This document shows, piece by piece, positions 1-64,000 of a stretch of DNA of 64,000 bases. Every line of letters begins with the position of its first letter. Position 1 is the first letter of the stretch. Source of the stretch: Caulobacter sp. CCUG 60055 (GTDB lineage: Bacteria; Pseudomonadota; Alphaproteobacteria; Caulobacterales; Caulobacteraceae); contig NZ_PUIC01000001.1 of NCBI RefSeq assembly GCF_022750545.1, forward strand, positions 682,001 to 746,000, read 5' to 3'. A program made the position numbers and the translations under genes. Under the pieces are notes generated by a model. The model saw nothing but the letters and a program-made list of their open reading frames with translations, searched no databases and was not told the origin of the DNA.

Positions 1-437
1 TGAAGATCCTGGGCGTCTGTTTCGGGCACCAGCTGCTGGCCCAGGCCTTCGGCGGCCGGGTCGAGAAGTCGGCCAAGGGCTGGGGCCTCGGCCTCCAGAC
101 CTATGCGGTGACCAACCGGCCCTACTGGATGGACGAGGTCGAGACCTTCTCCCTGCCCGCCTCGCACCGGGATCAGGTGGTCGAACCGCCGCCGCAGAGC
201 GTGGTGCTCGCCGCCAGCGACTTCACCCCCTACGCCGCCCTCGCCTATCCGGGCCGCCTGGCGGCGTCGTTCCAGGCCCATCCGGAATTCAGTCCGGACT
301 ACGCCGCGGCGCTGATCGAGTCCCGCCGGGGCCGCAGCATCGACGAGGCGCAGGCCGCCGCCGCGACCGCCAGCCTGGCCCAGCCCAACGACTCCCAGCG
401 CGTGGCGATCTGGCTCAGGCGCTTCCTGGGCGGCTGA
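1..437 (+). CDS. class I glutamine amidotransferase, 3' part
   Basis: The reading frame is open from base 3 and ends at TGA 435-437. The 5' end lies outside the window, leaving about 144 codons. The nucleophile elbow GVCFGHQ (catalytic Cys) is in the first ten visible residues and the catalytic His-x-Glu is in FQAHPEFS about 90 residues later, the standard order of class I (GuaA/TrpG-like) amidotransferase domains. It is most like the stand-alone GMP-synthase-like amidotransferases, which release ammonia from glutamine or hydrolyse gamma-glutamyl compounds. No synthetase domain follows, so it is not GuaA itself. The substrate cannot be told from the visible part. Confidence 0.85.
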   Translation, partial: KILGVCFGHQLLAQAFGGRVEKSAKGWGLGLQTYAVTNRPYWMDEVETFSLPASHRDQVVEPPPQSVVLAASDFTPYAALAYPGRLAASFQAHPEFSPDYAAALIESRRGRSIDEAQAAAATASLAQPNDSQRVAIWLRRFLGG

Positions 438-732
438 ACCCGGCCCTCCGCCGCAATCCAGCGTCGAACCTCCATCGGTTGAGCATCCGCGCCGGCCGCC
501 TCCGCGGCCGAAGACGCCGCCGTGCGGCCGCCAAACCCCTTGCGGTCCAGGCCGCGCTCGTCAGGCGACAAAATCCCTGGTTTCGGCGAGACTTCGCGGA
601 CGGCTTCATTTCAGCGCCGACATAGAGGCCGAAGGGATGTGTGGGAGTTGTATCACCGCCGCCTCTTTTGAGTCGGGCCGCTGAGGCATAAGCGCCCACT
701 CGCCCTGCGGTAATGCGTCAAGAGGAGACCTC
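438..732. other. intergenic leader of the RND efflux operon
   Basis: This is a 295-bp gap between the amidotransferase stop and the efflux adaptor. It holds the presumed efflux promoter. A strong Shine-Dalgarno (AGGAG) lies about 8 bases before the ATG at 733. I found no convincing small gene, hairpin with U-run or long inverted repeat here, and no regulator gene adjoins the operon. Confidence 0.5.
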
Positions 733-2202
733 ATGGACCGGCAGCCAGCGCCGATGGAAGGCGGATCGCAGCAGGGGCGGTCAACCCAGGCACGGCGAGC
801 GGGCCAGTCTCGCGGCCGGGTGATCGGGGCGGCCCTGGCGGTCGGCGGGCTCGCCGCGCTCGGCGCCCTGGCCTGGCATCTGACGCACCGCGCGCCGGCC
901 GGTCCCGGCGGTCCGGGAGGCCCCGGCGGCGGGCGGCGGCCGACCACCACCGTCGGCGTCGCCATGGCCAAGAACATCGACATCCCCATCACCATCGAGG
1001 CCCTGGGCGCGGTGACGCCGCCGGCCACCGCCACGGTCCGCCCGCAGGTCGCGGGCGTCATCACCCAGATCCTGTTCCGCGAGGGCCAGATGGTCGAAAA
1101 GGGCCAGACGCTGGCGGTGATCGATCCCCGTCCCTTCCAGCTGGCCCTCGGCCAGGCCCAGGGCAATCTCGCCCGCGACGAGGCCCAGCTCCAGGTCGCC
1201 CAGCTGACCCTGACCCGCTATCGCACCCTGCTGACCCAGGACAGCATCGCCCGCCAGGACGTCGACACCCAGGCCGCCACCGTCAAGCAGCTGCAAGGGG
1301 TGGTGGCCACCGACCGCGCGGCCGTGGGCTCGGCCCAGCTCAATCTCGGCTACAGCCGCATCGCCGCCCCGGTTTCGGGGCGGATCGGCCTGCGCGTCGT
1401 CGACATGGGCAACTACATCGCCGCCGGCGACGCCGCCGGCGTGGCGGTGATCACCCAGGTCAATCCCATCGACGTCGAATTCTCGGTGCCGCAGGACGAC
1501 CTGCCCCGCATCCAGGCCCGGGTGAAGGCCGGCGCGGCCATCGCCGTCACCGCGCTCGACCGCACGCGGACCACGACCCTCGGCCAGGGCCAGTTCCTGA
1601 CACTGGACAACCAGGTCGACGCCGCCACCGGCACGGTCAAGGCCAAGGCCCGGTTCGCCAACGGCGACGGCGCGCTGTTCCCCAATCAGTTCGTCAACGT
1701 CCGCATGCTGCTCGACACGCTGAGCGGCGCCGTGGTCGTGCCGGCGGCGGCGCTGCGGCACGGGCCGCAAGGCGATTTCGTCTACGTCCTCAACCAGGAT
1801 CGCACGGTCAGCCTGCGCGCGGTGACGCGCGGCCCCGGCAGCGGCGACAACGTCTCGATCACCCAGGGCCTCAAGCTCGGCGAGCGGGTGGTCACCGAGG
1901 GCGGCGACCGCTTGACCGACGGCGCGCGGGTGCAGTTGCCTGGCGACAAGCCGCACCAGGGCGGCCCGGGCGGTCCGGGCGGCGGCGGCCGTCGTCATGG
2001 CGGCGGCGCGGCCCAGGCGGGCGCCCCGCCGGCCGGCCAGCCGGCCTCGGCCCAGCAGGCCGCGCCCGGCGGCGACGGTCAGGGACGGCCGCCCGGCGGC
2101 TGGCGTCACCGCCAGAACGGTCAAGGCGGGGGCGGCCAGAACGGCGGCGGTCAGAACGGGGCGGGCCAAGGCCAGCCCCCGGCCGGCGGGCCGGCCAATT
2201 GA
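733..2202 (+). CDS. RND efflux periplasmic adaptor (MdtA/HlyD family)
   Basis: This is the membrane fusion protein that links an inner-membrane RND pump to an outer-membrane channel. One N-terminal membrane segment lies at about residues 29-50. Next come a Pro/Gly-rich linker, the split lipoyl/barrel-sandwich hybrid (VRPQVAGVITQILFREG near 110), an alpha-hairpin rich in Ala/Gln and a beta-barrel domain. The 489 residues exceed the roughly 390-415 usual for MdtA. The excess is a C-terminal tail of about 80 residues rich in Gly, Gln, Pro and Ala, plus the Gly/Pro linker near residue 57. The ATG at 733 has AGGAG upstream. It is the first gene of an operon with two permeases and an outer-membrane factor. 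Confidence 0.93.
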   Translation: MDRQPAPMEGGSQQGRSTQARRAGQSRGRVIGAALAVGGLAALGALAWHLTHRAPAGPGGPGGPGGGRRPTTTVGVAMAKNIDIPITIEALGAVTPPATATVRPQVAGVITQILFREGQMVEKGQTLAVIDPRPFQLALGQAQGNLARDEAQLQVAQLTLTRYRTLLTQDSIARQDVDTQAATVKQLQGVVATDRAAVGSAQLNLGYSRIAAPVSGRIGLRVVDMGNYIAAGDAAGVAVITQVNPIDVEFSVPQDDLPRIQARVKAGAAIAVTALDRTRTTTLGQGQFLTLDNQVDAATGTVKAKARFANGDGALFPNQFVNVRMLLDTLSGAVVVPAAALRHGPQGDFVYVLNQDRTVSLRAVTRGPGSGDNVSITQGLKLGERVVTEGGDRLTDGARVQLPGDKPHQGGPGGPGGGGRRHGGGAAQAGAPPAGQPASAQQAAPGGDGQGRPPGGWRHRQNGQGGGGQNGGGQNGAGQGQPPAGGPAN

Positions 2203-2239
2203 CCGCTCGGCGTCAGCGTAGCGTCGGAGCTGAGCGCCG

Positions 2240-5200
2240 ATGAATCCGTCTCGCCCGTTCATCATGCGGCCGGTGGCGACGTCGCTGTTCATGGCGGCGA
2301 TCCTGCTGGCCGGCCTGGTCGGCTTCAAGTTCCTGCCGCTGTCGGCCCTGCCCGAGGTCGATTATCCGACCATCCAGGTGCAGACGCTCTATCCCGGGGC
2401 CAGCCCCGAGGTGATGAGCAACACCGTCACCGCGCCCCTGGAGCGGCAGTTCGGCCAGATGGCCGGCCTGCAGCGCATGAGCTCGACCAGTTCTGCCGGC
2501 GCCTCGGTCATCACCTTGCAGTTCGACCTGAGCCAGACCCTGGACGTAGCCGAACAGGAGGTGCAGGCGGCGATCAACGCCGGCGGCAACCTGCTGCCGG
2601 CCGACCTGCCGGCCCCGCCGGTCTACGCCAAGGTCAACCCCGCCGACGCGCCGGTGATGACGCTGGCGGTCACCTCCGACACCCTGCCGCTGACCCAGGT
2701 CCAGAACCTGGTCGACACCCGGCTGGCCCAGAAGATCTCGCAGGTCGGCGGCGTCGGCCTGGTCAGCCTCAGCGGCGGCCAGCGGCCGGCGGTGCGCATC
2801 CAGGTCGACACCCAGGCGCTGGCCTCCTACGGCCTGGGCGTCGACACCCTGCGCACGGCGATCGGCAACGCCAACGCCAACGGCGCCAAGGGCAGCTTCG
2901 ACGGCCCGACCCGCGCCTACACCATCAACGCCAACGACCAGCTGACCACCGCCGACGACTACCGGAACCTTGTCGTCGCCTACAAGAACGGCGCGCCCAT
3001 CCGCATCAGCAACGTCGCCGACGTGGTCGACAGCGCCGAGAACGTCCGGCTGGGCGCCTGGGCCGACATGCGGCCGGCGATCATCGTCAACGTGCAGCGC
3101 CAGCCCGGGGCCAACGTCATCGGCACGGTGGACGCCATCAAGAAGCAGCTGCCCGAACTTCAGGCGGCGCTGCCGTCCGGCCTGAAGGTCACGGTGCTCA
3201 GCGACCGCACGACCGGCATCCGCGCCTCGGTCCACGACGTCGAGTTCGAACTGGTGCTGGCCGTGTTGCTGGTGGTGCTGGTGATCTTCCTGTTCCTGCA
3301 CAGCATCCAGGCGACGATCATCGCCAGCCTGGCGGTGCCGATCTCGCTGATCGGCACGTTCGGGGTGATGTATCTGCTCGGCTACAGCCTGAACAATCTC
3401 AGCCTGATGGCCCTGACCATCGCCACCGGCTTCGTGGTCGACGACGCCATCGTCATGATCGAGAACATCTCGCGCTACCTCGAGGAAGGCGACACCCCGT
3501 TCGACGCCGCGCTCAAGGGCGCCAAGCAGATCGGCTTCACCATCATCTCTCTGACGGTGTCGCTGATCGCCGTGCTGATCCCGCTGCTGTTCATGGGCGA
3601 CGTGGTCGGCCGGCTGTTCCGCGAGTTCGCCGTCACCCTGGCCATCACCATCATCATCTCGGCCGTGGTGTCGCTGACCCTGACGCCGACCCTGGCCGCG
3701 CGCTGGCTCAAGCAGCACGCCACCCACCCGGAAAAGGGGATCGGCAAGCGGGTCCAGGACCTGTTCGACCGGGTGATCGACCGCTACGACGCCGCCCTGC
3801 GCTGGGTGCTGGGCCGGCAGACCGCCACCCTGGTGGTGGCCGTCGCCACCCTGATCGTCACCGCCCTGCTCTACATCGTCATCCCCAAGGGCCTCTTCCC
3901 GACCCAGGACACCGGCCAGCTCCAGGCCGAGGTCCACGCCCCGCGCACCGTGTCCTACGAGAAGATGGGCGAGATCCAGCAGGCGGTCGCCAAGGCGGTC
4001 CTGGCCGATCCGGACGTCCAGTCGCTCAGCTCGTTCATCGGCGTCGACGGCGCCAACACCACCATGCTGTCGGCCGGCCGCATGCTGATCAACCTCAAGG
4101 CCCGTCGCACCAGCTCGCAGGCGGCGACCATGGACCGCCTGCGCCAGCGGGCCGCCGCCGCCGCGGCCGGCGTCACCCTCTATGTCCAGCCGGTGCAGGA
4201 CCTGACCATCGACGCCGAGACCGGGCCCACCCAGTACCGCCTGTCGCTGGAGGGCGCCGACCAGAAGATCGTCGACCAGTGGGCCAATACGCTCGCCGCC
4301 CGCCTGCAGTCCGACGCGACCAAGGTCCGCAACGTCGTCACCACCGCCGGCGAACAGGGCCTGGCCGCCTATGTCGACATCGACCGCGACAGCGCAGCGC
4401 GGATGAACATCACCGCCTCGACGGTGGACGAGGCCCTCTACAGCGCCTTCGGCCAGCGGATCATCTCGACCATCTTCACCGAGACCAACCAGTACCGGGT
4501 GATCCTGGAGGCCAAGCCCAGCCTGGTGCGCACGCCCCAGGACCTCAACAACCTGCACCTGCCGACCAGCGGCGCGCCCACGCCCCTGTCGGCCTTCTCC
4601 ACGGTGCGCGAGCAGACCGCGCCCCTGCAGGTCACCCATGTCGGCCAGTTCCCCGCCGCGTCGGTGAACTTCGACACCGCCCCCGGCGTCAGCCTCGGCG
4701 CGGCGGTCGACGAGATCCGCAAGGTCGAGAAGAGCGTCGGCATGCCGACCAGCGTGACCACCACCTTCCTGGGCGCGGCCAGCGCCTACCAGGCCTCGCT
4801 GAAGAACGAGCTGTGGCTGATCCTGGCGGCGGTGGTCTGCGTCTACATCGTGCTGGGCGTGCTCTACGAGAGCTACATCCACCCCCTGACCATCCTGTCG
4901 ACCCTGCCGTCGGCCGGGGTCGGCGCCCTGTTGGCGCTGATGGTCACCGGCAGCGACCTTGGGGTGATCGGCATCATCGGCATCATCCTGCTGATCGGCA
5001 TCGTCAAGAAGAACGCGATCATGATGATCGACTTCGCCATCGACGCCGAGCGCAACGAGGGCAAGTCGCCGCAGGAGGCCATCCACCAGGCGGCGCTGCT
5101 GCGCTTCCGGCCGATCATCATGACCACCCTGGCGGCGCTGTTCGCGGCCGTGCCGCTGATGCTGGGCTGGGGCGAGGGGTCGGAGCTGCGCCGCCCCCTC

Positions 5201-5344
5201 GGCGTGGCCATCTTCGGCGGCCTGATCGTCAGCCAGATCCTGACCCTGTTCACCACGCCGGTGGTCTATCTCGCCTTCGACCGCCTCGCCCGTCGCGGCC
5301 GCAGGGACGCCGACGCGGCTGAACCCAAGCCGGTGACGCCGTGA
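2240..5344 (+). CDS. RND multidrug permease, MdtB-like subunit
   Basis: This is a 1034-residue inner-membrane proton/drug antiporter of the HAE-RND family. The sequence shows TM1 near residues 13-33, the first porter domain, a TM2-TM6 block with the TM4 proton-relay pair in [13 protein letters not shown] (about 399-411), a second porter domain, and the TM10 lysine in [14 protein letters not shown] (about 921-935). It starts 37 bases after the adaptor and its stop overlaps the GTG start of the next permease by four bases, which suggests translational coupling. Two different permeases after one adaptor is the MdtABC arrangement, in which B and C form a heterotrimer. Its assignment as B-like rests on gene order. 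Confidence 0.95.
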
Positions 5345-8300
5345 ACCTGTCGGAGCCCTTCGTCCGGCGGCCGATCGGGACCGTCCTCCTGACCATCGGC
5401 CTGGCCCTGGCGGGGGCGGCGGCCTTCTTCGCCCTGCCCGTCTCCCCCCTGCCCCAGGTCGATTTCCCGACGGTGTCGGTCTCGGCCAGCCTGCCGGGGG
5501 CCAGCCCCGAGACCATGGCCTCCAGCGTGGCGACGCCGCTGGAGCGGCGGCTGGGCTCCATCGCCAATGTCAACGAGATGACCTCGTCCAGCTCGACGGG
5601 CTCGGCGCGGATCACCCTGCAGTTCGACCTCGGCCGCAATATCGACGGGGCCGCCCGCGACGTGATGGCGGCGATCAACGCCGCCCGCGCCGACCTGCCG
5701 GCCTCGCTGAAGAGCAACCCGACCTATCGCAAGGTCAATCCGGCCGACGCGCCGATCATGATCATCGCCATGACGTCGAAGAGCAAGACGCCGGGCCAGA
5801 TCTACGACGCGGTCTCCAACATCGTCTCGCAGAAGCTCCTGCAGGTGAAGGGCGTCGGCGACGTCGAACTGGGCGGCGCCTCGCTGCCCGCCGTGCGGGT
5901 CGAGATCATCCCCTACGCCCTGGCCAAGTACGGCGTCGGGCTCGAGGACGTGCGGGCCGCCATCTCGGCGGCCAACGCCAACCGGCCCAAGGGGGTGGTC
6001 GAGGACGGCCGGCGCGGCTTCCAGATCTACACCAACGACGTCGGCAAGGCGGCGGCCGACTTCCGCAACCTGGTGGTGGCCTGGCGCAACGGCGCCCCGG
6101 TGCGCCTGAGCGACGTCGCCCAGGTGATCGACAGCGTCGAGGACGTCCACACGCTGGGCCTGTTCAACGGCGAGCCGGCCGTGGTCGCCGTCATCAGCCG
6201 CCAGCCCGGCGCCAACATCATCCAGACCGTCGACTCGGTGAAGGCGCTGCTGCCCGAGCTGCGCCAGGAGATGCCGGCCGACGTGCAGATGGAGGTCGCG
6301 TCCGACCGCACCACCACCATCCGCGCCTCGCTGAAGGAGGTCGAAACCACCCTGCTGATCGCCCTCGTCCTGGTGGTGCTGGTGGTCAGCGTGTTCCTGC
6401 GCAGCGCCCGCGCCACCCTGGTGCCCGCCGTGGCGGTGACCGCCTCGCTGCTGGGCACGCTGGGGGTGATGTACCTTTTGGGCTTCAGCCTGAACAACCT
6501 CAGCCTGATGGCCCTGACCGTGGCCACCGGCTTCGTGGTCGACGACGCCATCGTGGTGCTGGAGAACACCAGCCGCCACCTCGAACAGGGCATGGACCGC
6601 ATGAAGGCGGCGCTGCTGGGCGCGCGCGAGGTCGGGTTCACCGTGCTGTCGATCAGCATCTCGCTGGTGGCGGTGTTCATTCCCCTGCTGTTCATGGGCG
6701 GGCTGGTCGGGCGCCTGTTCCGCGAGTTCGCGGTCACCCTGTCGGCCGCGGTGCTGATCTCGCTGGTCATCTCGCTGACCACCACGCCGATGATGTGCGC
6801 CTTCCTGCTCAAGCGGCACGAACCCGGCCGCGAGCCGGGCCGCCTCGGCCGCTGGTCCAAGGACGGGCTGGACTGGGTGATGCGCACCTACGGCAAGAGC
6901 CTGAACTGGGCGCTCGACAACGGCGCCCTGATGATGGTGGTCCTGGCCGTGGTGGTGGCGCTGAACGTCTATCTGTTCATCGCCTCGCCCAAGGGGTTCT
7001 TCCCCGAACAGGACACCGGCCAGCTCAACGGCGGCCTGCGCGCCGACCAGAGCATCTCGTTCCAGGCCATGCAGGGCAAGCTGAAGAAGTTCGTCGACGT
7101 GATCCGCAAGGACCCGGCGGTCGACGCCGTGGTCGGCTTCACCGGCGGCTCCCGCGCCGGCGGCGGCTTCCTGTTCGTCAATCTCAAGCCGCGGTCGGTC
7201 CGCAAGGAAAGCAGCCAGGACGTCATCACCCGCCTGCGCCCGCAGCTGGCCCGCATCTCGGGCGCCAGCCTGTTTCTCAACCCGGTGCAGGACGTGCGCA
7301 TGGGCGGACGCCAGAGCAACGCCGCCTATCAGTACACGCTCAAGAGCGACAACATCGCCGATCTGCGGCTGTGGGCCAGCCGGCTGGCCGACGCCATGAA
7401 GACCCAGCCGGCCCTGACCGACATCGACACCGACCAGCAGGACCACGGCGTCGAAACCTTCCTGACCGTCGACCGCGACAGCGCCGCGCGGCTGGGGATC
7501 GCCGCCAAGGACGTCGACAACGTCCTCTATGACGGCTTCGGCCAGAGGCAGGTTTCGACCATCTACAAGGACCTGAACCAGTACCACGTCATCATGGAGG
7601 TGGCGCCGCAGTACGCCCAGGAGCCGGCGGCTCTGAACGACGTCTATCTTCCGACCGGCGGATCGACGCCCTCGGCGACGCAGTCGGCCGCCGCCAGCGC
7701 GGCCCAGACCGCCGCCGCGGCCGCGCCACGCTCGGGACCGACGGCCTCGCCGATCCGCGACGCCTCGACCGGCTCCGCCCTGGCCCAGACCGCCCACGCC
7801 ATGACGCCGCTGTCGGCCATCGCCCGCTTCGCCGACAGCTCGACGCCCACGGCGATCAACCACCAGGACGCCCAGCTGGCCACCACCATCGCCTTCAACC
7901 TGGCGGAGGGCAAATCGCTGAGCGACGCCCAGGCGGCCATCGCCCAGGCCGAGGCCGACATCGGCATGCCCGCCACCGTGCACGGCAGTTTCCAGGGCAC
8001 GGCCAAGGTGTTCCAGAGCTCGCTCAAGGATCAGCCGGTGCTGATCCTGGCGGCGATCCTGGCCATCTACATCGTGCTGGGCGTGCTCTACGAGAGCTAT
8101 GTGCACCCGGTCACGGTGCTGTCGACCCTGCCCTCGGCCGGCATCGGCGCGGTCATCGCCCTGATGCTGTTCCGGATGGAGTTCTCGATCATCGCCCTGA
8201 TCGGCGTCATCCTGCTGATCGGCATCGTCAAGAAGAACGCCATCCTGATCATCGACTTCGCGCTGGAGGCCCAGCGGTCGCGGGGCCTGACCGCCCGCGA

Positions 8301-8577
8301 GGCCATCTACGAGGCCTCGCTGCTGCGCTTCCGCCCGATCCTGATGACCACCCTCGCCGCCGCCCTGGGCGCCCTGCCCCTGGCCATCGGCTTCGGCGAG
8401 GGCGCCGAGCTGCGCCGCCCGCTCGGCGTGGCCATCATCGGCGGCCTGATCGCCAGCCAGATCCTGACCCTGCTCACCACCCCCGTCGTCTACATGTACA
8501 TGGACCGGCTGCGTCGCCCGCGCGCCGACGAGGCCAAGCTGGCCCGTCTCGGCGATCCCGCCGCCGATCCCGCCTGA
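5341..8577 (+). CDS. RND multidrug permease, MdtC-like subunit
   Basis: This is a 1078-residue RND permease, paralogous to the upstream gene, with [13 protein letters not shown] near 396-408 and [15 protein letters not shown] near 957-972. The GTG start overlaps the previous stop (GTGA), implying coupled translation. It carries a low-complexity Ala/Ser/Thr insertion at about residues 775-820 (bases 7665-7800), between the conserved VYLPTGG strand and MTPLSAIA of the second porter domain. The partner permease has only a few residues there. The likely partner is the MdtB-like product in a mixed trimer exporting lipophilic compounds. Confidence 0.95.
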
Positions 8578-8587
8578 GGAACCCTCG

Positions 8588-10033
8588 ATGCCCGCCCTGT
8601 CCGCCTCCCGCGCCCGCCTCGTCCTGCCGCTGCTGTGCGGCGCCGCACTCGGCGCCTGCGCCGTCGGGCCCAACTACGTACGGCCGACCACCCCGGCCCC
8701 GGCCGGGTTCAAGGAAGCTCAGGGCTGGAGCGTGGCCGCGCCCGCCGACACCCTCGACCGCGGCGAATGGTGGACGCTGTTCAACGATCCAGTCCTCAAC
8801 GACCTGGAGCGCAAGGTCCTGGTCTCCAACCAGACCCTCGCCGCCTCCGAGGCGGCCTACCGCGAGGCGCGGGCCGTGGTGCGCGGCCAGCGCGCAGCCC
8901 TGTTCCCCACGGTGTCGCTGGACGGCTCCGGCTCGCGCGCCAAGTCGCAGGGCGCCGGCGGCGCCTCGGGCGGAACCAGCAACAGCTACAAGGTCGACAT
9001 CGGGGCCACCTGGGAGATCGACGTCTGGGGCCGCATCCGCCGCACCGTCGAATCGGCCAAGGCCAGCGCCCAGGCCAGCGAGGCCGACCTCGCCGGCGCG
9101 CGGCTGTCGGCCCAGGGCGAACTGGCGGCCGACTACCTGCAGCTCCGCGAGACCGACGCCGAGATCGCCCTGCTCGACGCCACCGTCCAGGCCTACGCCC
9201 GCGCCCTGGAGATCACCCAGAACCGCTTCCAGGCCGGCGTCGCCGCCAAGACCGACGTGCTCCAGGCCCAGACCCAATTGGCCAACGCCCAGGCCCAGCG
9301 CGTCGGCCTCGACCAGCAGCGCGCCCAGCTGGAGCACGCCATCGCCGTGCTGGTCGGCCAGGCGCCGGCCGATTTCTCGATCGCCGCCCAGCCGCAATGG
9401 TCGCAGGTCGTTCCCGACGTCCCGGCCGTGGTGCCGTCGCAACTGTTGCAGCGCCGACCCGACATCGCAGGGGCCGAGCGCCGCGTCGCCGCCGCCAACG
9501 CTCAGATCGGCGTGGCCGAGGCCGCCTATTTCCCCGACCTCAGCCTGACGGGAACCTATGGCTATGGCGGCTCCAGCCTGAGCCGGCTGTTCGAGTCCTC
9601 GGCCAGCTTCTGGTCGCTGGGCGGCGCCCTGGCCGAGACCCTGTTCGACGGCGGCGCGCGCGGGGCCAAGACCGCCCAGGCCAAGGCGACCTACGATCAG
9701 ACGGTCGCCCAGTATCGCCAGACCACCCTGGCCGCCTTCCAGTCGGTCGAGGACCAACTGGCGGCGTCGCGCGTCCTCGCCCAGCAATTCGACCTGCGCA
9801 AGCAGGCGTCGGCGGCGGCCGACGAGGCCGAGCGGCTGAGCCTCAACCAGTACCGCGCCGGCCAGATCGCCTATTCGGCCGTCATCACCACCCAGACGGC
9901 GGCCCTCACCGCCCGGGTGGCGCTGGCCCAGGCCGCCCGCAACCGGCAGACCACCGCGGTGGCCCTGATCCAGGCGCTGGGCGGCGGCTGGCAGGCCGCG
10001 CCCCCCGACGGGGCGGTCCCCCGCAGGTCCTGA
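8588..10033 (+). CDS. RND efflux outer-membrane lipoprotein (NodT family)
   Basis: This is a 481-residue outer-membrane factor that forms the TolC-like exit duct of the pump. The N-terminal signal ends in a lipobox, LGA followed by Cys24, so it should be lipidated. The NYVRP motif directly after the lipobox is typical of NodT/OprM proteins. Two OEP repeats follow with Ala/Gln-rich helical hairpins, including RRPDIAGAERRVAAAN near 295. It starts 10 bases after the second permease with a GAGGA ribosome site, in the same operon. Confidence 0.94.
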   Translation: MPALSASRARLVLPLLCGAALGACAVGPNYVRPTTPAPAGFKEAQGWSVAAPADTLDRGEWWTLFNDPVLNDLERKVLVSNQTLAASEAAYREARAVVRGQRAALFPTVSLDGSGSRAKSQGAGGASGGTSNSYKVDIGATWEIDVWGRIRRTVESAKASAQASEADLAGARLSAQGELAADYLQLRETDAEIALLDATVQAYARALEITQNRFQAGVAAKTDVLQAQTQLANAQAQRVGLDQQRAQLEHAIAVLVGQAPADFSIAAQPQWSQVVPDVPAVVPSQLLQRRPDIAGAERRVAAANAQIGVAEAAYFPDLSLTGTYGYGGSSLSRLFESSASFWSLGGALAETLFDGGARGAKTAQAKATYDQTVAQYRQTTLAAFQSVEDQLAASRVLAQQFDLRKQASAAADEAERLSLNQYRAGQIAYSAVITTQTAALTARVALAQAARNRQTTAVALIQALGGGWQAAPPDGAVPRRS

Positions 10034-10044
10034 CGGCGACGAGG

Positions 10045-10965
10045 ATGGCCGGCGGCGACCCCGATTGGCTGGCGGCGTTCCTGGCGCAGGAGCGCCTGCC
10101 GCCTGAGTTCGCCGAGACGGTCGAGCGATTGTGCGTTCCCCTGGCCGCCTGGATCGCCGGGCGGCGCGAGGCCCTCGGCCGCGGCGTGACCGTCGGCCTG
10201 AGCGGGGCCCAGGGCGGCGGCAAGTCCACGGTCGCCGCCGCCGCCGCCCGCCTGCTGCGCGACAGGGGGCTGGCGGTGGCGGTGCTCTCGCTCGACGACC
10301 TCTATCTGGACCGGAGCGACCGTCTGGCCCTGGCCGAGCGGGTCCACCCGCTGTTCCGCACGCGCGGACCGCCCGGCACCCACGATCCCGCCCTGGGCGA
10401 GCGGGTGCTGGACGCCCTGGCGACCTCGGTGACGACGGCCATCCCGCGCTTCGACAAGGCCGAGGACGGCCGCCTGCCGCCGTCCGAATGGACGCCGTTT
10501 CAGGGGCCGGCCGACGTGGTGCTGTTCGAAGGCTGGTGCGTGGGCGCCGCGCCGCAGACCCCGGCGGCGCTGTCGATCCCGATCAACGCCCTGGAGCGCC
10601 GCGCCGACGAGGACGGCGTCTGGCGAGGCTACGCCAACGCGGCCCTGGCCGGGCCCTACCATGCGCTGTTCGCGCGCCTCGACGGCCTGGTCTATCTGCG
10701 CCCGCCCGACTTCGAGACAGTGCTGGGCTGGCGCACCGAACAGGAGCGCAAGCTGCGCGCCCGCCTGGCCGAGCAGGGCCGGCCCGCCGCGCACGCCATG
10801 TCCGACGCCGAGGTCGCGGGCTTCGTCCAGGTCTATGAGCGCCTGACCCGGCACATGATGGCCACCACCCCGCGCCGCGCCGACGTCGTGGTCCGCCAGG
10901 ACCGGCGGCGGCGGCCGATCACGTGGCGCGAACGCCAAACAGCGGGCCCTGGCGACACAAACTGA
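10045..10965 (+). CDS. D-glycerate 3-kinase-like P-loop kinase
   Basis: The product is 306 residues with the Walker A loop GAQGGGKS at about residues 54-61, LSLDDLYL about 30 residues on, RFDKAEDGR, and FEGWCVG. These are the hallmarks of the GLYK/YggC-type P-loop kinases (COG4240), which phosphorylate D-glycerate to 3-phosphoglycerate. The frame is open far upstream, inside the outer-membrane-factor gene. The ATG at 10045 was chosen because it follows that gene's stop by 11 bases and precedes the first conserved residues. A metabolic kinase at the end of a drug-efflux operon is odd; it may simply be read through. Confidence 0.85.
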   Translation: MAGGDPDWLAAFLAQERLPPEFAETVERLCVPLAAWIAGRREALGRGVTVGLSGAQGGGKSTVAAAAARLLRDRGLAVAVLSLDDLYLDRSDRLALAERVHPLFRTRGPPGTHDPALGERVLDALATSVTTAIPRFDKAEDGRLPPSEWTPFQGPADVVLFEGWCVGAAPQTPAALSIPINALERRADEDGVWRGYANAALAGPYHALFARLDGLVYLRPPDFETVLGWRTEQERKLRARLAEQGRPAAHAMSDAEVAGFVQVYERLTRHMMATTPRRADVVVRQDRRRRPITWRERQTAGPGDTN

Positions 10966-11115
10966 AACCCACGATACGGCGCCGCAACATCCGCCCTGAA
11001 ATGACCTTGCCTCAGCCATCTTGCCGATGCGGCCAGGAACCATTCTGTCCTCATCGGACAACTGACATCCCTTCGGGCTCATCCCCCCGGCCCGAAACCC
11101 CGTCCGATCAGCGTA

Positions 11116-11156
11116 GGCGCCCGCGGCATCCCCCTCCCCGCGGGCGCCTTTTCTTT
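11116..11156 (+). terminator. intrinsic terminator after the efflux/kinase operon
   Basis: An 11-bp perfect GC stem (GGCGCCCGCGG with CCGCGGGCGCC, 11116-11126 and 11138-11148) has an 11-base pyrimidine-rich loop and is followed by TTTTCTTTT on the plus strand. The last plus-strand gene stops 150 bases upstream, so it ends either a long 3' untranslated region or a separate small transcript. Confidence 0.85.
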
Positions 11157-11162
11157 TGCGCC

Positions 11163-12770
11163 TCAGTGGGAATCCGAGGGCGGCGGCGCGGCCGCCGCCT
11201 TAGGCGGCGTGGCGAACAGCGAGGCGGCGGCGGCGATCAGGCAACCCAGCGCCAGCAGGGTGAAGGCGTCGCCGAAGGCCAGCACGGTCGCGTTCTTGAC
11301 CAGCAGGCCGTTGAACGCCTTGTGCGCCGCGCCGGCCGGGTCGGCCACGCCCAGCTGGGCCATGCGCTGGGTCAGGCCGCCGACCATGGCCTGCGACTGG
11401 GCGCTGGCGATGCTGACCCCGCTCGACAGGTCGTTCAGGTGCAGGGCGGTCTGGTTGGTCAGGGTGGTCGACAGCAGGGCCAGCCCCACCGCGCCGCCGG
11501 TGTTGCGCGCCAGGTTGATCAGCCCCGAGGCGTTCTTGACCATCTGCGGCGGCAGGGTGGCCATGGTCACCGTCTGCGTCATGGTCATGGCGATCATCAC
11601 CCCGACGCCGCGCCAGGCCTGCAAGGCGGCGAACTCCCAGAACCCCCAGTTCTCGGTGAGGTCGTGGCCGAGCCAGAAACCCCAGGCCGCCATCGAAAAG
11701 CCGACGAACATCGGGATGCGCGCGTCGAGCTTGCGCACCAGGCCGCCCAGGGTCGGGCCGGTGAGGAACATCGAAAGGCCCGAGACCAGCATGGTGGTGC
11801 CGACCTCGGCCGACGAGTAGCCGCGCACGCGCCCGAGGAACAACGGCAGCAGGAAGGTGCCGCCGAACAGGGACGCGCCGGTGACGAAGGTCATCGTCAC
11901 CCCGATCAGGAAGTTCTTGTTGGCGAAGGCCCGCAACTCGACGATCGGCTGGCGGTAGGTCAAGGATCGCCAGATGAACACCGCCCCGCCCGCGAACGCC
12001 GTGATGGTCAGGAGCAGGATGACGTCGTCGTCGAACCAGCTGTTCTTGGCCCCCTCCTCCAGCACGTACTGCAGGCTGAGCAGGAAGATCGCCATCACCG
12101 CCAGGCCGAACCAGTCGAACCCCTTGGCCAGGCGCGGGTCGCCCTCGTCGAACTTGCCGTAGCGCCCCACCAGGAACAGGGCCAGCATGCCGGGGAAGAC
12201 GTTGATGAAGAACAGCCAGCGCCAGTTCAGCATCTCGGTCAGGTGGCCGCCGAGGGTCGGGCCGACGGTCGGCGCCAAGGTGACGATGAGGCCCATGACG
12301 ATGCTGGCGGTCATCCGACGCTCGGGCGGGAACGCCGTGAAGGCCACCGCGAACACCGTTGGGATCATCGCCCCGCCGATGAACCCTTGCAGGGCCCGGG
12401 TCAGGATCATCATGTCGACGCTGGTCGACAAGCCGGTCAGCACGCTCATGACGATGAAGCCGATGCAGGAGGCCAGATAGACCCTCTGCGTGCCCCACAG
12501 CCGCGACAGGTAGCCCGAGAGCGGGATCATCACCACCTCGGCCACCAGATAGGCGGTCTGGACCCAGCTGACCTCGTCGGCGCTGGCGCCGATGCCGGCC
12601 TGGATCTGGGGCAGCGAGGCCGAGACAATCTGGATGTCGAGGATGGCCATGAACTGGCCGATGACCATGCCGCCGAAGCCGAGCATGAGCTTGCCCCAGT
12701 CGACCTTCGCCGCCGCGGACGCGGGGGCGGCCTGAGCCGGTCTGACGGCGGCGCTGGCGGCATCACTCAT
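11163..12770 (-). CDS. DHA2-type MFS drug exporter (EmrB/QacA family)
   Basis: This is a 535-residue inner-membrane transporter with the spacing of a 14-TM DHA2 antiporter. After a soluble Ala-rich head, TM1 contains [29 protein letters not shown] and [11 protein letters not shown] form the motif A region near 75-110, and [21 protein letters not shown] the motif C region near 170-190. EmrB proteins normally work with an EmrA adaptor, but none adjoins it here. GGGA lies about 8 bases before the ATG. Confidence 0.92.
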
Positions 12771-12948
12771 TGACGAATCCCGAAACTGCCCTTGATCTGG
12801 ATGGTAGCCAAAGCCCGCCCGCAGATGCGAGCGCGTTCATCGGACGCTCATGCGTGCGGCATGACCAAAATTTCATGTTACGGCCGTTGCCCTGCCGCGC
12901 GCGCGGATGGATAACCGCGTCGTTCGAGCTCGCCCAGGGGATTCGGCC
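12771..12948. promoter_or_regulatory. divergent intergenic region
   Basis: About 180 bp separate the DHA2 exporter (minus) from a small membrane protein (plus). It must carry both promoters. The stretch near 12862-12882 is AT-richer than its surroundings and a GANTC (GATTC) site lies at 12940-12944. I see no strong inverted repeat. Confidence 0.35.
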
Positions 12949-13185
12949 GTGCACGCCGTCGTGGAGTTCTTCGCAACCTTGATCGTGGCCCTGGCCACCA
13001 TGGCCCTCGGCCATTTCGGCGTGGTCATGAAACCGGTCGCCGAATGCTCCGCCATCCAGCTTTCTCCCAAGGACCGGGCCGAGGTGGTCAAGACCTCCGC
13101 GCCGCTCGCCGCCCCGCGTCCTGCGCCGTTCGCCGAGGCGGACAGGCCGCACATCGCCGTCACGGTGCGGCTGGCTCGGACCTGA
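12949..13185 (+). CDS. small single-TM protein of unknown function
   Basis: The 78-residue frame begins at a GTG preceded by AGGGG with good spacing. A longer frame begins at ATG 12907 but has no ribosome site. The first 25 residues form one hydrophobic segment (EFFATLIVALATMALGHFG); the rest is a short polar tail. I recognise no family. The gene's 3' end overlaps the convergent small gene by 26 bases. Support comes from the ribosome site and membrane segment only. Confidence 0.5.
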   Translation: MHAVVEFFATLIVALATMALGHFGVVMKPVAECSAIQLSPKDRAEVVKTSAPLAAPRPAPFAEADRPHIAVTVRLART

Positions 13186-13477
13186 GCGTCGAAGCCCGCA
13201 CCGCCTCCGCTCCCGCCGCCGTCAGGCGACACACCAGCCAGTCCGGCGCCAGGGGGTTCTTGAACCAGGGCTCGGCCCATCCTCGCCTGAGGCAGGCGCG
13301 TATGGTCTGTTCGCTGATCCTTTGTCCACGGCTGTCGAACAGCGGCAGCTTGCCGCCCGGCTGGTCGAGGCCGAGACGCAGATAAGCCCGCTCGGCCCGC
13401 GTCGGGCGCGCCGCCGTCTCCGCTCCAGAACCCCCAGCCATCGCCTGTTCTCCGCGCTCGCGGCCGGCCTGCACCAT
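13160..13477 (-). CDS. small conserved-looking hypothetical protein
   Basis: The frame encodes up to 105 residues; the start at residue 12 or 13 (MAGGSG, near 13442) is also plausible. The core, from AERAYLRLGLDQPGGKL through SEQTIRACLRRGWAEPWF to DWLVCRLTAAG, has a balanced composition unlike a GC-driven shadow frame. Its helical pattern suggests a small winged-helix or similar fold, but I do not recognise a family. It lies upstream of and divergent from the TipN-like gene. Confidence 0.5.
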   Translation of the reverse strand: MVQAGRERGEQAMAGGSGAETAARPTRAERAYLRLGLDQPGGKLPLFDSRGQRISEQTIRACLRRGWAEPWFKNPLAPDWLVCRLTAAGAEAVRASTLRSEPAAP

Positions 13478-13628
13478 AGTCGCGGACGGGGCGGTCCGCA
13501 GCGAATATCAACGCCCACGCTAAAGCGGCTTTGCGACGGCGGCTTTCGCCCGTAAATTTCATCCGATGCGCGAAGTTTTTGGGCGGGCGCGCAGTCGCGG
13601 GACAACCCTGCCCACAGGACGGTCGCTG

Positions 13629-16169
13629 ATGAAGGTTAAGAGGCCTAAGCCGTTGGATTTCGGCGCAGTCCCGAAAACGTCGGAGGACGCCGCCGCGCGG
13701 CTGGGGCCAGCCTTCGTTTTCGACGACGCCGCCGCGCCCGCGCCGCCGCCGACCGCCGATCCCGAGATCGAACTGGCCGTCCCCGCGATGGCGCCGGCCG
13801 AACCCGAGGCCGCCCTGCCCGCCTCCGGTCCGGCCCCGCGCCCGCCAAAACGCGCCGCGCCGCCGACGCGGGCTCCGGTCGACCACCTTCAGCCTTCGGT
13901 CAAGGAGCCGGCCGCCGGCCGCTTCGTCTATCTGGCCGCCCTGGTGGTTTCGGTGATGTGGGGCCTTGGCCCGATCGCCTACGCCCTGGGCTATCTCGGG
14001 CGGGTGTCGCCGCTGGACCAGCCGGTCTTCGCGCTGATCGTCCTCGGCCTGCTGGCCATCGGACCGATCGGCCTGGTCTGGGTCGCCGCCTTCGTTCTCA
14101 AACAGGGCCTGCGGCTGGCCGCCGAGGCGAGGCGCAACAAGGCTCTGGCCCGCGACATGCTGGAGCCGGCCGTCCTCGCGGCGGCCAAGACCGGATCGAT
14201 TGTCGAGACAGTCCGTCGCGAGATCGACAGCGCCACCGCCGCCGCCGCTCAGGCCCGCAACGAACTGGCCGCCCTGCGCGAGGTGTTGGCTCTGGAGACC
14301 GAACGGTTGGTCGAGGCGGCCGGCGCCTCGGCGCGCACGGCCGAGGCCGTCACGCAGGGGCTGGGCAAGGAACGCGAAGCCCTCGGCGCGCTGTCGACGA
14401 CGCTCGACGCCCAGGTGGTCGGGGTGGCCGACGCCATCACCCGCCAGGCCCGCATGGTCGCCGAAGCGTCCGACTTGGCCGAGACCCAGCTGCGCGAGGC
14501 CGAGGCCGCCCTGGCGGCCCGCGCCGCCGACCTCGCCGCCGCGGCCGGCGAGACCGGCGACGTGGCCCGGATCGCGTCCGAGGACCTGACCCGCCAGAGC
14601 GCCCGCCTGGAGGCGGCCGGCGCCACGGTCGGCGAACAGGCCCGCCTGGTCGAGGAAGGCCTGGCCGAACAGCGCGGCGCTCTGGTGGCGATCGTGCACG
14701 GTCTGCGCACCGAGCAAGAAGACTTCGCCGCCCAGATCGAGAGCCAGCAGGCCCAGCTCGCCGAACTGGTGGCCAAGGCTTATGGCGGTGCCTCCGAACT
14801 GGGCGAGGCCGCTTCGCGCAACGCCGAGAACCTGCAGCGCCTGATCGGGGCCGCCGCCGACCAGTTCCGCGAACTGGCCGAGGCCGCCAAGGAAGAGCGC
14901 GACCTGTTCGGCGCCTCGGCCATGCACTCGCTGAACGCCATCGCCGACGCCGCCTCACAGCAGCGCCTGTCGATGGAGAGCGAGGCGCGACGCGTGATCG
15001 ACGACCTGGCTTCGGCTGCGGAACAGGCCCGCGAGGCGGCGGCGGCCCAAGCCGAGGTCGCGCGCCTGAAGATCGACCAATTGGGCGAGGCCGCCTTCGG
15101 CGTCGGACAGAAGGCGGACGCCCTGTTCGAATCCCGCCTGAACGAGGCGCGCACGCTGATCGAGCGGTCCGCCAACCTGGTCGACGAAGCCGGCGCCCGC
15201 TCGGCCAAGCGGCTGGAGGAAAGCGTCGGCTCGACCCGCCAGACCCTGGCCGAACTGGAAAATCTGCTGGCCGAGTTGGAGGCGCGCACCGCCCGGCTCC
15301 CGGCCGACGCCCAGAGCCGCAGCCAGGAGGTCCAGGCCGCCGTCGAGCGCGGCGTCGACCACCTGCTGGCCTCGGCGCGCAAGGCGGCCGAGGAGACCCA
15401 GGCCATCGACGCCGCCTTCCAGGAGCGCGTGCGCCGCAACTACGAGATGCTCAGCGAGGCCGTGCGCCTGATGGGCGTCGTCGGCGGAGCCGCCTCGGGC
15501 GCCGCCTCGGCCTCGCGGCCGGCGCGCTCGCCGCTGTCGTCGGTCTCGGCCCAGTTCTCCCTGCGTCCCGACCCAGCTCCGACCGCCGCGCCCCGCGCCG
15601 CGCCGCCCGCGCCCCCGCCGGCCCCGGACGCCGCCGCGACCTCCGGACTGCGCCCTCGCCTCAAGCTGACGCCGACCGCCAGCGACGCCGAGTTCGCCGA
15701 CGTCTTCGACGCCGCCGGCGGCCGCGCCCCGGCCGAGCCCCAGGCCGCCGAGACCGACGGCTGGACCTGGAAAGAGCTGCTGTCCTCGATGGACGACGAC
15801 GTCGAGGGCGGCGAGCAGACCGCCGTCAAGCTGATCGCCGAGATCGAGGCCCTGGGCATCGACGCGGCGGCGCTGCTGCCGCGGGCGCGGATCGAGGAAG
15901 TCGCCGCCGAGCTGCAGGACGGCGACATCGCCGCCGCCCGCGAGATGGTCAAGCGCCTGGCCCCGGCGGCCGTCCGGCGCCTGTCCCGCCGCCTGCTGGC
16001 CGATCGCGGCCTGCGCACCCAGGCCGAGCGTTTCGTCCGCCGCTACGAAGGCCTGCTGGCCGACGGCGCGCGGCGCGATCCGCAAGGCGAGCTGGCCCTG
16101 TCCCTGCTGACCACCGACCAGGGCCGCGCCTTCCTGCTGCTGGAAGCGGCGACCGGCGACGTCGGCTGA
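13629..16169 (+). CDS. tipN: TipN-like polar coiled-coil membrane protein
   Basis: The product is 846 residues with a basic, Pro/Ala-rich N-terminus, two membrane segments at about 98-120 and 129-153, a long Ala/Glu-rich coiled coil from about 160 to 640, and a charged C-terminal domain (WTWKELLSSMDDD near 715). This is the architecture of Caulobacter TipN, the new-pole marker that directs the polarity axis, flagellum siting and ParA-driven chromosome segregation. The start at 13629 was preferred over an in-frame upstream ATG because of AGGACGG upstream and the basic MKVKRPKPLDFG beginning. Identity is by architecture, length and Caulobacteraceae context. Another large coiled-coil protein remains possible. 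Confidence 0.68.
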   Translation: MKVKRPKPLDFGAVPKTSEDAAARLGPAFVFDDAAAPAPPPTADPEIELAVPAMAPAEPEAALPASGPAPRPPKRAAPPTRAPVDHLQPSVKEPAAGRFVYLAALVVSVMWGLGPIAYALGYLGRVSPLDQPVFALIVLGLLAIGPIGLVWVAAFVLKQGLRLAAEARRNKALARDMLEPAVLAAAKTGSIVETVRREIDSATAAAAQARNELAALREVLALETERLVEAAGASARTAEAVTQGLGKEREALGALSTTLDAQVVGVADAITRQARMVAEASDLAETQLREAEAALAARAADLAAAAGETGDVARIASEDLTRQSARLEAAGATVGEQARLVEEGLAEQRGALVAIVHGLRTEQEDFAAQIESQQAQLAELVAKAYGGASELGEAASRNAENLQRLIGAAADQFRELAEAAKEERDLFGASAMHSLNAIADAASQQRLSMESEARRVIDDLASAAEQAREAAAAQAEVARLKIDQLGEAAFGVGQKADALFESRLNEARTLIERSANLVDEAGARSAKRLEESVGSTRQTLAELENLLAELEARTARLPADAQSRSQEVQAAVERGVDHLLASARKAAEETQAIDAAFQERVRRNYEMLSEAVRLMGVVGGAASGAASASRPARSPLSSVSAQFSLRPDPAPTAAPRAAPPAPPPAPDAAATSGLRPRLKLTPTASDAEFADVFDAAGGRAPAEPQAAETDGWTWKELLSSMDDDVEGGEQTAVKLIAEIEALGIDAAALLPRARIEEVAAELQDGDIAAAREMVKRLAPAAVRRLSRRLLADRGLRTQAERFVRRYEGLLADGARRDPQGELALSLLTTDQGRAFLLLEAATGDVG

Positions 16170-17149
16170 TGCGCCGCCTCGAGGCGCGCGACGAGCGCTG
16201 GCCCATAGCCGGGGCCTTCACCATCGCCCGCGGCTCCAAGACCGAGGCGCATGTGGTGGTGGCCGAGCTGCGCTGCGGCGACGCGGTCGGACGCGGCGAA
16301 TGCACGCCCTACCCCCGCTATGGCGAGACGGTCGAGGGCGTGCTGGGCGAGATCGAGGCCGCCCGCGGGCCGCTGGAGGCCGGCTGCGACCGCGCCGCTT
16401 TGCAGGACCTGTTGCGTCCCGGCGCCGCCCGCAACGCCCTCGACTGCGCCTTGTGGGACCTGGAGGCCAAGCAGAGCGGCGTTCCAGCGCACGTCCGCGC
16501 CGGCCGACAGCGCCTCGATCCGGTCAAGACCTGCTACACCATCAGTCTCGCCGCCCCCGAGGTCATGGCCGAACAGGCCCGCGCCGCCGCCCGCCGCCCG
16601 ATGCTCAAGCTCAAGATCGGCGGCCCAGGCGACCTGGAGCGGGTCGAGGCGGTGCGTCGGGCCGCGCCCAGGACGCGGCTGGTGGTCGACGCCAACGAAG
16701 CCCTGTCCTTCGACGACCTCGTCCGGCTGGCCCCCGAGTTCGCGCGCCTCGACGTGCTGCTGATCGAACAGCCGCTGAAGGCCGGCGCGGACGAGGCGCT
16801 GGAGGGTTTCGCCAGCCCGGTGCCGCTGTGCGCCGACGAAAGCCTGCACACCCGCGCCGATCTCGCCGCCATCGCCCGGCGGTACGGCTGCGTCAACGTC
16901 AAGCTGGACAAGACCGGCGGCCTGACCGAGGCCCTGGCCCTGGTCGCCGACGCCAGGGCGCTCGGCCTGGAGATCATGGCCGGCTGCATGGTCGCCACCT
17001 CCCTGGCCATGGCGCCGGCGATGATCCTCGCCCAGGGCGCGCGGGTGGTCGATCTCGACGGCCCGCTCCTTCTCGCGCGAGACCGCGAGCCTGGATTGAT
17101 TTTTCATGGTTCCATGATTGAACCCCCGTCGCCGGCCCTGTGGGGTTAG
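16169..17149 (+). CDS. dipeptide epimerase (L-Ala-D/L-Glu epimerase / DgcA type)
   Basis: This 326-residue enolase-superfamily enzyme has the catalytic lysine pair in LKLKIGG (about 146-152). Its metal ligands are in VVDANEA (about 172), LIEQP (about 198) and CADES (about 221), and the second catalytic lysine is in NVKLDKTGG (about 245-250). Epimerases of this type invert the alpha carbon of Glu in L-Ala-D-Glu during murein recycling, or act on N-acetyl-D-Glu. Its ATG overlaps the TipN-like stop (TGATG), so the two are likely cotranslated. Confidence 0.88.
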   Translation: MRRLEARDERWPIAGAFTIARGSKTEAHVVVAELRCGDAVGRGECTPYPRYGETVEGVLGEIEAARGPLEAGCDRAALQDLLRPGAARNALDCALWDLEAKQSGVPAHVRAGRQRLDPVKTCYTISLAAPEVMAEQARAAARRPMLKLKIGGPGDLERVEAVRRAAPRTRLVVDANEALSFDDLVRLAPEFARLDVLLIEQPLKAGADEALEGFASPVPLCADESLHTRADLAAIARRYGCVNVKLDKTGGLTEALALVADARALGLEIMAGCMVATSLAMAPAMILAQGARVVDLDGPLLLARDREPGLIFHGSMIEPPSPALWG

Positions 17150-17198
17150 GGCGACGCCGGCCCGGCGCGAAGGGCGCCCCTATCGGAGGCTGAACGCC

Positions 17199-17894
17199 TT
17201 GGAGCAGCACTATATCGAGATCATCCTGCGTCTCGGCGCGGCTTGGGCGGCGGGCGCGGCCATCGGGCTGGAGCGGACCTTCCATGGCCGCCCGGCCGGC
17301 TTTCGGACCCACGCCCTGGTCTCGCTCGGCTGTTCGCTGGTGATGATCCTGGCCCTCTTCGAGTTCTTCCTCTACCCGCCCGGAATTCCGCATCAGATCG
17401 TCAGCTTCGCCCCCGGCCGCATCGTCCAGGGGATCATGACCGGGATCGGCTTCCTGGGCGCGGGGGTGATCTTCAAGGAGGGGCTGACCGTCCACGGCCT
17501 GACCACCGCCGCCTCGATCTGGGTCACTGCGGCGATCGGGGTGCTGATCGGCGCGGGCTTCTGGTTCCCGGGCCTGGCCGCCACGGCGATCCTGCTGATC
17601 ACCCTGTCGCTCATGCGCAAGGTCGAGGACCGCATGCCGCAGCAGATCTACAGCCATGTCGAGCTGCGCTTCGCCCGTGAGACGGCGCCCGGCCCGGACG
17701 AGATCCGCTCGCTGCTGCGCGACTACGGCTTCGTCGCCGCCCGGCTGGCCTACTGCACCGACGAGCAGGACGACGCCTTCATCTACAAGATCATGGCGGC
17801 CACCGAGGATCGCGGCGCGGTCGAAGCGCTGGCGCTGCGGCTGCGCACCATGTCCGAGGTCCGGGCGTTCGAGGTCAGCCCGACCGACTGGTGA
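17199..17894 (+). CDS. MgtC/SapB family membrane protein
   Basis: The product is 231 residues. The N-terminal four to five membrane segments contain GAAIGLERTFHGRPAGFRTH and the conserved GFLGAGVIFKEG stretch. A C-terminal ACT-like cytoplasmic domain follows. MgtC proteins modulate F1Fo ATPase and phosphate or magnesium homeostasis in intracellular pathogens; the role in free-living bacteria is less clear. I chose TTG 17199 because CGGAGG lies 9 bases upstream and it starts at the first conserved residues. A TTG at 17118 would overlap the previous gene. Confidence 0.87.
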   Translation: MEQHYIEIILRLGAAWAAGAAIGLERTFHGRPAGFRTHALVSLGCSLVMILALFEFFLYPPGIPHQIVSFAPGRIVQGIMTGIGFLGAGVIFKEGLTVHGLTTAASIWVTAAIGVLIGAGFWFPGLAATAILLITLSLMRKVEDRMPQQIYSHVELRFARETAPGPDEIRSLLRDYGFVAARLAYCTDEQDDAFIYKIMAATEDRGAVEALALRLRTMSEVRAFEVSPTDW

Positions 17895-17900
17895 CCCCGG

Positions 17901-19061
17901 TCACGCCAGTTCGGAAGCCGGCCGCCGCACCAGGATCAGGGCGCCGGCCAGGCCGCAGCCGGCCGTCGCCGCCATCGCGAAATAGCCGGCCGCGCCGACG
18001 GCGTCGAACAGCGGTCCCGAGGCCAGGGTGGCGATCCCGATCAGCAGCCCGGTCGACAGGGCCGAGCTGAAGGTCTGCGCCGCCGAGGCGCTCTGCGGCG
18101 GCGCCAGCCGCTCCATCATCTGCAACGACGCCATGTAGGTGCTGGTGAAGCTGAACATGTGCAGGCCCTGCAACGGAACCAGCAGGGCCACCGGCGGCGA
18201 CAGGCCCAGCGCCGTCCAGCGCACGACGGCGCCGAGGCCGCCCAGGGCCAGGAGGCGCGCCGGCCCGAGCCGCCGACGCCACGGCTCCATGAACCACATG
18301 AAGGCCACCTCGGCCGCGACCCCGACCGCCCAGAGCATGCCGATCAGGGCGGCGGAGAGCCCCTGCGCCTTCCAGATCAGCGTCGAGAAGCCGTAGTAGA
18401 AGGCGTGCCCGGCCTGGATCAGCCCGGCCGAGACCGCCGCCAGCAGGAACGTCCGGTCGCGCAGGAGGCCGCCCAGCCCACGCAGGCGGTCGCGTCCGCC
18501 CACGCGCGCGCCGTCATGCACCGGGTCCGGCGGCAACAGCACGCGCGCCGCCGCGATCGTCAGCACGGCCAGGACCACGATCCACCACAGCACGATCTGC
18601 GGCGGCCAGCGGGTCAGCAGCAGCCCCATGGTCAGGTTGGCCAGCACATAGGCCGTCGAGCCGACGCCGCGCGGCAGGCCATAGACGAAACCGTCCAGCC
18701 GCGCCCGCCGGATGGCGACGACGTCGGCCAGCGGGGTCAGGGCGGCGATGGCGGTGGCCCCGACGAACCAGGCGACGAACCAGGCCCAGAACCCGTGCAT
18801 GAACCCCAAGGCGGCGTAGCCCGCCGCCGCCGCCGCGCCCAGCAGCGCCATCGGGGTGCGCCGCAGCCGGAAGCCGTCGGCCCAAAGGCCGAGGGCCGGG
18901 CCGGTCAGCACGCGGGCCAGCATCGGCGCGGACAGGATGGCTCCGATCTGCGCCCCGTTCAGCCCCTGGGCCCGGAACCAGACGGCGATATAGGGCAGGC
19001 TCACGCCCGTCCCCGCGAAGATCGTGGCGTAGTAGAGGCCCAGGCGCAGGGTGATCGGCAT
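17901..19061 (-). CDS. MFS transporter, HcaT/phenylpropionate-permease-like
   Basis: This is a 386-residue 12-TM major facilitator. Its N-terminus (LGLYYATIFAGTGVSLPYIAVW) followed by the GAILSAPMLARVLTGPALGLWAD loop matches the MFS_1-like/HcaT subgroup (PF12832), whose best-known member takes up 3-phenylpropionate. Substrate cannot be inferred from sequence. Its 3' end faces the MgtC-like gene at a 6-base gap; no terminator is evident between them. Confidence 0.8.
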   Translation of the reverse strand: MPITLRLGLYYATIFAGTGVSLPYIAVWFRAQGLNGAQIGAILSAPMLARVLTGPALGLWADGFRLRRTPMALLGAAAAAGYAALGFMHGFWAWFVAWFVGATAIAALTPLADVVAIRRARLDGFVYGLPRGVGSTAYVLANLTMGLLLTRWPPQIVLWWIVVLAVLTIAAARVLLPPDPVHDGARVGGRDRLRGLGGLLRDRTFLLAAVSAGLIQAGHAFYYGFSTLIWKAQGLSAALIGMLWAVGVAAEVAFMWFMEPWRRRLGPARLLALGGLGAVVRWTALGLSPPVALLVPLQGLHMFSFTSTYMASLQMMERLAPPQSASAAQTFSSALSTGLLIGIATLASGPLFDAVGAAGYFAMAATAGCGLAGALILVRRPASELA

Positions 19062-19114
19062 GGCCCCGCCCTATCAGAGTCGCGCGGACCGAGTCGCGGC
19101 GATCGGGCGGCCGG

Positions 19115-20167
19115 TCAGCGGACCACGGCGCGGTAGACCGTCGGCCAGTCGTCCGGCCCGACGCCCTTGCAAGCCGACATGGCGACGTCCTCGACCAGGC
19201 GGAAGGCGGCGCCGTCCCACACCCAGGTCAGGCTCTCGCCGCAGTCGCCCGGGCCTCGCCCCTTGCCGAAGCTGGTCAGGGTCTGGGTCTTGGGGTCGAA
19301 CCCGATGTTCATCAGCGAACTGGTGACGGCCGGGTTGGAGCCGGGCGACAGGGGCAGGTCGGCCAGGCGCGCGCGCCTCCCCCGTTCGTCCGCCAGCATC
19401 AGGCCGTAGACCAGATTGTAGGCGCCGCGCATGCAGGGCGCGGCGAACAGCACGACGCCGGGCGAGAGGCGATGGATCTCGATCTCGTCCGAGGCCGGCG
19501 CGCCTTCGCTGTCGCAGTCGCTGAAGGCGCCGGTCCGGGCGAGCGATTTGGGCAGGGCGGCCGGCAGCCCCGACTGCGCCACCGGCGGCGCGCGGCGCAC
19601 GACCGGCAGGGCCGGCGGCGGCGGGACGGCGGCGGCCGGCTTGGCGCCGCGCGCCACCAGGGCGGTGGCCCCGCCGGCGCGCCCCTGGCGATCGTCGATC
19701 CACAACAGCGAAGCCGTGCTGCCGGCGAGGCTGATCGACAGGATGGGCGTCGCGCCCTCCTCCACCGTCAGGACGCCGCCGTTGCGCAAGGCCGCGATCA
19801 AGGCGCTCGCCTGCGTCGGCGAAAGATCGATACGGCGGTCGTCGTCGCGCCCGGCTGGGCGCACGCCGCCCAGGCCCGGCAGGGTCCGGCCGTCGATCTT
19901 GACCGTCCAGGGCTTGGGCGGGCCCGCGCCGGCGTCGGCGCTGGCCACGGAGACGGCCGGCGCGGCGGCCGGGCCGGCCTGGCGCTGGATGCGCAGGAAG
20001 CCCCGCTGATCCGACCCGTCCTCGGTGAACCCGAAAGCGGTGCAGGCGCGGGCGTTGTCGCACGCCGCGCTCCAGCTCTTGAACGTCTTGGTCTCCTGGG
20101 CGCGAGCCGCGCCGAAGACCAACCCCGCGACCGACAACGCCGCAATCGCGGCCGTGCGCTTGCGCAT
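19115..20167 (-). CDS. secreted DUF1176 protein
   Basis: The product is 350 residues with a Sec signal peptide (cut predicted after ARA, residue 23). The ETKTFKSWSAACDNARACTAFGF motif and the paired cysteines further on are characteristic of the DUF1176 family of alpha- and gammaproteobacterial periplasmic proteins. Function is unknown. GGGAGGG lies just upstream of the ATG. It is followed by its own promoter-sized gap and is not obviously in an operon. Confidence 0.8.
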   Translation of the reverse strand: MRKRTAAIAALSVAGLVFGAARAQETKTFKSWSAACDNARACTAFGFTEDGSDQRGFLRIQRQAGPAAAPAVSVASADAGAGPPKPWTVKIDGRTLPGLGGVRPAGRDDDRRIDLSPTQASALIAALRNGGVLTVEEGATPILSISLAGSTASLLWIDDRQGRAGGATALVARGAKPAAAVPPPPALPVVRRAPPVAQSGLPAALPKSLARTGAFSDCDSEGAPASDEIEIHRLSPGVVLFAAPCMRGAYNLVYGLMLADERGRRARLADLPLSPGSNPAVTSSLMNIGFDPKTQTLTSFGKGRGPGDCGESLTWVWDGAAFRLVEDVAMSACKGVGPDDWPTVYRAVVR

Positions 20168-20230
20168 GGCGACCCTCCCAGCCCCCGCCCTGGAATAGGC
20201 CTCGCCGCCGCCGGCCGCAAGCGGCGGGCT

Positions 20231-20674
20231 TCAGCGGGCCGGCATCGGCGGCAGGGTCAGCAGGCGACGGTCGGCCATCTGCTGGTAGAGGCCGAGGATA
20301 CGACGGTCCAGCGCCCGGTCGCCCGCCGTCTCGGCGGCGACATGCAGCTCGATCAGCAACCGGCGCAGCCCGGCGTTGCCCCGGTCCAGCGCCCCCAGCG
20401 AGAGGTCGCGGTCCTCGCCGGCCGCGGCCGCGGCCAACCGATCACCGAGGTCCGATGGAACGGCGGCCGCGGCCTCGGCGAACAGCGCGCGCAGGGCAGC
20501 GTTCTCCCAGACGCGGGTTTCGACCCCGCTCTGCGCCTCCTGCGCCGCCAGCAGGCCGATCAGGCCGGTCACGGCCACCTTGCCGGCCATGAACTCGCCC
20601 ATCGCCTCGGGCTGCGGCGGCTCGATCAGGCAGAGGAAGTTGCCGACCAGCAGCTCGGGAACGGAGGGCGTCAT
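20231..20674 (-). CDS. DUF6285-like protein of a phosphotransferase cassette
   Basis: The product is 147 residues, mostly helical, beginning MTPSVPELL and rich in Leu/Ala. The ATG overlaps the stop of the upstream phosphotransferase gene by four bases. A short helical protein immediately downstream of an APH-fold kinase-like protein is the usual setting of DUF6285, which is found with acyl-CoA dehydrogenase genes in actinobacteria and alphaproteobacteria. Function is unknown. A cofactor or partner role for the phosphotransferase is inferred from strict adjacency. Confidence 0.72.
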   Translation of the reverse strand: MTPSVPELLVGNFLCLIEPPQPEAMGEFMAGKVAVTGLIGLLAAQEAQSGVETRVWENAALRALFAEAAAAVPSDLGDRLAAAAAGEDRDLSLGALDRGNAGLRRLLIELHVAAETAGDRALDRRILGLYQQMADRRLLTLPPMPAR

Positions 20675-21705
20675 GTCCAGGCCTCCAGAGCGACCAGGCG
20701 GTCGGCGATGATCTTGTCGTGACGCCGGGCCGTGTACCAGCCGGAGAAGCCCAGCACCGGGTCGCGATAACCGCCGTCGGCGTATTCCTTGGCCGCCGAG
20801 GTCCAGATGCCCTGCCCCTTGACGGCGTTGAACAACTCCCACCAGGCCAGGGCGGCGGGGTCGGCGGCCAGGCCGCTCTCGCGCTCCCAGATGGCGATCG
20901 CCTCGGCGCGGGGAAGCATCCCGCCGACGCGCTCGGTCTCGAAGTGCGCCCATAGCGGATCGATGGCCCAGCCCAGGTCCTCCAGCGGATCGCCAAGATG
21001 CGCCATCTCCCAGTCGAGCACCGCCACGATGCGACCGCCGCCGTCGTGCATGAAGTTGCCGCTGCGATAGTCGCCATGGACCACGCTGATCTTCTGGGCC
21101 GACGGCGGCGGGTTGCGGCGCAGGCGGCGGATGGCGGCGCGCACGATGGGCTGGGGGTGCTGCTCGTCGGAGTCGATGACGCCCTCCCAATGGTCGAGCT
21201 CGCGCAGCCAGCAGGCGTCGGCCGCCGGGGTCTGACTGAGCCGGGCGATAGGCAGGCCGGCCGGATCGGCGCGGGCGATACGGCCGAGGATGGCGAAGAA
21301 CTGCTCGCCCAGGGCCCGCGCGTGGGCGCCGTAGGGGTCGGCGGTGAACGGCCCGGCGGCCCGGCCGCCGTCGATCCGCTCCATCAGGAAGAACGGTCGT
21401 TCGAGCTCGCTTTCGCCGGCCTCCAGCGCGACCGGCCGCGGCGTCGGCGCCTCGCGGCCGTGGAAGCTCTCATAGGCCGCGTATTCCAGCCGGCGGTCGG
21501 TGTCGATCAGGCTGCCCGGCGGGTCGCGCCGCAGGATCAGCCCCCGCGTCTCCCCGCCGACCACGGCGTCGAAACGATAGGTCTCGCGGCTGGCGCCGCC
21601 GGGAATGCGCGACAGGTCGCGGATCTCGACCGGCCCGTCCCAGAGCCGGGACAGATAGGCCGCCAGGCGCTCGGCGAGACCGCCGGCGAAGATCGGCGCG
21701 GTCAC
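20671..21705 (-). CDS. phosphotransferase family protein (APH fold, FadE36-like)
   Basis: The product is 344 residues with the aminoglycoside-phosphotransferase fold. The N-lobe has SRIPGGASRETYRFDA (about 25-40) and LILRRDPPG. The catalytic loop is VVHGDYRSGN (about 208-217), and VLDWEMAHLGDPLEDLG holds the metal-binding Asp. Homologues accompany acyl-CoA dehydrogenases (ACAD10/FadE36-like) and act on small hydroxylated or CoA-linked compounds rather than antibiotics. The GTG start overlaps the upstream gene's stop (GTGA); a longer open frame upstream has no support. Confidence 0.83.
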   Translation of the reverse strand: MTAPIFAGGLAERLAAYLSRLWDGPVEIRDLSRIPGGASRETYRFDAVVGGETRGLILRRDPPGSLIDTDRRLEYAAYESFHGREAPTPRPVALEAGESELERPFFLMERIDGGRAAGPFTADPYGAHARALGEQFFAILGRIARADPAGLPIARLSQTPAADACWLRELDHWEGVIDSDEQHPQPIVRAAIRRLRRNPPPSAQKISVVHGDYRSGNFMHDGGGRIVAVLDWEMAHLGDPLEDLGWAIDPLWAHFETERVGGMLPRAEAIAIWERESGLAADPAALAWWELFNAVKGQGIWTSAAKEYADGGYRDPVLGFSGWYTARRHDKIIADRLVALEAWT

Positions 21706-22820
21706 GGCGCGAAGTCCAGCAGGTCCTTGAATCCAGAGGGCGCGTGCGGCCCGAGCGCCAGTTGCTCCAGCACCCCGCGCCCGACCTGGACGCGGCCGGC
21801 GGCGTCGCTGTATGTGACCTTGGACAGGGCCTGGACGTGCAGGTGGTGCGGCAGGCGCGGATCGACGGCGGCGAGGTCGAGGTCCTCGCGCTCGACGGCC
21901 AGCGGCCCGTGCGCCAGGCCGTGTCCCCACTTCGGATGGCCGTAGCCCAGGCCGAGCATGTAGAATTCGTAGGTGGGCTCGAAGACGATCCGCCGCTCGC
22001 CCTGTGCATCGGTCAGCCGCACCACCGCCCGCCGGGCGTGGCGCGTGCCGGACTTCCAGTCGATCTCGACGCTCGCCTGGTCGATATGGCGCAGCCCGGC
22101 TTCGTCGGCGCCGTCCGGCGCCCAGACCGCGCGACGGTTCCAGGGCCGCCCCTCCCCGTCGTCGTTGGTGTGGAAGAAGAAGCCGCCGGACGGAAAGTTG
22201 CAGGGCGACCACAGCCAGAAGAACTGCGGCGGCTGGGGCGGCGGGGTCTCCTGCGGATCGCGGGCGCCGACCGGCCGCACGCCCCAGGACCGGTCGCGCG
22301 TGCCGACGAACCCGTCGACGGAGCGCCGCTCGCCGTCCCGCTCGACCCAGCCGGAATAGCGGCCGTTCTGGGTCATGCGGGTGTAGTCCATGAAGGTGCG
22401 TGGCCCGATCCGGCGGGTGAAGCGCGGCTCCTCGACGGGAAAGGCGCGGCCCTCGAAGACCAGCTCGGCCCGCAGGCCATGCTCGGGCGCCTCGACCGTG
22501 ACCTTGAGACGGCGCAGCGGCTCCAGCACCTCGACGGCGATCGGCCCGACGCGCAGGTCCATCCGCTCCATGCCCAGCCAGCGGCTGGCGTGCAGGGCGG
22601 TCTCGACCCCGCCCCGCACCATCGTGAACGCGGCGTCGGCGATGTTCAGGTGCGGATAGACCCCGAACGCCACGGCGAAGAAGTCCTCGCCCCCGTCGTC
22701 CGGATCGGGGCCGTAGCCGTTGAAAAAGTAGCGGTCGTAGAAATTCCGGTCCGTGCCGGAATAGGCGACCGGCTCGGGCGTCTGGTGGATGGGATAGTCG
22801 TCGCCCCGGGTCAGCGGCAT
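21702..22820 (-). CDS. CrtC/DUF7064-like beta-barrel protein
   Basis: The product is 372 residues, soluble, rich in aromatic residues and short beta-strands (NFYDRYFFNGY near 25; DYTRMTQNGRYSGW near 150; DRSWGVRPVG near 175). The pattern of a tryptophan-bearing two-lipocalin fold resembles the hydroxyneurosporene synthase (CrtC) / DUF7064-DUF7065 group that often pairs with phosphotransferase and acyl-CoA genes. No catalytic residues can be assigned. It heads a three-gene unit in which every junction overlaps by four bases. Confidence 0.55.
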   Translation of the reverse strand: MPLTRGDDYPIHQTPEPVAYSGTDRNFYDRYFFNGYGPDPDDGGEDFFAVAFGVYPHLNIADAAFTMVRGGVETALHASRWLGMERMDLRVGPIAVEVLEPLRRLKVTVEAPEHGLRAELVFEGRAFPVEEPRFTRRIGPRTFMDYTRMTQNGRYSGWVERDGERRSVDGFVGTRDRSWGVRPVGARDPQETPPPQPPQFFWLWSPCNFPSGGFFFHTNDDGEGRPWNRRAVWAPDGADEAGLRHIDQASVEIDWKSGTRHARRAVVRLTDAQGERRIVFEPTYEFYMLGLGYGHPKWGHGLAHGPLAVEREDLDLAAVDPRLPHHLHVQALSKVTYSDAAGRVQVGRGVLEQLALGPHAPSGFKDLLDFAP

Positions 22821-22939
22821 CCGGCAGTCTCCTCCTGCATCGGCGCCCGCCCCCTGTTTCCGGGGCTTTCGGCGTCCGACCGGTTCAGCCTAAGGTCGGC
22901 GCGCTCGAATGCAATTGTGACCTAAGGGAAGGCTTTCGC

Positions 22940-23320
22940 GTGACCAGACAGGATCGGATGTGGACGGCCCTGGCCGCCGCCAGCGGCTTTCTGGCCGTGG
23001 CGCTGGGCGCCTTCGCCGCCCACGGCGTCGCCGACCCGCAGGCCAAGGAGTGGCTGCGCCTGGGCTCGCAGTACCAGATCGTCCACGCCCTCGCCGTGCT
23101 GGCGGCGGTGGCGATCGGCCGCCTCGCCGGCCGGGGCGCCGGCGTGACGGCGACGCTGTTCCTGGCCGGCGCCGTGCTGTTCTCGGGATCGCTCTACGCC
23201 ATGGCCCTGGGCGGCCCGCGCTGGCTGGGCGCGGTCACGCCCCTGGGCGGCGCCGCCTTCCTGGCCGGCTGGGTCTGCCTGGGCTGGTCGGCGCTGCGGA
23301 GCCGTCAGGCCGAGGCCTGA
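22940..23320 (+). CDS. DUF423 small membrane protein (YgdD-like)
   Basis: The product is 126 residues with four membrane segments. The motif LGAFAAHGV near 22-30 and YQIVHALAVL near 47-56 are diagnostic of the DUF423/YgdD family. Function is unknown. The GTG start follows AAGGGAAGG at good spacing. Its last 16 bases overlap the convergent Bcr/CflA gene. Confidence 0.87.
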   Translation: MTRQDRMWTALAAASGFLAVALGAFAAHGVADPQAKEWLRLGSQYQIVHALAVLAAVAIGRLAGRGAGVTATLFLAGAVLFSGSLYAMALGGPRWLGAVTPLGGAAFLAGWVCLGWSALRSRQAEA

Positions 23321-24528
23321 GGCCGGCGCAGGGCGAGCAGGAACAGGGCCGCGCACGAACCGGTCAGGCAGACCAGCATCACCGTCGCCATCGGCCGGGC
23401 CGTGCCGTCGTGGAAGGCGCCGCCGAGCCACGAGGCGATCGCCCCGGCGGCGAACGAGGCCCCACCCATCAGCGCCGATATCGAGCCGGCCCGGCGGGGA
23501 TCGACGCTGAGCGCGCCGGCCATGGTGTTGCCCTGCATCAGGCCGAACGAGGCCAGCACCACGAACAGCAGCCCCAGCACCGACCAGCGGCCGCCGAGGC
23601 CGGTGAAGGCCGCCCCCGCCAGCAGGACCGCGGCGGCGACCGAGACGATCGAGGCCTTGGCCAGGATGGCGTCGGCCGTGCGCCGCCGCAGCAGGCGCCG
23701 GTTGACCTGGCTGGCGCCGATGACGCCCAGGGCGTTGATCCCGAACACCCAGCCGAACGCCTGGGGCGACACGCCATAGGCGCCGATCACCAGGTCGGGC
23801 GAGGCCGAAATGTAGGTGAACAGCGTGGCCCCGTTCAGCGCCCCGGCGATGGCGTAGCCCAACAGGCGCGGCTCGCTCAGCAGGGCGGCGTAGGCCCGCA
23901 GCGGATGCTCGGCCCTGGCCTGGGCGGCCGTCTCGGCCGAGCGCGACTCGGCCAGCCGCGTCGCCACCCAGACGCCGATCAGCACGCCGAACCCGGCCAG
24001 GGTCCAGAAGATCGCCCGCCAGCCGGCCGCCGCCAGGATCGCGCCGCCGGCCAGGGGCGCCAGGATCGGCGCCAGCCCCATGATCAGCATCAGCAGCGAC
24101 AGGATGCGCGCCGTGTCCTGGTGGTTGAAGCGGTCGCGGACGATGGCCCGCGCCACCACCGCCCCGGCGCAGCCGCCCAGGGCCTGGACGAACCGCGCGC
24201 CCTGCAGGGCCTCGATCGTCGGGGCGAGCGCGCAGGCGGCCGAGGCGAGCGCGTAGACCAGGGCGCCGATCAGGATCGGCGCGCGGCGGCCGAAACGGTC
24301 GGACGCCGGCCCATAGAGGAACTGGCCCAAGGCCATGCCCAGAAAGAAGGTCGACAACGTCGCCTGGGTCGCCTCGGGGCTGGCGCGCAGCGTCGCGCCG
24401 ATCGCCGGCAGGCTCGGCAGGTACATGTCGATCGACATGGGGGCGAAGGCGGTCAGGGCGCCGAGCAGGACGACGAGGCCCCAGGGCGTGCGGGCGGGGC
24501 CTTCGATCTGTTGGGTCGGAATGGACAA
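23305..24528 (-). CDS. Bcr/CflA family drug resistance MFS transporter
   Basis: This 407-residue, 12-TM DHA1-type exporter carries APMSIDMYLPSLPAI in TM1 (about 30-44), GQFLYGPASDRFGRR (motif A, about 71-85), and ARFVQALGGCAGAVVARAIVRDRF (about 111-134), all typical of Bcr/CflA. Known members export bicyclomycin, chloramphenicol or sulfonamides. The start codon is TTG and lies at the edge of a hairpin that holds GGGAG in its loop. Confidence 0.9.
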   Translation of the reverse strand: MSIPTQQIEGPARTPWGLVVLLGALTAFAPMSIDMYLPSLPAIGATLRASPEATQATLSTFFLGMALGQFLYGPASDRFGRRAPILIGALVYALASAACALAPTIEALQGARFVQALGGCAGAVVARAIVRDRFNHQDTARILSLLMLIMGLAPILAPLAGGAILAAAGWRAIFWTLAGFGVLIGVWVATRLAESRSAETAAQARAEHPLRAYAALLSEPRLLGYAIAGALNGATLFTYISASPDLVIGAYGVSPQAFGWVFGINALGVIGASQVNRRLLRRRTADAILAKASIVSVAAAVLLAGAAFTGLGGRWSVLGLLFVVLASFGLMQGNTMAGALSVDPRRAGSISALMGGASFAAGAIASWLGGAFHDGTARPMATVMLVCLTGSCAALFLLALRRPQASA

Positions 24529-24558
24529 GCGGGCTCCCGGTCGGCGGAAGGCCCGCTT
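24527..24558 (-). promoter_or_regulatory. hairpin over the start of the Bcr/CflA gene
   Basis: Eight-base arms AAGCGGGC and GCCCGCTT (24527-24534 and 24551-24558) flank a 16-base loop. In the minus-strand mRNA the loop contains the GGGAG ribosome site, and the 3' arm runs into the TTG start codon. The structure could limit initiation. No direct evidence shows that it is regulated. Confidence 0.4.
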
Positions 24559-24621
24559 TTATCCGCTTTCGACGGCGAGAAAACCCTGCACCGCCCTTGC
24601 CAGACCGGCGAACGCCGTTCA

Positions 24622-24640
24622 GCCTAAACAATTGTTTGAG
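24622..24640. promoter_or_regulatory. TetR-type palindromic operator A (AAAC-AATT-GTTT)
   Basis: AAACAATTGTTT at 24626-24637 is a perfect 12-bp palindrome followed by GAG. It lies 24 bases before the epoxide hydrolase ATG and about 100 bases from the divergent Bcr/CflA start. It fits the RAAC-N4-GTTT pattern seen at four other promoters in this window. Confidence 0.6.
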
Positions 24641-24660
24641 ACAACGCCTCGGGGAACGCC

Positions 24661-25671
24661 ATGTCGGACGCGCTCGCTCGCCAGATGCCGCCGGTCCAGT
24701 ACGCCCAGCTCGGCGAGGTGCGGCTGGCCTATTACGAGGCGGGGCCGCGCCGCGGAACGCCGGTGATCCTCTGCCACGGCTGGCCGGAACTGGCCTTCTC
24801 GTGGCGCCACCAGATCAAGGCGCTGGCCGACGCCGGCCGCTGGGTGATCGCGCCCGACCAGCGCGGCTACGGCCTCAGCGACCGACCGGCGGCGGTCGAG
24901 GACTACGACATCGAACGCCTGACCGGCGACCTGGCCGCCCTGCTCGATCACCTGGGCGTCGACAAGGCGGTGTTCTGCGGCCACGACTGGGGCGGCATCG
25001 TCGTCTGGCAGATGGCCCTGCTGCATCCCGACCGCGTCGCCGGCGTCATCGGGATCAACACCCCGTTCATGCCCCGGCCGCCGGCCGACCCCATCGCCAT
25101 CATGCGCGCCCGCTTCGGCGACGACATGTACATCGTGCATTTCCAGACCTATGGCGACGCCGACGCCATCCTGGCCGCCGACGTCGGCAAGACCATGGAC
25201 TTCTTCATGCGAAAGCCGCCGCCCGACCAGCCGCCCTCCGCCGGCCTGGCCGGGGCCCGGTCCGGATCGGGTTCGGGGTCGGGTTCTAGCTTCGCGCTGA
25301 TCCGCATGCTGGAGGCCTACGACCCGGCCGCCGACCGCCGCGACCGCTTCCTGACCGACGAAGAAACCGCCGCCTTCGTCGAAACCTACCAGGCGACCGG
25401 CTTCACCGGCGGGATCAACTGGTACCGCAACTTCACCCGCAACTGGGAGCGCACCGCCGGGGTGGAGCAGAAGGTCGCGGCCCCCGCCCTGATGATCATG
25501 GCCGAGAAGGACGCGGTGCTGCCGCCCTCGGCCGCCGACGGCATGGAGGCCTATGTCCCGGACCTGGAGAAGGTGCTGGTGCGCGATTCAGGCCACTGGA
25601 CCCAGCAGGAGCGGCCCGAGGCGGTCAACCTGGCCATTCTCGACTGGCTGGATCGTCGCTTTCACCAATAG
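24661..25671 (+). CDS. alpha/beta hydrolase, soluble epoxide hydrolase type
   Basis: The product is 336 residues. HGWPE (about 39-43) supplies the oxyanion hole, Asp109 in GHDWGG is the nucleophile, and the histidine in SGHWTQQERP (about 312) completes the triad with an acid near EKDAVL (about 281-286). An Asp nucleophile with HGWPE indicates epoxide hydrolases, which open epoxides to diols through an alkyl-enzyme ester, rather than esterases. The cap domain carries an unusual Gly-Ser run (GSGSGSGSS, about 201-209). It starts 24 bases after operator A, so repression by a TetR protein is likely. Confidence 0.87.
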   Translation: MSDALARQMPPVQYAQLGEVRLAYYEAGPRRGTPVILCHGWPELAFSWRHQIKALADAGRWVIAPDQRGYGLSDRPAAVEDYDIERLTGDLAALLDHLGVDKAVFCGHDWGGIVVWQMALLHPDRVAGVIGINTPFMPRPPADPIAIMRARFGDDMYIVHFQTYGDADAILAADVGKTMDFFMRKPPPDQPPSAGLAGARSGSGSGSGSSFALIRMLEAYDPAADRRDRFLTDEETAAFVETYQATGFTGGINWYRNFTRNWERTAGVEQKVAAPALMIMAEKDAVLPPSAADGMEAYVPDLEKVLVRDSGHWTQQERPEAVNLAILDWLDRRFHQ

Positions 25672-25711
25672 CTGTATGGCGGGCGGCGACGGCCCGCAGT
25701 AGGCTGGGGAC

Positions 25712-26707
25712 ATGGAACGCCACGCTCCCTCGCCAGACGCCGCCGTCGCCCAGGCGCCCCGTCGCGGACTTTACTCCGACAACGAGCCGTTCGCGGCCGG
25801 ATGGCTGCCCACCGGCGACGGCCACGAGATCTATTACGAGGAGTGCGGCAAGCCGAACGGCAAGCCCTGCGTCATCCTGCACGGCGGCCCGGGCGGGGCC
25901 ATCAACCCCACCATGCGCCGCTTCTTCGACCCCAAGCGCTGGCGGATGGCGCTGTTCGACCAGCGCGGCTGCGGCAAGTCGCGGCCGAACGCCAGCCTCG
26001 ACAACAACACCACCTGGAGCCTGATCGAGGACATCGAGCGACTGCGCGTCCACCTGGGCGTCGAGCGCTGGACGGTGTTCGGCGGCTCGTGGGGATCGAC
26101 GCTCGCCCTCGCCTACGCCGTCACCCATCCCGAACGGGTCGAGGCGCTGGTCCTGCGCGGCGTGTTCCTGCTGACCGACCGCGAGCTGGGCTGGTTCTAC
26201 CAGGACGGGGCCTCGTACCTCTTCCCCGACGCCTGGGAGCGGTTCCTGGCCCCGATCCCCGAGGCCGAGCGCGGCGACCTGATGGCCGCCTATCACCGCC
26301 GGCTGACCCATGCCGACCGCGCCGTCCAGGCTGAGGCCGCCGAGGCCTGGAGCCAGTGGGAGGGCGACACCATCTCGATCCGCGGCCCCGAGGCGCGGCC
26401 GGCCAAGTTCAACGAGGCCGACTTCGCCATCGCCTTCGCCCGCATCGAATGCCACTTCTTCGCCAACAAGGGCTTCTTCGAGGAGGACGGCTGGCTGCTC
26501 AAGAACATCGGCCGCATCCGCCACATCCCCGGCTGGATCGTCCAGGGCCGCTTCGACGTGGTCACGCCGATGGAAAGCGCCTGGAGGCTGCACAAGGCCT
26601 GGCCCGAGGCGCGGTTCGACCTGATCTGGGACGCCGGCCACGCCTCGACCGAACCCGGGGTGGTCGACGGCCTGGTGCGCGCCACGGACCAGGCCTTCAC
26701 GGTCTAG
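25712..26707 (+). CDS. pip: proline iminopeptidase
   Basis: The product is 331 residues of the S33 peptidase family. It has the signature HGGPGGA near 54-60, the nucleophile serine in GGSWGSTLAL near 124-133, the acidic residue in QGRFDVVTP near 278, and the histidine in DAGHASTEPG near 309. The enzyme removes N-terminal proline from peptides. The N-terminus LYSDNEPFAAGWLPTGDGHEIYYE is typical of the bacterial monomeric form. It lies 40 bases after the epoxide hydrolase and may share its transcript. Confidence 0.93.
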   Translation: MERHAPSPDAAVAQAPRRGLYSDNEPFAAGWLPTGDGHEIYYEECGKPNGKPCVILHGGPGGAINPTMRRFFDPKRWRMALFDQRGCGKSRPNASLDNNTTWSLIEDIERLRVHLGVERWTVFGGSWGSTLALAYAVTHPERVEALVLRGVFLLTDRELGWFYQDGASYLFPDAWERFLAPIPEAERGDLMAAYHRRLTHADRAVQAEAAEAWSQWEGDTISIRGPEARPAKFNEADFAIAFARIECHFFANKGFFEEDGWLLKNIGRIRHIPGWIVQGRFDVVTPMESAWRLHKAWPEARFDLIWDAGHASTEPGVVDGLVRATDQAFTV

Positions 26708-26744
26708 CGCCGCCCGGGCGGCGGCGAGCCTGCCGAAGCGCCGG

Positions 26745-27899
26745 TCAGACCAGCGTGCCCTTGCCGCTGGTCACTTCCGAATAGCGGTGCACCCGCACGG
26801 CCTGGACCAGGCCGAAGCCGACCATCACCGTCAGCATCACCGTGCCGCCGTAGGACAAGAGCGGCATCGGCACGCCCACCACCGGGGCCAGGCCCATGAC
26901 CATCGCCCCGTTGATCAGCACGTAGAGGGTGAAGGTCGCCGTGATCCCGGCCGCGCACAGGCGGCCGAAATGGCTGTGGGCGGTGGCGGCGATGCGCAGG
27001 GCGATGAAGATCACCGCGGCGTAGAGGATCAGGATCGACACGCAGCCGACGAAACCGAACTCCTCGGCCAGGGTGGCGAAGATGAAATCGGTCTGCTTTT
27101 CGGGCAGGAAGTTGAGCTGGCTCTGCGAGCCGAGGCCGTAGCCCTTGCCGAGCAGGCCGCCCGAGCCCAGGGCGATCTTGGCCTGCAAGGTGTGGTAGCC
27201 GGCGCCCGAGGGGTCGTTCTCGGGATTGAGGAAGGTCAGGATGCGGTCGCGCTGATAGTCCTTCATCACGAACATGATGAAGGGCGGCACCGCCACCGCC
27301 GCGCCGACCACCCCGGTCAGGATCACCCGCCAGTCGAGCCCGGCCAGCACCACGATGGCCGCGCCCGTGGCCGACAACAGGATCGCCGTGCCGAGGTCGG
27401 GCTGGTGCGCCACCAGCAGGGCGGGCATGCCGATCAGCCCCGCCGGGATCAGCAGCTTCCACGAGAAGCGCGCATCCTTGGCCGAGACGCCGTGATAGAA
27501 ACGCGCCAGGGCGAGGACGAGGCCGACCTTCATGATCTCGGACGGCTGGATGCGCACGAAGCCGAGGTGCAGCCAGCGCTGGGCGCCCAGCGAGACCTCG
27601 CCCACAAGGGCCACGGCGATGAGCATCAGCAGCCCCATGCCGTAGACCGGATAGGCCAGGGCGAACCAGACGCGGATGTCGATCAGGGCCAGGACGATCA
27701 TCAGGCCGAAGAAGATCGAGAAGCGGATCAGGTGGTCCGCCGCCCACGGCGTCCACGAACTGCCGGCGATCGAATAGAGCATCACCCCGCCCGCCCCCGC
27801 GATCAGCGACAGCAGGACGCAGAGCGCCCAGTCGATCTGGCCGAACTTGACGATCAGGCGATCGCGCTCGCCGGGGCGGGTCAGGGCGCTGGCGGTCAT
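26745..27899 (-). CDS. rodA: rod-shape SEDS glycosyltransferase RodA
   Basis: The product is 384 residues with ten membrane segments of the SEDS family. It contains GGVMLYSI in an early TM, LGAQRWLHLGFVRIQPSE (about 117-134), HQPDLGTAILL (about 164-174), and the conserved C-terminal GVPMPLLSYGGTVMLT (about 341-356). RodA polymerises glycan strands from lipid II together with PBP2 in the elongasome. Its start overlaps the PBP2 stop by four bases (ATGA), so the two partners are translationally coupled. It is the last gene of the mre cluster. Confidence 0.96.
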   Translation of the reverse strand: MTASALTRPGERDRLIVKFGQIDWALCVLLSLIAGAGGVMLYSIAGSSWTPWAADHLIRFSIFFGLMIVLALIDIRVWFALAYPVYGMGLLMLIAVALVGEVSLGAQRWLHLGFVRIQPSEIMKVGLVLALARFYHGVSAKDARFSWKLLIPAGLIGMPALLVAHQPDLGTAILLSATGAAIVVLAGLDWRVILTGVVGAAVAVPPFIMFVMKDYQRDRILTFLNPENDPSGAGYHTLQAKIALGSGGLLGKGYGLGSQSQLNFLPEKQTDFIFATLAEEFGFVGCVSILILYAAVIFIALRIAATAHSHFGRLCAAGITATFTLYVLINGAMVMGLAPVVGVPMPLLSYGGTVMLTVMVGFGLVQAVRVHRYSEVTSGKGTLV

Positions 27900-29896
27900 T
27901 GCGGGTCCGGCGGTGGGCTGGAGGGGAACGGCGACGGCTGGCCCGACGCGTCGGTGGGCGGCGGCGGCGCGGCGCCCTCGACCTCGCCGGCGGCGGCCGG
28001 CGGGGCCTCGGGCATGGGCATCGGCTTCTCGATCCGCGCCCGCACCTCCGGGTCCTTGAGCAGGGCCACCCGCATCACCTCGCGCGCGCGGGGCGCGGCG
28101 GCCGTCGCGCCGCCCAGGCCGCCGTGCTGGATGATCACCGACATGGCGTAGCGCGGATCGTCATAGGGCGCGAAGGCGACGAACAGGTTGTGGTCCTTGA
28201 ACCGCCACTCCGACGCCTTGCGGGTGGTCGCCTTGTCGTAGTTGCGCACCTGGGCGGTGCCGGTCTTGCCGGCCATCTTGACGTCGCCGAGACCGAGCTG
28301 GCTCTGCTTGTAGGCCGTGCCGGTGACGTCGTTGGCCACCGCCGCCATGCCGCCGCGGACGATGTCGAGGTGCTCCTTGCTGAACGGGAGGTCGGGCACG
28401 TCGGCGCCGGACGGGGTGGCCACGCCGCCGATCGACTTGATCAGGCGGGGATTGAGCGCCTTGCGGCCGTTGGCCAGCCGCGAGGTCATCACCGCCAGCT
28501 GCAGGGCGTTCACCGCCAGAGCCCCCTGCCCGATGCCGAAGCTCGGCGACTCGCCGGGATGCCAGACCGGGTCCTTGGGGAAACGCTTGCGCTTCCAGTC
28601 GCGGTCGGGAAGCGTCCCGCTCTTCTGGCCCGGAATGCCGATGTCGAAGATCTGGTTGATGCCGAACGCCCGCGCGGTCCTGGCGATGACGTCCGGGCCG
28701 ATCCGCAGCGCCATCTGGTAGAAGTAGACGTCGCACGAATTCTTGATGGCGTCGTGCATGCTCTGCGCGCCATGGCCGCGCTTCTGCCAGCAGTGGAAGG
28801 TGCGGCCGCCGAAGAACCAGCCGCCCGAGCAGACGATGCGCTCCTCGGGATTGATCCCCGACTCCAGAGCCGAGAGGGCGGTCATGGTCTTGAAGGTCGA
28901 GCCCGGCGGGTAGGTGCCGCTCAGCGCCTTGTCCAGCAGCGGCTTGCGCTCGTACTCGGCCAGGGCCTTGTACTCGGGGCCCGACAGGCCCTTGACGAAG
29001 CGGTTGGCGTCGAAGCTGGGCGTGGAGACCATGCACAGAAGATCGCCCGACCGGCAGTCCATCAGCACGATGGCCCCGCTCTCCTCGCCCATCACCTCCA
29101 GAGCCCGGTTCTGGACGTCGGCGTCGAGGGACAGCGCCACCTCCTTGCCGGGCACGGCCTTGATGTCGCCGCGCGGGTCCTCGCGGATCACCCGCCCGCG
29201 GGCGTCGACCTCGACCTTCTTGCCGCCGGCCTTGCCGCGCAGTTCGCGGTCCAGGGCCTTCTCGACGCCCTGCTTGCCGATGCGGAAGCCCGGATTGTGC
29301 ATCAGCGGGTCGTTCATCGCCCCCGGCGCCTTGAGGTCGACGTCCGAGACCTTGGAGACATAGCCGATCACATGGGCGAAGGCCCCGCCGAACGGATAGA
29401 CGCGCACCTCGCCCATGTCGGCGGTGACGCCGGGCAGTTGCGGCAGGCGGACGTTGACCGCGGAGAACTGCTCCCAGGTCAGGTCGTCCATCACCGAGAC
29501 CGGCGCGAACCGTGGGCTCTGCTCGATGTCGCGCATCACCGCCTTGCGCCGGTCGGGCGACAGCGGCGAGATCAGCGACAGCGTGTCGAGCGTGGCGTCG
29601 ACGTCGTCGACCTGGTCCTTGGTCAGCATCACCCGGAAGTTCGGGCGGTTGGAGGCCAGGGCCACGCCGTTGCGGTCGACGATCAGGCCGCGCGGCGGCG
29701 GCACCAGGCGGAAGTTGAACTGGTTGTCGGCCGCCATCAGCTTGTAGCGGTCGGCGTCGACGATCTGCAGCTGCGCCAGCCGTCCGGCCAGGGCCAGCAC
29801 CCCGACGCCGGCCAGGCCGCCCATCAGGAAGGTCCGGCGGGAGAACACCCCCTGCCGCTCATTGACCTCGCTGAAATAGATTGAGGGTTCGCTCAA
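27896..29896 (-). CDS. mrdA: penicillin-binding protein 2 (elongation transpeptidase)
   Basis: This 666-residue class B PBP has a cytoplasmic tail and one membrane anchor at about 24-48. The PBP dimer domain contains RGLIVDRNGVALASN (about 74-88). The transpeptidase domain has the active serine Ser333 in GSTFK, SCD near 388 (the SxN position, Asp as in other PBP2s) and AGKTGTAQV (KTG box). The Pro/Glu-rich C-terminal tail is longer than in E. coli PBP2. It cross-links murein for cylindrical growth with RodA, MreC and MreD. It lies 12 bases downstream of mreD. Confidence 0.96.
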   Translation of the reverse strand: MSEPSIYFSEVNERQGVFSRRTFLMGGLAGVGVLALAGRLAQLQIVDADRYKLMAADNQFNFRLVPPPRGLIVDRNGVALASNRPNFRVMLTKDQVDDVDATLDTLSLISPLSPDRRKAVMRDIEQSPRFAPVSVMDDLTWEQFSAVNVRLPQLPGVTADMGEVRVYPFGGAFAHVIGYVSKVSDVDLKAPGAMNDPLMHNPGFRIGKQGVEKALDRELRGKAGGKKVEVDARGRVIREDPRGDIKAVPGKEVALSLDADVQNRALEVMGEESGAIVLMDCRSGDLLCMVSTPSFDANRFVKGLSGPEYKALAEYERKPLLDKALSGTYPPGSTFKTMTALSALESGINPEERIVCSGGWFFGGRTFHCWQKRGHGAQSMHDAIKNSCDVYFYQMALRIGPDVIARTARAFGINQIFDIGIPGQKSGTLPDRDWKRKRFPKDPVWHPGESPSFGIGQGALAVNALQLAVMTSRLANGRKALNPRLIKSIGGVATPSGADVPDLPFSKEHLDIVRGGMAAVANDVTGTAYKQSQLGLGDVKMAGKTGTAQVRNYDKATTRKASEWRFKDHNLFVAFAPYDDPRYAMSVIIQHGGLGGATAAAPRAREVMRVALLKDPEVRARIEKPMPMPEAPPAAAGEVEGAAPPPPTDASGQPSPFPSSPPPDPQ

Positions 29897-29908
29897 GCTG
29901 GACGCCCA

Positions 29909-30427
29909 TCACCGGAAGCGGACATCGGCGTCCTCGAAGCGCTGGATCAGCCGGTTCGCGAACGGATAGAGCGCGGCGTTGACCAGCACCTGCCACCCCG
30001 CCCCGATCAGGCTGGGCACGGCGATGGAATCCAGCATGGTCAGCATGTAGGCCGTGCCCGTGGCCAAAAGACAGGCCGCCCCGTACCAGGCCCAGATCAC
30101 CAGGGGGCCCTGGTTGTTCATCACGCTGCGGGTGGCCAGCACCCCGGCGTAGGCGGCCAGGAGCGAGATCGCCCAAAGCCCCAGCGGACCACCCCAGAAC
30201 AGGTCGAGGAACAGGCCCATCCCGAGCAGGAAGAACGGCGGCAGGATCGACGGCCGGATCACCGCCCAGGCGAAGGCCGGCGCCAGCGGAAAGACGAACT
30301 CGGGAAGCTGCAGGCCGAACACCCGCAACGGAATGGCCAGGAAGATGGTCGCCACGACGCAGATCAGGGTCGGAGCGACCAGCCACCGCCAGGGGTCGAG
30401 CGGCCGGGTGGCCTGGAAGCCGCTCAT
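29909..30427 (-). CDS. mreD: rod-shape membrane protein MreD
   Basis: The product is 172 residues with five to six membrane segments. PFFLLGMGLFLDLFWGGPLGLWAI (about 63-86) is the conserved MreD region. The start overlaps the mreC stop by four bases. MreD works with MreC to couple MreB filaments to the PBP2-RodA synthase. The frame is open further upstream, but that part runs antisense-like through mreC and is not coding. Confidence 0.93.
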   Translation of the reverse strand: MSGFQATRPLDPWRWLVAPTLICVVATIFLAIPLRVFGLQLPEFVFPLAPAFAWAVIRPSILPPFFLLGMGLFLDLFWGGPLGLWAISLLAAYAGVLATRSVMNNQGPLVIWAWYGAACLLATGTAYMLTMLDSIAVPSLIGAGWQVLVNAALYPFANRLIQRFEDADVRFR

Positions 30428-31488
30428 ACCTGGCCTCCGCCCGGCTGGGCGGCGTCCGCGCCGGCGGCGGGCGCGGCGGTTTCGGGCTGCCTGGCCGGCG
30501 CGGGCTTCGGCTTCGGAGCGGCGGCGGGTTTGACGGCCGCGGGCTTGGCGACGGCCGGCGCCTGGGCGGCCGGCGCGGCGGCCTGAGCGGCCTGCGTCGT
30601 CGGGGGCGACGCCGTCGAGGCTTCGAGCTGGGCCTCGCTGACGGCCTGGGTGAAATCCTTGAACTTCAGGATGCGGACATAGTCGATCGGCGCGTAGTCG
30701 GAATCCAGACGAACCCGCCAGCCGCCGTCGACGCCCTTGACCGCCGTGCCCACCGGCAGGCCGCGGGGCATGACGCCGCCGTCGCCCGAGGTCAGCAACC
30801 GGTCGCCCGCCTTCACCGGATCGCGGCCGCGCAGATAATCGAGCCGCGGGTCGGAGCCGCCGTCGCCGGTCAGGATGGCCCGGGCGTTGGTGCGCTCGAT
30901 CATCACCGGCGTGCGTGAGGCGATGTCGGTCAGCAACAGCACGCGGCTGGCCCCGTCGGCCACGCCGATCACCCGGCCGACCAGGCCGCGCTCGCTCATC
31001 ACCGGATTGCCGACCACGACGCCGGCCTCCTTGCCCGCATTGGCGAGCCGGGTGTTGGCGAAGGGGCCGCGGGCGTCCATCACCACGCGGGCGGCCACCA
31101 TCGGGATCGGCGGATCGGTCTTCAGGCCGAGGATGGCCTCGTATCGCCGGGTCTTGTCCTCCAGCGCCATGGCCTTGTCGCGCCACTGCCGCGCCTCGAT
31201 CAGCTCGGCGCGCAGGCGACGGTTCTCAGAGATCGCGAAGAAATAGCCTCGCACGCCGTCGATCCCGGCCCCGGCCCAGCGCACGGGCGCGGAGATCACG
31301 CCGCCGACCGGCGCCTCGACCGTGTCGACCACGTTCTTGCTGGCCCCGTAGGCGGAAGCCTGCAGGGTCTCGCGACGGTCGCTCATCAGGAACGCCACGG
31401 CCGCGACGGCGGCCACTATGAGCGCCACCGCCGCCGTCCAGGTCAGCGGAACCTTGAGATCGCCGAAAGGTCCGTCCCGTAAGGACAC
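30424..31488 (-). CDS. mreC: rod-shape-determining protein MreC
   Basis: The product is 354 residues with one membrane segment (about 15-35), a coiled coil (about 72-110, ENRRLRAELIEARQWRDKA), and the two beta-barrel MreC core (NPVMSERGLVGRVIGV near 160; LTSGDGGVMPRGLPVGT near 235). A disordered Ala/Pro/Lys tail of about 60 residues follows. The core makes the periplasmic scaffold that activates PBP2. It lies 38 bases downstream of mreB. Confidence 0.95.
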   Translation of the reverse strand: MSLRDGPFGDLKVPLTWTAAVALIVAAVAAVAFLMSDRRETLQASAYGASKNVVDTVEAPVGGVISAPVRWAGAGIDGVRGYFFAISENRRLRAELIEARQWRDKAMALEDKTRRYEAILGLKTDPPIPMVAARVVMDARGPFANTRLANAGKEAGVVVGNPVMSERGLVGRVIGVADGASRVLLLTDIASRTPVMIERTNARAILTGDGGSDPRLDYLRGRDPVKAGDRLLTSGDGGVMPRGLPVGTAVKGVDGGWRVRLDSDYAPIDYVRILKFKDFTQAVSEAQLEASTASPPTTQAAQAAAPAAQAPAVAKPAAVKPAAAPKPKPAPARQPETAAPAAGADAAQPGGGQV

Positions 31489-31526
31489 GTCCGCGCCTCC
31501 GCGCCCCCGCGCTTGCTAGAGAGCTA

Positions 31527-32774
<1,248 letters not shown>

Positions 32775-33659
32775 TCACCACAACGACGTCATCACCACCC
32801 CGGCGAGGACGGCCAGGCCGGCCAGAATCTGGGCGGGACGCAGGGTCTCCTTGAAGAACCGCCGCCCGGCCAGCGCCGCGATCGGCGCCTCGATCACCCC
32901 GACCGCCCTCACCGGCCCGGCGGGGGACAACGCCACGGCGATGAACCAGCAGGCGGACGCCGCCGCGCCGAAGAAGCCCGCCCCGACCGAAGCGCGCCAG
33001 CCGGCCGCCACCGCGCGCAGGGCCGCCCGGTCGCGCGCCGCCAGGTAAAGGCCCAGGCCGGCCGCCTGCATGGCCTGGACGACGCAGAGGCTGACGATCG
33101 CCGCATAGACCCTGTGCGCCGGCTCCAGCTCCAGGCCGGCGCGGCGGAACGCGTTGAGCGAGAACCCGAAGGCCAGGCCGGACGCCAGGCCGAACACCGC
33201 GCCCGTCGCCGGCCGTTCGCCCGCCGCGCCGCGCCGGGGCCAGCTCAACGCCGCCAGCCCGGCGCTGGTCGCGGCCACGCCGATCCAGGCCGTGGCGCTC
33301 AGCCGGTCGCCGAACACGAACAGGCCGGGGATGGCGGCCAGGGGCAGCGAGCTCTGTTGCAAGGCCGTGGCCACGGCGAAGCCGCCGCGCCGCATCGCCA
33401 CGAGAAGCGCGGCGGTGGCCAGCACCTGGGCCAGGGCCCCGGCCGCCGCCACGCCCCAGAACCCGATCGAGAAGCTCGGGCGGGCGCCCGGCGTCAGCAG
33501 GCAGGCGACGACCGCCAGGATCAGCGAGAACGGCAATCCGAACAGGAAGCGCACCAAGGTCGCGCCCCAGGGCCCCGCCCCGGCCATCAGGCTGCGCTGG
33601 AGGCCGTTGCGCGCCACCTGCAGGGCGGCGGCGGCGACCGTCGCGGCGATCCAGATCAT
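32775..33659 (-). CDS. EamA/DMT family transporter
   Basis: The product is 294 residues with ten membrane segments in two EamA repeats. The first repeat ends near residue 140 after LSATAWIGVAATSAGLAALSW, the second with FFKETLRPAQILAGLAVLAGVV. DMT carriers export amino acids, nucleotides or other metabolites. No substrate can be inferred. It stands upstream of mreB on the same strand, with a promoter-sized gap, and is probably not part of the shape operon. Confidence 0.87.
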   Translation of the reverse strand: MIWIAATVAAAALQVARNGLQRSLMAGAGPWGATLVRFLFGLPFSLILAVVACLLTPGARPSFSIGFWGVAAAGALAQVLATAALLVAMRRGGFAVATALQQSSLPLAAIPGLFVFGDRLSATAWIGVAATSAGLAALSWPRRGAAGERPATGAVFGLASGLAFGFSLNAFRRAGLELEPAHRVYAAIVSLCVVQAMQAAGLGLYLAARDRAALRAVAAGWRASVGAGFFGAAASACWFIAVALSPAGPVRAVGVIEAPIAALAGRRFFKETLRPAQILAGLAVLAGVVMTSLW

Positions 33660-33797
33660 CGCCGCCGCCGCATCAGGGAATCTTTATGCGCCGGGCCGCC
33701 GATCGCCATCGAAGCCTTACGCCGGCGGGACCAGATTCCGGATCGTCGCGAAACCGGCGCTTCGGCGTCCCCGGCGACATCTGAAAGGCTTTGCATC

Positions 33798-34280
33798 ATG
33801 AAACCCTCTCCCTGGAACCGCGCGGCCCTGTTCTTCCTGGGCCTGCCCGAGGCGGCCGACGACGAGCCCCTGGACCGCATGCTGGGCCTGGCCGAAGCCA
33901 CGCCCCTGTGCGCCATCAGCGTCGCCGGTCCCGAGGCAGGAGACGCGATCAGCGGCCTGTGGCGGCGCGGCTACCAGCGGGTCGAGGCGGCGCGCCGCGC
34001 CACCTGCCCGTCGGCCGACGAGCGGTGCGACGTCCTTCTGGTGGTGGGCTGCGAGCACGCTGAATCGGCGGCGGCCCTGGCCGCGAACACCGCCGCCATG
34101 CTGCGCCCCGGCGGCGCGCTGGTGGTGGACGCCAGCCGCATGGTGTCGGCCGACGCCCGCCGCACCCTGTGCCGCCTGCTCGACGGCTACGGCTTCGCCT
34201 GCGCCGAGGGCGCGCACCTCGGCGCCGAGATCAAGGCCGAGCGCCGCCCCACGGCGCCCCGCCTGCGCGTCGTCGACTGA
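33798..34280 (+). CDS. hypothetical protein, possibly a degenerate methyltransferase
   Basis: The product is 160 residues. AAAGG lies 9 bases before ATG 33798. The segment DVLLVVGCEHAESAAALAANTAAMLRPGGALVV (about 82-114) resembles the later strands of a class I SAM-dependent methyltransferase, where the acidic-loop and LRPGG motifs occur. The glycine-rich SAM loop (motif I) is not recognisable, so activity is doubtful. It converges on leuA at a 6-base gap. I do not recognise a named family. Confidence 0.6.
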   Translation: MKPSPWNRAALFFLGLPEAADDEPLDRMLGLAEATPLCAISVAGPEAGDAISGLWRRGYQRVEAARRATCPSADERCDVLLVVGCEHAESAAALAANTAAMLRPGGALVVDASRMVSADARRTLCRLLDGYGFACAEGAHLGAEIKAERRPTAPRLRVVD

Positions 34281-34286
34281 GCCGGC

Positions 34287-35861
34287 TCAGAACCCGCTGG
34301 CGATCGCCGGGTCGGGCCGCGTCTTTTCCTTACGCGCGAAGAGGTTGTTGAGCGCGTTGACATAGGCCTTGGCGCTGGCGGTCAGGGTGTCGGTGTCGGC
34401 GGCCTGGCCGGTGGCGATGCGACCGTCCTCTTCCAGCCGCACCGAGACCTGGGCCTGGGCGTCAGTGCCCTCGGTGACCGCGTGCACCTGGAACAGGCGC
34501 AGCGTCGCCCCGTGCGGAGCGACCACGTGGATGGCGTTGAACACGGCGTCGACGGGGCCGTCGCCGGTGGCGCTGGCCGAACGCTCCTCGCCGTCGATCT
34601 CGACGGTCAGCTGCGCCTCCTGCGGCCCCTCGGTGCCGGCGACCACGCGCAGGTTCTTGACACGGATGCGCTCGGCGCCCCGCGCCAGGGCGTCGTCGAC
34701 CAGGGCGACGATATCGTCGTCATAGACGTGCTTCTTGCGGTCGGCCAAATCCTTGAACCGGCCGAACGCCTCGTTCAGCGCGTTCTGGCCCAGCTCGTAG
34801 CCCAGGTCCTTGAGCTTGGCGCGGAAGGCGTGGCGGCCGGAGTGCTTGCCCATCACCAGGCTCGACGGCGCCTGGCCGACGTCCTCGGGCCGCATGATCT
34901 CGTAGGTCTCGCGGTTCTTCAGCATCCCGTCCTGGTGGATGCCGCTCTCGTGGCTGAACGCGTTCTTGCCGACGATGGCCTTGTTGTACTGCACCGGGAA
35001 GCCGGTGATCGCCGAGACGTAGCGCGACGCCCGGGTGATGTGGGTGGTGTCGATGCGGGTGTCGTAGGGCAGCCGGTCGCCGCGCACGCGCAGGGCCATG
35101 ACGATTTCCTCGAGCGCGGCGTTGCCGGCCCGCTCGCCCAGGCCGTTGATGGCGCACTCGACCTGACGCGCCCCGCCCTGCACCCCGGCCAGGCTGTTGG
35201 CGACCGCCAGGCCCAGGTCGTTGTGGCAATGGGTGGAGAAGATCACCCGGTCGGCCCCGTCGACGTTCTCGACCATGTATCGGAACAGGTCGGCGTATTC
35301 GGTCGGATAGGTGTAGCCGACCGTGTCGGGCAGGTTGATGGTGGTGGCGCCGGCCTTGATCGCCGTCTCGACCGCGCGGCGCAAGAACTCGCGCTCGCTG
35401 CGGGTGGCGTCCTCGGCCGACCACTCGATGTCGTCGCACAGGTTGCGGGCGTGGCCGACGGTGCGGGCGATGACGTCCAGCACGTCGCCCGGCTCCATCT
35501 GCAGCTTGTGCTTCATGTGCAGCGGGCTGGTGGCGATGACGATATGGATGCGGCCGCGCCTGGCCGGCTTGATCGCCTCGGCGCAGCGGTCGATGTCCAT
35601 GGTGTGCGCCCGGCACAGGCCGGCGATGGTGCTTTCCTTGACGATCTTCGAGACCTCGCGCACGGCCTCGAAATCGCCGTTGGAGGCGATAGGGAAGCCG
35701 GCCTCGATCACGTCGACCCCCATCTCCTCCATGATCTTGGCGAGTTCCAGCTTCTCGTCCAGCGACATGGAGGCGCCCGGCGACTGCTCGCCGTCACGCA
35801 TGGTGGTGTCGAAGATGATGACGTTCTCGCGCTTGGCGGCGGCGTCGGATACGGAGGTCAT
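34287..35861 (-). CDS. leuA: 2-isopropylmalate synthase
   Basis: The product is 524 residues and condenses acetyl-CoA with 2-oxoisovalerate in the first step of leucine synthesis. The catalytic TIM barrel begins with DTTMRDGEQSPGASM (about 17-31). HCHNDLGLAVANSL (about 207) holds the metal-binding histidines, and NGLGERAGNAALEE lies near 236-249. The C-terminal regulatory LeuA-dimer domain starts near 390 and would bind leucine for feedback inhibition. The start MTSVSDAAAKREN was chosen over an upstream in-frame ATG that would fall inside the leader hairpins. A leucine leader peptide precedes it. Confidence 0.96.
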   Translation of the reverse strand: MTSVSDAAAKRENVIIFDTTMRDGEQSPGASMSLDEKLELAKIMEEMGVDVIEAGFPIASNGDFEAVREVSKIVKESTIAGLCRAHTMDIDRCAEAIKPARRGRIHIVIATSPLHMKHKLQMEPGDVLDVIARTVGHARNLCDDIEWSAEDATRSEREFLRRAVETAIKAGATTINLPDTVGYTYPTEYADLFRYMVENVDGADRVIFSTHCHNDLGLAVANSLAGVQGGARQVECAINGLGERAGNAALEEIVMALRVRGDRLPYDTRIDTTHITRASRYVSAITGFPVQYNKAIVGKNAFSHESGIHQDGMLKNRETYEIMRPEDVGQAPSSLVMGKHSGRHAFRAKLKDLGYELGQNALNEAFGRFKDLADRKKHVYDDDIVALVDDALARGAERIRVKNLRVVAGTEGPQEAQLTVEIDGEERSASATGDGPVDAVFNAIHVVAPHGATLRLFQVHAVTEGTDAQAQVSVRLEEDGRIATGQAADTDTLTASAKAYVNALNNLFARKEKTRPDPAIASGF

Positions 35862-35891
35862 GGGAAGGGCTCGTCGGTCTGGTGCGTTTGT

Positions 35892-35945
35892 CGGGCGGCG
35901 GGCTTTCGAGATCCCCTGCACGCCCGGCCGCGACGAAGCGCGGCC
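35892..35945 (-). promoter_or_regulatory. leuA attenuator-like RNA hairpins
   Basis: Directly after the leader stop codon the mRNA can form a 7-bp stem (GGCCGCG with CGCGGCC, 35926-35945, hexaloop). A second stem, CGGGCG with CGCCCG (35921-35926 and 35892-35897), abuts and shares one base with it, so the two cannot fully coexist. No long U-run follows, so control could be through Rho or the leuA ribosome site rather than a classical intrinsic terminator. Confidence 0.5.
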
Positions 35946-35946
35946 C

Positions 35947-36003
35947 CTAGAGCGCCCAGGGGCTGATAAGCAGGAGCGAAAGCAGGTCGCGGCGGCCGTT
36001 CAT
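35947..36003 (-). CDS. leuL: leucine-rich leader peptide of leuA
   Basis: An 18-codon frame begins at ATG 36003 behind a near-perfect ribosome site (TAGGAGGAG). It encodes MNGRRDLLSLLLISPWAL and ends at TAG 35947-35949. Five of the seven residues 7-13 are Leu or Ile apart from one Ser, and six of 18 residues are leucine. Its position 86 bases before leuA and the hairpins after it are those of a transcription-attenuation leader: leucine starvation would stall the ribosome on the Leu codons. It is too short for routine gene calling. Confidence 0.82.
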   Translation of the reverse strand: MNGRRDLLSLLLISPWAL

Positions 36004-36105
36004 AACGCTCCTCCTACACATCCAGGCGGAATCGAGCAAGCTTTTTGCGCGAGAGCAGCCCTTTTCGATCCATGACGCAAGAATTTCGCGAGAGCGGCCG
36101 GTTGC

Positions 36106-38058
36106 TCAGCGCGTAACGATCGGAAAATCGGCGGGCGCGGCATCGAACCACCCCGCCAGCCGGGCGAAGGCGGAAGCATCGCCCTCCAGCTTGACGTCGC
36201 CGCTGGCGATCTTGGCCTGCAACGGGACGTGATTGAACAGCGCGTCGAGCAGCACGGCGCGCGGCGCGGTGAGGACGGCGTCGGTCCGCTCGCTCCCGGT
36301 CGCGGCCTGCGGGACGAGGACGCCGTTGCGGACCTGCACGACGAAGCGCTCGCCGCGCTCGGGGAACACGAACCCCAGGCTCAGCCGGGCGTCCCCCGCC
36401 CTGCCGGCGTCGAGCCGCACCGACAGCAGGTCGAAGATCATCTCCGACGGCAGGTTGCGCACGAGGTCCGCCGAGACCTGGCCCGCCGGCCCGCGCCTGA
36501 CGCCGTCGCGCAGCTCGGCCGCCCCGGTCAGGTACATGTTCCGCGCCAGCGAGTTCTCGCTCTGATAGCCCAGTTGGTCATAGGTCCGGGCCAGCAGGGC
36601 CTTGGCCGCCGGATCGCCCCCCGCCATGACCAGATGGTCGAGCAGCACGGCCGCCCAGGCGTAGTCGGCCCGGTCGTAGGCCGCCTGGGCCATGGCCAGC
36701 ACCTTGGCCGCCCCGCCCATGGCCTCGACATAGCGCTTGCCGACGTCCGCCGGGGGCCGCGGCTCAAGGTGCGCGGGATTGGCGTCGTACCAGCCCATGT
36801 AGCGTTGATAGACCGCGCGGCTGTTGAAGCTGAGGCTGCCGTAGTAGCCGCGGTCGAACCACTCCCGCGCCAGGGTCTTGGGCAGGGCGATGCGGGCGGC
36901 GATCTCATCGCCGGTCATGCCCTGGTTCATCATCCGCACGCTCTGGTCGTGCAGGTATTTGTAGGCGTCGCGATGGTCGGCCAGGAAGTCGGCGATCGCC
37001 GCGCCGCCGAAGCGCGGCCAGCCGTGGCTGGTCATCATCACGTCGCTCTTGTCGCCGAACAGGCGGATCGACTCGGTCAGATAGTCAGCCCAGGCCTTGG
37101 AATCGCGGACCAGCGCCCCGCGCGGGGTCAGCACGTTGTGCATGGTGACGTTGGCGTTCTCGGCCATGTCGAGCACATGCAGGTCCGGGAGGTAGAAGTT
37201 CATCTCGGCCGGCGCCTCCGTGCCCGGCGTCACCTGGAACCGGAAACGCACCCCGTCGAGCGTCAGCTCCTGCCCGGTGCGCTCGATGCTGACCGTCGGC
37301 GGAATCAGGGTGATCGTCCCCTTGGAGATTCCCAGACCGATGCCCGACCCGAGCTGGCCGGTCGGCGAAGGGGCGAGCAGGTGGCCGAACTGGTACTGGG
37401 CCCGGCGGGTCATGGCCGGGCCGGCGATGACGTTCTCGCTGACCACTTCCTTGAGGAAGCCCTGCGGCGAGACGACGGCCACCTTGCCGGCGTCGACGTC
37501 CTTCTGGTCGACCACGCCCCGGACGCCGCCGAAATGGTCGACATGGCTGTGGGTGTAGATCACCGCCGTCACCGGGCGGGGCCCGAGCTTGTCGGAGACC
37601 AGGGCGTAGGCCGCTCTGGCGGTCTCCAGCGAGGTCAGCGGATCGACGACGATCCACCCCGCGGCTCCCCGGATGAAGGTGATGTTGGCCACGTCGAAGC
37701 CGCGCACCTGATAGACGCCGGGCGCGACCTCGAACAGGCCGCTCATGGCCAGCAGCTGCGCCTGCCGCCACAGGCTCGGATTGACGGTCGGCGGCGCCTC
37801 GCCCTTGAGGAAATCGTAGGCCGAGAGGTCCCAGGCCGCGCCGCCGTCGGCGCGGCGGATCACCGGGTCCTTGAGCGTTCCGAGGTAACCGCGCGAGGCG
37901 AAGTCGAAATCACGGCGGTCCTCGAACGGCAGCTCGCGGGCGACCTCGGCCTGGCGGCGCACGGTGGCGGCCGACGGCGCCTCGCCCGCCGTGGCGGCGC
38001 CCGCCCACAGGACGGCGGCGGCCAGGGCCGCCCCGCAGACCATGCCGCCCACGCCCAT
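36106..38058 (-). CDS. secreted alkyl sulfatase (SdsA1/BDS1 type)
   Basis: The product is 650 residues. A Sec signal peptide (cut near residue 24, after ATA) precedes a metallo-beta-lactamase domain with the zinc motif THSHVDHFGG (about 168-177). After it come an alkylsulfatase dimerisation domain (NSRAVYQRYMGWYDANPAHLEPRPP cut near 415) and a C-terminal SCP2-like domain that binds the alkyl chain. The family hydrolyses SDS and related sulfate esters to alcohols in the periplasm. It is divergent from a TetR gene with a palindromic operator between them. Confidence 0.93.
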   Translation of the reverse strand: MGVGGMVCGAALAAAVLWAGAATAGEAPSAATVRRQAEVARELPFEDRRDFDFASRGYLGTLKDPVIRRADGGAAWDLSAYDFLKGEAPPTVNPSLWRQAQLLAMSGLFEVAPGVYQVRGFDVANITFIRGAAGWIVVDPLTSLETARAAYALVSDKLGPRPVTAVIYTHSHVDHFGGVRGVVDQKDVDAGKVAVVSPQGFLKEVVSENVIAGPAMTRRAQYQFGHLLAPSPTGQLGSGIGLGISKGTITLIPPTVSIERTGQELTLDGVRFRFQVTPGTEAPAEMNFYLPDLHVLDMAENANVTMHNVLTPRGALVRDSKAWADYLTESIRLFGDKSDVMMTSHGWPRFGGAAIADFLADHRDAYKYLHDQSVRMMNQGMTGDEIAARIALPKTLAREWFDRGYYGSLSFNSRAVYQRYMGWYDANPAHLEPRPPADVGKRYVEAMGGAAKVLAMAQAAYDRADYAWAAVLLDHLVMAGGDPAAKALLARTYDQLGYQSENSLARNMYLTGAAELRDGVRRGPAGQVSADLVRNLPSEMIFDLLSVRLDAGRAGDARLSLGFVFPERGERFVVQVRNGVLVPQAATGSERTDAVLTAPRAVLLDALFNHVPLQAKIASGDVKLEGDASAFARLAGWFDAAPADFPIVTR

Positions 38059-38081
38059 CGCCGCCTCCTGGATTTAGATTT

Positions 38082-38099
38082 TGAAACCAGATGGTTTCA
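38082..38099. promoter_or_regulatory. TetR operator between sulfatase and regulator
   Basis: TGAAACC-AGAT-GGTTTCA is a perfect 7-bp inverted repeat with a 4-base centre. It sits midway in the 59-bp gap between the divergent alkylsulfatase and TetR starts, where binding would block both promoters. It differs from the RAAC-N4-GTTT sites elsewhere in the window. Confidence 0.75.
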
Positions 38100-38117
38100 T
38101 TTTAGGTATCATCGAAC

Positions 38118-38771
38118 ATGGCCGATGCAAATCCCTCCCCTCGCCCCGCGCCCGGACGCGGCCGCCAGGGCCTCCCCAAGCCCCGCGTCGACCGCGCCGC
38201 ACGGCGGGAGCTGATCTTGCGCTCGGCGGCCGAGACCTTCGCCGAGTTCGGCCTGCAGCGGGCGACCATGCAGGACATCGCCGACCGCGCGGGCATGGCC
38301 AAGATATTGATATACCGCCTGTTTCCGTCAAAGGAAGCCCTGGCCGCCGCGCTGTTCGAACGGGTGCTGGACCGCCTGAAGGCCGCCGCCGCCGAACCTT
38401 GGACCGGCTACGGCTCGGGCCAGATGCGGCTGCTGAACGAGGCGCGCCAGGACCGCGCCGCCTTCCTGCTGCTGCTGCGCGACGGGCGCGCCGATCCCGA
38501 GGCGCGCCGATGGTGCGACGCCTATCAGGACCTGCTGGCCGGCTTCGTCTATCCGCTGCTCGCGCCCGCCGCCGGGAGCGACGCCCAGGCCGAGGACCGC
38601 GCCCGCTTCGCCGCGCGGCAGTTCACCGGCTTCATCACCGAAACCCTGATCGTCTGGCTGGAGGACGGCGACGGCCTGAGCGACGCGGCGCGCGTCAAAT
38701 GGTTCGGCGACATCATCCGCAACTGGCGGCGGGCGACCCGCGAGGCCTATCGCCTGGACGGCGGGAGCTGA
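38118..38771 (+). CDS. TetR/AcrR family regulator
   Basis: The product is 217 residues. The N-terminal helix-turn-helix domain spans about 28-75 (RSAAETFAEFGLQRATMQDIADRAGMA, then the recognition and KEAL segments, in overlapping order). The C-terminal helical ligand domain resembles AefR-like TetR proteins (RFAARQFTGFITETLIVWL). It is preceded by a basic, Pro-rich extension of about 25 residues. Divergence from the alkylsulfatase and the shared palindrome indicate that it represses that gene and itself, released by an alkyl sulfate or fatty alcohol. Confidence 0.92.
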   Translation: MADANPSPRPAPGRGRQGLPKPRVDRAARRELILRSAAETFAEFGLQRATMQDIADRAGMAKILIYRLFPSKEALAAALFERVLDRLKAAAAEPWTGYGSGQMRLLNEARQDRAAFLLLLRDGRADPEARRWCDAYQDLLAGFVYPLLAPAAGSDAQAEDRARFAARQFTGFITETLIVWLEDGDGLSDAARVKWFGDIIRNWRRATREAYRLDGGS

Positions 38772-38775
38772 GGCC

Positions 38776-39486
38776 TCAGCTCTCGGCCTGCTCGCGGGCC
38801 TTGAGCCAGCGGCGGGCGATCAGGCCGCCCCCGATCCAGATCGCCGCGGCCAGCACCAGCATGACGATGGGCTGGCGCCCGCCCCCCTTCATCGCCTGGA
38901 CGATGGAATTGCCGGCGAAGGCGGTCAGGGCGATCTTCGGCACGATGCCGATCCCCGTCCCGATCAGGAAATCGGCGAAGCGCATCGGCGTGACGCCGGC
39001 GGCCATGTTGACCACGATGAACGGCGCCGAGGGCACCAGCCGCACGATCAGGCTGGCGGTCAGGCCGTTGCGCCCGATCAGCCGCATGAAGCGGTTGACG
39101 CCTTCGCCGGCGAAGTCGCGCAGCACGCCGGCGCCGAACTGGCGCCCGAGCCAGAAGCCGACCACCGACGAGACCAGGGTGCCGATCCAGCTGTAGAGGA
39201 ACCCTGTCCACGGGCCGAAGGCGACCACGGCGGCGGCGATCAGCACGAACTGCGGCACGCCCAGGAAGGCCAGCACCGCGAAGGCCCCGACCGCCACCGG
39301 CAGCGCCCAGGGGCCGTGCGAGGCGAGGCCGAGCCAGCGCTCCACGGTCGCCTCGCCGTTGAAGCCCAGCATCTGCGCGCCGAACAGGAAGACGACGCCG
39401 ACGCCGCCGAACAGCAGGAACGAGACGGCCAGGGTCCGCCAGGCGCGGGCGTCCATGTTGAGGACGAACTGGAAGAGTCGACGCAT
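38776..39486 (-). CDS. TVP38/TMEM64 (VTT) family membrane protein
   Basis: The product is 236 residues with about six hydrophobic segments. The VTT-domain motif FGPWTGFLYSWIGTLVSSVVGFWLGR (two pieces near 90-115) and the RLVPSAPFIVVNMAAGVTPM segment (about 147-166) are typical of TVP38/DedA-related proteins, some of which scramble or flip lipids. Its 3' end faces the TetR gene at a 4-base gap. No partner is evident. Confidence 0.88.
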   Translation of the reverse strand: MRRLFQFVLNMDARAWRTLAVSFLLFGGVGVVFLFGAQMLGFNGEATVERWLGLASHGPWALPVAVGAFAVLAFLGVPQFVLIAAAVVAFGPWTGFLYSWIGTLVSSVVGFWLGRQFGAGVLRDFAGEGVNRFMRLIGRNGLTASLIVRLVPSAPFIVVNMAAGVTPMRFADFLIGTGIGIVPKIALTAFAGNSIVQAMKGGGRQPIVMLVLAAAIWIGGGLIARRWLKAREQAES

Positions 39487-39706
39487 CGACCGCTTATAGC
39501 GGCCCGCCCGGACGCCGACGAGGCCGCAGAGAGGAATTTTGCGTCCGGCGCGCTTATTCCTCGACGGAGCTTCCGCTGTTTGTCACATTAATCATGTATA
39601 GACGACATTTACGCTTGCCGACCCTCTCCAAGGTTCGCCCACCTGAACCGCAGAGTCTTCCTGGGGAATGGCGACGGGGGAACGCTTCGGATACTTGGCG
39701 GACGGC
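39487..39706 (+). promoter_or_regulatory. intergenic region upstream of the ParA-like gene
   Basis: This is a 220-bp gap between divergent genes. An AT-rich segment at 39578-39612 (with TATAGACG near 39597) is the likely promoter core. Nothing else stands out. An in-frame ATG at 39668 could extend the ParA-like protein by 13 residues but has no properly spaced ribosome site. Confidence 0.4.
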
Positions 39707-41690
<1,984 letters not shown>

Positions 41691-41696
41691 GACGCC

Positions 41697-42734
41697 ATGA
41701 CGGGGGAATGGGCGGCCATCGTCGCCGGCGCCGCGGCGCTGGCGACCTCGGGAGCGGTCGCGGGCCTCGTGGCCCGGATCGGGCCCGTCGACGCTCCCCG
41801 CGCCCGGGGCCTGCATCGCCGGCCCACCCCCACCAGCGGCGGCGTCGGGATCATGGCCGGCGTCGCGGTCGGGCTGCTGCTGTTCGCCTGGCTGTCGGGG
41901 CCCGGCGCCTCGCCGATGCTCGGCCGGATCGGCGGGCTGCTGCTGCTGGCGGCGGGCGTCGGCGTGTTCGGCGCCCTGGACGACATGGCCGACTTCGGCG
42001 CCAGGGCCAAGCTGGCGGTCGACGTCCTGCTGGCGGCCGTCTTCGCCGTTTTCGTCGGCCGCATCGAAGCCCTGCCGCTGGCCCCCGGCGTGATCCTGCC
42101 GCTCGGCCCCATCGTCGGCGGGCTCGGCACGGTGCTGTGGATCGTCACCTTCAGCAACGCGGTCAACTTCATGGACGGCGCCAACGGGCTGGCGCCAGGG
42201 GCGCTGATCGTGGTGTTCGCGGGGCTGGCGGTCGCGGCCGGCCTCCATGGCGCGCCGCTGATCGCGGTCGCGGCCATGATCGCGGCGGCGGCCGGCCTCG
42301 GCTTCCTGCCCTGGAACCACCCCGGCGGGCGGCTGTTCCAAGGCGACGTCGGGGCGCTGTTCTCAGGCTTCTTCGCCGCCGGGCTGGCGGTGCTGGCGGC
42401 GGGCCGAAACGACGACGGACCGCTGTCGCTCTATTTCGTGGTCCTGGCCGGGCTGCCGCTGCTGACCGACGTGCTGCTGACCCTCCTGGACCGGGCGCGG
42501 GCGCGGCTGTCGCTGTTTCAGGCCCACCGCGGCCACGTCTATCAACGCTGGCTGGACCGTGGCGGCCGCACTCACGGGGCGCTGGCCTGGCGCGCATGGC
42601 TAGTCATGGCGGCGTTCACGCTGGCGGCCCTGGCGATGGAGGCCGCGCCGCGCGGCTGGCGGCCCGTCATCTTCGCCGCCGGGGTGGCGACGGCCGCCGC
42701 CGGCTGGGCGGCGCTGCGCCGCCGCCTGCGCTGA
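41697..42734 (+). CDS. undecaprenyl-phosphate glycosyl-1-phosphate transferase (WecA/MraY family)
   Basis: The product is 345 residues with about ten membrane segments. Conserved cytoplasmic motifs are GALDDMADFG (about 95-104), NAVNFMDGANGLAPG (about 153-167) and AHRGHVYQRW (about 276-285), the catalytic and metal-binding set of the PNPT family. It attaches a sugar phosphate to undecaprenyl phosphate to begin O-antigen or capsule synthesis. It starts 6 bases after aatA, suggesting cotranscription. MraY itself is unlikely because no murein-precursor genes surround it. Confidence 0.88.
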   Translation: MTGEWAAIVAGAAALATSGAVAGLVARIGPVDAPRARGLHRRPTPTSGGVGIMAGVAVGLLLFAWLSGPGASPMLGRIGGLLLLAAGVGVFGALDDMADFGARAKLAVDVLLAAVFAVFVGRIEALPLAPGVILPLGPIVGGLGTVLWIVTFSNAVNFMDGANGLAPGALIVVFAGLAVAAGLHGAPLIAVAAMIAAAAGLGFLPWNHPGGRLFQGDVGALFSGFFAAGLAVLAAGRNDDGPLSLYFVVLAGLPLLTDVLLTLLDRARARLSLFQAHRGHVYQRWLDRGGRTHGALAWRAWLVMAAFTLAALAMEAAPRGWRPVIFAAGVATAAAGWAALRRRLR

Positions 42735-42753
42735 GACCGGACGGGAAAGCCCC

Positions 42754-43776
42754 TCAGGCCGAGCGGCTGACCGCGAAGTCGGCGAGATCCTCCAGCGCCG
42801 TCCGCCAGGGATTGGCGGGGAACGCGGCCAGGGCCGCCTTGGCCCCGGCGGCGTAGTCGGCGGCCAGGTCCAGCGTCGCCTCCAGCGCGCCGACCCCGAC
42901 GATCAGCTCGCGCGCCCGGCGGAAATCGGCGTCGGTCTGCTCCAGCCGGCCGATGACCCGCTCCCAGAACGCCGTCTCGCGCGGGCCGGAACGGGCGATG
43001 CCCAGCAGCAGCGGCAAGGTGGCCTTGCCTTCGCGGAAATCGTCGCCGGCGTTCTTGCCCAGGGTCTCGGTGGCGCCGCCATAGTCGAGGGCGTCGTCGG
43101 CGAGCTGGAAGGCGAGGCCGAGCTTGAGACCATAGGCGCGCAGGGCGGCGATCCGGGTCTCGTCGACGCCGGCCGACACCGCGCCGGACTCGGCGGCGGC
43201 GGCGAACAGCTCCGCCGTCTTGGCCTGGATGATCTCCAGATAGGTGGCCTGGTCGAGATTGAGGTCGTGGGCGCGGGTGAGCTGCAGCACCTCGCCCTCG
43301 GCGATGACGCTGGAAGCCTTGGCCAGGATCTGCAGGGCCCGCAGCGAGCCGGTCTCGACCATCAGCTCGAACGCCCGGGCGAACAGGAAGTCGCCGACCA
43401 GCACGCTGGAGGGGGCGCCCCAGATCAGGTGGGCGGCCACCTTGCCTCGGCGCAGCTTGGAGCTGTCGACGACGTCGTCGTGCAGCAGGGTGGCGGTGTG
43501 GATGAACTCGACGGCGGCCGCCAGCTTCAGGCAGGCCTCGTCGGTCGATCCGGCCAGGCGGGCGGCGGCCACGGTGAGCAGCGGACGCAGCCGCTTGCCC
43601 CCGGCGGCGATCAGATGGTCGGCCAGCGCCGGGATCACCGGCACCTGGCTGGCCATGCGCGCGGCGATCAACGCGTTGACCCCCTGCATGTCGGCGGCCG
43701 ACAGACGCACGAGTTCGTCGACGCCGCCGGCGGGCGCGCCCTTCGAATGGACCGGGATCGCGTTGACTGCGTCCAA
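42754..43776 (-). CDS. long-chain trans-polyprenyl diphosphate synthase (octaprenyl/decaprenyl type)
   Basis: The product is 340 residues. The first Asp-rich motif LLHDDVVD (about 94-101) and the second QLADDALD (about 220-227) bind prenyl diphosphate with magnesium, and GGKRLRPLL lies near 57. It makes the ubiquinone side chain (C40-C50). The start TTG 43776 is preferred because CAGGAG lies 10 bases upstream; a TTG at 43830 in frame is the alternative and adds 18 residues with no family support. It converges on the glycosyl transferase. Confidence 0.9.
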   Translation of the reverse strand: MDAVNAIPVHSKGAPAGGVDELVRLSAADMQGVNALIAARMASQVPVIPALADHLIAAGGKRLRPLLTVAAARLAGSTDEACLKLAAAVEFIHTATLLHDDVVDSSKLRRGKVAAHLIWGAPSSVLVGDFLFARAFELMVETGSLRALQILAKASSVIAEGEVLQLTRAHDLNLDQATYLEIIQAKTAELFAAAAESGAVSAGVDETRIAALRAYGLKLGLAFQLADDALDYGGATETLGKNAGDDFREGKATLPLLLGIARSGPRETAFWERVIGRLEQTDADFRRARELIVGVGALEATLDLAADYAAGAKAALAAFPANPWRTALEDLADFAVSRSA

Positions 43777-43883
43777 AACTGCCGGCTCCTGAACAAGACC
43801 GATGCGAGGCGCGCCGGTTGCGGCGGACAATGGTTGCGGGATAGGTCAGGGTCAAGACAAGCACAAGGCTTGAAACGAGCACA

Positions 43884-44666
43884 GTGACCGCCCAGGACGA
43901 CCCGCCGCCGCCGAATCGATCACCGGAGCCGAACACCGAGGACAAGGTGCTGGGCGGCCGGGTGACGCTGGCCCAGCCGCGCCGGGGCTATCGCGCCGGA
44001 CTGGACGCCGCCCTCCTCGCCGCCGCCTGCGACGCCGGCCCCGGCCAGCGCGTGCTGGAGGCCGGCTGCGGTCCGGGCGCGGCCCTGCTTTCCGCCGCCG
44101 TCCGCCGTCCGGGCGCGCGCTTCGTCGGCGTCGAGCGCGACCCCGAGGCCCTGGCCCTGTGCGTCGACAACATCGCCCGCAACGGCCTGGGCGGCCGGGT
44201 CGAGGCGATGGCCGGCGACGTGACGGAAGGCTTTCGCAGCCTGGGCTTGGCCCCGTTCGACGCGGTCCTGGCCAACCCGCCGTTCTTCGACGACCCCGCC
44301 GCCCTCCGCCCGCCCTCGCCCGCCCGGCGCGGCGCCTGGATCGCCGACGGCGGCCTGAAGGCCTGGACCGATTTCCTGCTCAAGGCCGTGCGCGAGGGCG
44401 GCTCGATCACCGTCATCCACCGCGCCGACCGCCTGGCCGACCTCCTGGCCTTGCTCGCGCCCAAGGCCGGATCGTTCCGCGTCCTAGGCATTCATCCGTT
44501 TACGGATGAACCGGCAAAGCGGGTGCTGGTGCGGGCGGTCAAGACCGGCAAGGCGCCGCTGGCCCTGCTGCCGCCCCTGGTCCTGCACGACCGGGGCGGG
44601 GCCAAGCACCGGCCCGACGTCGAGGCGATCCTGCGTGGGACCGCAGATTTGAAATGCGCCCAGTAG
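43884..44666 (+). CDS. TrmN6-like tRNA(Val) or small N6-adenine methyltransferase
   Basis: This 260-residue class I methyltransferase has the SAM loop LEAGCGPGAALLSAA (about 55-69) and the amino-methylating motif ANPPFFD (about 130-136, the N-P-P-F/Y signature). The family (YfiC/TrmN6, COG4123) methylates N6 of A37 in tRNA1(Val). It is divergent from the polyprenyl synthase. The last residues and the sequence beyond the stop become AT-rich abruptly, where the HEPN-like gene begins. Confidence 0.85.
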   Translation: MTAQDDPPPPNRSPEPNTEDKVLGGRVTLAQPRRGYRAGLDAALLAAACDAGPGQRVLEAGCGPGAALLSAAVRRPGARFVGVERDPEALALCVDNIARNGLGGRVEAMAGDVTEGFRSLGLAPFDAVLANPPFFDDPAALRPPSPARRGAWIADGGLKAWTDFLLKAVREGGSITVIHRADRLADLLALLAPKAGSFRVLGIHPFTDEPAKRVLVRAVKTGKAPLALLPPLVLHDRGGAKHRPDVEAILRGTADLKCAQ

Positions 44667-44673
44667 ATCATCA

Positions 44674-45207
44674 ATGCGCGACTTAAACCTTCCAGCACAT
44701 CAACTTTCGCTGACGCCTGAAGAGCACGCCAAGATCGGCGAGATGGCGGAGCTTACTGAGCAATTTCGGATTTTGCTCGCAAGCGCCGGGAAGAGCTTGA
44801 CGGGGAAGAGCTATGAAGAATGGCTAGAGCTCTCGAACGACAATTTTCCAAAACAACTTAACGCACTCTCGTTACACGCTATCGAAGACCCAGAATTGAA
44901 GGAGCTCTTAGATGAACTATCCGAGAAGGGGTCAGTAGCATTGACGCGCAGGAATCAGTTTGTTCATGCAGCTTGGGGCTTCAATACCGAACTCGGCCGG
45001 GTAGCGGGTTTTGATGCCAAACGCCGAGCCGTTATAAATTTTGACGACGCAGAGGCGGCAATCCGAGGTCTGAGAGAGCTCACTTGGATTGCAAAAGAGA
45101 TTCTAATGCGCGCAGCTAGCCTTGTTCAGATAGACAAGCGGGCAGCAGGTTCCTTAGATGAGCCGGGACCATGGGTCGGCACGTCAACGGGCAATCTCAA
45201 ACTATAG
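44674..45207 (+). CDS. HEPN-motif protein in an AT-rich patch
   Basis: The product is 177 residues, mostly helical. RRNQFVHAAWG (about 91-101) contains the R-N-x3-H pattern, the ribonuclease active site of HEPN domains. A long helix precedes it (ELKELLDELSEKG) and another follows (EAAIRGLRELTWIAKEIL), as in that fold. Base composition is near half GC with many A/T-ending codons, unlike every neighbour, so recent transfer is likely. No MNT antitoxin or other defence gene adjoins it. It begins 7 bases after the methyltransferase and ends 1 base before the convergent deoxyribosyltransferase. The family name is unknown to me. Confidence 0.8.
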   Translation: MRDLNLPAHQLSLTPEEHAKIGEMAELTEQFRILLASAGKSLTGKSYEEWLELSNDNFPKQLNALSLHAIEDPELKELLDELSEKGSVALTRRNQFVHAAWGFNTELGRVAGFDAKRRAVINFDDAEAAIRGLRELTWIAKEILMRAASLVQIDKRAAGSLDEPGPWVGTSTGNLKL

Positions 45208-45208
45208 C

Positions 45209-45772
45209 TCAATCTGAGTACATCTTTATTGCCTCGAGGCAGAGCTGCAGCCCGGTCAGGTCGCCCTGCACGTCCGGCGTTATGATGACGTAGAGCCGGC
45301 GCGCCTCGGCCCATAGCATCAGGTTCTCGGGCAAGCCGAAATCCTCGATCTCGCAGTCGTCGCCGTCGCGCCAGACGCCGTCTTCGCCGAGATGGGCGCC
45401 GATGAGCGCCTCGATGCGCTCGCGCGGGTCGGCCTCGACCTCGGTGGCGACGTTCATGTAGGCGAACACCGGCTTGCCCAGCGCCGCCAGGAAGCCGGCC
45501 TCGAACGCCGCGCCGGCGTCGCAGCTCGGCCCGCGGAACGGCGTCAGGTTGACGATGCCCGCATCCGTCAGGCGCATGCGCGACACCCGGTCGGCGTAGA
45601 TCTCGCGGGCCATCGCCTCGGACGGCTCGGTCTCGACCAGGAAGCCGTCGCCCGACAGCACGGGAACGAAGCCGGCGGTCTCGCAGAGGGCGCGCTTCTC
45701 CGCCGCCAGCGCCGCGGCGTCAGGAAAGCTCGCGTCCGGGCCGGCGAGATAGATCGAGGTGATGCGGCGCAT
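45209..45772 (-). CDS. nucleoside 2-deoxyribosyltransferase
   Basis: The product is 187 residues. YLAGPD (about 8-13) begins the Rossmann-like core. NLTPFRGPSCDAGAAFEAGFLAALGKPVFAY (about 75-105) holds the binding Asp and the catalytic Glu of AFEAG. The enzyme swaps bases between deoxynucleosides in salvage. The final four residues (KMYSD) are written in AT-rich codons that blend into the HEPN-like gene's patch, so the original C-terminus may have been replaced. Confidence 0.87.
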   Translation of the reverse strand: MRRITSIYLAGPDASFPDAAALAAEKRALCETAGFVPVLSGDGFLVETEPSEAMAREIYADRVSRMRLTDAGIVNLTPFRGPSCDAGAAFEAGFLAALGKPVFAYMNVATEVEADPRERIEALIGAHLGEDGVWRDGDDCEIEDFGLPENLMLWAEARRLYVIITPDVQGDLTGLQLCLEAIKMYSD

Positions 45773-45814
45773 GGCCGCTTCTTAGCGGCATAGGCGGTGG
45801 CCGCCTAGAGCACG

Positions 45815-45846
45815 AAAAAGCCCGCCCGGCGCGGAGCCGGGCGGGC
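45815..45846 (-). terminator. intrinsic terminator of ilvC
   Basis: A perfect 11-bp stem (GCCCGCCCGGC with GCCGGGCGGGC, 45820-45830 and 45836-45846) with a GCGGA loop is followed on the minus strand by TTTTT. It lies about 40 bases beyond the ilvC stop. Confidence 0.9.
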
Positions 45847-45884
45847 GGATTCGCAAGGACGACGCCGAGGCGTCGACCGAGAAC

Positions 45885-46994
<1,110 letters not shown>

Positions 46995-47013
46995 TCAAGG
47001 GTGCGGCGGATGC

Positions 47014-47042
47014 GAAAAGCCCCGGAGGGTCGCTCCGGGGCT
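47014..47042 (-). terminator. intrinsic terminator of the RcnB-like gene
   Basis: The 10-bp stem AGCCCCGGAG with CTCCGGGGCT (47018-47027 and 47033-47042), loop GGTCG, is followed by TTTTC on the minus strand, 25 bases past the stop codon. Confidence 0.85.
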
Positions 47043-47066
47043 CGCAAGGGCGGCGCGGGCCGCCCG

Positions 47067-47966
47067 TCACCAGTAGAAGACGCCGTAGACCACCTGCACG
47101 ACCTGGCCGGTGTCGGCCTCGACCAGCAGGGCGTCCGGGCCGACGCGCACCCATTCATAGCCCCAGGGGGCGACCGGCAGGCCGTAGCTCCACCAGTCCT
47201 GAACGAACCAGCGCGGACCGATGAACGCCCACGGCAGATAGTCGCCATAGGCCCAGCGGCGATAGCCGTAACCGCGCGGATAGTAGTAGGGCGCGACGCG
47301 GTAGCTGCGGCCCGGCCGGACGGACGGCGGGTAGTAGCGGCGGTCGTAGCGCGGCCGGTCGCGGTCTGACCAGCCCGGCCGCCCCGAGCCGTTGTTCCAG
47401 CCGGGACGGCCGGGATCGCCGGGACGGTTCCAGTCGCCGGGGCGGCGATCCCCCGGCCGGTCGCCCGGACGCCAATCGCCCGGACGCCAATCTCCGGGAC
47501 GTCCATCGCCGGGCCGTCCGCCATGGCCCCAGTCCGGCCGGTCGGGCGTCGTGGACGGTTGGCCGGGCCCGCCGGGAGGCGGCGTCGGCGTTCCTGGGCG
47601 TCCTGGCGGGTTCGACGGCGTGGACGGGTCCCCGGGCCTGCGGTCGCGCCAGTCCGGCCCGCGCCCGCCGCCCCAGCCGGGGGGATTGCGCGCGCCGTCC
47701 GGTCCGTTGCGGGACGGCCCGTCCGAACGGTCCTGACGCCAGGAGGGCTGCGGGCCGCCTCCAGGCGCATTCTGAGGCGAGCCTTGGGGCGAGCCTTGGG
47801 GCGAACCTTGCGGCGCGCCCTGGGGCTGCTGTTGCGGCGGGTTCTGCGCGGCGGGGCGGCCGCCGCCTTCGCGCCAGCGGCCGCGGTCGCCGTCGGGCGG
47901 GTCCGCCAGGGCGGCCGTCCCGCCGAGCAGCGAGAGCAACAGGGCCGCCGTCATCAGGCGTTTCAT
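47067..47966 (-). CDS. RcnB-family periplasmic protein with low-complexity middle
   Basis: The product is 299 residues with a Sec signal peptide (MKRLMTAALLLSLLGGTAALA). The middle of about 150 residues is Pro/Gly/Arg/Asp/Gln-rich with exact short repeats (GSPQ units; GDWRP units). The C-terminal 60 residues are the RcnB module, including YLPWAFIGPRWFVQDWWSYG and ending VVQVVYGVFYW. RcnB in E. coli tunes nickel and cobalt efflux. The many alphaproteobacterial relatives are untested. The start was set at the signal peptide; an upstream ATG adds 17 charged residues. Confidence 0.8.
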   Translation of the reverse strand: MKRLMTAALLLSLLGGTAALADPPDGDRGRWREGGGRPAAQNPPQQQPQGAPQGSPQGSPQGSPQNAPGGGPQPSWRQDRSDGPSRNGPDGARNPPGWGGGRGPDWRDRRPGDPSTPSNPPGRPGTPTPPPGGPGQPSTTPDRPDWGHGGRPGDGRPGDWRPGDWRPGDRPGDRRPGDWNRPGDPGRPGWNNGSGRPGWSDRDRPRYDRRYYPPSVRPGRSYRVAPYYYPRGYGYRRWAYGDYLPWAFIGPRWFVQDWWSYGLPVAPWGYEWVRVGPDALLVEADTGQVVQVVYGVFYW

Positions 47967-48103
47967 CGACTTAGACTTTCCTTTTCCGGCGCGCACACGC
48001 GCCGATTGTCCCTTCAAGGACTATATTCCGCCCCGGCGAATGAACCGCCCTTGAACGGGAAACGGGGTTCGGGTTCCCTTCGTCCAACCAGGAGATCGCG
48101 TCA

Positions 48104-48658
48104 GTGCCCGCTCATCCCGCAGACGTCGTCGGCTTCTGGCGCCAGGCCGGCGCCGACAAGTGGTTCGCCAAGAACGCGGCGTTCGACGAGGCGATCCGGC
48201 TGAAATTCGAGCCGGTGCACCACGCCGCCGCGCGCGGCGAGCACGACGACTGGCGCGAAACGGCCGAGGGCGCCCTTGCGCTGCTGATCCTGCTCGACCA
48301 GTTCCCGCGCAATCTCTATCGCGGCTCGGGCCACGCCTTCGCCACTGATCCCCTGGCCCGCGCCGTGGCGCGCCACGCGATCGCCGCCGGCCACGACCAG
48401 ACGATGGAGCCGGAGCTTAGGCCGTTCTTCTACCTGCCGTTCGAACATTCCGAGGACCCGGCCGACCAGGCGCGCTCCATGCAGCTGTTCGAGGCGCACG
48501 ACGCCGCCACCGGCGACCTGAGCAGCCTGAAATGGGCGGCGGAGCATCGCGACATCATCGCCCGCTTCGGCCGCTTCCCGCACCGCAACCAGGCGCTCGG
48601 CCGCGAGAGCACCGCCGAGGAGCAAGCGTTCCTCGACACCGGCGGCTTCGCCGGCTGA
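48104..48658 (+). CDS. DUF924 family protein
   Basis: The product is 184 residues, all-helical. The WFAKNAAFDEAIRLKF (about 19-34), LLILLDQFPRNLYRGSGHAF (about 60-79) and FFYLPFEHSED (about 107-117) motifs define DUF924, a tetratricopeptide-like family of unknown function. The GTG start has AGGAG 9 bases upstream. It is followed by thyA after about 90 bases. Confidence 0.88.
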   Translation: MPAHPADVVGFWRQAGADKWFAKNAAFDEAIRLKFEPVHHAAARGEHDDWRETAEGALALLILLDQFPRNLYRGSGHAFATDPLARAVARHAIAAGHDQTMEPELRPFFYLPFEHSEDPADQARSMQLFEAHDAATGDLSSLKWAAEHRDIIARFGRFPHRNQALGRESTAEEQAFLDTGGFAG

Positions 48659-48748
48659 CGGCCGCAGGCGGTTGTGGAAAAGCCGAATCAGCGATCCCCC
48701 GGCCCGGCCGAATCGCGCGACCCTGCCGACTCTGTTAGGAGGCGCGCC

Positions 48749-49594
48749 ATGAACGCCATCGCCCCCATCCTGGCGCCCCGACCCGCGCCGGACGACCACC
48801 CCGAGCGGCAGTATCTCGGCCTGCTGGCCGACGTGCTGGTCAACGGCGTCCAGCGCGGCGACCGCACCGGCACCGGCACCCTGGGCGTCTTCGGCCGCCA
48901 GATGCGCTTCGACCTGGCGCGGGGCTTTCCGCTGCTGACCACCAAGAAGCTGCACCTGCGCTCGATCATCGTCGAGCTTCTGTGGTTCCTGCGCGGCGAG
49001 ACCAACATCGCCTGGCTGAAGGACAACGGGGTCAGCATCTGGGACGAATGGGCCGACGCCGAGGGCGAGCTCGGTCCGGTCTACGGCAAGCAGTGGCGCT
49101 CGTGGGCGGCGCCCGACGGCCGCGTGATCGACCAGATCGCCAATGTGGTCGAGGCGATCCGCGCCAACCCCAACAGCCGCCGCCACATCGTCTCGGCCTG
49201 GAACCCGGCCGACGTCGACGACATGGCCCTGCCGCCGTGCCACTGCCTGTTCCAGTTCTTCGTGGCCGACGGAAAACTGTCCTGCCAGCTTTACCAGCGC
49301 TCGGCCGACCTGTTCCTCGGCGTGCCGTTCAACATCGCCTCCTACGCCCTGCTGACCCTGATGACGGCCCAGGCCAACGGCCTGCAGCCCGGCGAGTTCG
49401 TGCACACCCTGGGCGACGCCCACCTCTATCTGAACCATGTCGAGCAGGCGAAACTGCAGCTCTCCCGCGAGCCCCTGCCCTTCCCGACCATGACCCTGGC
49501 GCCGAAGACCGACCTGTTCGGCTTCACGCTGGAAGACTTCGCCCTGGAGGACTACCAGGCTCATCCGCACATCAAGGCGCAGGTGGCGGTGTGA
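48749..49594 (+). CDS. thyA: thymidylate synthase
   Basis: The product is 281 residues and makes dTMP from dUMP with methylene-tetrahydrofolate. It has [12 protein letters not shown] (about 35-46), WDEWAD (about 97-102), the catalytic cysteine in [10 protein letters not shown] (about 161-170), [20 protein letters not shown] (about 183-202) and [12 protein letters not shown] (about 220-231). The ATG follows TAGGAGG by 7 bases. The stop overlaps the GTG of the MazG-like gene. It heads thyA-(MazG-like)-folA. Confidence 0.97.
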
Positions 49595-49893
49595 CCTCGC
49601 TGAACACGCTTTCGGACATGGTCGCCCGCGTCTCGGACATCTACGCCGAGCGTTACGGCGTCCGCCGCGACGACGACTGGGCCCTGCTCAAGCTGCAGGA
49701 GGAACTGGGCGAGCTGACCCAGGCCCATCTGCGCCTCACCGGCCGCGGCCGGGGCGAGGCCGACGAGACCGGCCGGGCCGACGAGGCCGCCGACGTGCTG
49801 TGCATGCTGCTGCTCTATTGCCGCCGTTTCGGGATCGACCTGGAAAGCGCGGTGGCGCGAAAGTGGCTGTCGCACCTCGACCGCGCGGCCTAG
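49591..49893 (+). CDS. MazG-like all-alpha NTP pyrophosphatase
   Basis: The product is 100 residues. EELGELTQA (about 31-39) and [11 protein letters not shown] (about 62-72) supply the E-E-x-x-E and E-x-x-D magnesium sites of the MazG/dUTPase-like all-alpha pyrophosphatases. The start GTG overlaps the thyA stop (GTGA) and folA begins 9 bases after its stop. Hydrolysis of a nucleoside triphosphate to the monophosphate, possibly dUTP to dUMP or dCTP to dCMP for ThyA, is inferred from the position. The real substrate is unknown. Confidence 0.8.
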
Positions 49894-49902
49894 AACCCCA
49901 GC

Positions 49903-50430
49903 ATGTCCGTGATCCTCACCGTCGGCCCGGTCGCCCGCGCCCGCAACGGCGTCATCGGCCGCGACGGCGGCCTGCCCTGGCGGCTGAAGTCCGACCTGGC
50001 GATCTTCAAGGCCTGCACCCTGGGCAAGCCGGTGATCATGGGCCGCAAGACCTGGCAGTCGTTGCCACGCCGCCCCCTGCCCGGCCGCATGAACATCGTC
50101 CTGACCAAGGACGGCTCGTTCGCGGAATCCAAGGAGGCGGCCGGCGCGCTGATCTGCGAACGGCTGGACGAAGCCTTGCAGATCGCCCGCGAGCAGGCGG
50201 CCGAGGACGGCGTCGACGAAGTCTGCGTCATTGGCGGCGCGGCGGTGTTCGCCGCCGCCCTGCCCAAGGCCCGGCGCGTCTATCTGACCGAGGTCGCGGC
50301 CGAGGTTCCCGGCGACGTCGTCTTTCCCGACTTCGACGAGTCCGGCTGGCGCGAGGTGCGGCGCGAGGAACACCCCGCCGGCGAACACGACGACTTCCCC
50401 TTCACCTTCCGGGTGCTGGAACGGATCTGA
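49903..50430 (+). CDS. folA: dihydrofolate reductase
   Basis: The product is 175 residues. It has NGVIGRDGGLPWRLKSDLAIFK (about 15-36) with the substrate-binding Asp near residue 31, VIMGRKTWQSLP (NADPH loop, about 45-56), and VCVIGGAAVF (about 107-116). It regenerates tetrahydrofolate consumed by ThyA, which explains its position in the thyA operon. It is trimethoprim-sensitive in most bacteria; no clear resistance substitution is visible. Confidence 0.96.
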   Translation: MSVILTVGPVARARNGVIGRDGGLPWRLKSDLAIFKACTLGKPVIMGRKTWQSLPRRPLPGRMNIVLTKDGSFAESKEAAGALICERLDEALQIAREQAAEDGVDEVCVIGGAAVFAAALPKARRVYLTEVAAEVPGDVVFPDFDESGWREVRREEHPAGEHDDFPFTFRVLERI

Positions 50431-50445
50431 AGGCTAGCGCCGCTT

Positions 50446-50461
50446 TCAAACGCTTGTTTAT
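50446..50461. promoter_or_regulatory. TetR-type palindromic operator B (AAAC-GCTT-GTTT)
   Basis: TTCAAAC-GCTT-GTTTA lies 50 bases before the gluconolactonase-like ATG. The AAAC-N4-GTTT core (50448-50459) matches operators A, C and E in the window. Confidence 0.5.
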
Positions 50462-50510
50462 AGTCCTCCCCTGAACGCCGCTCGCCAACGAAGCGGCCTG
50501 GAGGACGTCC

Positions 50511-51422
50511 ATGGACAGCCAACTCGTCGCCGAAGGTCTGCAGTTTCCCGAAGGCCCCATCGCCATGGCCGACGGCTCGATCATCCTGGTCGAGATCCAG
50601 CGCCGGACGCTGAGCCGCATCACGCCGGACGGCGAGCGCGAGACCATCGCCGATGTCGGCGGCGGCCCCAACGGCGCGGCCATCGGCCCGGACGGCGCGG
50701 TGTACATCACCAACAACGGCGGCAGCTTCACCTATCACGACGTGGGCGGCGTCAACGTGCCGGGCGCCACCCCGCCCGAGCACGAGGGCGGCCTGATCCA
50801 GCGGGTCGACCTGAAGACCGGCGAGGTCCGCACCCTCTACACCGAATGCGACGGCAAGCGCCTGGTCGGCCCTAACGACCTGGTGTTCGACCGCCAGGGC
50901 GGCATGTGGTTCACCGACCACGGCTGCTCGACGCCGGACGGCCGCAAGTTCGGCGGCCTCTACTACGCCCTGCCGGACGGCTCGAAGATCGTGCGCTGTC
51001 GCGACGGCCTGATCGCGCCCAACGGCGTCGGCCTGTCCCCGGACGAGACCGTGGTCTATGTCGCCGACACCTATCTGGGCCGGTTGTGGGCGTTCGAAGT
51101 GGTCGAGCCCGGCGTGCTGGCCGAGGGCCCGCCGTTCCAGCCCGGCCGCGTGGTGTGCAACCTGCCCGGCTATCAACTGCTCGACAGCCTGGCGGTCGAG
51201 GCCGGCGGCAAGGTGTGCGTGGCGACCATCATCAACGGCGGCGTCACCGCCTTCGATCCGGACGGCTCGACCGAGCACTTCGCCTTCCCCGACCTTCTGT
51301 GCACCAACATCTGCTTCGGCGGGTCGGACATGCGCGACGCCTGGGTCACCGCCTCGGGCAGCGGCAAGCTCTACAAGGCCCGCTGGCCGCGGCCGGGCCT
51401 GAAGCTGAACTACAATGCCTGA
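50511..51422 (+). CDS. SMP-30/gluconolactonase-like hydrolase
   Basis: This is a 303-residue six-bladed propeller. LQFPEGPIAMADGSI (about 8-22) holds a metal-binding Glu. GPNDLVFDRQGGMWFTD (about 121-137) and GLIAPNGVGLSPDE (about 165-178) hold the Asn and Asp ligands. The family opens sugar lactones or related cyclic esters; this one has no signal peptide. Operator B lies directly upstream. Its stop overlaps the convergent AraC gene by 13 bases. Confidence 0.87.
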   Translation: MDSQLVAEGLQFPEGPIAMADGSIILVEIQRRTLSRITPDGERETIADVGGGPNGAAIGPDGAVYITNNGGSFTYHDVGGVNVPGATPPEHEGGLIQRVDLKTGEVRTLYTECDGKRLVGPNDLVFDRQGGMWFTDHGCSTPDGRKFGGLYYALPDGSKIVRCRDGLIAPNGVGLSPDETVVYVADTYLGRLWAFEVVEPGVLAEGPPFQPGRVVCNLPGYQLLDSLAVEAGGKVCVATIINGGVTAFDPDGSTEHFAFPDLLCTNICFGGSDMRDAWVTASGSGKLYKARWPRPGLKLNYNA

Positions 51423-52243
51423 GACGCGGCGAAGTAGCGGCTGGGCGGCTCGCCGAGCACGCGCTTGAACATGGTGGTGAAGGCCGCCGGGCTCTCATAG
51501 CCAAGGTCGAGCGCGACGCCGGTGACGGGCTCGCCCGCCGACAGCCGGGGCAACGCCGCCAGGGCGCAGGCCTGCTGACGCCAGGCGGCGAAGCTCAGCC
51601 CCGTCTCGCGACGGAACAGGCGGGTGAAGGCGCTGCGGCTCATGCCCATGGCCTGGCTCCAGTCGTCGATCTCGACCCGCGCGGTCGGGGCGGCCAGGAA
51701 GGCGCGGCATCGGGCCGCCAGCGGCGCCTGGCGCGGGAACGGCAGGGACAGCGGCAGGGCGGGCAGCCGGCGCAGCTCGGCCAGCAGCAGCGCCATGATC
51801 AGGGCGTCGCGGCCATCGGGGTCGTACTCCAGCGGCAGATCCACCGCCTCCTGCAGCAGCGCCTGCATCAACGGCGTCGCGCCCAGCACCTGACAGTGCC
51901 CGGGCATGTCGGCCACGGCGGACGGCTCGATGAACAGGCTGTGCGTCGAATAGCGGCCGACGCCGCGGATCTCGTGCTCGACGCCGAGCGGGATCCACAG
52001 GCTGCGCTCGCGCGGCACGACCCAGGCCCCGTCGCCGGTCGTCACCGCCGCGAGGCCGCTGGCGACATACAGCACCTGGCTGCGCAGCGGATGCCGGTGC
52101 GCCCGGACCAGATGGTTGGGCGCATAGTCGTTGCCGATCGCCACCACCGGGCGGAGCGCAGTCTCATAGTCGACGCCGCGGGCGTTACGGACCATCTGAC
52201 CCACTCGCGAAATTCTAAGACCCGCCAACGATTGCGGGTCCAC
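51410..52243 (-). CDS. AraC family regulator with cupin sensor
   Basis: The product is 277 residues. The N-terminal cupin has HLVRAHRHPLRSQVLYVASG (about 44-63). The C-terminal double helix-turn-helix spans about 175-270 and ends GYESPAAFTTMFKRVLGEPPSRYF, the AraC signature. The start GTG 52243 has AGGG upstream; ATG 52195 is a possible later start. It is divergent from the Fsr transporter with a gap of 14-50 bases, and may control it. Confidence 0.88.
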   Translation of the reverse strand: MDPQSLAGLRISRVGQMVRNARGVDYETALRPVVAIGNDYAPNHLVRAHRHPLRSQVLYVASGLAAVTTGDGAWVVPRERSLWIPLGVEHEIRGVGRYSTHSLFIEPSAVADMPGHCQVLGATPLMQALLQEAVDLPLEYDPDGRDALIMALLLAELRRLPALPLSLPFPRQAPLAARCRAFLAAPTARVEIDDWSQAMGMSRSAFTRLFRRETGLSFAAWRQQACALAALPRLSAGEPVTGVALDLGYESPAAFTTMFKRVLGEPPSRYFAASQAL

Positions 52244-52293
52244 CTTCCTTCCCTATCTTGACCGGCCGTCGAAGTCGAGTTGGGACACGCCGC

Positions 52294-53511
52294 ATGACCG
52301 CCATAACCCTGGACCGCCAACGCAACGCCGATACCGGCGGCACGGTGTTCACCGTGCTGTTCGCCATCAGCTTCTGCCACCTGCTCAACGACATGATGCA
52401 GTCGCTGCTGCCGGCCATCTACCCGACCCTCAAGACGCAGTTCCACCTTAGCTTCGCCCAGATCGGGCTGGTGACGCTGACCTATCAGCTCACCGCCTCG
52501 CTGCTGCAGCCCCTGATCGGCTTCTACGCCGACAAGCGGCCGACGCCCTGGTCGCTGCCGGCCGGCGCCCTCTTCACCCTGGCCGGCCTTTTGGTGCTGT
52601 CGATAGCCCGCAACTATCCGGTGCTGCTGGCCGGGGCGGCCCTGCTCGGCATGGGCTCGTCGGTGTTCCATCCGGAATCCTCGCGCGTGGCGCGGATGGC
52701 CGCCGGGCCCCGCCACGGCCTGGCGCAGTCGCTGTTCCAGGTGGGCGGCAACCTCGGCTCGGCCATCGGGCCGATCGCCGCCGCCTTCGTGGTGCTGCGC
52801 TGGGGCCAGACCAGCCTGGCCGGGTTCTCGCTGATGGCGCTGCTGGCCTGCGCCGTGCTGTGGAACGTCGGGACCTGGTACAAGCACCACGGCCTGGCGC
52901 GGCTGAACGCCGGCGGCGGACGGGCCCGCGTCGGCCACGGCCTGCCGCCGCGCAAGGTGATGGGCGGCCTCGCCCTGCTGCTGGTGCTGATCTTCTCGAA
53001 ATATTTCTATCTGGCCAGCCTGACCAGCTACTACACCTTCTACCTCATCCACCGCTTCCACCTGTCGGTGCGCGACGCCCAGCTGTACCTGTTCATGTTC
53101 CTGGCGGCGGTCGCGGTCGGCACCATCGTCGGCGGCCCGGTCGGCGACCGCTTCGGCCGCAAGTACGTGATCTGGTTCTCGATCCTGGGCGTGCTGCCCT
53201 TCACCCTGGCCCTGCCCTATGTCGACCTGTTCTGGACCGGCGTGCTCAGCGTGGTCATCGGCCTGATCCTGGCCTCGGCCTTCTCGGCGATCGTGGTGTT
53301 CGGCCAGGAGCTGGCGCCGGGCAAGGTCGGCACCATCGCCGGCCTGTTCTTCGGCTTCTCGTTCGGCATGGGCGGCGTCGGCGCGGCGGTGCTCGGCCAG
53401 CTGGCCGACGTCACCAGCATCGAGTTCGTCTACAAGGTCTGCGCCTTCCTGCCGCTGCTGGGCGTGCTGGCGGCGTTCCTGCCTGACATCAAGGAAAAGG
53501 CGGCGGACTAG
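52294..53511 (+). CDS. MFS transporter, fosmidomycin-resistance (Fsr) type
   Basis: The product is 405 residues with 12 membrane segments. ISFCHLLNDMMQSLLPAIYP in TM1 (about 26-45), GMGSSVFHPESSRVARMA in TM4-5 (about 128-145) and QVGGNLGSAIGPI (about 161-173) are diagnostic of the Fsr subgroup. Members export fosmidomycin and, in some species, other compounds. The start at 52294 is preferred; an upstream ATG at 52258 would crowd the divergent AraC start. Confidence 0.88.
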   Translation: MTAITLDRQRNADTGGTVFTVLFAISFCHLLNDMMQSLLPAIYPTLKTQFHLSFAQIGLVTLTYQLTASLLQPLIGFYADKRPTPWSLPAGALFTLAGLLVLSIARNYPVLLAGAALLGMGSSVFHPESSRVARMAAGPRHGLAQSLFQVGGNLGSAIGPIAAAFVVLRWGQTSLAGFSLMALLACAVLWNVGTWYKHHGLARLNAGGGRARVGHGLPPRKVMGGLALLLVLIFSKYFYLASLTSYYTFYLIHRFHLSVRDAQLYLFMFLAAVAVGTIVGGPVGDRFGRKYVIWFSILGVLPFTLALPYVDLFWTGVLSVVIGLILASAFSAIVVFGQELAPGKVGTIAGLFFGFSFGMGGVGAAVLGQLADVTSIEFVYKVCAFLPLLGVLAAFLPDIKEKAAD

Positions 53512-53520
53512 GCCCTCCGG

Positions 53521-53559
53521 CGTCATCCCGGACAGCCTGCAGGGCCGTCCGGGATGACG
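53521..53559. terminator. long palindrome between convergent genes
   Basis: CGTCATCCCGGAC and GTCCGGGATGACG form a perfect 13-bp stem with a 13-base loop, in the 58-bp gap between the convergent Fsr and OYE genes. The GTCATCCCGG core is a common intergenic palindrome in alphaproteobacteria, so this is a REP-like element or a bidirectional terminator without U-runs. I saw no second copy in the window. Confidence 0.75.
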
Positions 53560-53569
53560 CAGAACGGGA

Positions 53570-54667
<1,098 letters not shown>

Positions 54668-54708
54668 GCGTCGGTCTCCAGAGGATGACGTTCGGATGAA
54701 GATAGGTG

Positions 54709-54727
54709 CTCGAACGGGCGTTTGAAG
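54709..54727. promoter_or_regulatory. TetR-type palindromic operator C (GAAC-GGGC-GTTT)
   Basis: TCGAAC-GGGC-GTTTGAA (54710-54726) is an inverted repeat with one mismatch in the 6-bp arms. It lies upstream of the OYE gene, in the gap after the acyl-CoA dehydrogenase stop codon. Confidence 0.55.
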
Positions 54728-54822
54728 TGCAGAAAATCTTCAGGATGTTGCAGCGCAACAGAAAACCGCGACGCCTTCCCCCACGCCAGCGCCCGCGCGG
54801 CCGAAGGGGAAGGCCCGAGGAT

Positions 54823-56046
54823 TCAGAGCCCCAGCACCAGCTTGGCCATGATGTTCTTCTGGATCTCGTTGGAGCCGGCGTAGATCGAGGCCTTGCGATA
54901 GTTGAAATAGGCCGGCGCCACGGGGGCGGCGTAGTCGGGGCCGGGACGCGGCTCGTTGGTCTCGCCGCGCAGTTCGGCCCAGGTGTCCTGGACGAAGGGC
55001 GCGGCGTAGGTCCCCACCGCCTCCAGCGCCAGTTGGGTGATGGCCTGCTGGGTCTCCGACCCTTCCAGCTTGAGCATCGACGAGGCCGAGCCCACCGACG
55101 CGCCCGAAGAGCGCGAGGCGAAGATGCGCAACTCGGTGGCGTTCAGCGTCTCGACCTTGATCTGCATGTCGGCCAGCTTGCACCGGAACTCCGGATCGTC
55201 GATCAGCCGGCCGCCGCCGTCGGCCGCCTCGACCGAGGCGATGCGCCGCACCTTCTTCAGAGCGTTCATCAGGCCCGGCGCGTAGGCGTTGCCGCGTTCG
55301 AACTCCAGCAGGTACTTGGCGTAGGTCCAGCCCTTGCCCTCCTCGCCGATGCGCTGGGCGACCGGCACGCGGACGTTCTCGAAGAAGACCTGATTGACCT
55401 CCTGCTGGCCGTCGGGCGGCCCGTCGAGGGTCGGCAACGGCCGCACCACGACGCCGGGCGTGTCCATGCGCAGCAGCAGGAACGAGATGCCGTTCTGCGG
55501 TTTGGCCTCCTGGCTGGTCCGCACCAGGCAGAACATCCAGTCCGCCCACTGGGCGTGGGTGGTCCAGATCTTGGAGCCGTTCAGCACATAGTCGTCGCCG
55601 TCGCGGTCGGCCTTCATCTGCAGGCTGGCCAGGTCCGAGCCCGACCCCGGCTCGGAATAGCCCTGGCACCACCAGACGTCGGAACGCAGAATGGCCGGCA
55701 GGTGTTGGGCCTTCTGCTCGGGCGAGCCGAAAGCCATGATCACCGGCGCCACCATCTTCAGCCCCATCGGCGAGGAGGTCGGCACGCCGGCCAAGCTCAT
55801 CTCCATGTTGAAGATGTAGCGCTGCGAGGGGGTGAAGCCGGGTCCGCCGTATTCGACCGGCCAGTCGGGCGCGACCCAGCCGCGCTCGTACAGCTTCTTC
55901 TGCCATTTCACCTGGCCGGCCTTGTCGAGATAGCCGTTCTTGGACTGGGCCATCTGCTGGCGCAGGTCCTGGTCGTAGGCCTCGGCGATCCAGGCGCGGA
56001 CCTCGTCGCGGAACTTCAGGTCCTCGGGCGAAAAGGCGAGATCCAT
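54823..56046 (-). CDS. acyl-CoA dehydrogenase (FadE26/28-like subgroup)
   Basis: The product is 407 residues. WWCQGYSEPGSGSDLA (about 121-136) and WTTHAQWADWMFCLVRT (about 157-173) are the FAD-binding loops. The C-terminus SIYAGSNEIQKNI has Ala where medium-chain enzymes have the catalytic Glu, as expected for this subgroup, in which the base sits elsewhere or in a partner. It is closely related in layout to the 404-residue enzyme at 60738. It is 6 bases downstream of an ABM monooxygenase gene in one transcript behind operator D. Confidence 0.93.
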   Translation of the reverse strand: MDLAFSPEDLKFRDEVRAWIAEAYDQDLRQQMAQSKNGYLDKAGQVKWQKKLYERGWVAPDWPVEYGGPGFTPSQRYIFNMEMSLAGVPTSSPMGLKMVAPVIMAFGSPEQKAQHLPAILRSDVWWCQGYSEPGSGSDLASLQMKADRDGDDYVLNGSKIWTTHAQWADWMFCLVRTSQEAKPQNGISFLLLRMDTPGVVVRPLPTLDGPPDGQQEVNQVFFENVRVPVAQRIGEEGKGWTYAKYLLEFERGNAYAPGLMNALKKVRRIASVEAADGGGRLIDDPEFRCKLADMQIKVETLNATELRIFASRSSGASVGSASSMLKLEGSETQQAITQLALEAVGTYAAPFVQDTWAELRGETNEPRPGPDYAAPVAPAYFNYRKASIYAGSNEIQKNIMAKLVLGL

Positions 56047-56052
56047 GGCCGC

Positions 56053-56343
56053 CTACTCCACCGCGTCGAGGTATTCGATCTCCGGACGACCGGCCAGGGT
56101 CGGGCCCATGGCCGCGCCGGCGGCGCGGAAATAGTCGCTGCCGCCGTGGGCCTTGAGCGCGTCCTCATTGGCGTAGAGCTCCAGCACCTTGTAGGTGTTC
56201 GGCTCCGCGCGGCTCTTGGTCAGTTGATAGACCAGCGCCCCCGGCTCGTTGGCCTTCACCTTGGCGGCGAGGTCCAGGAACACCTTCTCGAACTCCGCGG
56301 CCTTGCCGTCCTGAACCGTGATTGTCGCAACGACGCCGATCAT
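56053..56343 (-). CDS. antibiotic biosynthesis monooxygenase (ABM) domain protein
   Basis: The product is 96 residues with the ferredoxin-like ABM/YgiN fold. MIGVVATITVQDGKAAEFEKVF (about 1-22) and GALVYQLTKS (about 35-44) are typical of small quinol monooxygenase-like dimers. The substrate is unknown. The frame extends upstream, but the ATG 56343 fits the family start. It leads the acyl-CoA dehydrogenase gene. Confidence 0.85.
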   Translation of the reverse strand: MIGVVATITVQDGKAAEFEKVFLDLAAKVKANEPGALVYQLTKSRAEPNTYKVLELYANEDALKAHGGSDYFRAAGAAMGPTLAGRPEIEYLDAVE

Positions 56344-56365
56344 GGCCGTCTCCTCCGAATGCGAA

Positions 56366-56382
56366 TTCAAACGGATGTTAGA
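56366..56382. promoter_or_regulatory. TetR-type palindromic operator D (AAAC-GGAT-GTTA)
   Basis: TTCAAAC-GGAT-GTTAGA lies 23 bases before the ABM gene start. It is the weakest of the five related sites, with one mismatch in the GTTT half. Confidence 0.42.
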
Positions 56383-56438
56383 CGGCTGGCGGCGATGGGC
56401 AAGCGTGTCGTGGCGGAAACCTGCCCGGCGCCGCGCGG

Positions 56439-57236
56439 TCAGGCGCCCTTGAACACCGCCGCCCGCTTTTCGAGGATGGCGTCGACGCCCTCCATGTGGT
56501 CGTCGGTCAGGTGCGAGATGGCCTGGGCCGCCGCGCTCATCTCCATCAGGGTGTCGTAGGACGCCGTCTGGCCGTGCTTGAGCAGGCTCTTGGCCAGGCG
56601 CAGGGCGTGCGGCGGCTGGGCGGCGATCCTCTCGGCCAGCGCCAGGGCCTCGTCCATCAGGGCTTCGGCCGGGACGGCGCGGCTGACCAGCCCCCACTCG
56701 ACGGCCTTGGCCGCGTCGATGACGTCGCCGGTGAACAGAAGTTCGGCCGCGCGGCTCATGCCGACCGTGCGCGGCAGCAGCCAGGCGCCGCCGTCGCCGG
56801 GGATCAGGCCGAGCTTGAGGAAAGTGACGCCGAACCTCGCGGTGTCGGCGGCGATGCGGATGTCGGTCATGCAGGCGACGTCGCAGCCGAGGCCGATGGC
56901 CGGGCCGTTCACCGCCGCGATCGAGGGAACCTCCAGGCCGTAGATCGAACGCACCACCTTGTGGATGTTGCCGCGATAGCCGTCGCGGATGGCGACGCCC
57001 GATCCGGCGAAGGCCCCTTCCCGCGCCTTCATCGCCTTGACGTCGCCGCCGGCCGAGAAGGCCCGCCCGGCGCCGGTCAGCACCACGCAGCGGATGTCGC
57101 GGTCGGCGTTGACCTGCTCGCAGACCGCCTGGACCTGGTCGCCGTCGCCCGGCGCGCCCAGGGCGTTCATCGCCTCGGGGCGGTTCAAGGTCAGGATGGC
57201 GACATGACCGCGCTTTTCCAGCGTCAGCAGGCTCAT
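56439..57236 (-). CDS. enoyl-CoA hydratase/isomerase family protein
   Basis: This 265-residue crotonase has the oxyanion-hole segments GAGRAFSAGGDVKAM (about 55-69) and AVNGPAIGLGCDVACMTDIRIA (about 104-125). DARFGVTFLKLGLIPGDGG-type sequence (about 128-146) follows. An Asp/Gly pair stands where classical hydratases have two glutamates, so hydratase versus isomerase is unsettled. GGGAGACG precedes the ATG. Its stop is 56 bases before operator D. Confidence 0.92.
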   Translation of the reverse strand: MSLLTLEKRGHVAILTLNRPEAMNALGAPGDGDQVQAVCEQVNADRDIRCVVLTGAGRAFSAGGDVKAMKAREGAFAGSGVAIRDGYRGNIHKVVRSIYGLEVPSIAAVNGPAIGLGCDVACMTDIRIAADTARFGVTFLKLGLIPGDGGAWLLPRTVGMSRAAELLFTGDVIDAAKAVEWGLVSRAVPAEALMDEALALAERIAAQPPHALRLAKSLLKHGQTASYDTLMEMSAAAQAISHLTDDHMEGVDAILEKRAAVFKGA

Positions 57237-57322
57237 CGAACGTCTCCCTATGTGTCGGCCACCGGCCTAGCCGGCGGCCGTCGCCGTTTCAACGCAAAAG
57301 GCGCGGCGCGGGCGCGGCTATA

Positions 57323-57341
57323 TAGTTGACTCTTGCAACTA
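57323..57341. promoter_or_regulatory. MarR-type operator upstream of the MarR-GNAT gene
   Basis: TAGTTG-N7-CAACTA is a perfect 6-bp inverted repeat, 40 bases before the start codon. Two GANTC methylation sites (57328-57332 region and 57350-57354) lie in the same promoter. Auto-repression by the MarR domain is the simplest reading. Confidence 0.6.
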
Positions 57342-57381
57342 ATTGTCCGAGTCTCGCCCGCACGCCATAGCGAGACCCGAC

Positions 57382-58302
57382 ATGACCGCCGCCGCTCCCG
57401 AACAGATCGCCCGCCTGCGCGCCTTCAACCGGCGCTACACGCGGGCCATCGGCCTGCTCGGCGACGGCTATCACGACAGTCCGTTCACGGTGACCGAAAG
57501 CCGGGTGCTGTACGAGATCGCCCGCGAAGACGCGGGCTCGGCCGCCGACCTGCAACGCTCGCTCGGCCTCGACCGCGGTCATGTCAGCCGCCTGCTGGCG
57601 CGGCTGGAGCGGCGCGGCCTGCTGACCCGCGCCGCCTCGCCCCAGGACGGCCGGCGGCGCGTGCTGGCCCTGACCCAGGCCGGCGAAGCCGCCCTCGCCG
57701 AACTGGATCGCGGCTCCCAGCGGCAGGCCGCCGCCCTGCTTGACCCGTTCGCGCCGGCCGTGCGCGAGGCGGCCCTGAACGCCCTCGACGACGTCGAGCG
57801 CCTGTTCGGCGAGCCGGCGCCGGCCGAGATCGTCCTACGCGATCCGCGCCCCGGCGACATGGGCTGGATCGTCGAGCGCAACGCGGTGCTCTATGCGCGG
57901 GAATACGGCTGGAACAGCGAGATCGAGGCCGTCTGCGCCGAGTTGGTGGCGGCGTTCATCCGCAATTTCGACCCCGCCGGCGAGCGGTGCTGGATCGCCG
58001 AACGCTATGGCCGGCGGGTGGGCTGCGTCTATGTCAGCCGCGACAGCGCCGAGACCGCGCGCTTGCGCCTGCTGCTGGTCGAGCCCGAGGCGCGGGGAAC
58101 GGGCCTGGGCGGGCGGCTGATCGCCGAATGCCTGAGCTTCGCCCGGCAGGCTGGCTATCGCGAAATGGTGCTGTGGACCCACTCGGTCCTGGTCGAGGCG
58201 CGCCGCCTCTACGCCCGCGCCGGGTTCGAACTGGTCGAGAGCCATGCCTACATAGCCTTCGGCCATCCCCTGGTCAGCGAGACCTGGCGGATGGACCTCT
58301 AG
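57382..58302 (+). CDS. MarR helix-turn-helix / GNAT acetyltransferase fusion
   Basis: The product is 306 residues. The N-terminal MarR domain has FTVTESRVLYEIAR (about 35-48) and LGLDRGHVSRLLARLERRGLLTR with the DGRRR wing (about 62-95). The C-terminal GNAT domain runs from about 155 (RDPRPGDMGWIVERNAVLYAREYGWN) with the acetyl-CoA loop VEPEARGTGLGGRLI (about 234-248). This two-domain form is known in many bacteria; the acetylated target is unclear. The start 57382 was chosen over 57343 because the operator would otherwise lie in the ribosome site. The 3' end overlaps the CGNR gene by four bases. Confidence 0.88.
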   Translation: MTAAAPEQIARLRAFNRRYTRAIGLLGDGYHDSPFTVTESRVLYEIAREDAGSAADLQRSLGLDRGHVSRLLARLERRGLLTRAASPQDGRRRVLALTQAGEAALAELDRGSQRQAAALLDPFAPAVREAALNALDDVERLFGEPAPAEIVLRDPRPGDMGWIVERNAVLYAREYGWNSEIEAVCAELVAAFIRNFDPAGERCWIAERYGRRVGCVYVSRDSAETARLRLLLVEPEARGTGLGGRLIAECLSFARQAGYREMVLWTHSVLVEARRLYARAGFELVESHAYIAFGHPLVSETWRMDL

Positions 58303-58898
58303 CTCGGCTCCGGGGCCGCCCTCTTCCGCCGCCGGAACTCGGCGACCTTGGCGTTGTTGCCGCAGCCGGACATCGAGCACCAGCGCCGGTCGCCCGAGCG
58401 CGAGGTGTCGACGAAGAACAGGGTGCAGGTCTGCGACGCGCACTGACGGATGCGCCCGGCCTGCGGCCCGCCGAACAGCTCTACGGCATGGCGGGCCAGA
58501 GTGGCCAGGAAGGCGCCGGCGTCGCCGAACAGCCGCACCCGGCCGTCCGCCTCCAGCTTCGGCGTGGCCGGAACGCCGGCGGCGGCGGCGTTGAGCGTCG
58601 CCAGCGCCTCGCCGGGCGGCGAACGCCCGTCCGCGACGGCCCCGGCCAGGACGAAGATCGCCTCGCGCAGTCCGATCGCGACCTTCAGGTCGGCCTCGCC
58701 GGCGTCGGGCCTGAAATCCGCCAGGCCGGCCGCCACCAGCCAGCGGGCGAGGTCGTCCGGCGTGTTCAGCCGTTCGCGCGGCTGGGGCTTCAGGCGTCCG
58801 GCCAGGGTCGCCGGCAGGTCGATCGCATAGTCCCCGCCCCGGAAGCGGAAGCCGTCCCGCTCCTCGAGGCGAACATCTGAGCCGCTGGTCGTCGCCAT
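58299..58898 (-). CDS. CGNR zinc-finger regulator (ABATE domain)
   Basis: The product is 199 residues. The N-terminal ABATE domain (sensor of stress or ligand) occupies about 1-140. The CGNR zinc finger has CASQTCTLFFVDTSRSGDRRWCSMSGCGN (about 150-178) with its four cysteines and ends in a basic RRRKRA tail. These proteins are DNA-binding regulators. The start 58898 (MATTSGS) is taken because GGGAACGG precedes it. It is divergent from the lipocalin-like gene with an operator between. Confidence 0.85.
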   Translation of the reverse strand: MATTSGSDVRLEERDGFRFRGGDYAIDLPATLAGRLKPQPRERLNTPDDLARWLVAAGLADFRPDAGEADLKVAIGLREAIFVLAGAVADGRSPPGEALATLNAAAAGVPATPKLEADGRVRLFGDAGAFLATLARHAVELFGGPQAGRIRQCASQTCTLFFVDTSRSGDRRWCSMSGCGNNAKVAEFRRRKRAAPEPS

Positions 58899-58939
58899 CC
58901 GTTCCCATTGACAGGGTAGCCGGCCTGTCGCAAGCACAA

Positions 58940-58962
58940 TGTAACCTTCCAAATAGGTTACA
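58940..58962. promoter_or_regulatory. operator between CGNR regulator and lipocalin-like gene
   Basis: TGTAACCT-N7-AGGTTACA is a perfect 8-bp inverted repeat, 17 bases before the GTG of the lipocalin-like gene and 42 bases from the divergent start. The GTAACCT half-site resembles HxlR/MarR-type operators. The adjacent CGNR protein is the nearest candidate regulator. Confidence 0.75.
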
Positions 58963-58978
58963 ACGCCGGAGCAACATA

Positions 58979-59494
58979 GTGCGCAAGCTGAAGATGGGCG
59001 TCGCCGCCCTGGCCGTCGCCTTGGCCGCCGTCCACGCCGCGGCCGCGGCCGAGCTGCGATCCCTCGAAGGGGTCTGGGTGATGGAGTCCGCCTACGAGAT
59101 TCGGGCCGACGGGACCCGCACCACCAATTACGGCGCCCACCCCAAGGGCCTGCTCACCGTCGACGCCGCCGGGCGCTACAACATGCAGATCTTCCGGCCC
59201 GACCGGCCGGCCTTCGCCAGCGGCGACAAGACCCGCGGCACGGCGGAGGAGTACCGCCAGGCCGTGCTCGGTTCGAGCACCCACTTCGGCCGGGTGTCGA
59301 TCGATCCCGGCAAGCATCAGCTGGCCTTCGACGTCGAGGCGGCCTCGTTCCCCAACTGGGAGGGCAAGCGGCAGGTGCGCGACTACACCTTCGAAAACGG
59401 CGTGCTGAGCTACGCCGTGCCGGCCAGCGCCTCCGGGAACGGGACGGTCGCCTATTCCGTCTGGCGGCGAGCGCCGAAGGCCGCCGCCCGCTGA
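58979..59494 (+). CDS. secreted lipocalin-like protein
   Basis: The product is 171 residues with a Sec signal peptide of about 23 residues (ending AAAA-type). LEGVWVMESAYE (about 28-39) and GLLTVDAAGRYNMQIFRPDRP (about 56-76) match the lipocalin-like/DUF domain that often sits beside HxlR or MarR regulators. It probably binds a small hydrophobic compound. Start codon GTG is close to the palindrome, so expression should be repressor-controlled. Confidence 0.75.
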   Translation: MRKLKMGVAALAVALAAVHAAAAAELRSLEGVWVMESAYEIRADGTRTTNYGAHPKGLLTVDAAGRYNMQIFRPDRPAFASGDKTRGTAEEYRQAVLGSSTHFGRVSIDPGKHQLAFDVEAASFPNWEGKRQVRDYTFENGVLSYAVPASASGNGTVAYSVWRRAPKAAAR

Positions 59495-59502
59495 AACGAA
59501 AG

Positions 59503-59528
59503 GGCCCGCCGGATCGCTCCGGCGGGCC
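59503..59528 (-). terminator. terminator for the acyl-CoA dehydrogenase unit
   Basis: A perfect 11-bp stem (GGCCCGCCGGA with TCCGGCGGGCC) with a TCGC loop is followed on the minus strand by CTTTCGTTTC. It ends the minus-strand transcript of the dehydrogenase pair and may also stop the convergent lipocalin-like transcript. Confidence 0.8.
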
Positions 59529-59553
59529 GCTCGCGTCTTGCTGTCGCCCGCTC

Positions 59554-60699
59554 TCAGGCGGCCTTGTCGATCGACAGGGCCTCGTAGCGGCGCAGGTGAT
59601 GGTCGACCGAGCCGAACAGGCCCTCGATCATCGTCGCGCGCTTGAAGTAGTGGCCGATGGCCAGTTCGTCGGTCATGCCCATGCCGCCGTGGATCTGGAT
59701 GGCGTTCTGGCCGACGAACTTGCAGGCGCGGCCGATCTGCACCTTGGCGGCGGAGACGGCCTTGGCGCGCTCGTCGTCGCTCTCGTCCAGCTTGATGTTG
59801 GCCATGTAGGTCATCGACACCGACTGCTCGACATTGATGAACATGTCGACCATGCGGTGCTGCAGCACCTGGAAGCTGGCGATGGCCGCGCCGAACTGCT
59901 TGCGCTGCTTGGCGTAGTCCAGGGTGCCTTCATGCAGCTTGCGCAGCACGCCGACCGCCTCGGCGCCGATGGCGGCGGTGGCCTCGTCGATCACCTTCTG
60001 GACCAGCGGCAGGCCCGCGCCTTCCTGGCCGATCAGGGCGTCGGCCGGCAAGGAGACGTTCTCGAAGAACACTTCCGAGGCGCGCAGGCCGTCGACGGTC
60101 GGATAGTCGCGGGTGACGACGCCCTTGGCGTTCTTGTCGACCAGGAACACCGACACGCCCTGCGTGTCGCGCTGGCCGCCGCCGGTGCGGGCGGTGACCA
60201 CCAGGTGCGTGGCCCACGGCGCGCCGACCACCACCGCCTTGTGGCCGTTCAGGGTCCAGCCGGAGCCGTCCTTCTTGGCCGTGGTCTTCAGGTCCTGCCA
60301 GGTATAGCGGGCCTGTGGTTCGGCGTAGGCGAAGGCGAGGATGGCTTCGCCGCCGATGATCTTGCCGATCAGGTCGGCCGCGCCGGCGTAACCGGAATGC
60401 TTCAGGAAGCCGCCGCCGATCACCACCGTGCCGAGATAGGGCTCGACCACCAGGGCTTTGCCGAACTCCTCCATGACGATCATGTTCTCGACGGCGCCGC
60501 CGCCCAGGCCGCCCAGTTCTTCCGAGAACGGCGCGCCCAGGATGCCCAGCTCCTCGGCGAAGGCCTTCCAGTAGTCCGGCCGCCAGCCGGCCTCGGAGGC
60601 GACGATCTTGCGGCGGGTTTCGAAGTCGTACTTGTCCTGCAGGAAGCTCGCGACCGTGTCGCGCAGCATCGACTGTTCTTCGGTGAAGTTGAAATCCAT
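59554..60699 (-). CDS. acyl-CoA dehydrogenase, FadE27/29-like partner subunit
   Basis: The product is 381 residues and differs from the 404-residue neighbour. It begins MDFNFTEEQSMLRDTVASFL. It has AFAYAEPQARYTWQDLKTTA (about 116-135) in place of the usual Y-x-E-P-x-S FAD loop and an intact Glu in the MIEGLFGS segment near residue 366. Pairs such as this form alpha2-beta2 enzymes in sterol and cholate side-chain degradation. It lies 38 bases downstream of the partner and has its own ribosome site GGGAAGAG. Confidence 0.9.
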   Translation of the reverse strand: MDFNFTEEQSMLRDTVASFLQDKYDFETRRKIVASEAGWRPDYWKAFAEELGILGAPFSEELGGLGGGAVENMIVMEEFGKALVVEPYLGTVVIGGGFLKHSGYAGAADLIGKIIGGEAILAFAYAEPQARYTWQDLKTTAKKDGSGWTLNGHKAVVVGAPWATHLVVTARTGGGQRDTQGVSVFLVDKNAKGVVTRDYPTVDGLRASEVFFENVSLPADALIGQEGAGLPLVQKVIDEATAAIGAEAVGVLRKLHEGTLDYAKQRKQFGAAIASFQVLQHRMVDMFINVEQSVSMTYMANIKLDESDDERAKAVSAAKVQIGRACKFVGQNAIQIHGGMGMTDELAIGHYFKRATMIEGLFGSVDHHLRRYEALSIDKAA

Positions 60700-60737
60700 G
60701 GCTCTTCCCTAGAATTCGGCTGTTTTCGTTGCGGCGG

Positions 60738-61952
60738 TCAGAGGCCCAGCACCATCTTGGCGATGATGTTGCGCTGGATCTCGTTCGAGCCGCCGTAGAT
60801 CGACGTCTTGCGGACGTTGAAATAGGTCGGCGCCGTGCGGTGGGCGTAGTCGGGTCCGATCGGATGGGCGTTGTCGCCGTCGGTCGGGAAGCCGCGGAAA
60901 TACGGCGCGCCGTAGTGACCGGCCGCCTCCAGCGCCAGTTCGGTGATGCGCTGCTGAATCTCGGTGCCCTTGATCTTGAGCACGCTCGATTCCGGTCCCG
61001 GCCCCTTGCCGGCGCTTTCCGAGGCCAGGGTGCGCAGTTCGGTGAACTCCAGCGCCGTCAGGTCGATCTCCAGCTCGGCGACCTTGCGCTTGAAGAACGG
61101 GTCCTTGAGCAGGGCCTCGCCGCCGTCGGCCAGTTCGGTCGAGGCCATGGCGCGGATGCGCTCGATGCCGCGCTTGGAGCGGGCGACGCCGGCGATGCCG
61201 GAGCGCTCGTGCGCCAGCAGGAACTTGGCGCAGGTCCAGCCCTTGTTTTCCTCATAGATGCGGTTCTCGACCGGCACCTTGACGTTCTCGAGCCAGACCT
61301 CGTTGACCTCGTGCTCGCCGCCCAGGGTGATGATCGGACGCACGGTGATGCCGGGGGTCTTCATGTCGATCAGCAGGAACGAGATGCCTTCCTGCTTCTT
61401 GGCGGCGGGGTCGGTGCGGACCAGGCAGAAGATCCAGTCGGCGTGCTGGGCCAGGGTGGTCCAGGTCTTCTGGCCGTTGACCAGATAGTATTCCTTGCCG
61501 TCGTCGCCGGTGATGCGCTCGGCCTTGGTCGACAGGCCGGCGAGGTCGGAGCCCGCGCCCGGCTCGGAATAGCCTTGGCACCACCAGATGTCGCCCGACA
61601 GGGTCGGCGGCAGGAACTTGGCCTTCTGCTCGGGCGTGCCGAAGGTGTAGATCACCGGGCCGACCATGTTGATGCCGAAGGGCAGGATCGGAACCGTGTC
61701 GGCGCGGGCGCACTCTTCCGACCAGATGTAGCGCTGGGTCGCGCTCCAGCCGGGGCCGCCGTACTGGCTCGGCCACGCCGGGTTGACCCAGCCCTTCTTA
61801 GCCAGGACGCGGTGCCAGGAGAGGAAGTCCTCCTTGGCCATCTCCTCGCCCTCTTCCTGACGCTCGCGCAGCCCGGCAGGGTAGTTCTCGGCGATGAAGG
61901 CGCGGACCTCGTCGCGGAAGGCTATGTCTTCGGGGGAAAAGTCGAGGTTCAT
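60738..61952 (-). CDS. acyl-CoA dehydrogenase, FadE26/28-like partner subunit
   Basis: The product is 404 residues. FSPEDIAFRDEVRAFIAENYP (about 5-25) and WWCQGYSEPGAGSDLAG (about 124-140, FAD loop) are seen, together with SIYGGSNEIQRNI at the C-terminus, which has Gly in place of the classical catalytic Glu. With the downstream 381-residue gene it likely makes a heterotetramer. Operator E lies upstream. GGAGAC precedes its ATG. Confidence 0.93.
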   Translation of the reverse strand: MNLDFSPEDIAFRDEVRAFIAENYPAGLRERQEEGEEMAKEDFLSWHRVLAKKGWVNPAWPSQYGGPGWSATQRYIWSEECARADTVPILPFGINMVGPVIYTFGTPEQKAKFLPPTLSGDIWWCQGYSEPGAGSDLAGLSTKAERITGDDGKEYYLVNGQKTWTTLAQHADWIFCLVRTDPAAKKQEGISFLLIDMKTPGITVRPIITLGGEHEVNEVWLENVKVPVENRIYEENKGWTCAKFLLAHERSGIAGVARSKRGIERIRAMASTELADGGEALLKDPFFKRKVAELEIDLTALEFTELRTLASESAGKGPGPESSVLKIKGTEIQQRITELALEAAGHYGAPYFRGFPTDGDNAHPIGPDYAHRTAPTYFNVRKTSIYGGSNEIQRNIIAKMVLGL

Positions 61953-62008
61953 GGCGGCGTCTCCGAACTGGCCTTGGCGGCGCTATCTCTGTCGCGGCGA
62001 TCTTATGG

Positions 62009-62043
62009 CTCGAACAGACGTTTGCAATGGTGACGCAAACGTC
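62009..62043. promoter_or_regulatory. operator E and nested 9-bp inverted repeat
   Basis: The core GAAC-AGAC-GTTT (62012-62023) matches operators A-D. Overlapping it, GACGTTTGC-N9-GCAAACGTC (62017-62025 and 62035-62043) is a perfect 9-bp inverted repeat, so the site can be read as two staggered operators. It sits between the divergent acyl-CoA dehydrogenase pair and the EEP-family gene. Confidence 0.68.
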
Positions 62044-62099
62044 AACGTCAAGTTTTTCCAGGCTTTGCGACCAATCGCCGGCTGGGGCATTGATGGAGC

Positions 62100-62864
62100 A
62101 TGACCCGGATCCTGACCTACAACGTCCACCGCTGCGTGGGCGTGGACCGACGGCTCGACGTCGGCCGGATCGCCGATGTCGTCGCCGCCCTGGAGCCCGA
62201 CATCGTCGCCCTGCAGGAGCTGGACGTCGGCCGGGCCCGCACCGGCGGCGTCGACCAGGCGCACGAGATCGCCCGGCGGCTGGAGATGGCCTTCCACTTC
62301 CATCCGGCCATGTCGGTCGAGGAGGAGCTGTACGGCGACGCCATCCTGACCCGCCTGCCCGAACGCCTGGTGCGCGCCGACGCCCTGCCGCCCTACCCCA
62401 TCCGCGGGCTGGAGCCGCGCGGTGCGCTGTGGATCGAGGTCGATCTGGGCGAGGACCGGCTGCAGGTGATCAACACCCATCTGGGGCTGGTTCCGCAGGA
62501 GCAGAGGCGGCAGGCCCGCGCCCTGGCCGGCCGCGACTGGGTCGGAGACCACCGCCGCGTCGGTCCCACCGTGCTGCTGGGCGACTTCAACGCCGTCGCC
62601 GGCTCGGCCGTGCACCGGATCCTGACCGCCGACCTCGCCGACGCGCGCCGCGTCGCGCCCGCCCGCGCGCCGACGCCCACCTTCCCGTCGACATTTCCGC
62701 TGGTGCAGATCGACCATGTGTTCGTCAGCCCCGAGGTCGAGGTGAGAGCGCTGTTCGCACCCTACACCCAAGCCACGCGGAAGGCCTCCGACCACTTGCC
62801 CCTGGTCATGGATTTCGAGGTGCGCCGCCAGGGTCCGGCGGACGCCGCCGCCGCGGCGTCGTGA
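62100..62864 (+). CDS. endonuclease/exonuclease/phosphatase (EEP) family protein
   Basis: The product is 254 residues. It has LTYNVHRCVGVD (about 5-16), IVALQELD (about 36-43, metal-binding Glu), NTHLGL (about 124-129), LGDFNAV (about 160-166) and the terminal DHLPLVMDFE (about 232-241, active-site His), the full EEP catalytic set. It resembles YbhP-type proteins near phospholipid genes; nuclease or phosphodiesterase activity cannot be told apart. It starts 57 bases after the inverted repeat of operator E. Confidence 0.88.
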   Translation: MTRILTYNVHRCVGVDRRLDVGRIADVVAALEPDIVALQELDVGRARTGGVDQAHEIARRLEMAFHFHPAMSVEEELYGDAILTRLPERLVRADALPPYPIRGLEPRGALWIEVDLGEDRLQVINTHLGLVPQEQRRQARALAGRDWVGDHRRVGPTVLLGDFNAVAGSAVHRILTADLADARRVAPARAPTPTFPSTFPLVQIDHVFVSPEVEVRALFAPYTQATRKASDHLPLVMDFEVRRQGPADAAAAAS

Positions 62865-62874
62865 ACGCCCGGTC

Positions 62875-63447
62875 TCAGCCGGCGGCGCGCCAGCGGCCGG
62901 CGAACTCGACCACCTGTCGCGCCAGAAGGTCGAGCTGCTGCGACACCCGGCCGTCCTGGCACGATCCCGCCTCGTCGAACACCGGCTCGGCGGTGTTGAT
63001 GGTGACGCCCAGCGGCGTCGGCCAGCCGCGCAGGGCGTGGACCACCCCGCGCAGGCCGACCAGGGTGGTGGCGGTGGCCTGCCATCCGGCGGCGGTGACG
63101 ATGCAGCCCACCGCGCGGCCTTCGAGATAGGGACGCAGATCGCCGCTCATGTCCTCGACATAGTCGATGGCGTTCTTCATCAGGCCGGACATCGCGCCGT
63201 GATAGCCGGGCGTGGCCAGGATCACCCCGTCGGCCCGGCGCAGCTCGGCCACCAGCCGGGCGGCGGCGGCGGTGCGGCCGGCGGAATGCGGCGCATAGAG
63301 CGGCAGGTCGAGATCGGCGCCGCCGAGCAGCAGGGTCTCGGCCCCGGCCTCGGCCGCGGCGCGCAGGGCGACGGCGACGGCTTTCTCGGTCGAGGAGTCG
63401 GGCCGGAGCGTGCCCCCCAGGCCGACGATGTAAGGCTTGGCGGACAT
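62875..63447 (-). CDS. NAD(P)H-dependent FMN reductase
   Basis: The product is 190 residues with the flavodoxin-like fold. VGLGGTLRPDSSTEKAV (about 9-25) forms the phosphate loop and ATPGYHGAMSGLMKNAIDYVED (about 78-99) is the FMN-binding and dimer signature. It supplies reduced flavin or reduces quinones or azo dyes. GGGGAGCG precedes the ATG. Its 3' end is 10 bases from the convergent EEP gene. Confidence 0.88.
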   Translation of the reverse strand: MSAKPYIVGLGGTLRPDSSTEKAVAVALRAAAEAGAETLLLGGADLDLPLYAPHSAGRTAAAARLVAELRRADGVILATPGYHGAMSGLMKNAIDYVEDMSGDLRPYLEGRAVGCIVTAAGWQATATTLVGLRGVVHALRGWPTPLGVTINTAEPVFDEAGSCQDGRVSQQLDLLARQVVEFAGRWRAAG

Positions 63448-63482
63448 AAGCGCTCCCCGTCACGGACGTAACGCTATGCACC

Positions 63483-63500
63483 GCCGCGCCTGGGCGCGGC
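63483..63500 (-). other. hairpin after the enoyl-CoA hydratase gene
   Basis: GCCGCGCC-TG-GGCGCGGC is a perfect 8-bp stem 28 bases beyond the hydratase stop on the minus strand. No U-run follows, so it is at most a weak terminator. Confidence 0.35.
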
Positions 63501-63527
63501 AAGCCTGACGCCGCGTCGCCGCCCCGC

Positions 63528-64000
63528 CTAGCGGCCCTTGAACTCGGGTTTGCGCTTGTCGACGAAGGCGCTCATGCCTTCCTTCTGGTCGTCGAAGGCG
63601 AACAGCGAGTGGAACAGCCGCCGCTCCAGCGCCACGCCGGTGGCGAGCGTCGTCTCATAGGCGGCGTTGACCAGCTCCTTGTTCATCGCCACGGCCAGCG
63701 GCGACTGCGCGGCGATCTTCTTCGCGGCGGCCATGGCCTCGTCGAGCAGCTTGTCGACCGGCACGACGCGGGAGACGAGGCCCGAACGCTCGGCCTCGGC
63801 GGCGTCCATCATCCGGGCGGTGAGGATCATGTCCATGGCCTTGGACTTGCCGACGAACCGGGTCAGGCGCTGGCTGCCGCCGATGCCGGGGGCGACGCCC
63901 AGATTGATCTCCGGCTGGCCGAACTTGGCGTTCTCGGCGGCGATGATGAAGTCGCACATCATCGCCAGCTCGCAGCCGCCGCCCAGGGCGTAGCCGGAGA
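63528..64000 (-). CDS. enoyl-CoA hydratase, C-terminal part
   Basis: The gene runs off the window edge, and the N-terminal portion lies beyond base 64000. The visible 156 codons begin in [16 protein letters not shown], the second oxyanion-hole segment. They continue with [15 protein letters not shown] holding the catalytic Glu (PEINLG), and end EFKGR. The two-glutamate arrangement with GGGCELAM is that of true 2-enoyl-CoA hydratases such as those of short-chain fatty acid oxidation. Confidence 0.92.

Follow-up and report, generated by a model that had tools for sequence, protein, structure and literature searches.

A conserved leucine leader upstream of leuA in Caulobacteraceae and other Alphaproteobacteria, and its possible role in ribosome-mediated control of leuA translation

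Introduction

How leucine synthesis is controlled in Caulobacter sp. CCUG 60055 is a question raised by a short leucine-rich reading frame (leuL) upstream of leuA. The frame lies in the window, the whole 64,000-nt stretch of DNA analysed here, which comes from a genome of 4.09 Mb. The original prediction described it as the leader of a ribosome-mediated attenuator with two competing stems and no U-run, acting through Rho or by masking of the leuA start site.

An actinobacterial LEU element (Seliverstov et al., 2005; PMC1262725) is also located upstream of leuA and has a Leu leader; no terminator is described in the part of that paper available to us, and classical attenuation seemed unlikely to its authors. 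For Corynebacterium glutamicum, the accessible text of PMC4046766 reports a leuA leader peptide containing four Leu codons. In the same family as the window's organism, the ilvBN attenuator of Caulobacter crescentus likewise uses a leader peptide for a branched-chain amino acid operon. It differs, as far as the available text of PMC4117421 describes it, in its use of Ile and Val codons, its Rho-independent terminator and its action on transcription. Among open-access papers we found no leuA leader for Alphaproteobacteria and none that joined Caulobacter, leuA and a leader; an earlier prediction may be contained in Vitreschak et al. (2004) or Lopatovskaya et al. (2010).

The leader frame and its start

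The leuL frame (35947 to 36003, minus strand) consists of 18 codons encoding MNGRRDLLSLLLISPWAL before the stop, with Leu at positions 7, 8, 10, 11, 12 and 18. Translation of the window reproduced the predicted peptide and its Leu positions exactly. A gap of 85 nt separates the leuL stop from the leuA ATG at 35861. The putative regulated gene, leuA (34287 to 35861, minus strand), matched NCBIfam TIGR00970 below its cut-off; we take it to encode 2-isopropylmalate synthase partly on established knowledge of the protein family.

The coding character of the leader was examined in 190 sequences of the class. In 174 of them the leader frame stays open over 25 codons, compared with 106 and 124 for the other two frames. 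Leu makes up 36% of the 10 codons preceding a conserved Leu codon, against 5% and 2.5% in the other frames. CTT accounts for 196 of the 408 Leu codons of family leaders versus 0 of 35 in the window's leuA. Judged by sequence, the leader frame has the abundance of Leu codons expected of a classical attenuator. An in-frame ATG is found in 125/190 class leaders; many have no clear start, which is counted against the explanation favoured below.

A -10-like element, TAGGAG (36011 to 36016, minus strand), lies 7 nt before the leader ATG and a -35-like element, TTGCTC (36034 to 36039, minus strand), 17 nt before the -10-like element. Many relatives carry TAGAAA at the position of TAGGAG. Of 74 distinct family leaders, 55 have a -10-like hexamer that ends 6–8 nt before the ATG and 53 have a TTG box that starts at -36 or -35. 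SD-like 4-mers occur in just 3/74 of these leaders, the window's included, where shuffled sequences are expected to give 9.4. The strong TAGGAGGAG ribosome site of the original prediction is present as a motif, but it is not conserved in the family and it coincides with the -10-like element. A ribosome site was accordingly dropped as a conserved feature of the leader, and TAGGAGGAG is more likely a promoter -10 box. The spacing of the hexamer and the TTG box, together with the scarcity of SD-like 4-mers, suggests that the leader mRNA is probably leaderless, with its 5' end at or close to the leader ATG. The arrangement predicted here, with the AUG of the leader ORF as the first bases of the mRNA, is known from another alphaproteobacterial amino acid leader, trpL of Sinorhizobium meliloti; that system differs in being a tryptophan attenuator at trpE, called transcription attenuation in titles cited in the accessible part of PMC10117765.

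Distribution of the element

In a LeuA search of 149 genomes of the family Caulobacteraceae, 108 were matched. We obtained upstream DNA for 90 loci (L002–L091), the window's included; many of the other matches are in genera g3 and g14. Three loci (L012, L019 and L084) are cut by contig ends. The leader and a hairpin at its end, P1, are present in 81 of the 87 untruncated loci, the window's among them (80 by pattern, L078 by eye). The leader is absent from six family loci (L085–L090, genera g3 and g14), in which LeuA is divergent at 42–54% identity.

Covariance model R1, built from the family, matched 79/385 genomes of the class and 70/200 genomes of the order. All 78 class matches other than the window's own and the 17 order matches that were fetched lie upstream of leuA. 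Model R2 matched 89 of 398 phylum genomes, 88 of them in the class Alphaproteobacteria; the one match beyond the class had an E value of 0.007, which is at chance level. An exact-pattern scan of named genomes found at least 119 stretches, with leuA directly after 116 of them and the other three cut by the end of the locus. Gluconobacter, Acetobacter, Asaia, Tistrella mobilis and Caulobacter sp. S45 are among the exact-pattern matches listed. Rfam 15 gave no match at gathering score in the whole window, and the two Rfam matches on 301 bases were both far below their gathering scores. The original prediction proposed conservation in other Caulobacterales as a check: leader, Leu codons and stems are kept there and well beyond that order. 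Like the LEU element, this one is positioned upstream of leuA with a Leu-codon leader, and judged from these comparisons it is a real, conserved leucine leader.

A leucine codon at a fixed place and hairpins P1 and P2

A conserved feature of the leader is a Leu codon, CTT within CTTA, at 35968 to 35970 (minus strand), which starts 8 bases before the C-run of P1 and which we propose as the regulatory codon. It is CTT in 61 and CTA in 6 of 67 distinct family leaders. In the class, 86 leaders have CTT and 3 have CTA; these 89 are a set of 95 loci minus six in which the automatic search misplaced P1, with at least one misregistered row (L200) retained. CTT accounts for 153 of 2652 Leu codons in the leuA genes downstream of the class leaders. 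In 86/89 class leaders the conserved codon is followed by A, although this base is part of the next, variable codon (CTTA at 35967 to 35970 of the window, minus strand). The attenuator model leaves this A unaccounted for, and we count that against the model. The leader stop is a TGA four codons past the conserved Leu in 64/89 class leaders and a TGA or TAG at that place in 67/89; the window has a TAG seven codons past it. The two residues after the conserved Leu vary among class leaders. An RPWA or RP-stop peptide was considered as an arrest motif and thought unlikely: the residues beside Pro vary, and the helix and the CTT/CGA bases are fixed.

P1 is formed by CCCCTGGGCG within the last leader codons (35953 to 35962, minus strand) and CGTGCAGGGG (35913 to 35922, minus strand), with one G-G mismatch. 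P2 is a hairpin within the P1 loop, formed by GGCCGCG directly after the leader stop (35939 to 35945, minus strand) and CGCGGCC (35926 to 35932, minus strand). In the family, P1 mostly joins the end of the leader frame (GCCCCTGGGCG) to a CAGGGG strand about 30 nt further on; in most of the class its 5' strand is GCCCCTGA, with the stop codon inside. The frame had been predicted to end just before the stems; P1, the main conserved stem, instead overlaps the last codons and the stop. An alternative partner of CCCCT was read from the sequences of the window and some relatives: AGGGG at the leader stop (35944 to 35948, minus strand), which competes with P1 and P2.

Both hairpins were assigned from covariation alignments. 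In the family alignment, P1 and P2 are paired in 93.0% of cells of 54 sequences and the covariation score is higher than in all 500 shuffles; pairs changed on both sides were matched by 1 shuffle and further pair types by 6. The 54 sequences remain from 68 distinct ones after removal of near-duplicates (L005, L006, L009 and L020), long loops (L079, L080, L082 and L083) and sequences in which MAFFT misregistered an extra base (L037, L046, L051, L055, L057 and L060). The class alignment, which consists of 92 hand-chosen loci fitted to the model and is hence biased toward pairing, has 94.6% of cells paired and 163 cells changed on both sides. Its covariation score is 0.318 versus 0.138 in shuffles, none of the 500 being as good. 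L175, L185, L193, the ilvA copies described below and near-duplicates were left out of it.

A possible rival of P1 in many Caulobacteraceae is an upstream GGGGC:GCCCC hairpin, which is paired in 79.3% of cells and shows no covariation. Folded as a single sequence, the window is not unusual (z 0.30), so the case rests on comparison. In L175 and L185 (family f117 of the class) P1 reads by eye as CCTCTAG with CTAGAGG; this apparent double compensation was missed by the automatic P1 search and is uncounted.

Pairing with the leuA ribosome-binding region

Two alternative pairings with the region before leuA were found, in different groups of genomes. The first, P3, joins TTCGTCG in the P1 loop (35931 to 35937, minus strand; mostly P2 loop, with two P2-stem bases) to CGACGAG in the leuA ribosome-binding region (35870 to 35876, minus strand), that is, UUCGUCG with CGACGAG in the window's RNA. 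Pairings were scored as perfect helices and compared with permuted partners, using one table of stacking energies, with some G-U values approximate, for observed and permuted pairs alike. In 73 Caulobacteraceae sequences the 3' half of the P1 loop scored -12.87 with the ribosome-binding region compared with -11.32 for permuted pairs (0/5000 as good). With one sequence per genus (15 genera) the median fraction as good was 0.00025, ranging from 0 to 0.0075 over 20 draws. P3 was unsupported in the class outside Caulobacteraceae, where 3060/5000 permutations were as good. In some family members the best helix is a different one, AGGGG with CCCCU (L005, L035 and L040).

The second pairing, P4, joins the leader codons (34 nt up to the conserved CTTA) to the 30 nt before leuA. 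In 84 class loci outside the family (drawn from 95, the rest removed for P1 score, start distance or duplication) it scored -12.92 versus -10.70 permuted, with 0/5000 as good; one sequence per family (49 families) gave 0/3000 in each of 10 draws. Since the idea of P4 arose from this set, the test was repeated on 102 new sequences, all of which share CGACTTA, part of the pattern used to find them. The result was -11.40 versus -10.18 permuted (0/5000), and the control regions gave 1209/5000 further upstream and 1736/5000 inside leuA. In Caulobacteraceae P4 was unsupported (3753/5000 permutations as good; median 0.78 over repeated draws). Because P4 is unsupported in Caulobacteraceae and P3 elsewhere, two forms must be assumed, which is counted against the explanation favoured below.

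The loop-SD pairing was also scored with RNAduplex. In the family, own pairs scored -19.8 versus -18.0 across genera, a median of 0.365 of cross pairings being as good and 22/73 sequences falling in the best fifth; in the class there was no difference (-15.21 versus -15.22). RNAduplex joins helices across long gaps, and for that reason perfect helices with permutation were used instead.

The element resembles the actinobacterial LEU element, by analogy of layout. In the accessible text of PMC1262725 the base stem of the LEU element pairs the Leu codon run with the leuA Shine-Dalgarno box, like P4 in most Alphaproteobacteria examined. Such a stem of Leu codons with the leuA SD is supported in the rest of the class and unsupported in Caulobacteraceae, where, unlike in the LEU element as described there (PMC1262725), the anti-SD is in the P1 loop. 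The same description sets it apart from the alphaproteobacterial element in two more respects, the P1 that spans the leader stop and the Leu codon at a fixed place (PMC1262725).

An isoleucine version before ilvA

In genome G032 a second covariance-model match lies upstream of ilvA. The sequence CGA-ATT-NNN-CGC-CCC-TGA is found exactly before ilvA in 5/5 genomes of genus g20 (L271–L275, locus position 1500, match strand), and tblastn placed IlvA after the element in all five; L273 and L274 were assigned to threonine ammonia-lyase above the NCBIfam cut-off. The Ile codon ATT in these leaders takes the place of the Leu codon of the leuA leader, and the leuA leader of the same five genomes has CTA at the fixed position. 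By this comparison, genus g20 seems to have reused the leuA switch for isoleucine by a single-codon change. With up to one mismatch CGAATTNNNCGCCCCTGA matched in 17/28 genomes, and it was exact only in the five g20 genomes. Five loci with inexact matches were inspected (L262, L267 and L276–L278); they look like chance and were not taken as real elements. A P1 hairpin search matched 79/385 genomes. Judged by eye, 20 of its places comprised 8 further leuA leaders, 1 ilvA leader and 11 without a like context, and no codon for any further amino acid was seen among the places inspected.

In T-box riboswitches a specifier codon stands at a fixed place and its replacement changes the amino acid; the tRNA is read directly, without translation. 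The leuA element is like a T-box in its fixed-place codon and unlike it in that no translation takes place in a T-box; the window also has no Rfam match.

A model of leuA control and its alternatives

We propose that the region senses leucine as a ribosome-mediated attenuator of leuA translation initiation, the window holding the Caulobacteraceae variant of an element found across Alphaproteobacteria. The probability that we give this reading is about 0.56. The promoter would fire, the mRNA would begin at or near the leader ATG, and a ribosome would translate leuL or its counterpart. In the class outside Caulobacteraceae, the codons that immediately precede the conserved CTT would double as the anti-Shine-Dalgarno strand. 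With leucine plentiful, the ribosome would finish and leave, and these codons would pair with the leuA ribosome-binding region below P1, turning leuA off; with Leu-tRNA in short supply it would stall on the Leu codons and cover the anti-SD strand, leaving leuA on. In Caulobacteraceae the anti-SD strand would have moved into the P1 loop, where it overlaps P2. A ribosome stalled on the Leu run would leave P1 and P2 free to form and to lock the anti-SD away (leuA on), and a ribosome at the stop would mask the 5' strands of P1 and P2 and free the anti-SD to pair with the leuA ribosome-binding region (leuA off). Compared with the original prediction of ribosome-mediated attenuation, the conserved Leu-codon leader with its hairpins is retained on the sequence evidence and the ribosome site of the leader is not.

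Folding calculations with and without a ribosome agreed with this scheme in part. Placing a ribosome four codons upstream of the conserved Leu raised the calculated accessibility of the SD region in class RNAs (n=78) from 0.36 in free RNA to 0.49 (47 up, 8 down). With the ribosome at the stop it was 0.46, and the difference between stalled and stop positions was small (0.03; 27 up, 13 down). In family RNAs (n=75) loop-SD pairing rose in 54/75 when the ribosome was at the stop and the P1 5' strand masked, and SD accessibility barely differed (0.04; 33 up, 16 down). A first folding pass with a different SD window showed no family effect. In the window's RNA P1 hardly formed (0.15 expected pairs free, 0.03 stalled) and the SD region was most accessible in free RNA (0.74 versus 0.63 stalled and 0.64 at the stop). 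Loop-SD pairs numbered 2.94 with the ribosome stalled upstream versus 0.12 at the stop, opposite to what the model predicts. The mismatch in the window's P1 also counts against the model. In these calculations, made with a program that ignores pseudoknots such as P3 together with P1, the folding of the window's own RNA runs against the proposed model. Support is good for the anatomy of the element and is lacking for the way in which the window's own copy would work.

One alternative, which we consider unlikely, is Rho-dependent attenuation: the leader ribosome would shield or expose a Rho site, and SD pairing would merely add polarity. The few U-runs and the untranslated stretch from P1 to leuA (median 50 nt) are in its favour, but by itself it predicts no covariation of leader or loop with the leuA SD region. 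That covariation with RNA near the leader is also the reason why, on sequence grounds, start-site masking is favoured among the two modes named by the original prediction.

A second alternative, also improbable in our view, is an RNA that binds a protein or a small molecule and in which the leader ORF is of secondary importance; this has been proposed for the LEU element of Actinobacteria. In its favour, CTTA, CGA and the CCCC/GGGG core are conserved beyond pairing needs, and a protein was favoured by the LEU element authors in the text available to us (PMC1262725). Decoding is indicated instead by an openness and a Leu richness that are specific to one frame, and by the exchange of Leu for Ile in the ilvA leader.

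A third alternative, likewise unlikely, is classical transcription attenuation, in which P1/P2 or an alternative would be a terminator and a stalled ribosome would favour an antiterminator. Its usual layout of leader ORF, Leu codons and hairpins is present, and such an attenuator is used by Caulobacter ilvBN according to the accessible part of PMC4117421. The U-run that this requires is missing from the window, as had been pointed out originally. There is no terminator-like site at 35700–36300 of the window, and a U-run within 14 nt after P1 is found in only 2/80 family and 6/90 class sequences. What the covariation indicates is a contact with the ribosome-binding region of leuA. Nascent-peptide arrest at the L-x-x-P-stop end, usual in the class as the stop positions given above indicate, is very improbable, because the two residues before Pro vary (R, G, C, S, H, N, D and V; T, I, S, R and M among others) and the bases of the codons are fixed (CTT/CTA, mostly CGA, CCC), which means that the RNA is conserved and not the peptide.

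The attenuator model can be extended, tentatively and at somewhat less than even odds, to a class-wide switch that has no Rfam family. In this switch a codon at a fixed place before P1 would name the sensed amino acid, like a T-box specifier but read by the ribosome. It would precede leuA, would have been copied to ilvA in one genus with a change from Leu to Ile ATT, and in Caulobacteraceae would have had its anti-SD moved from the sensing codons to the hairpin loop. If true, it would explain control of leucine synthesis across a bacterial class and would be a case of a regulatory RNA that keeps its leader and hairpins while the anti-Shine-Dalgarno strand changes place. The natural codon swap (Leu before leuA and Ile before ilvA in the same genomes) makes the sensing codon directly testable, and the element is relevant to how the similar LEU element of Actinobacteria works.

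The enzyme type encoded downstream is not constant. In three loci of the class (L186, L188 and L199) the element is upstream of a distant LeuA type, 26–29% identical to that of the window and assigned to 2-isopropylmalate synthase, so the enzyme type differs there while the putative switch stays.
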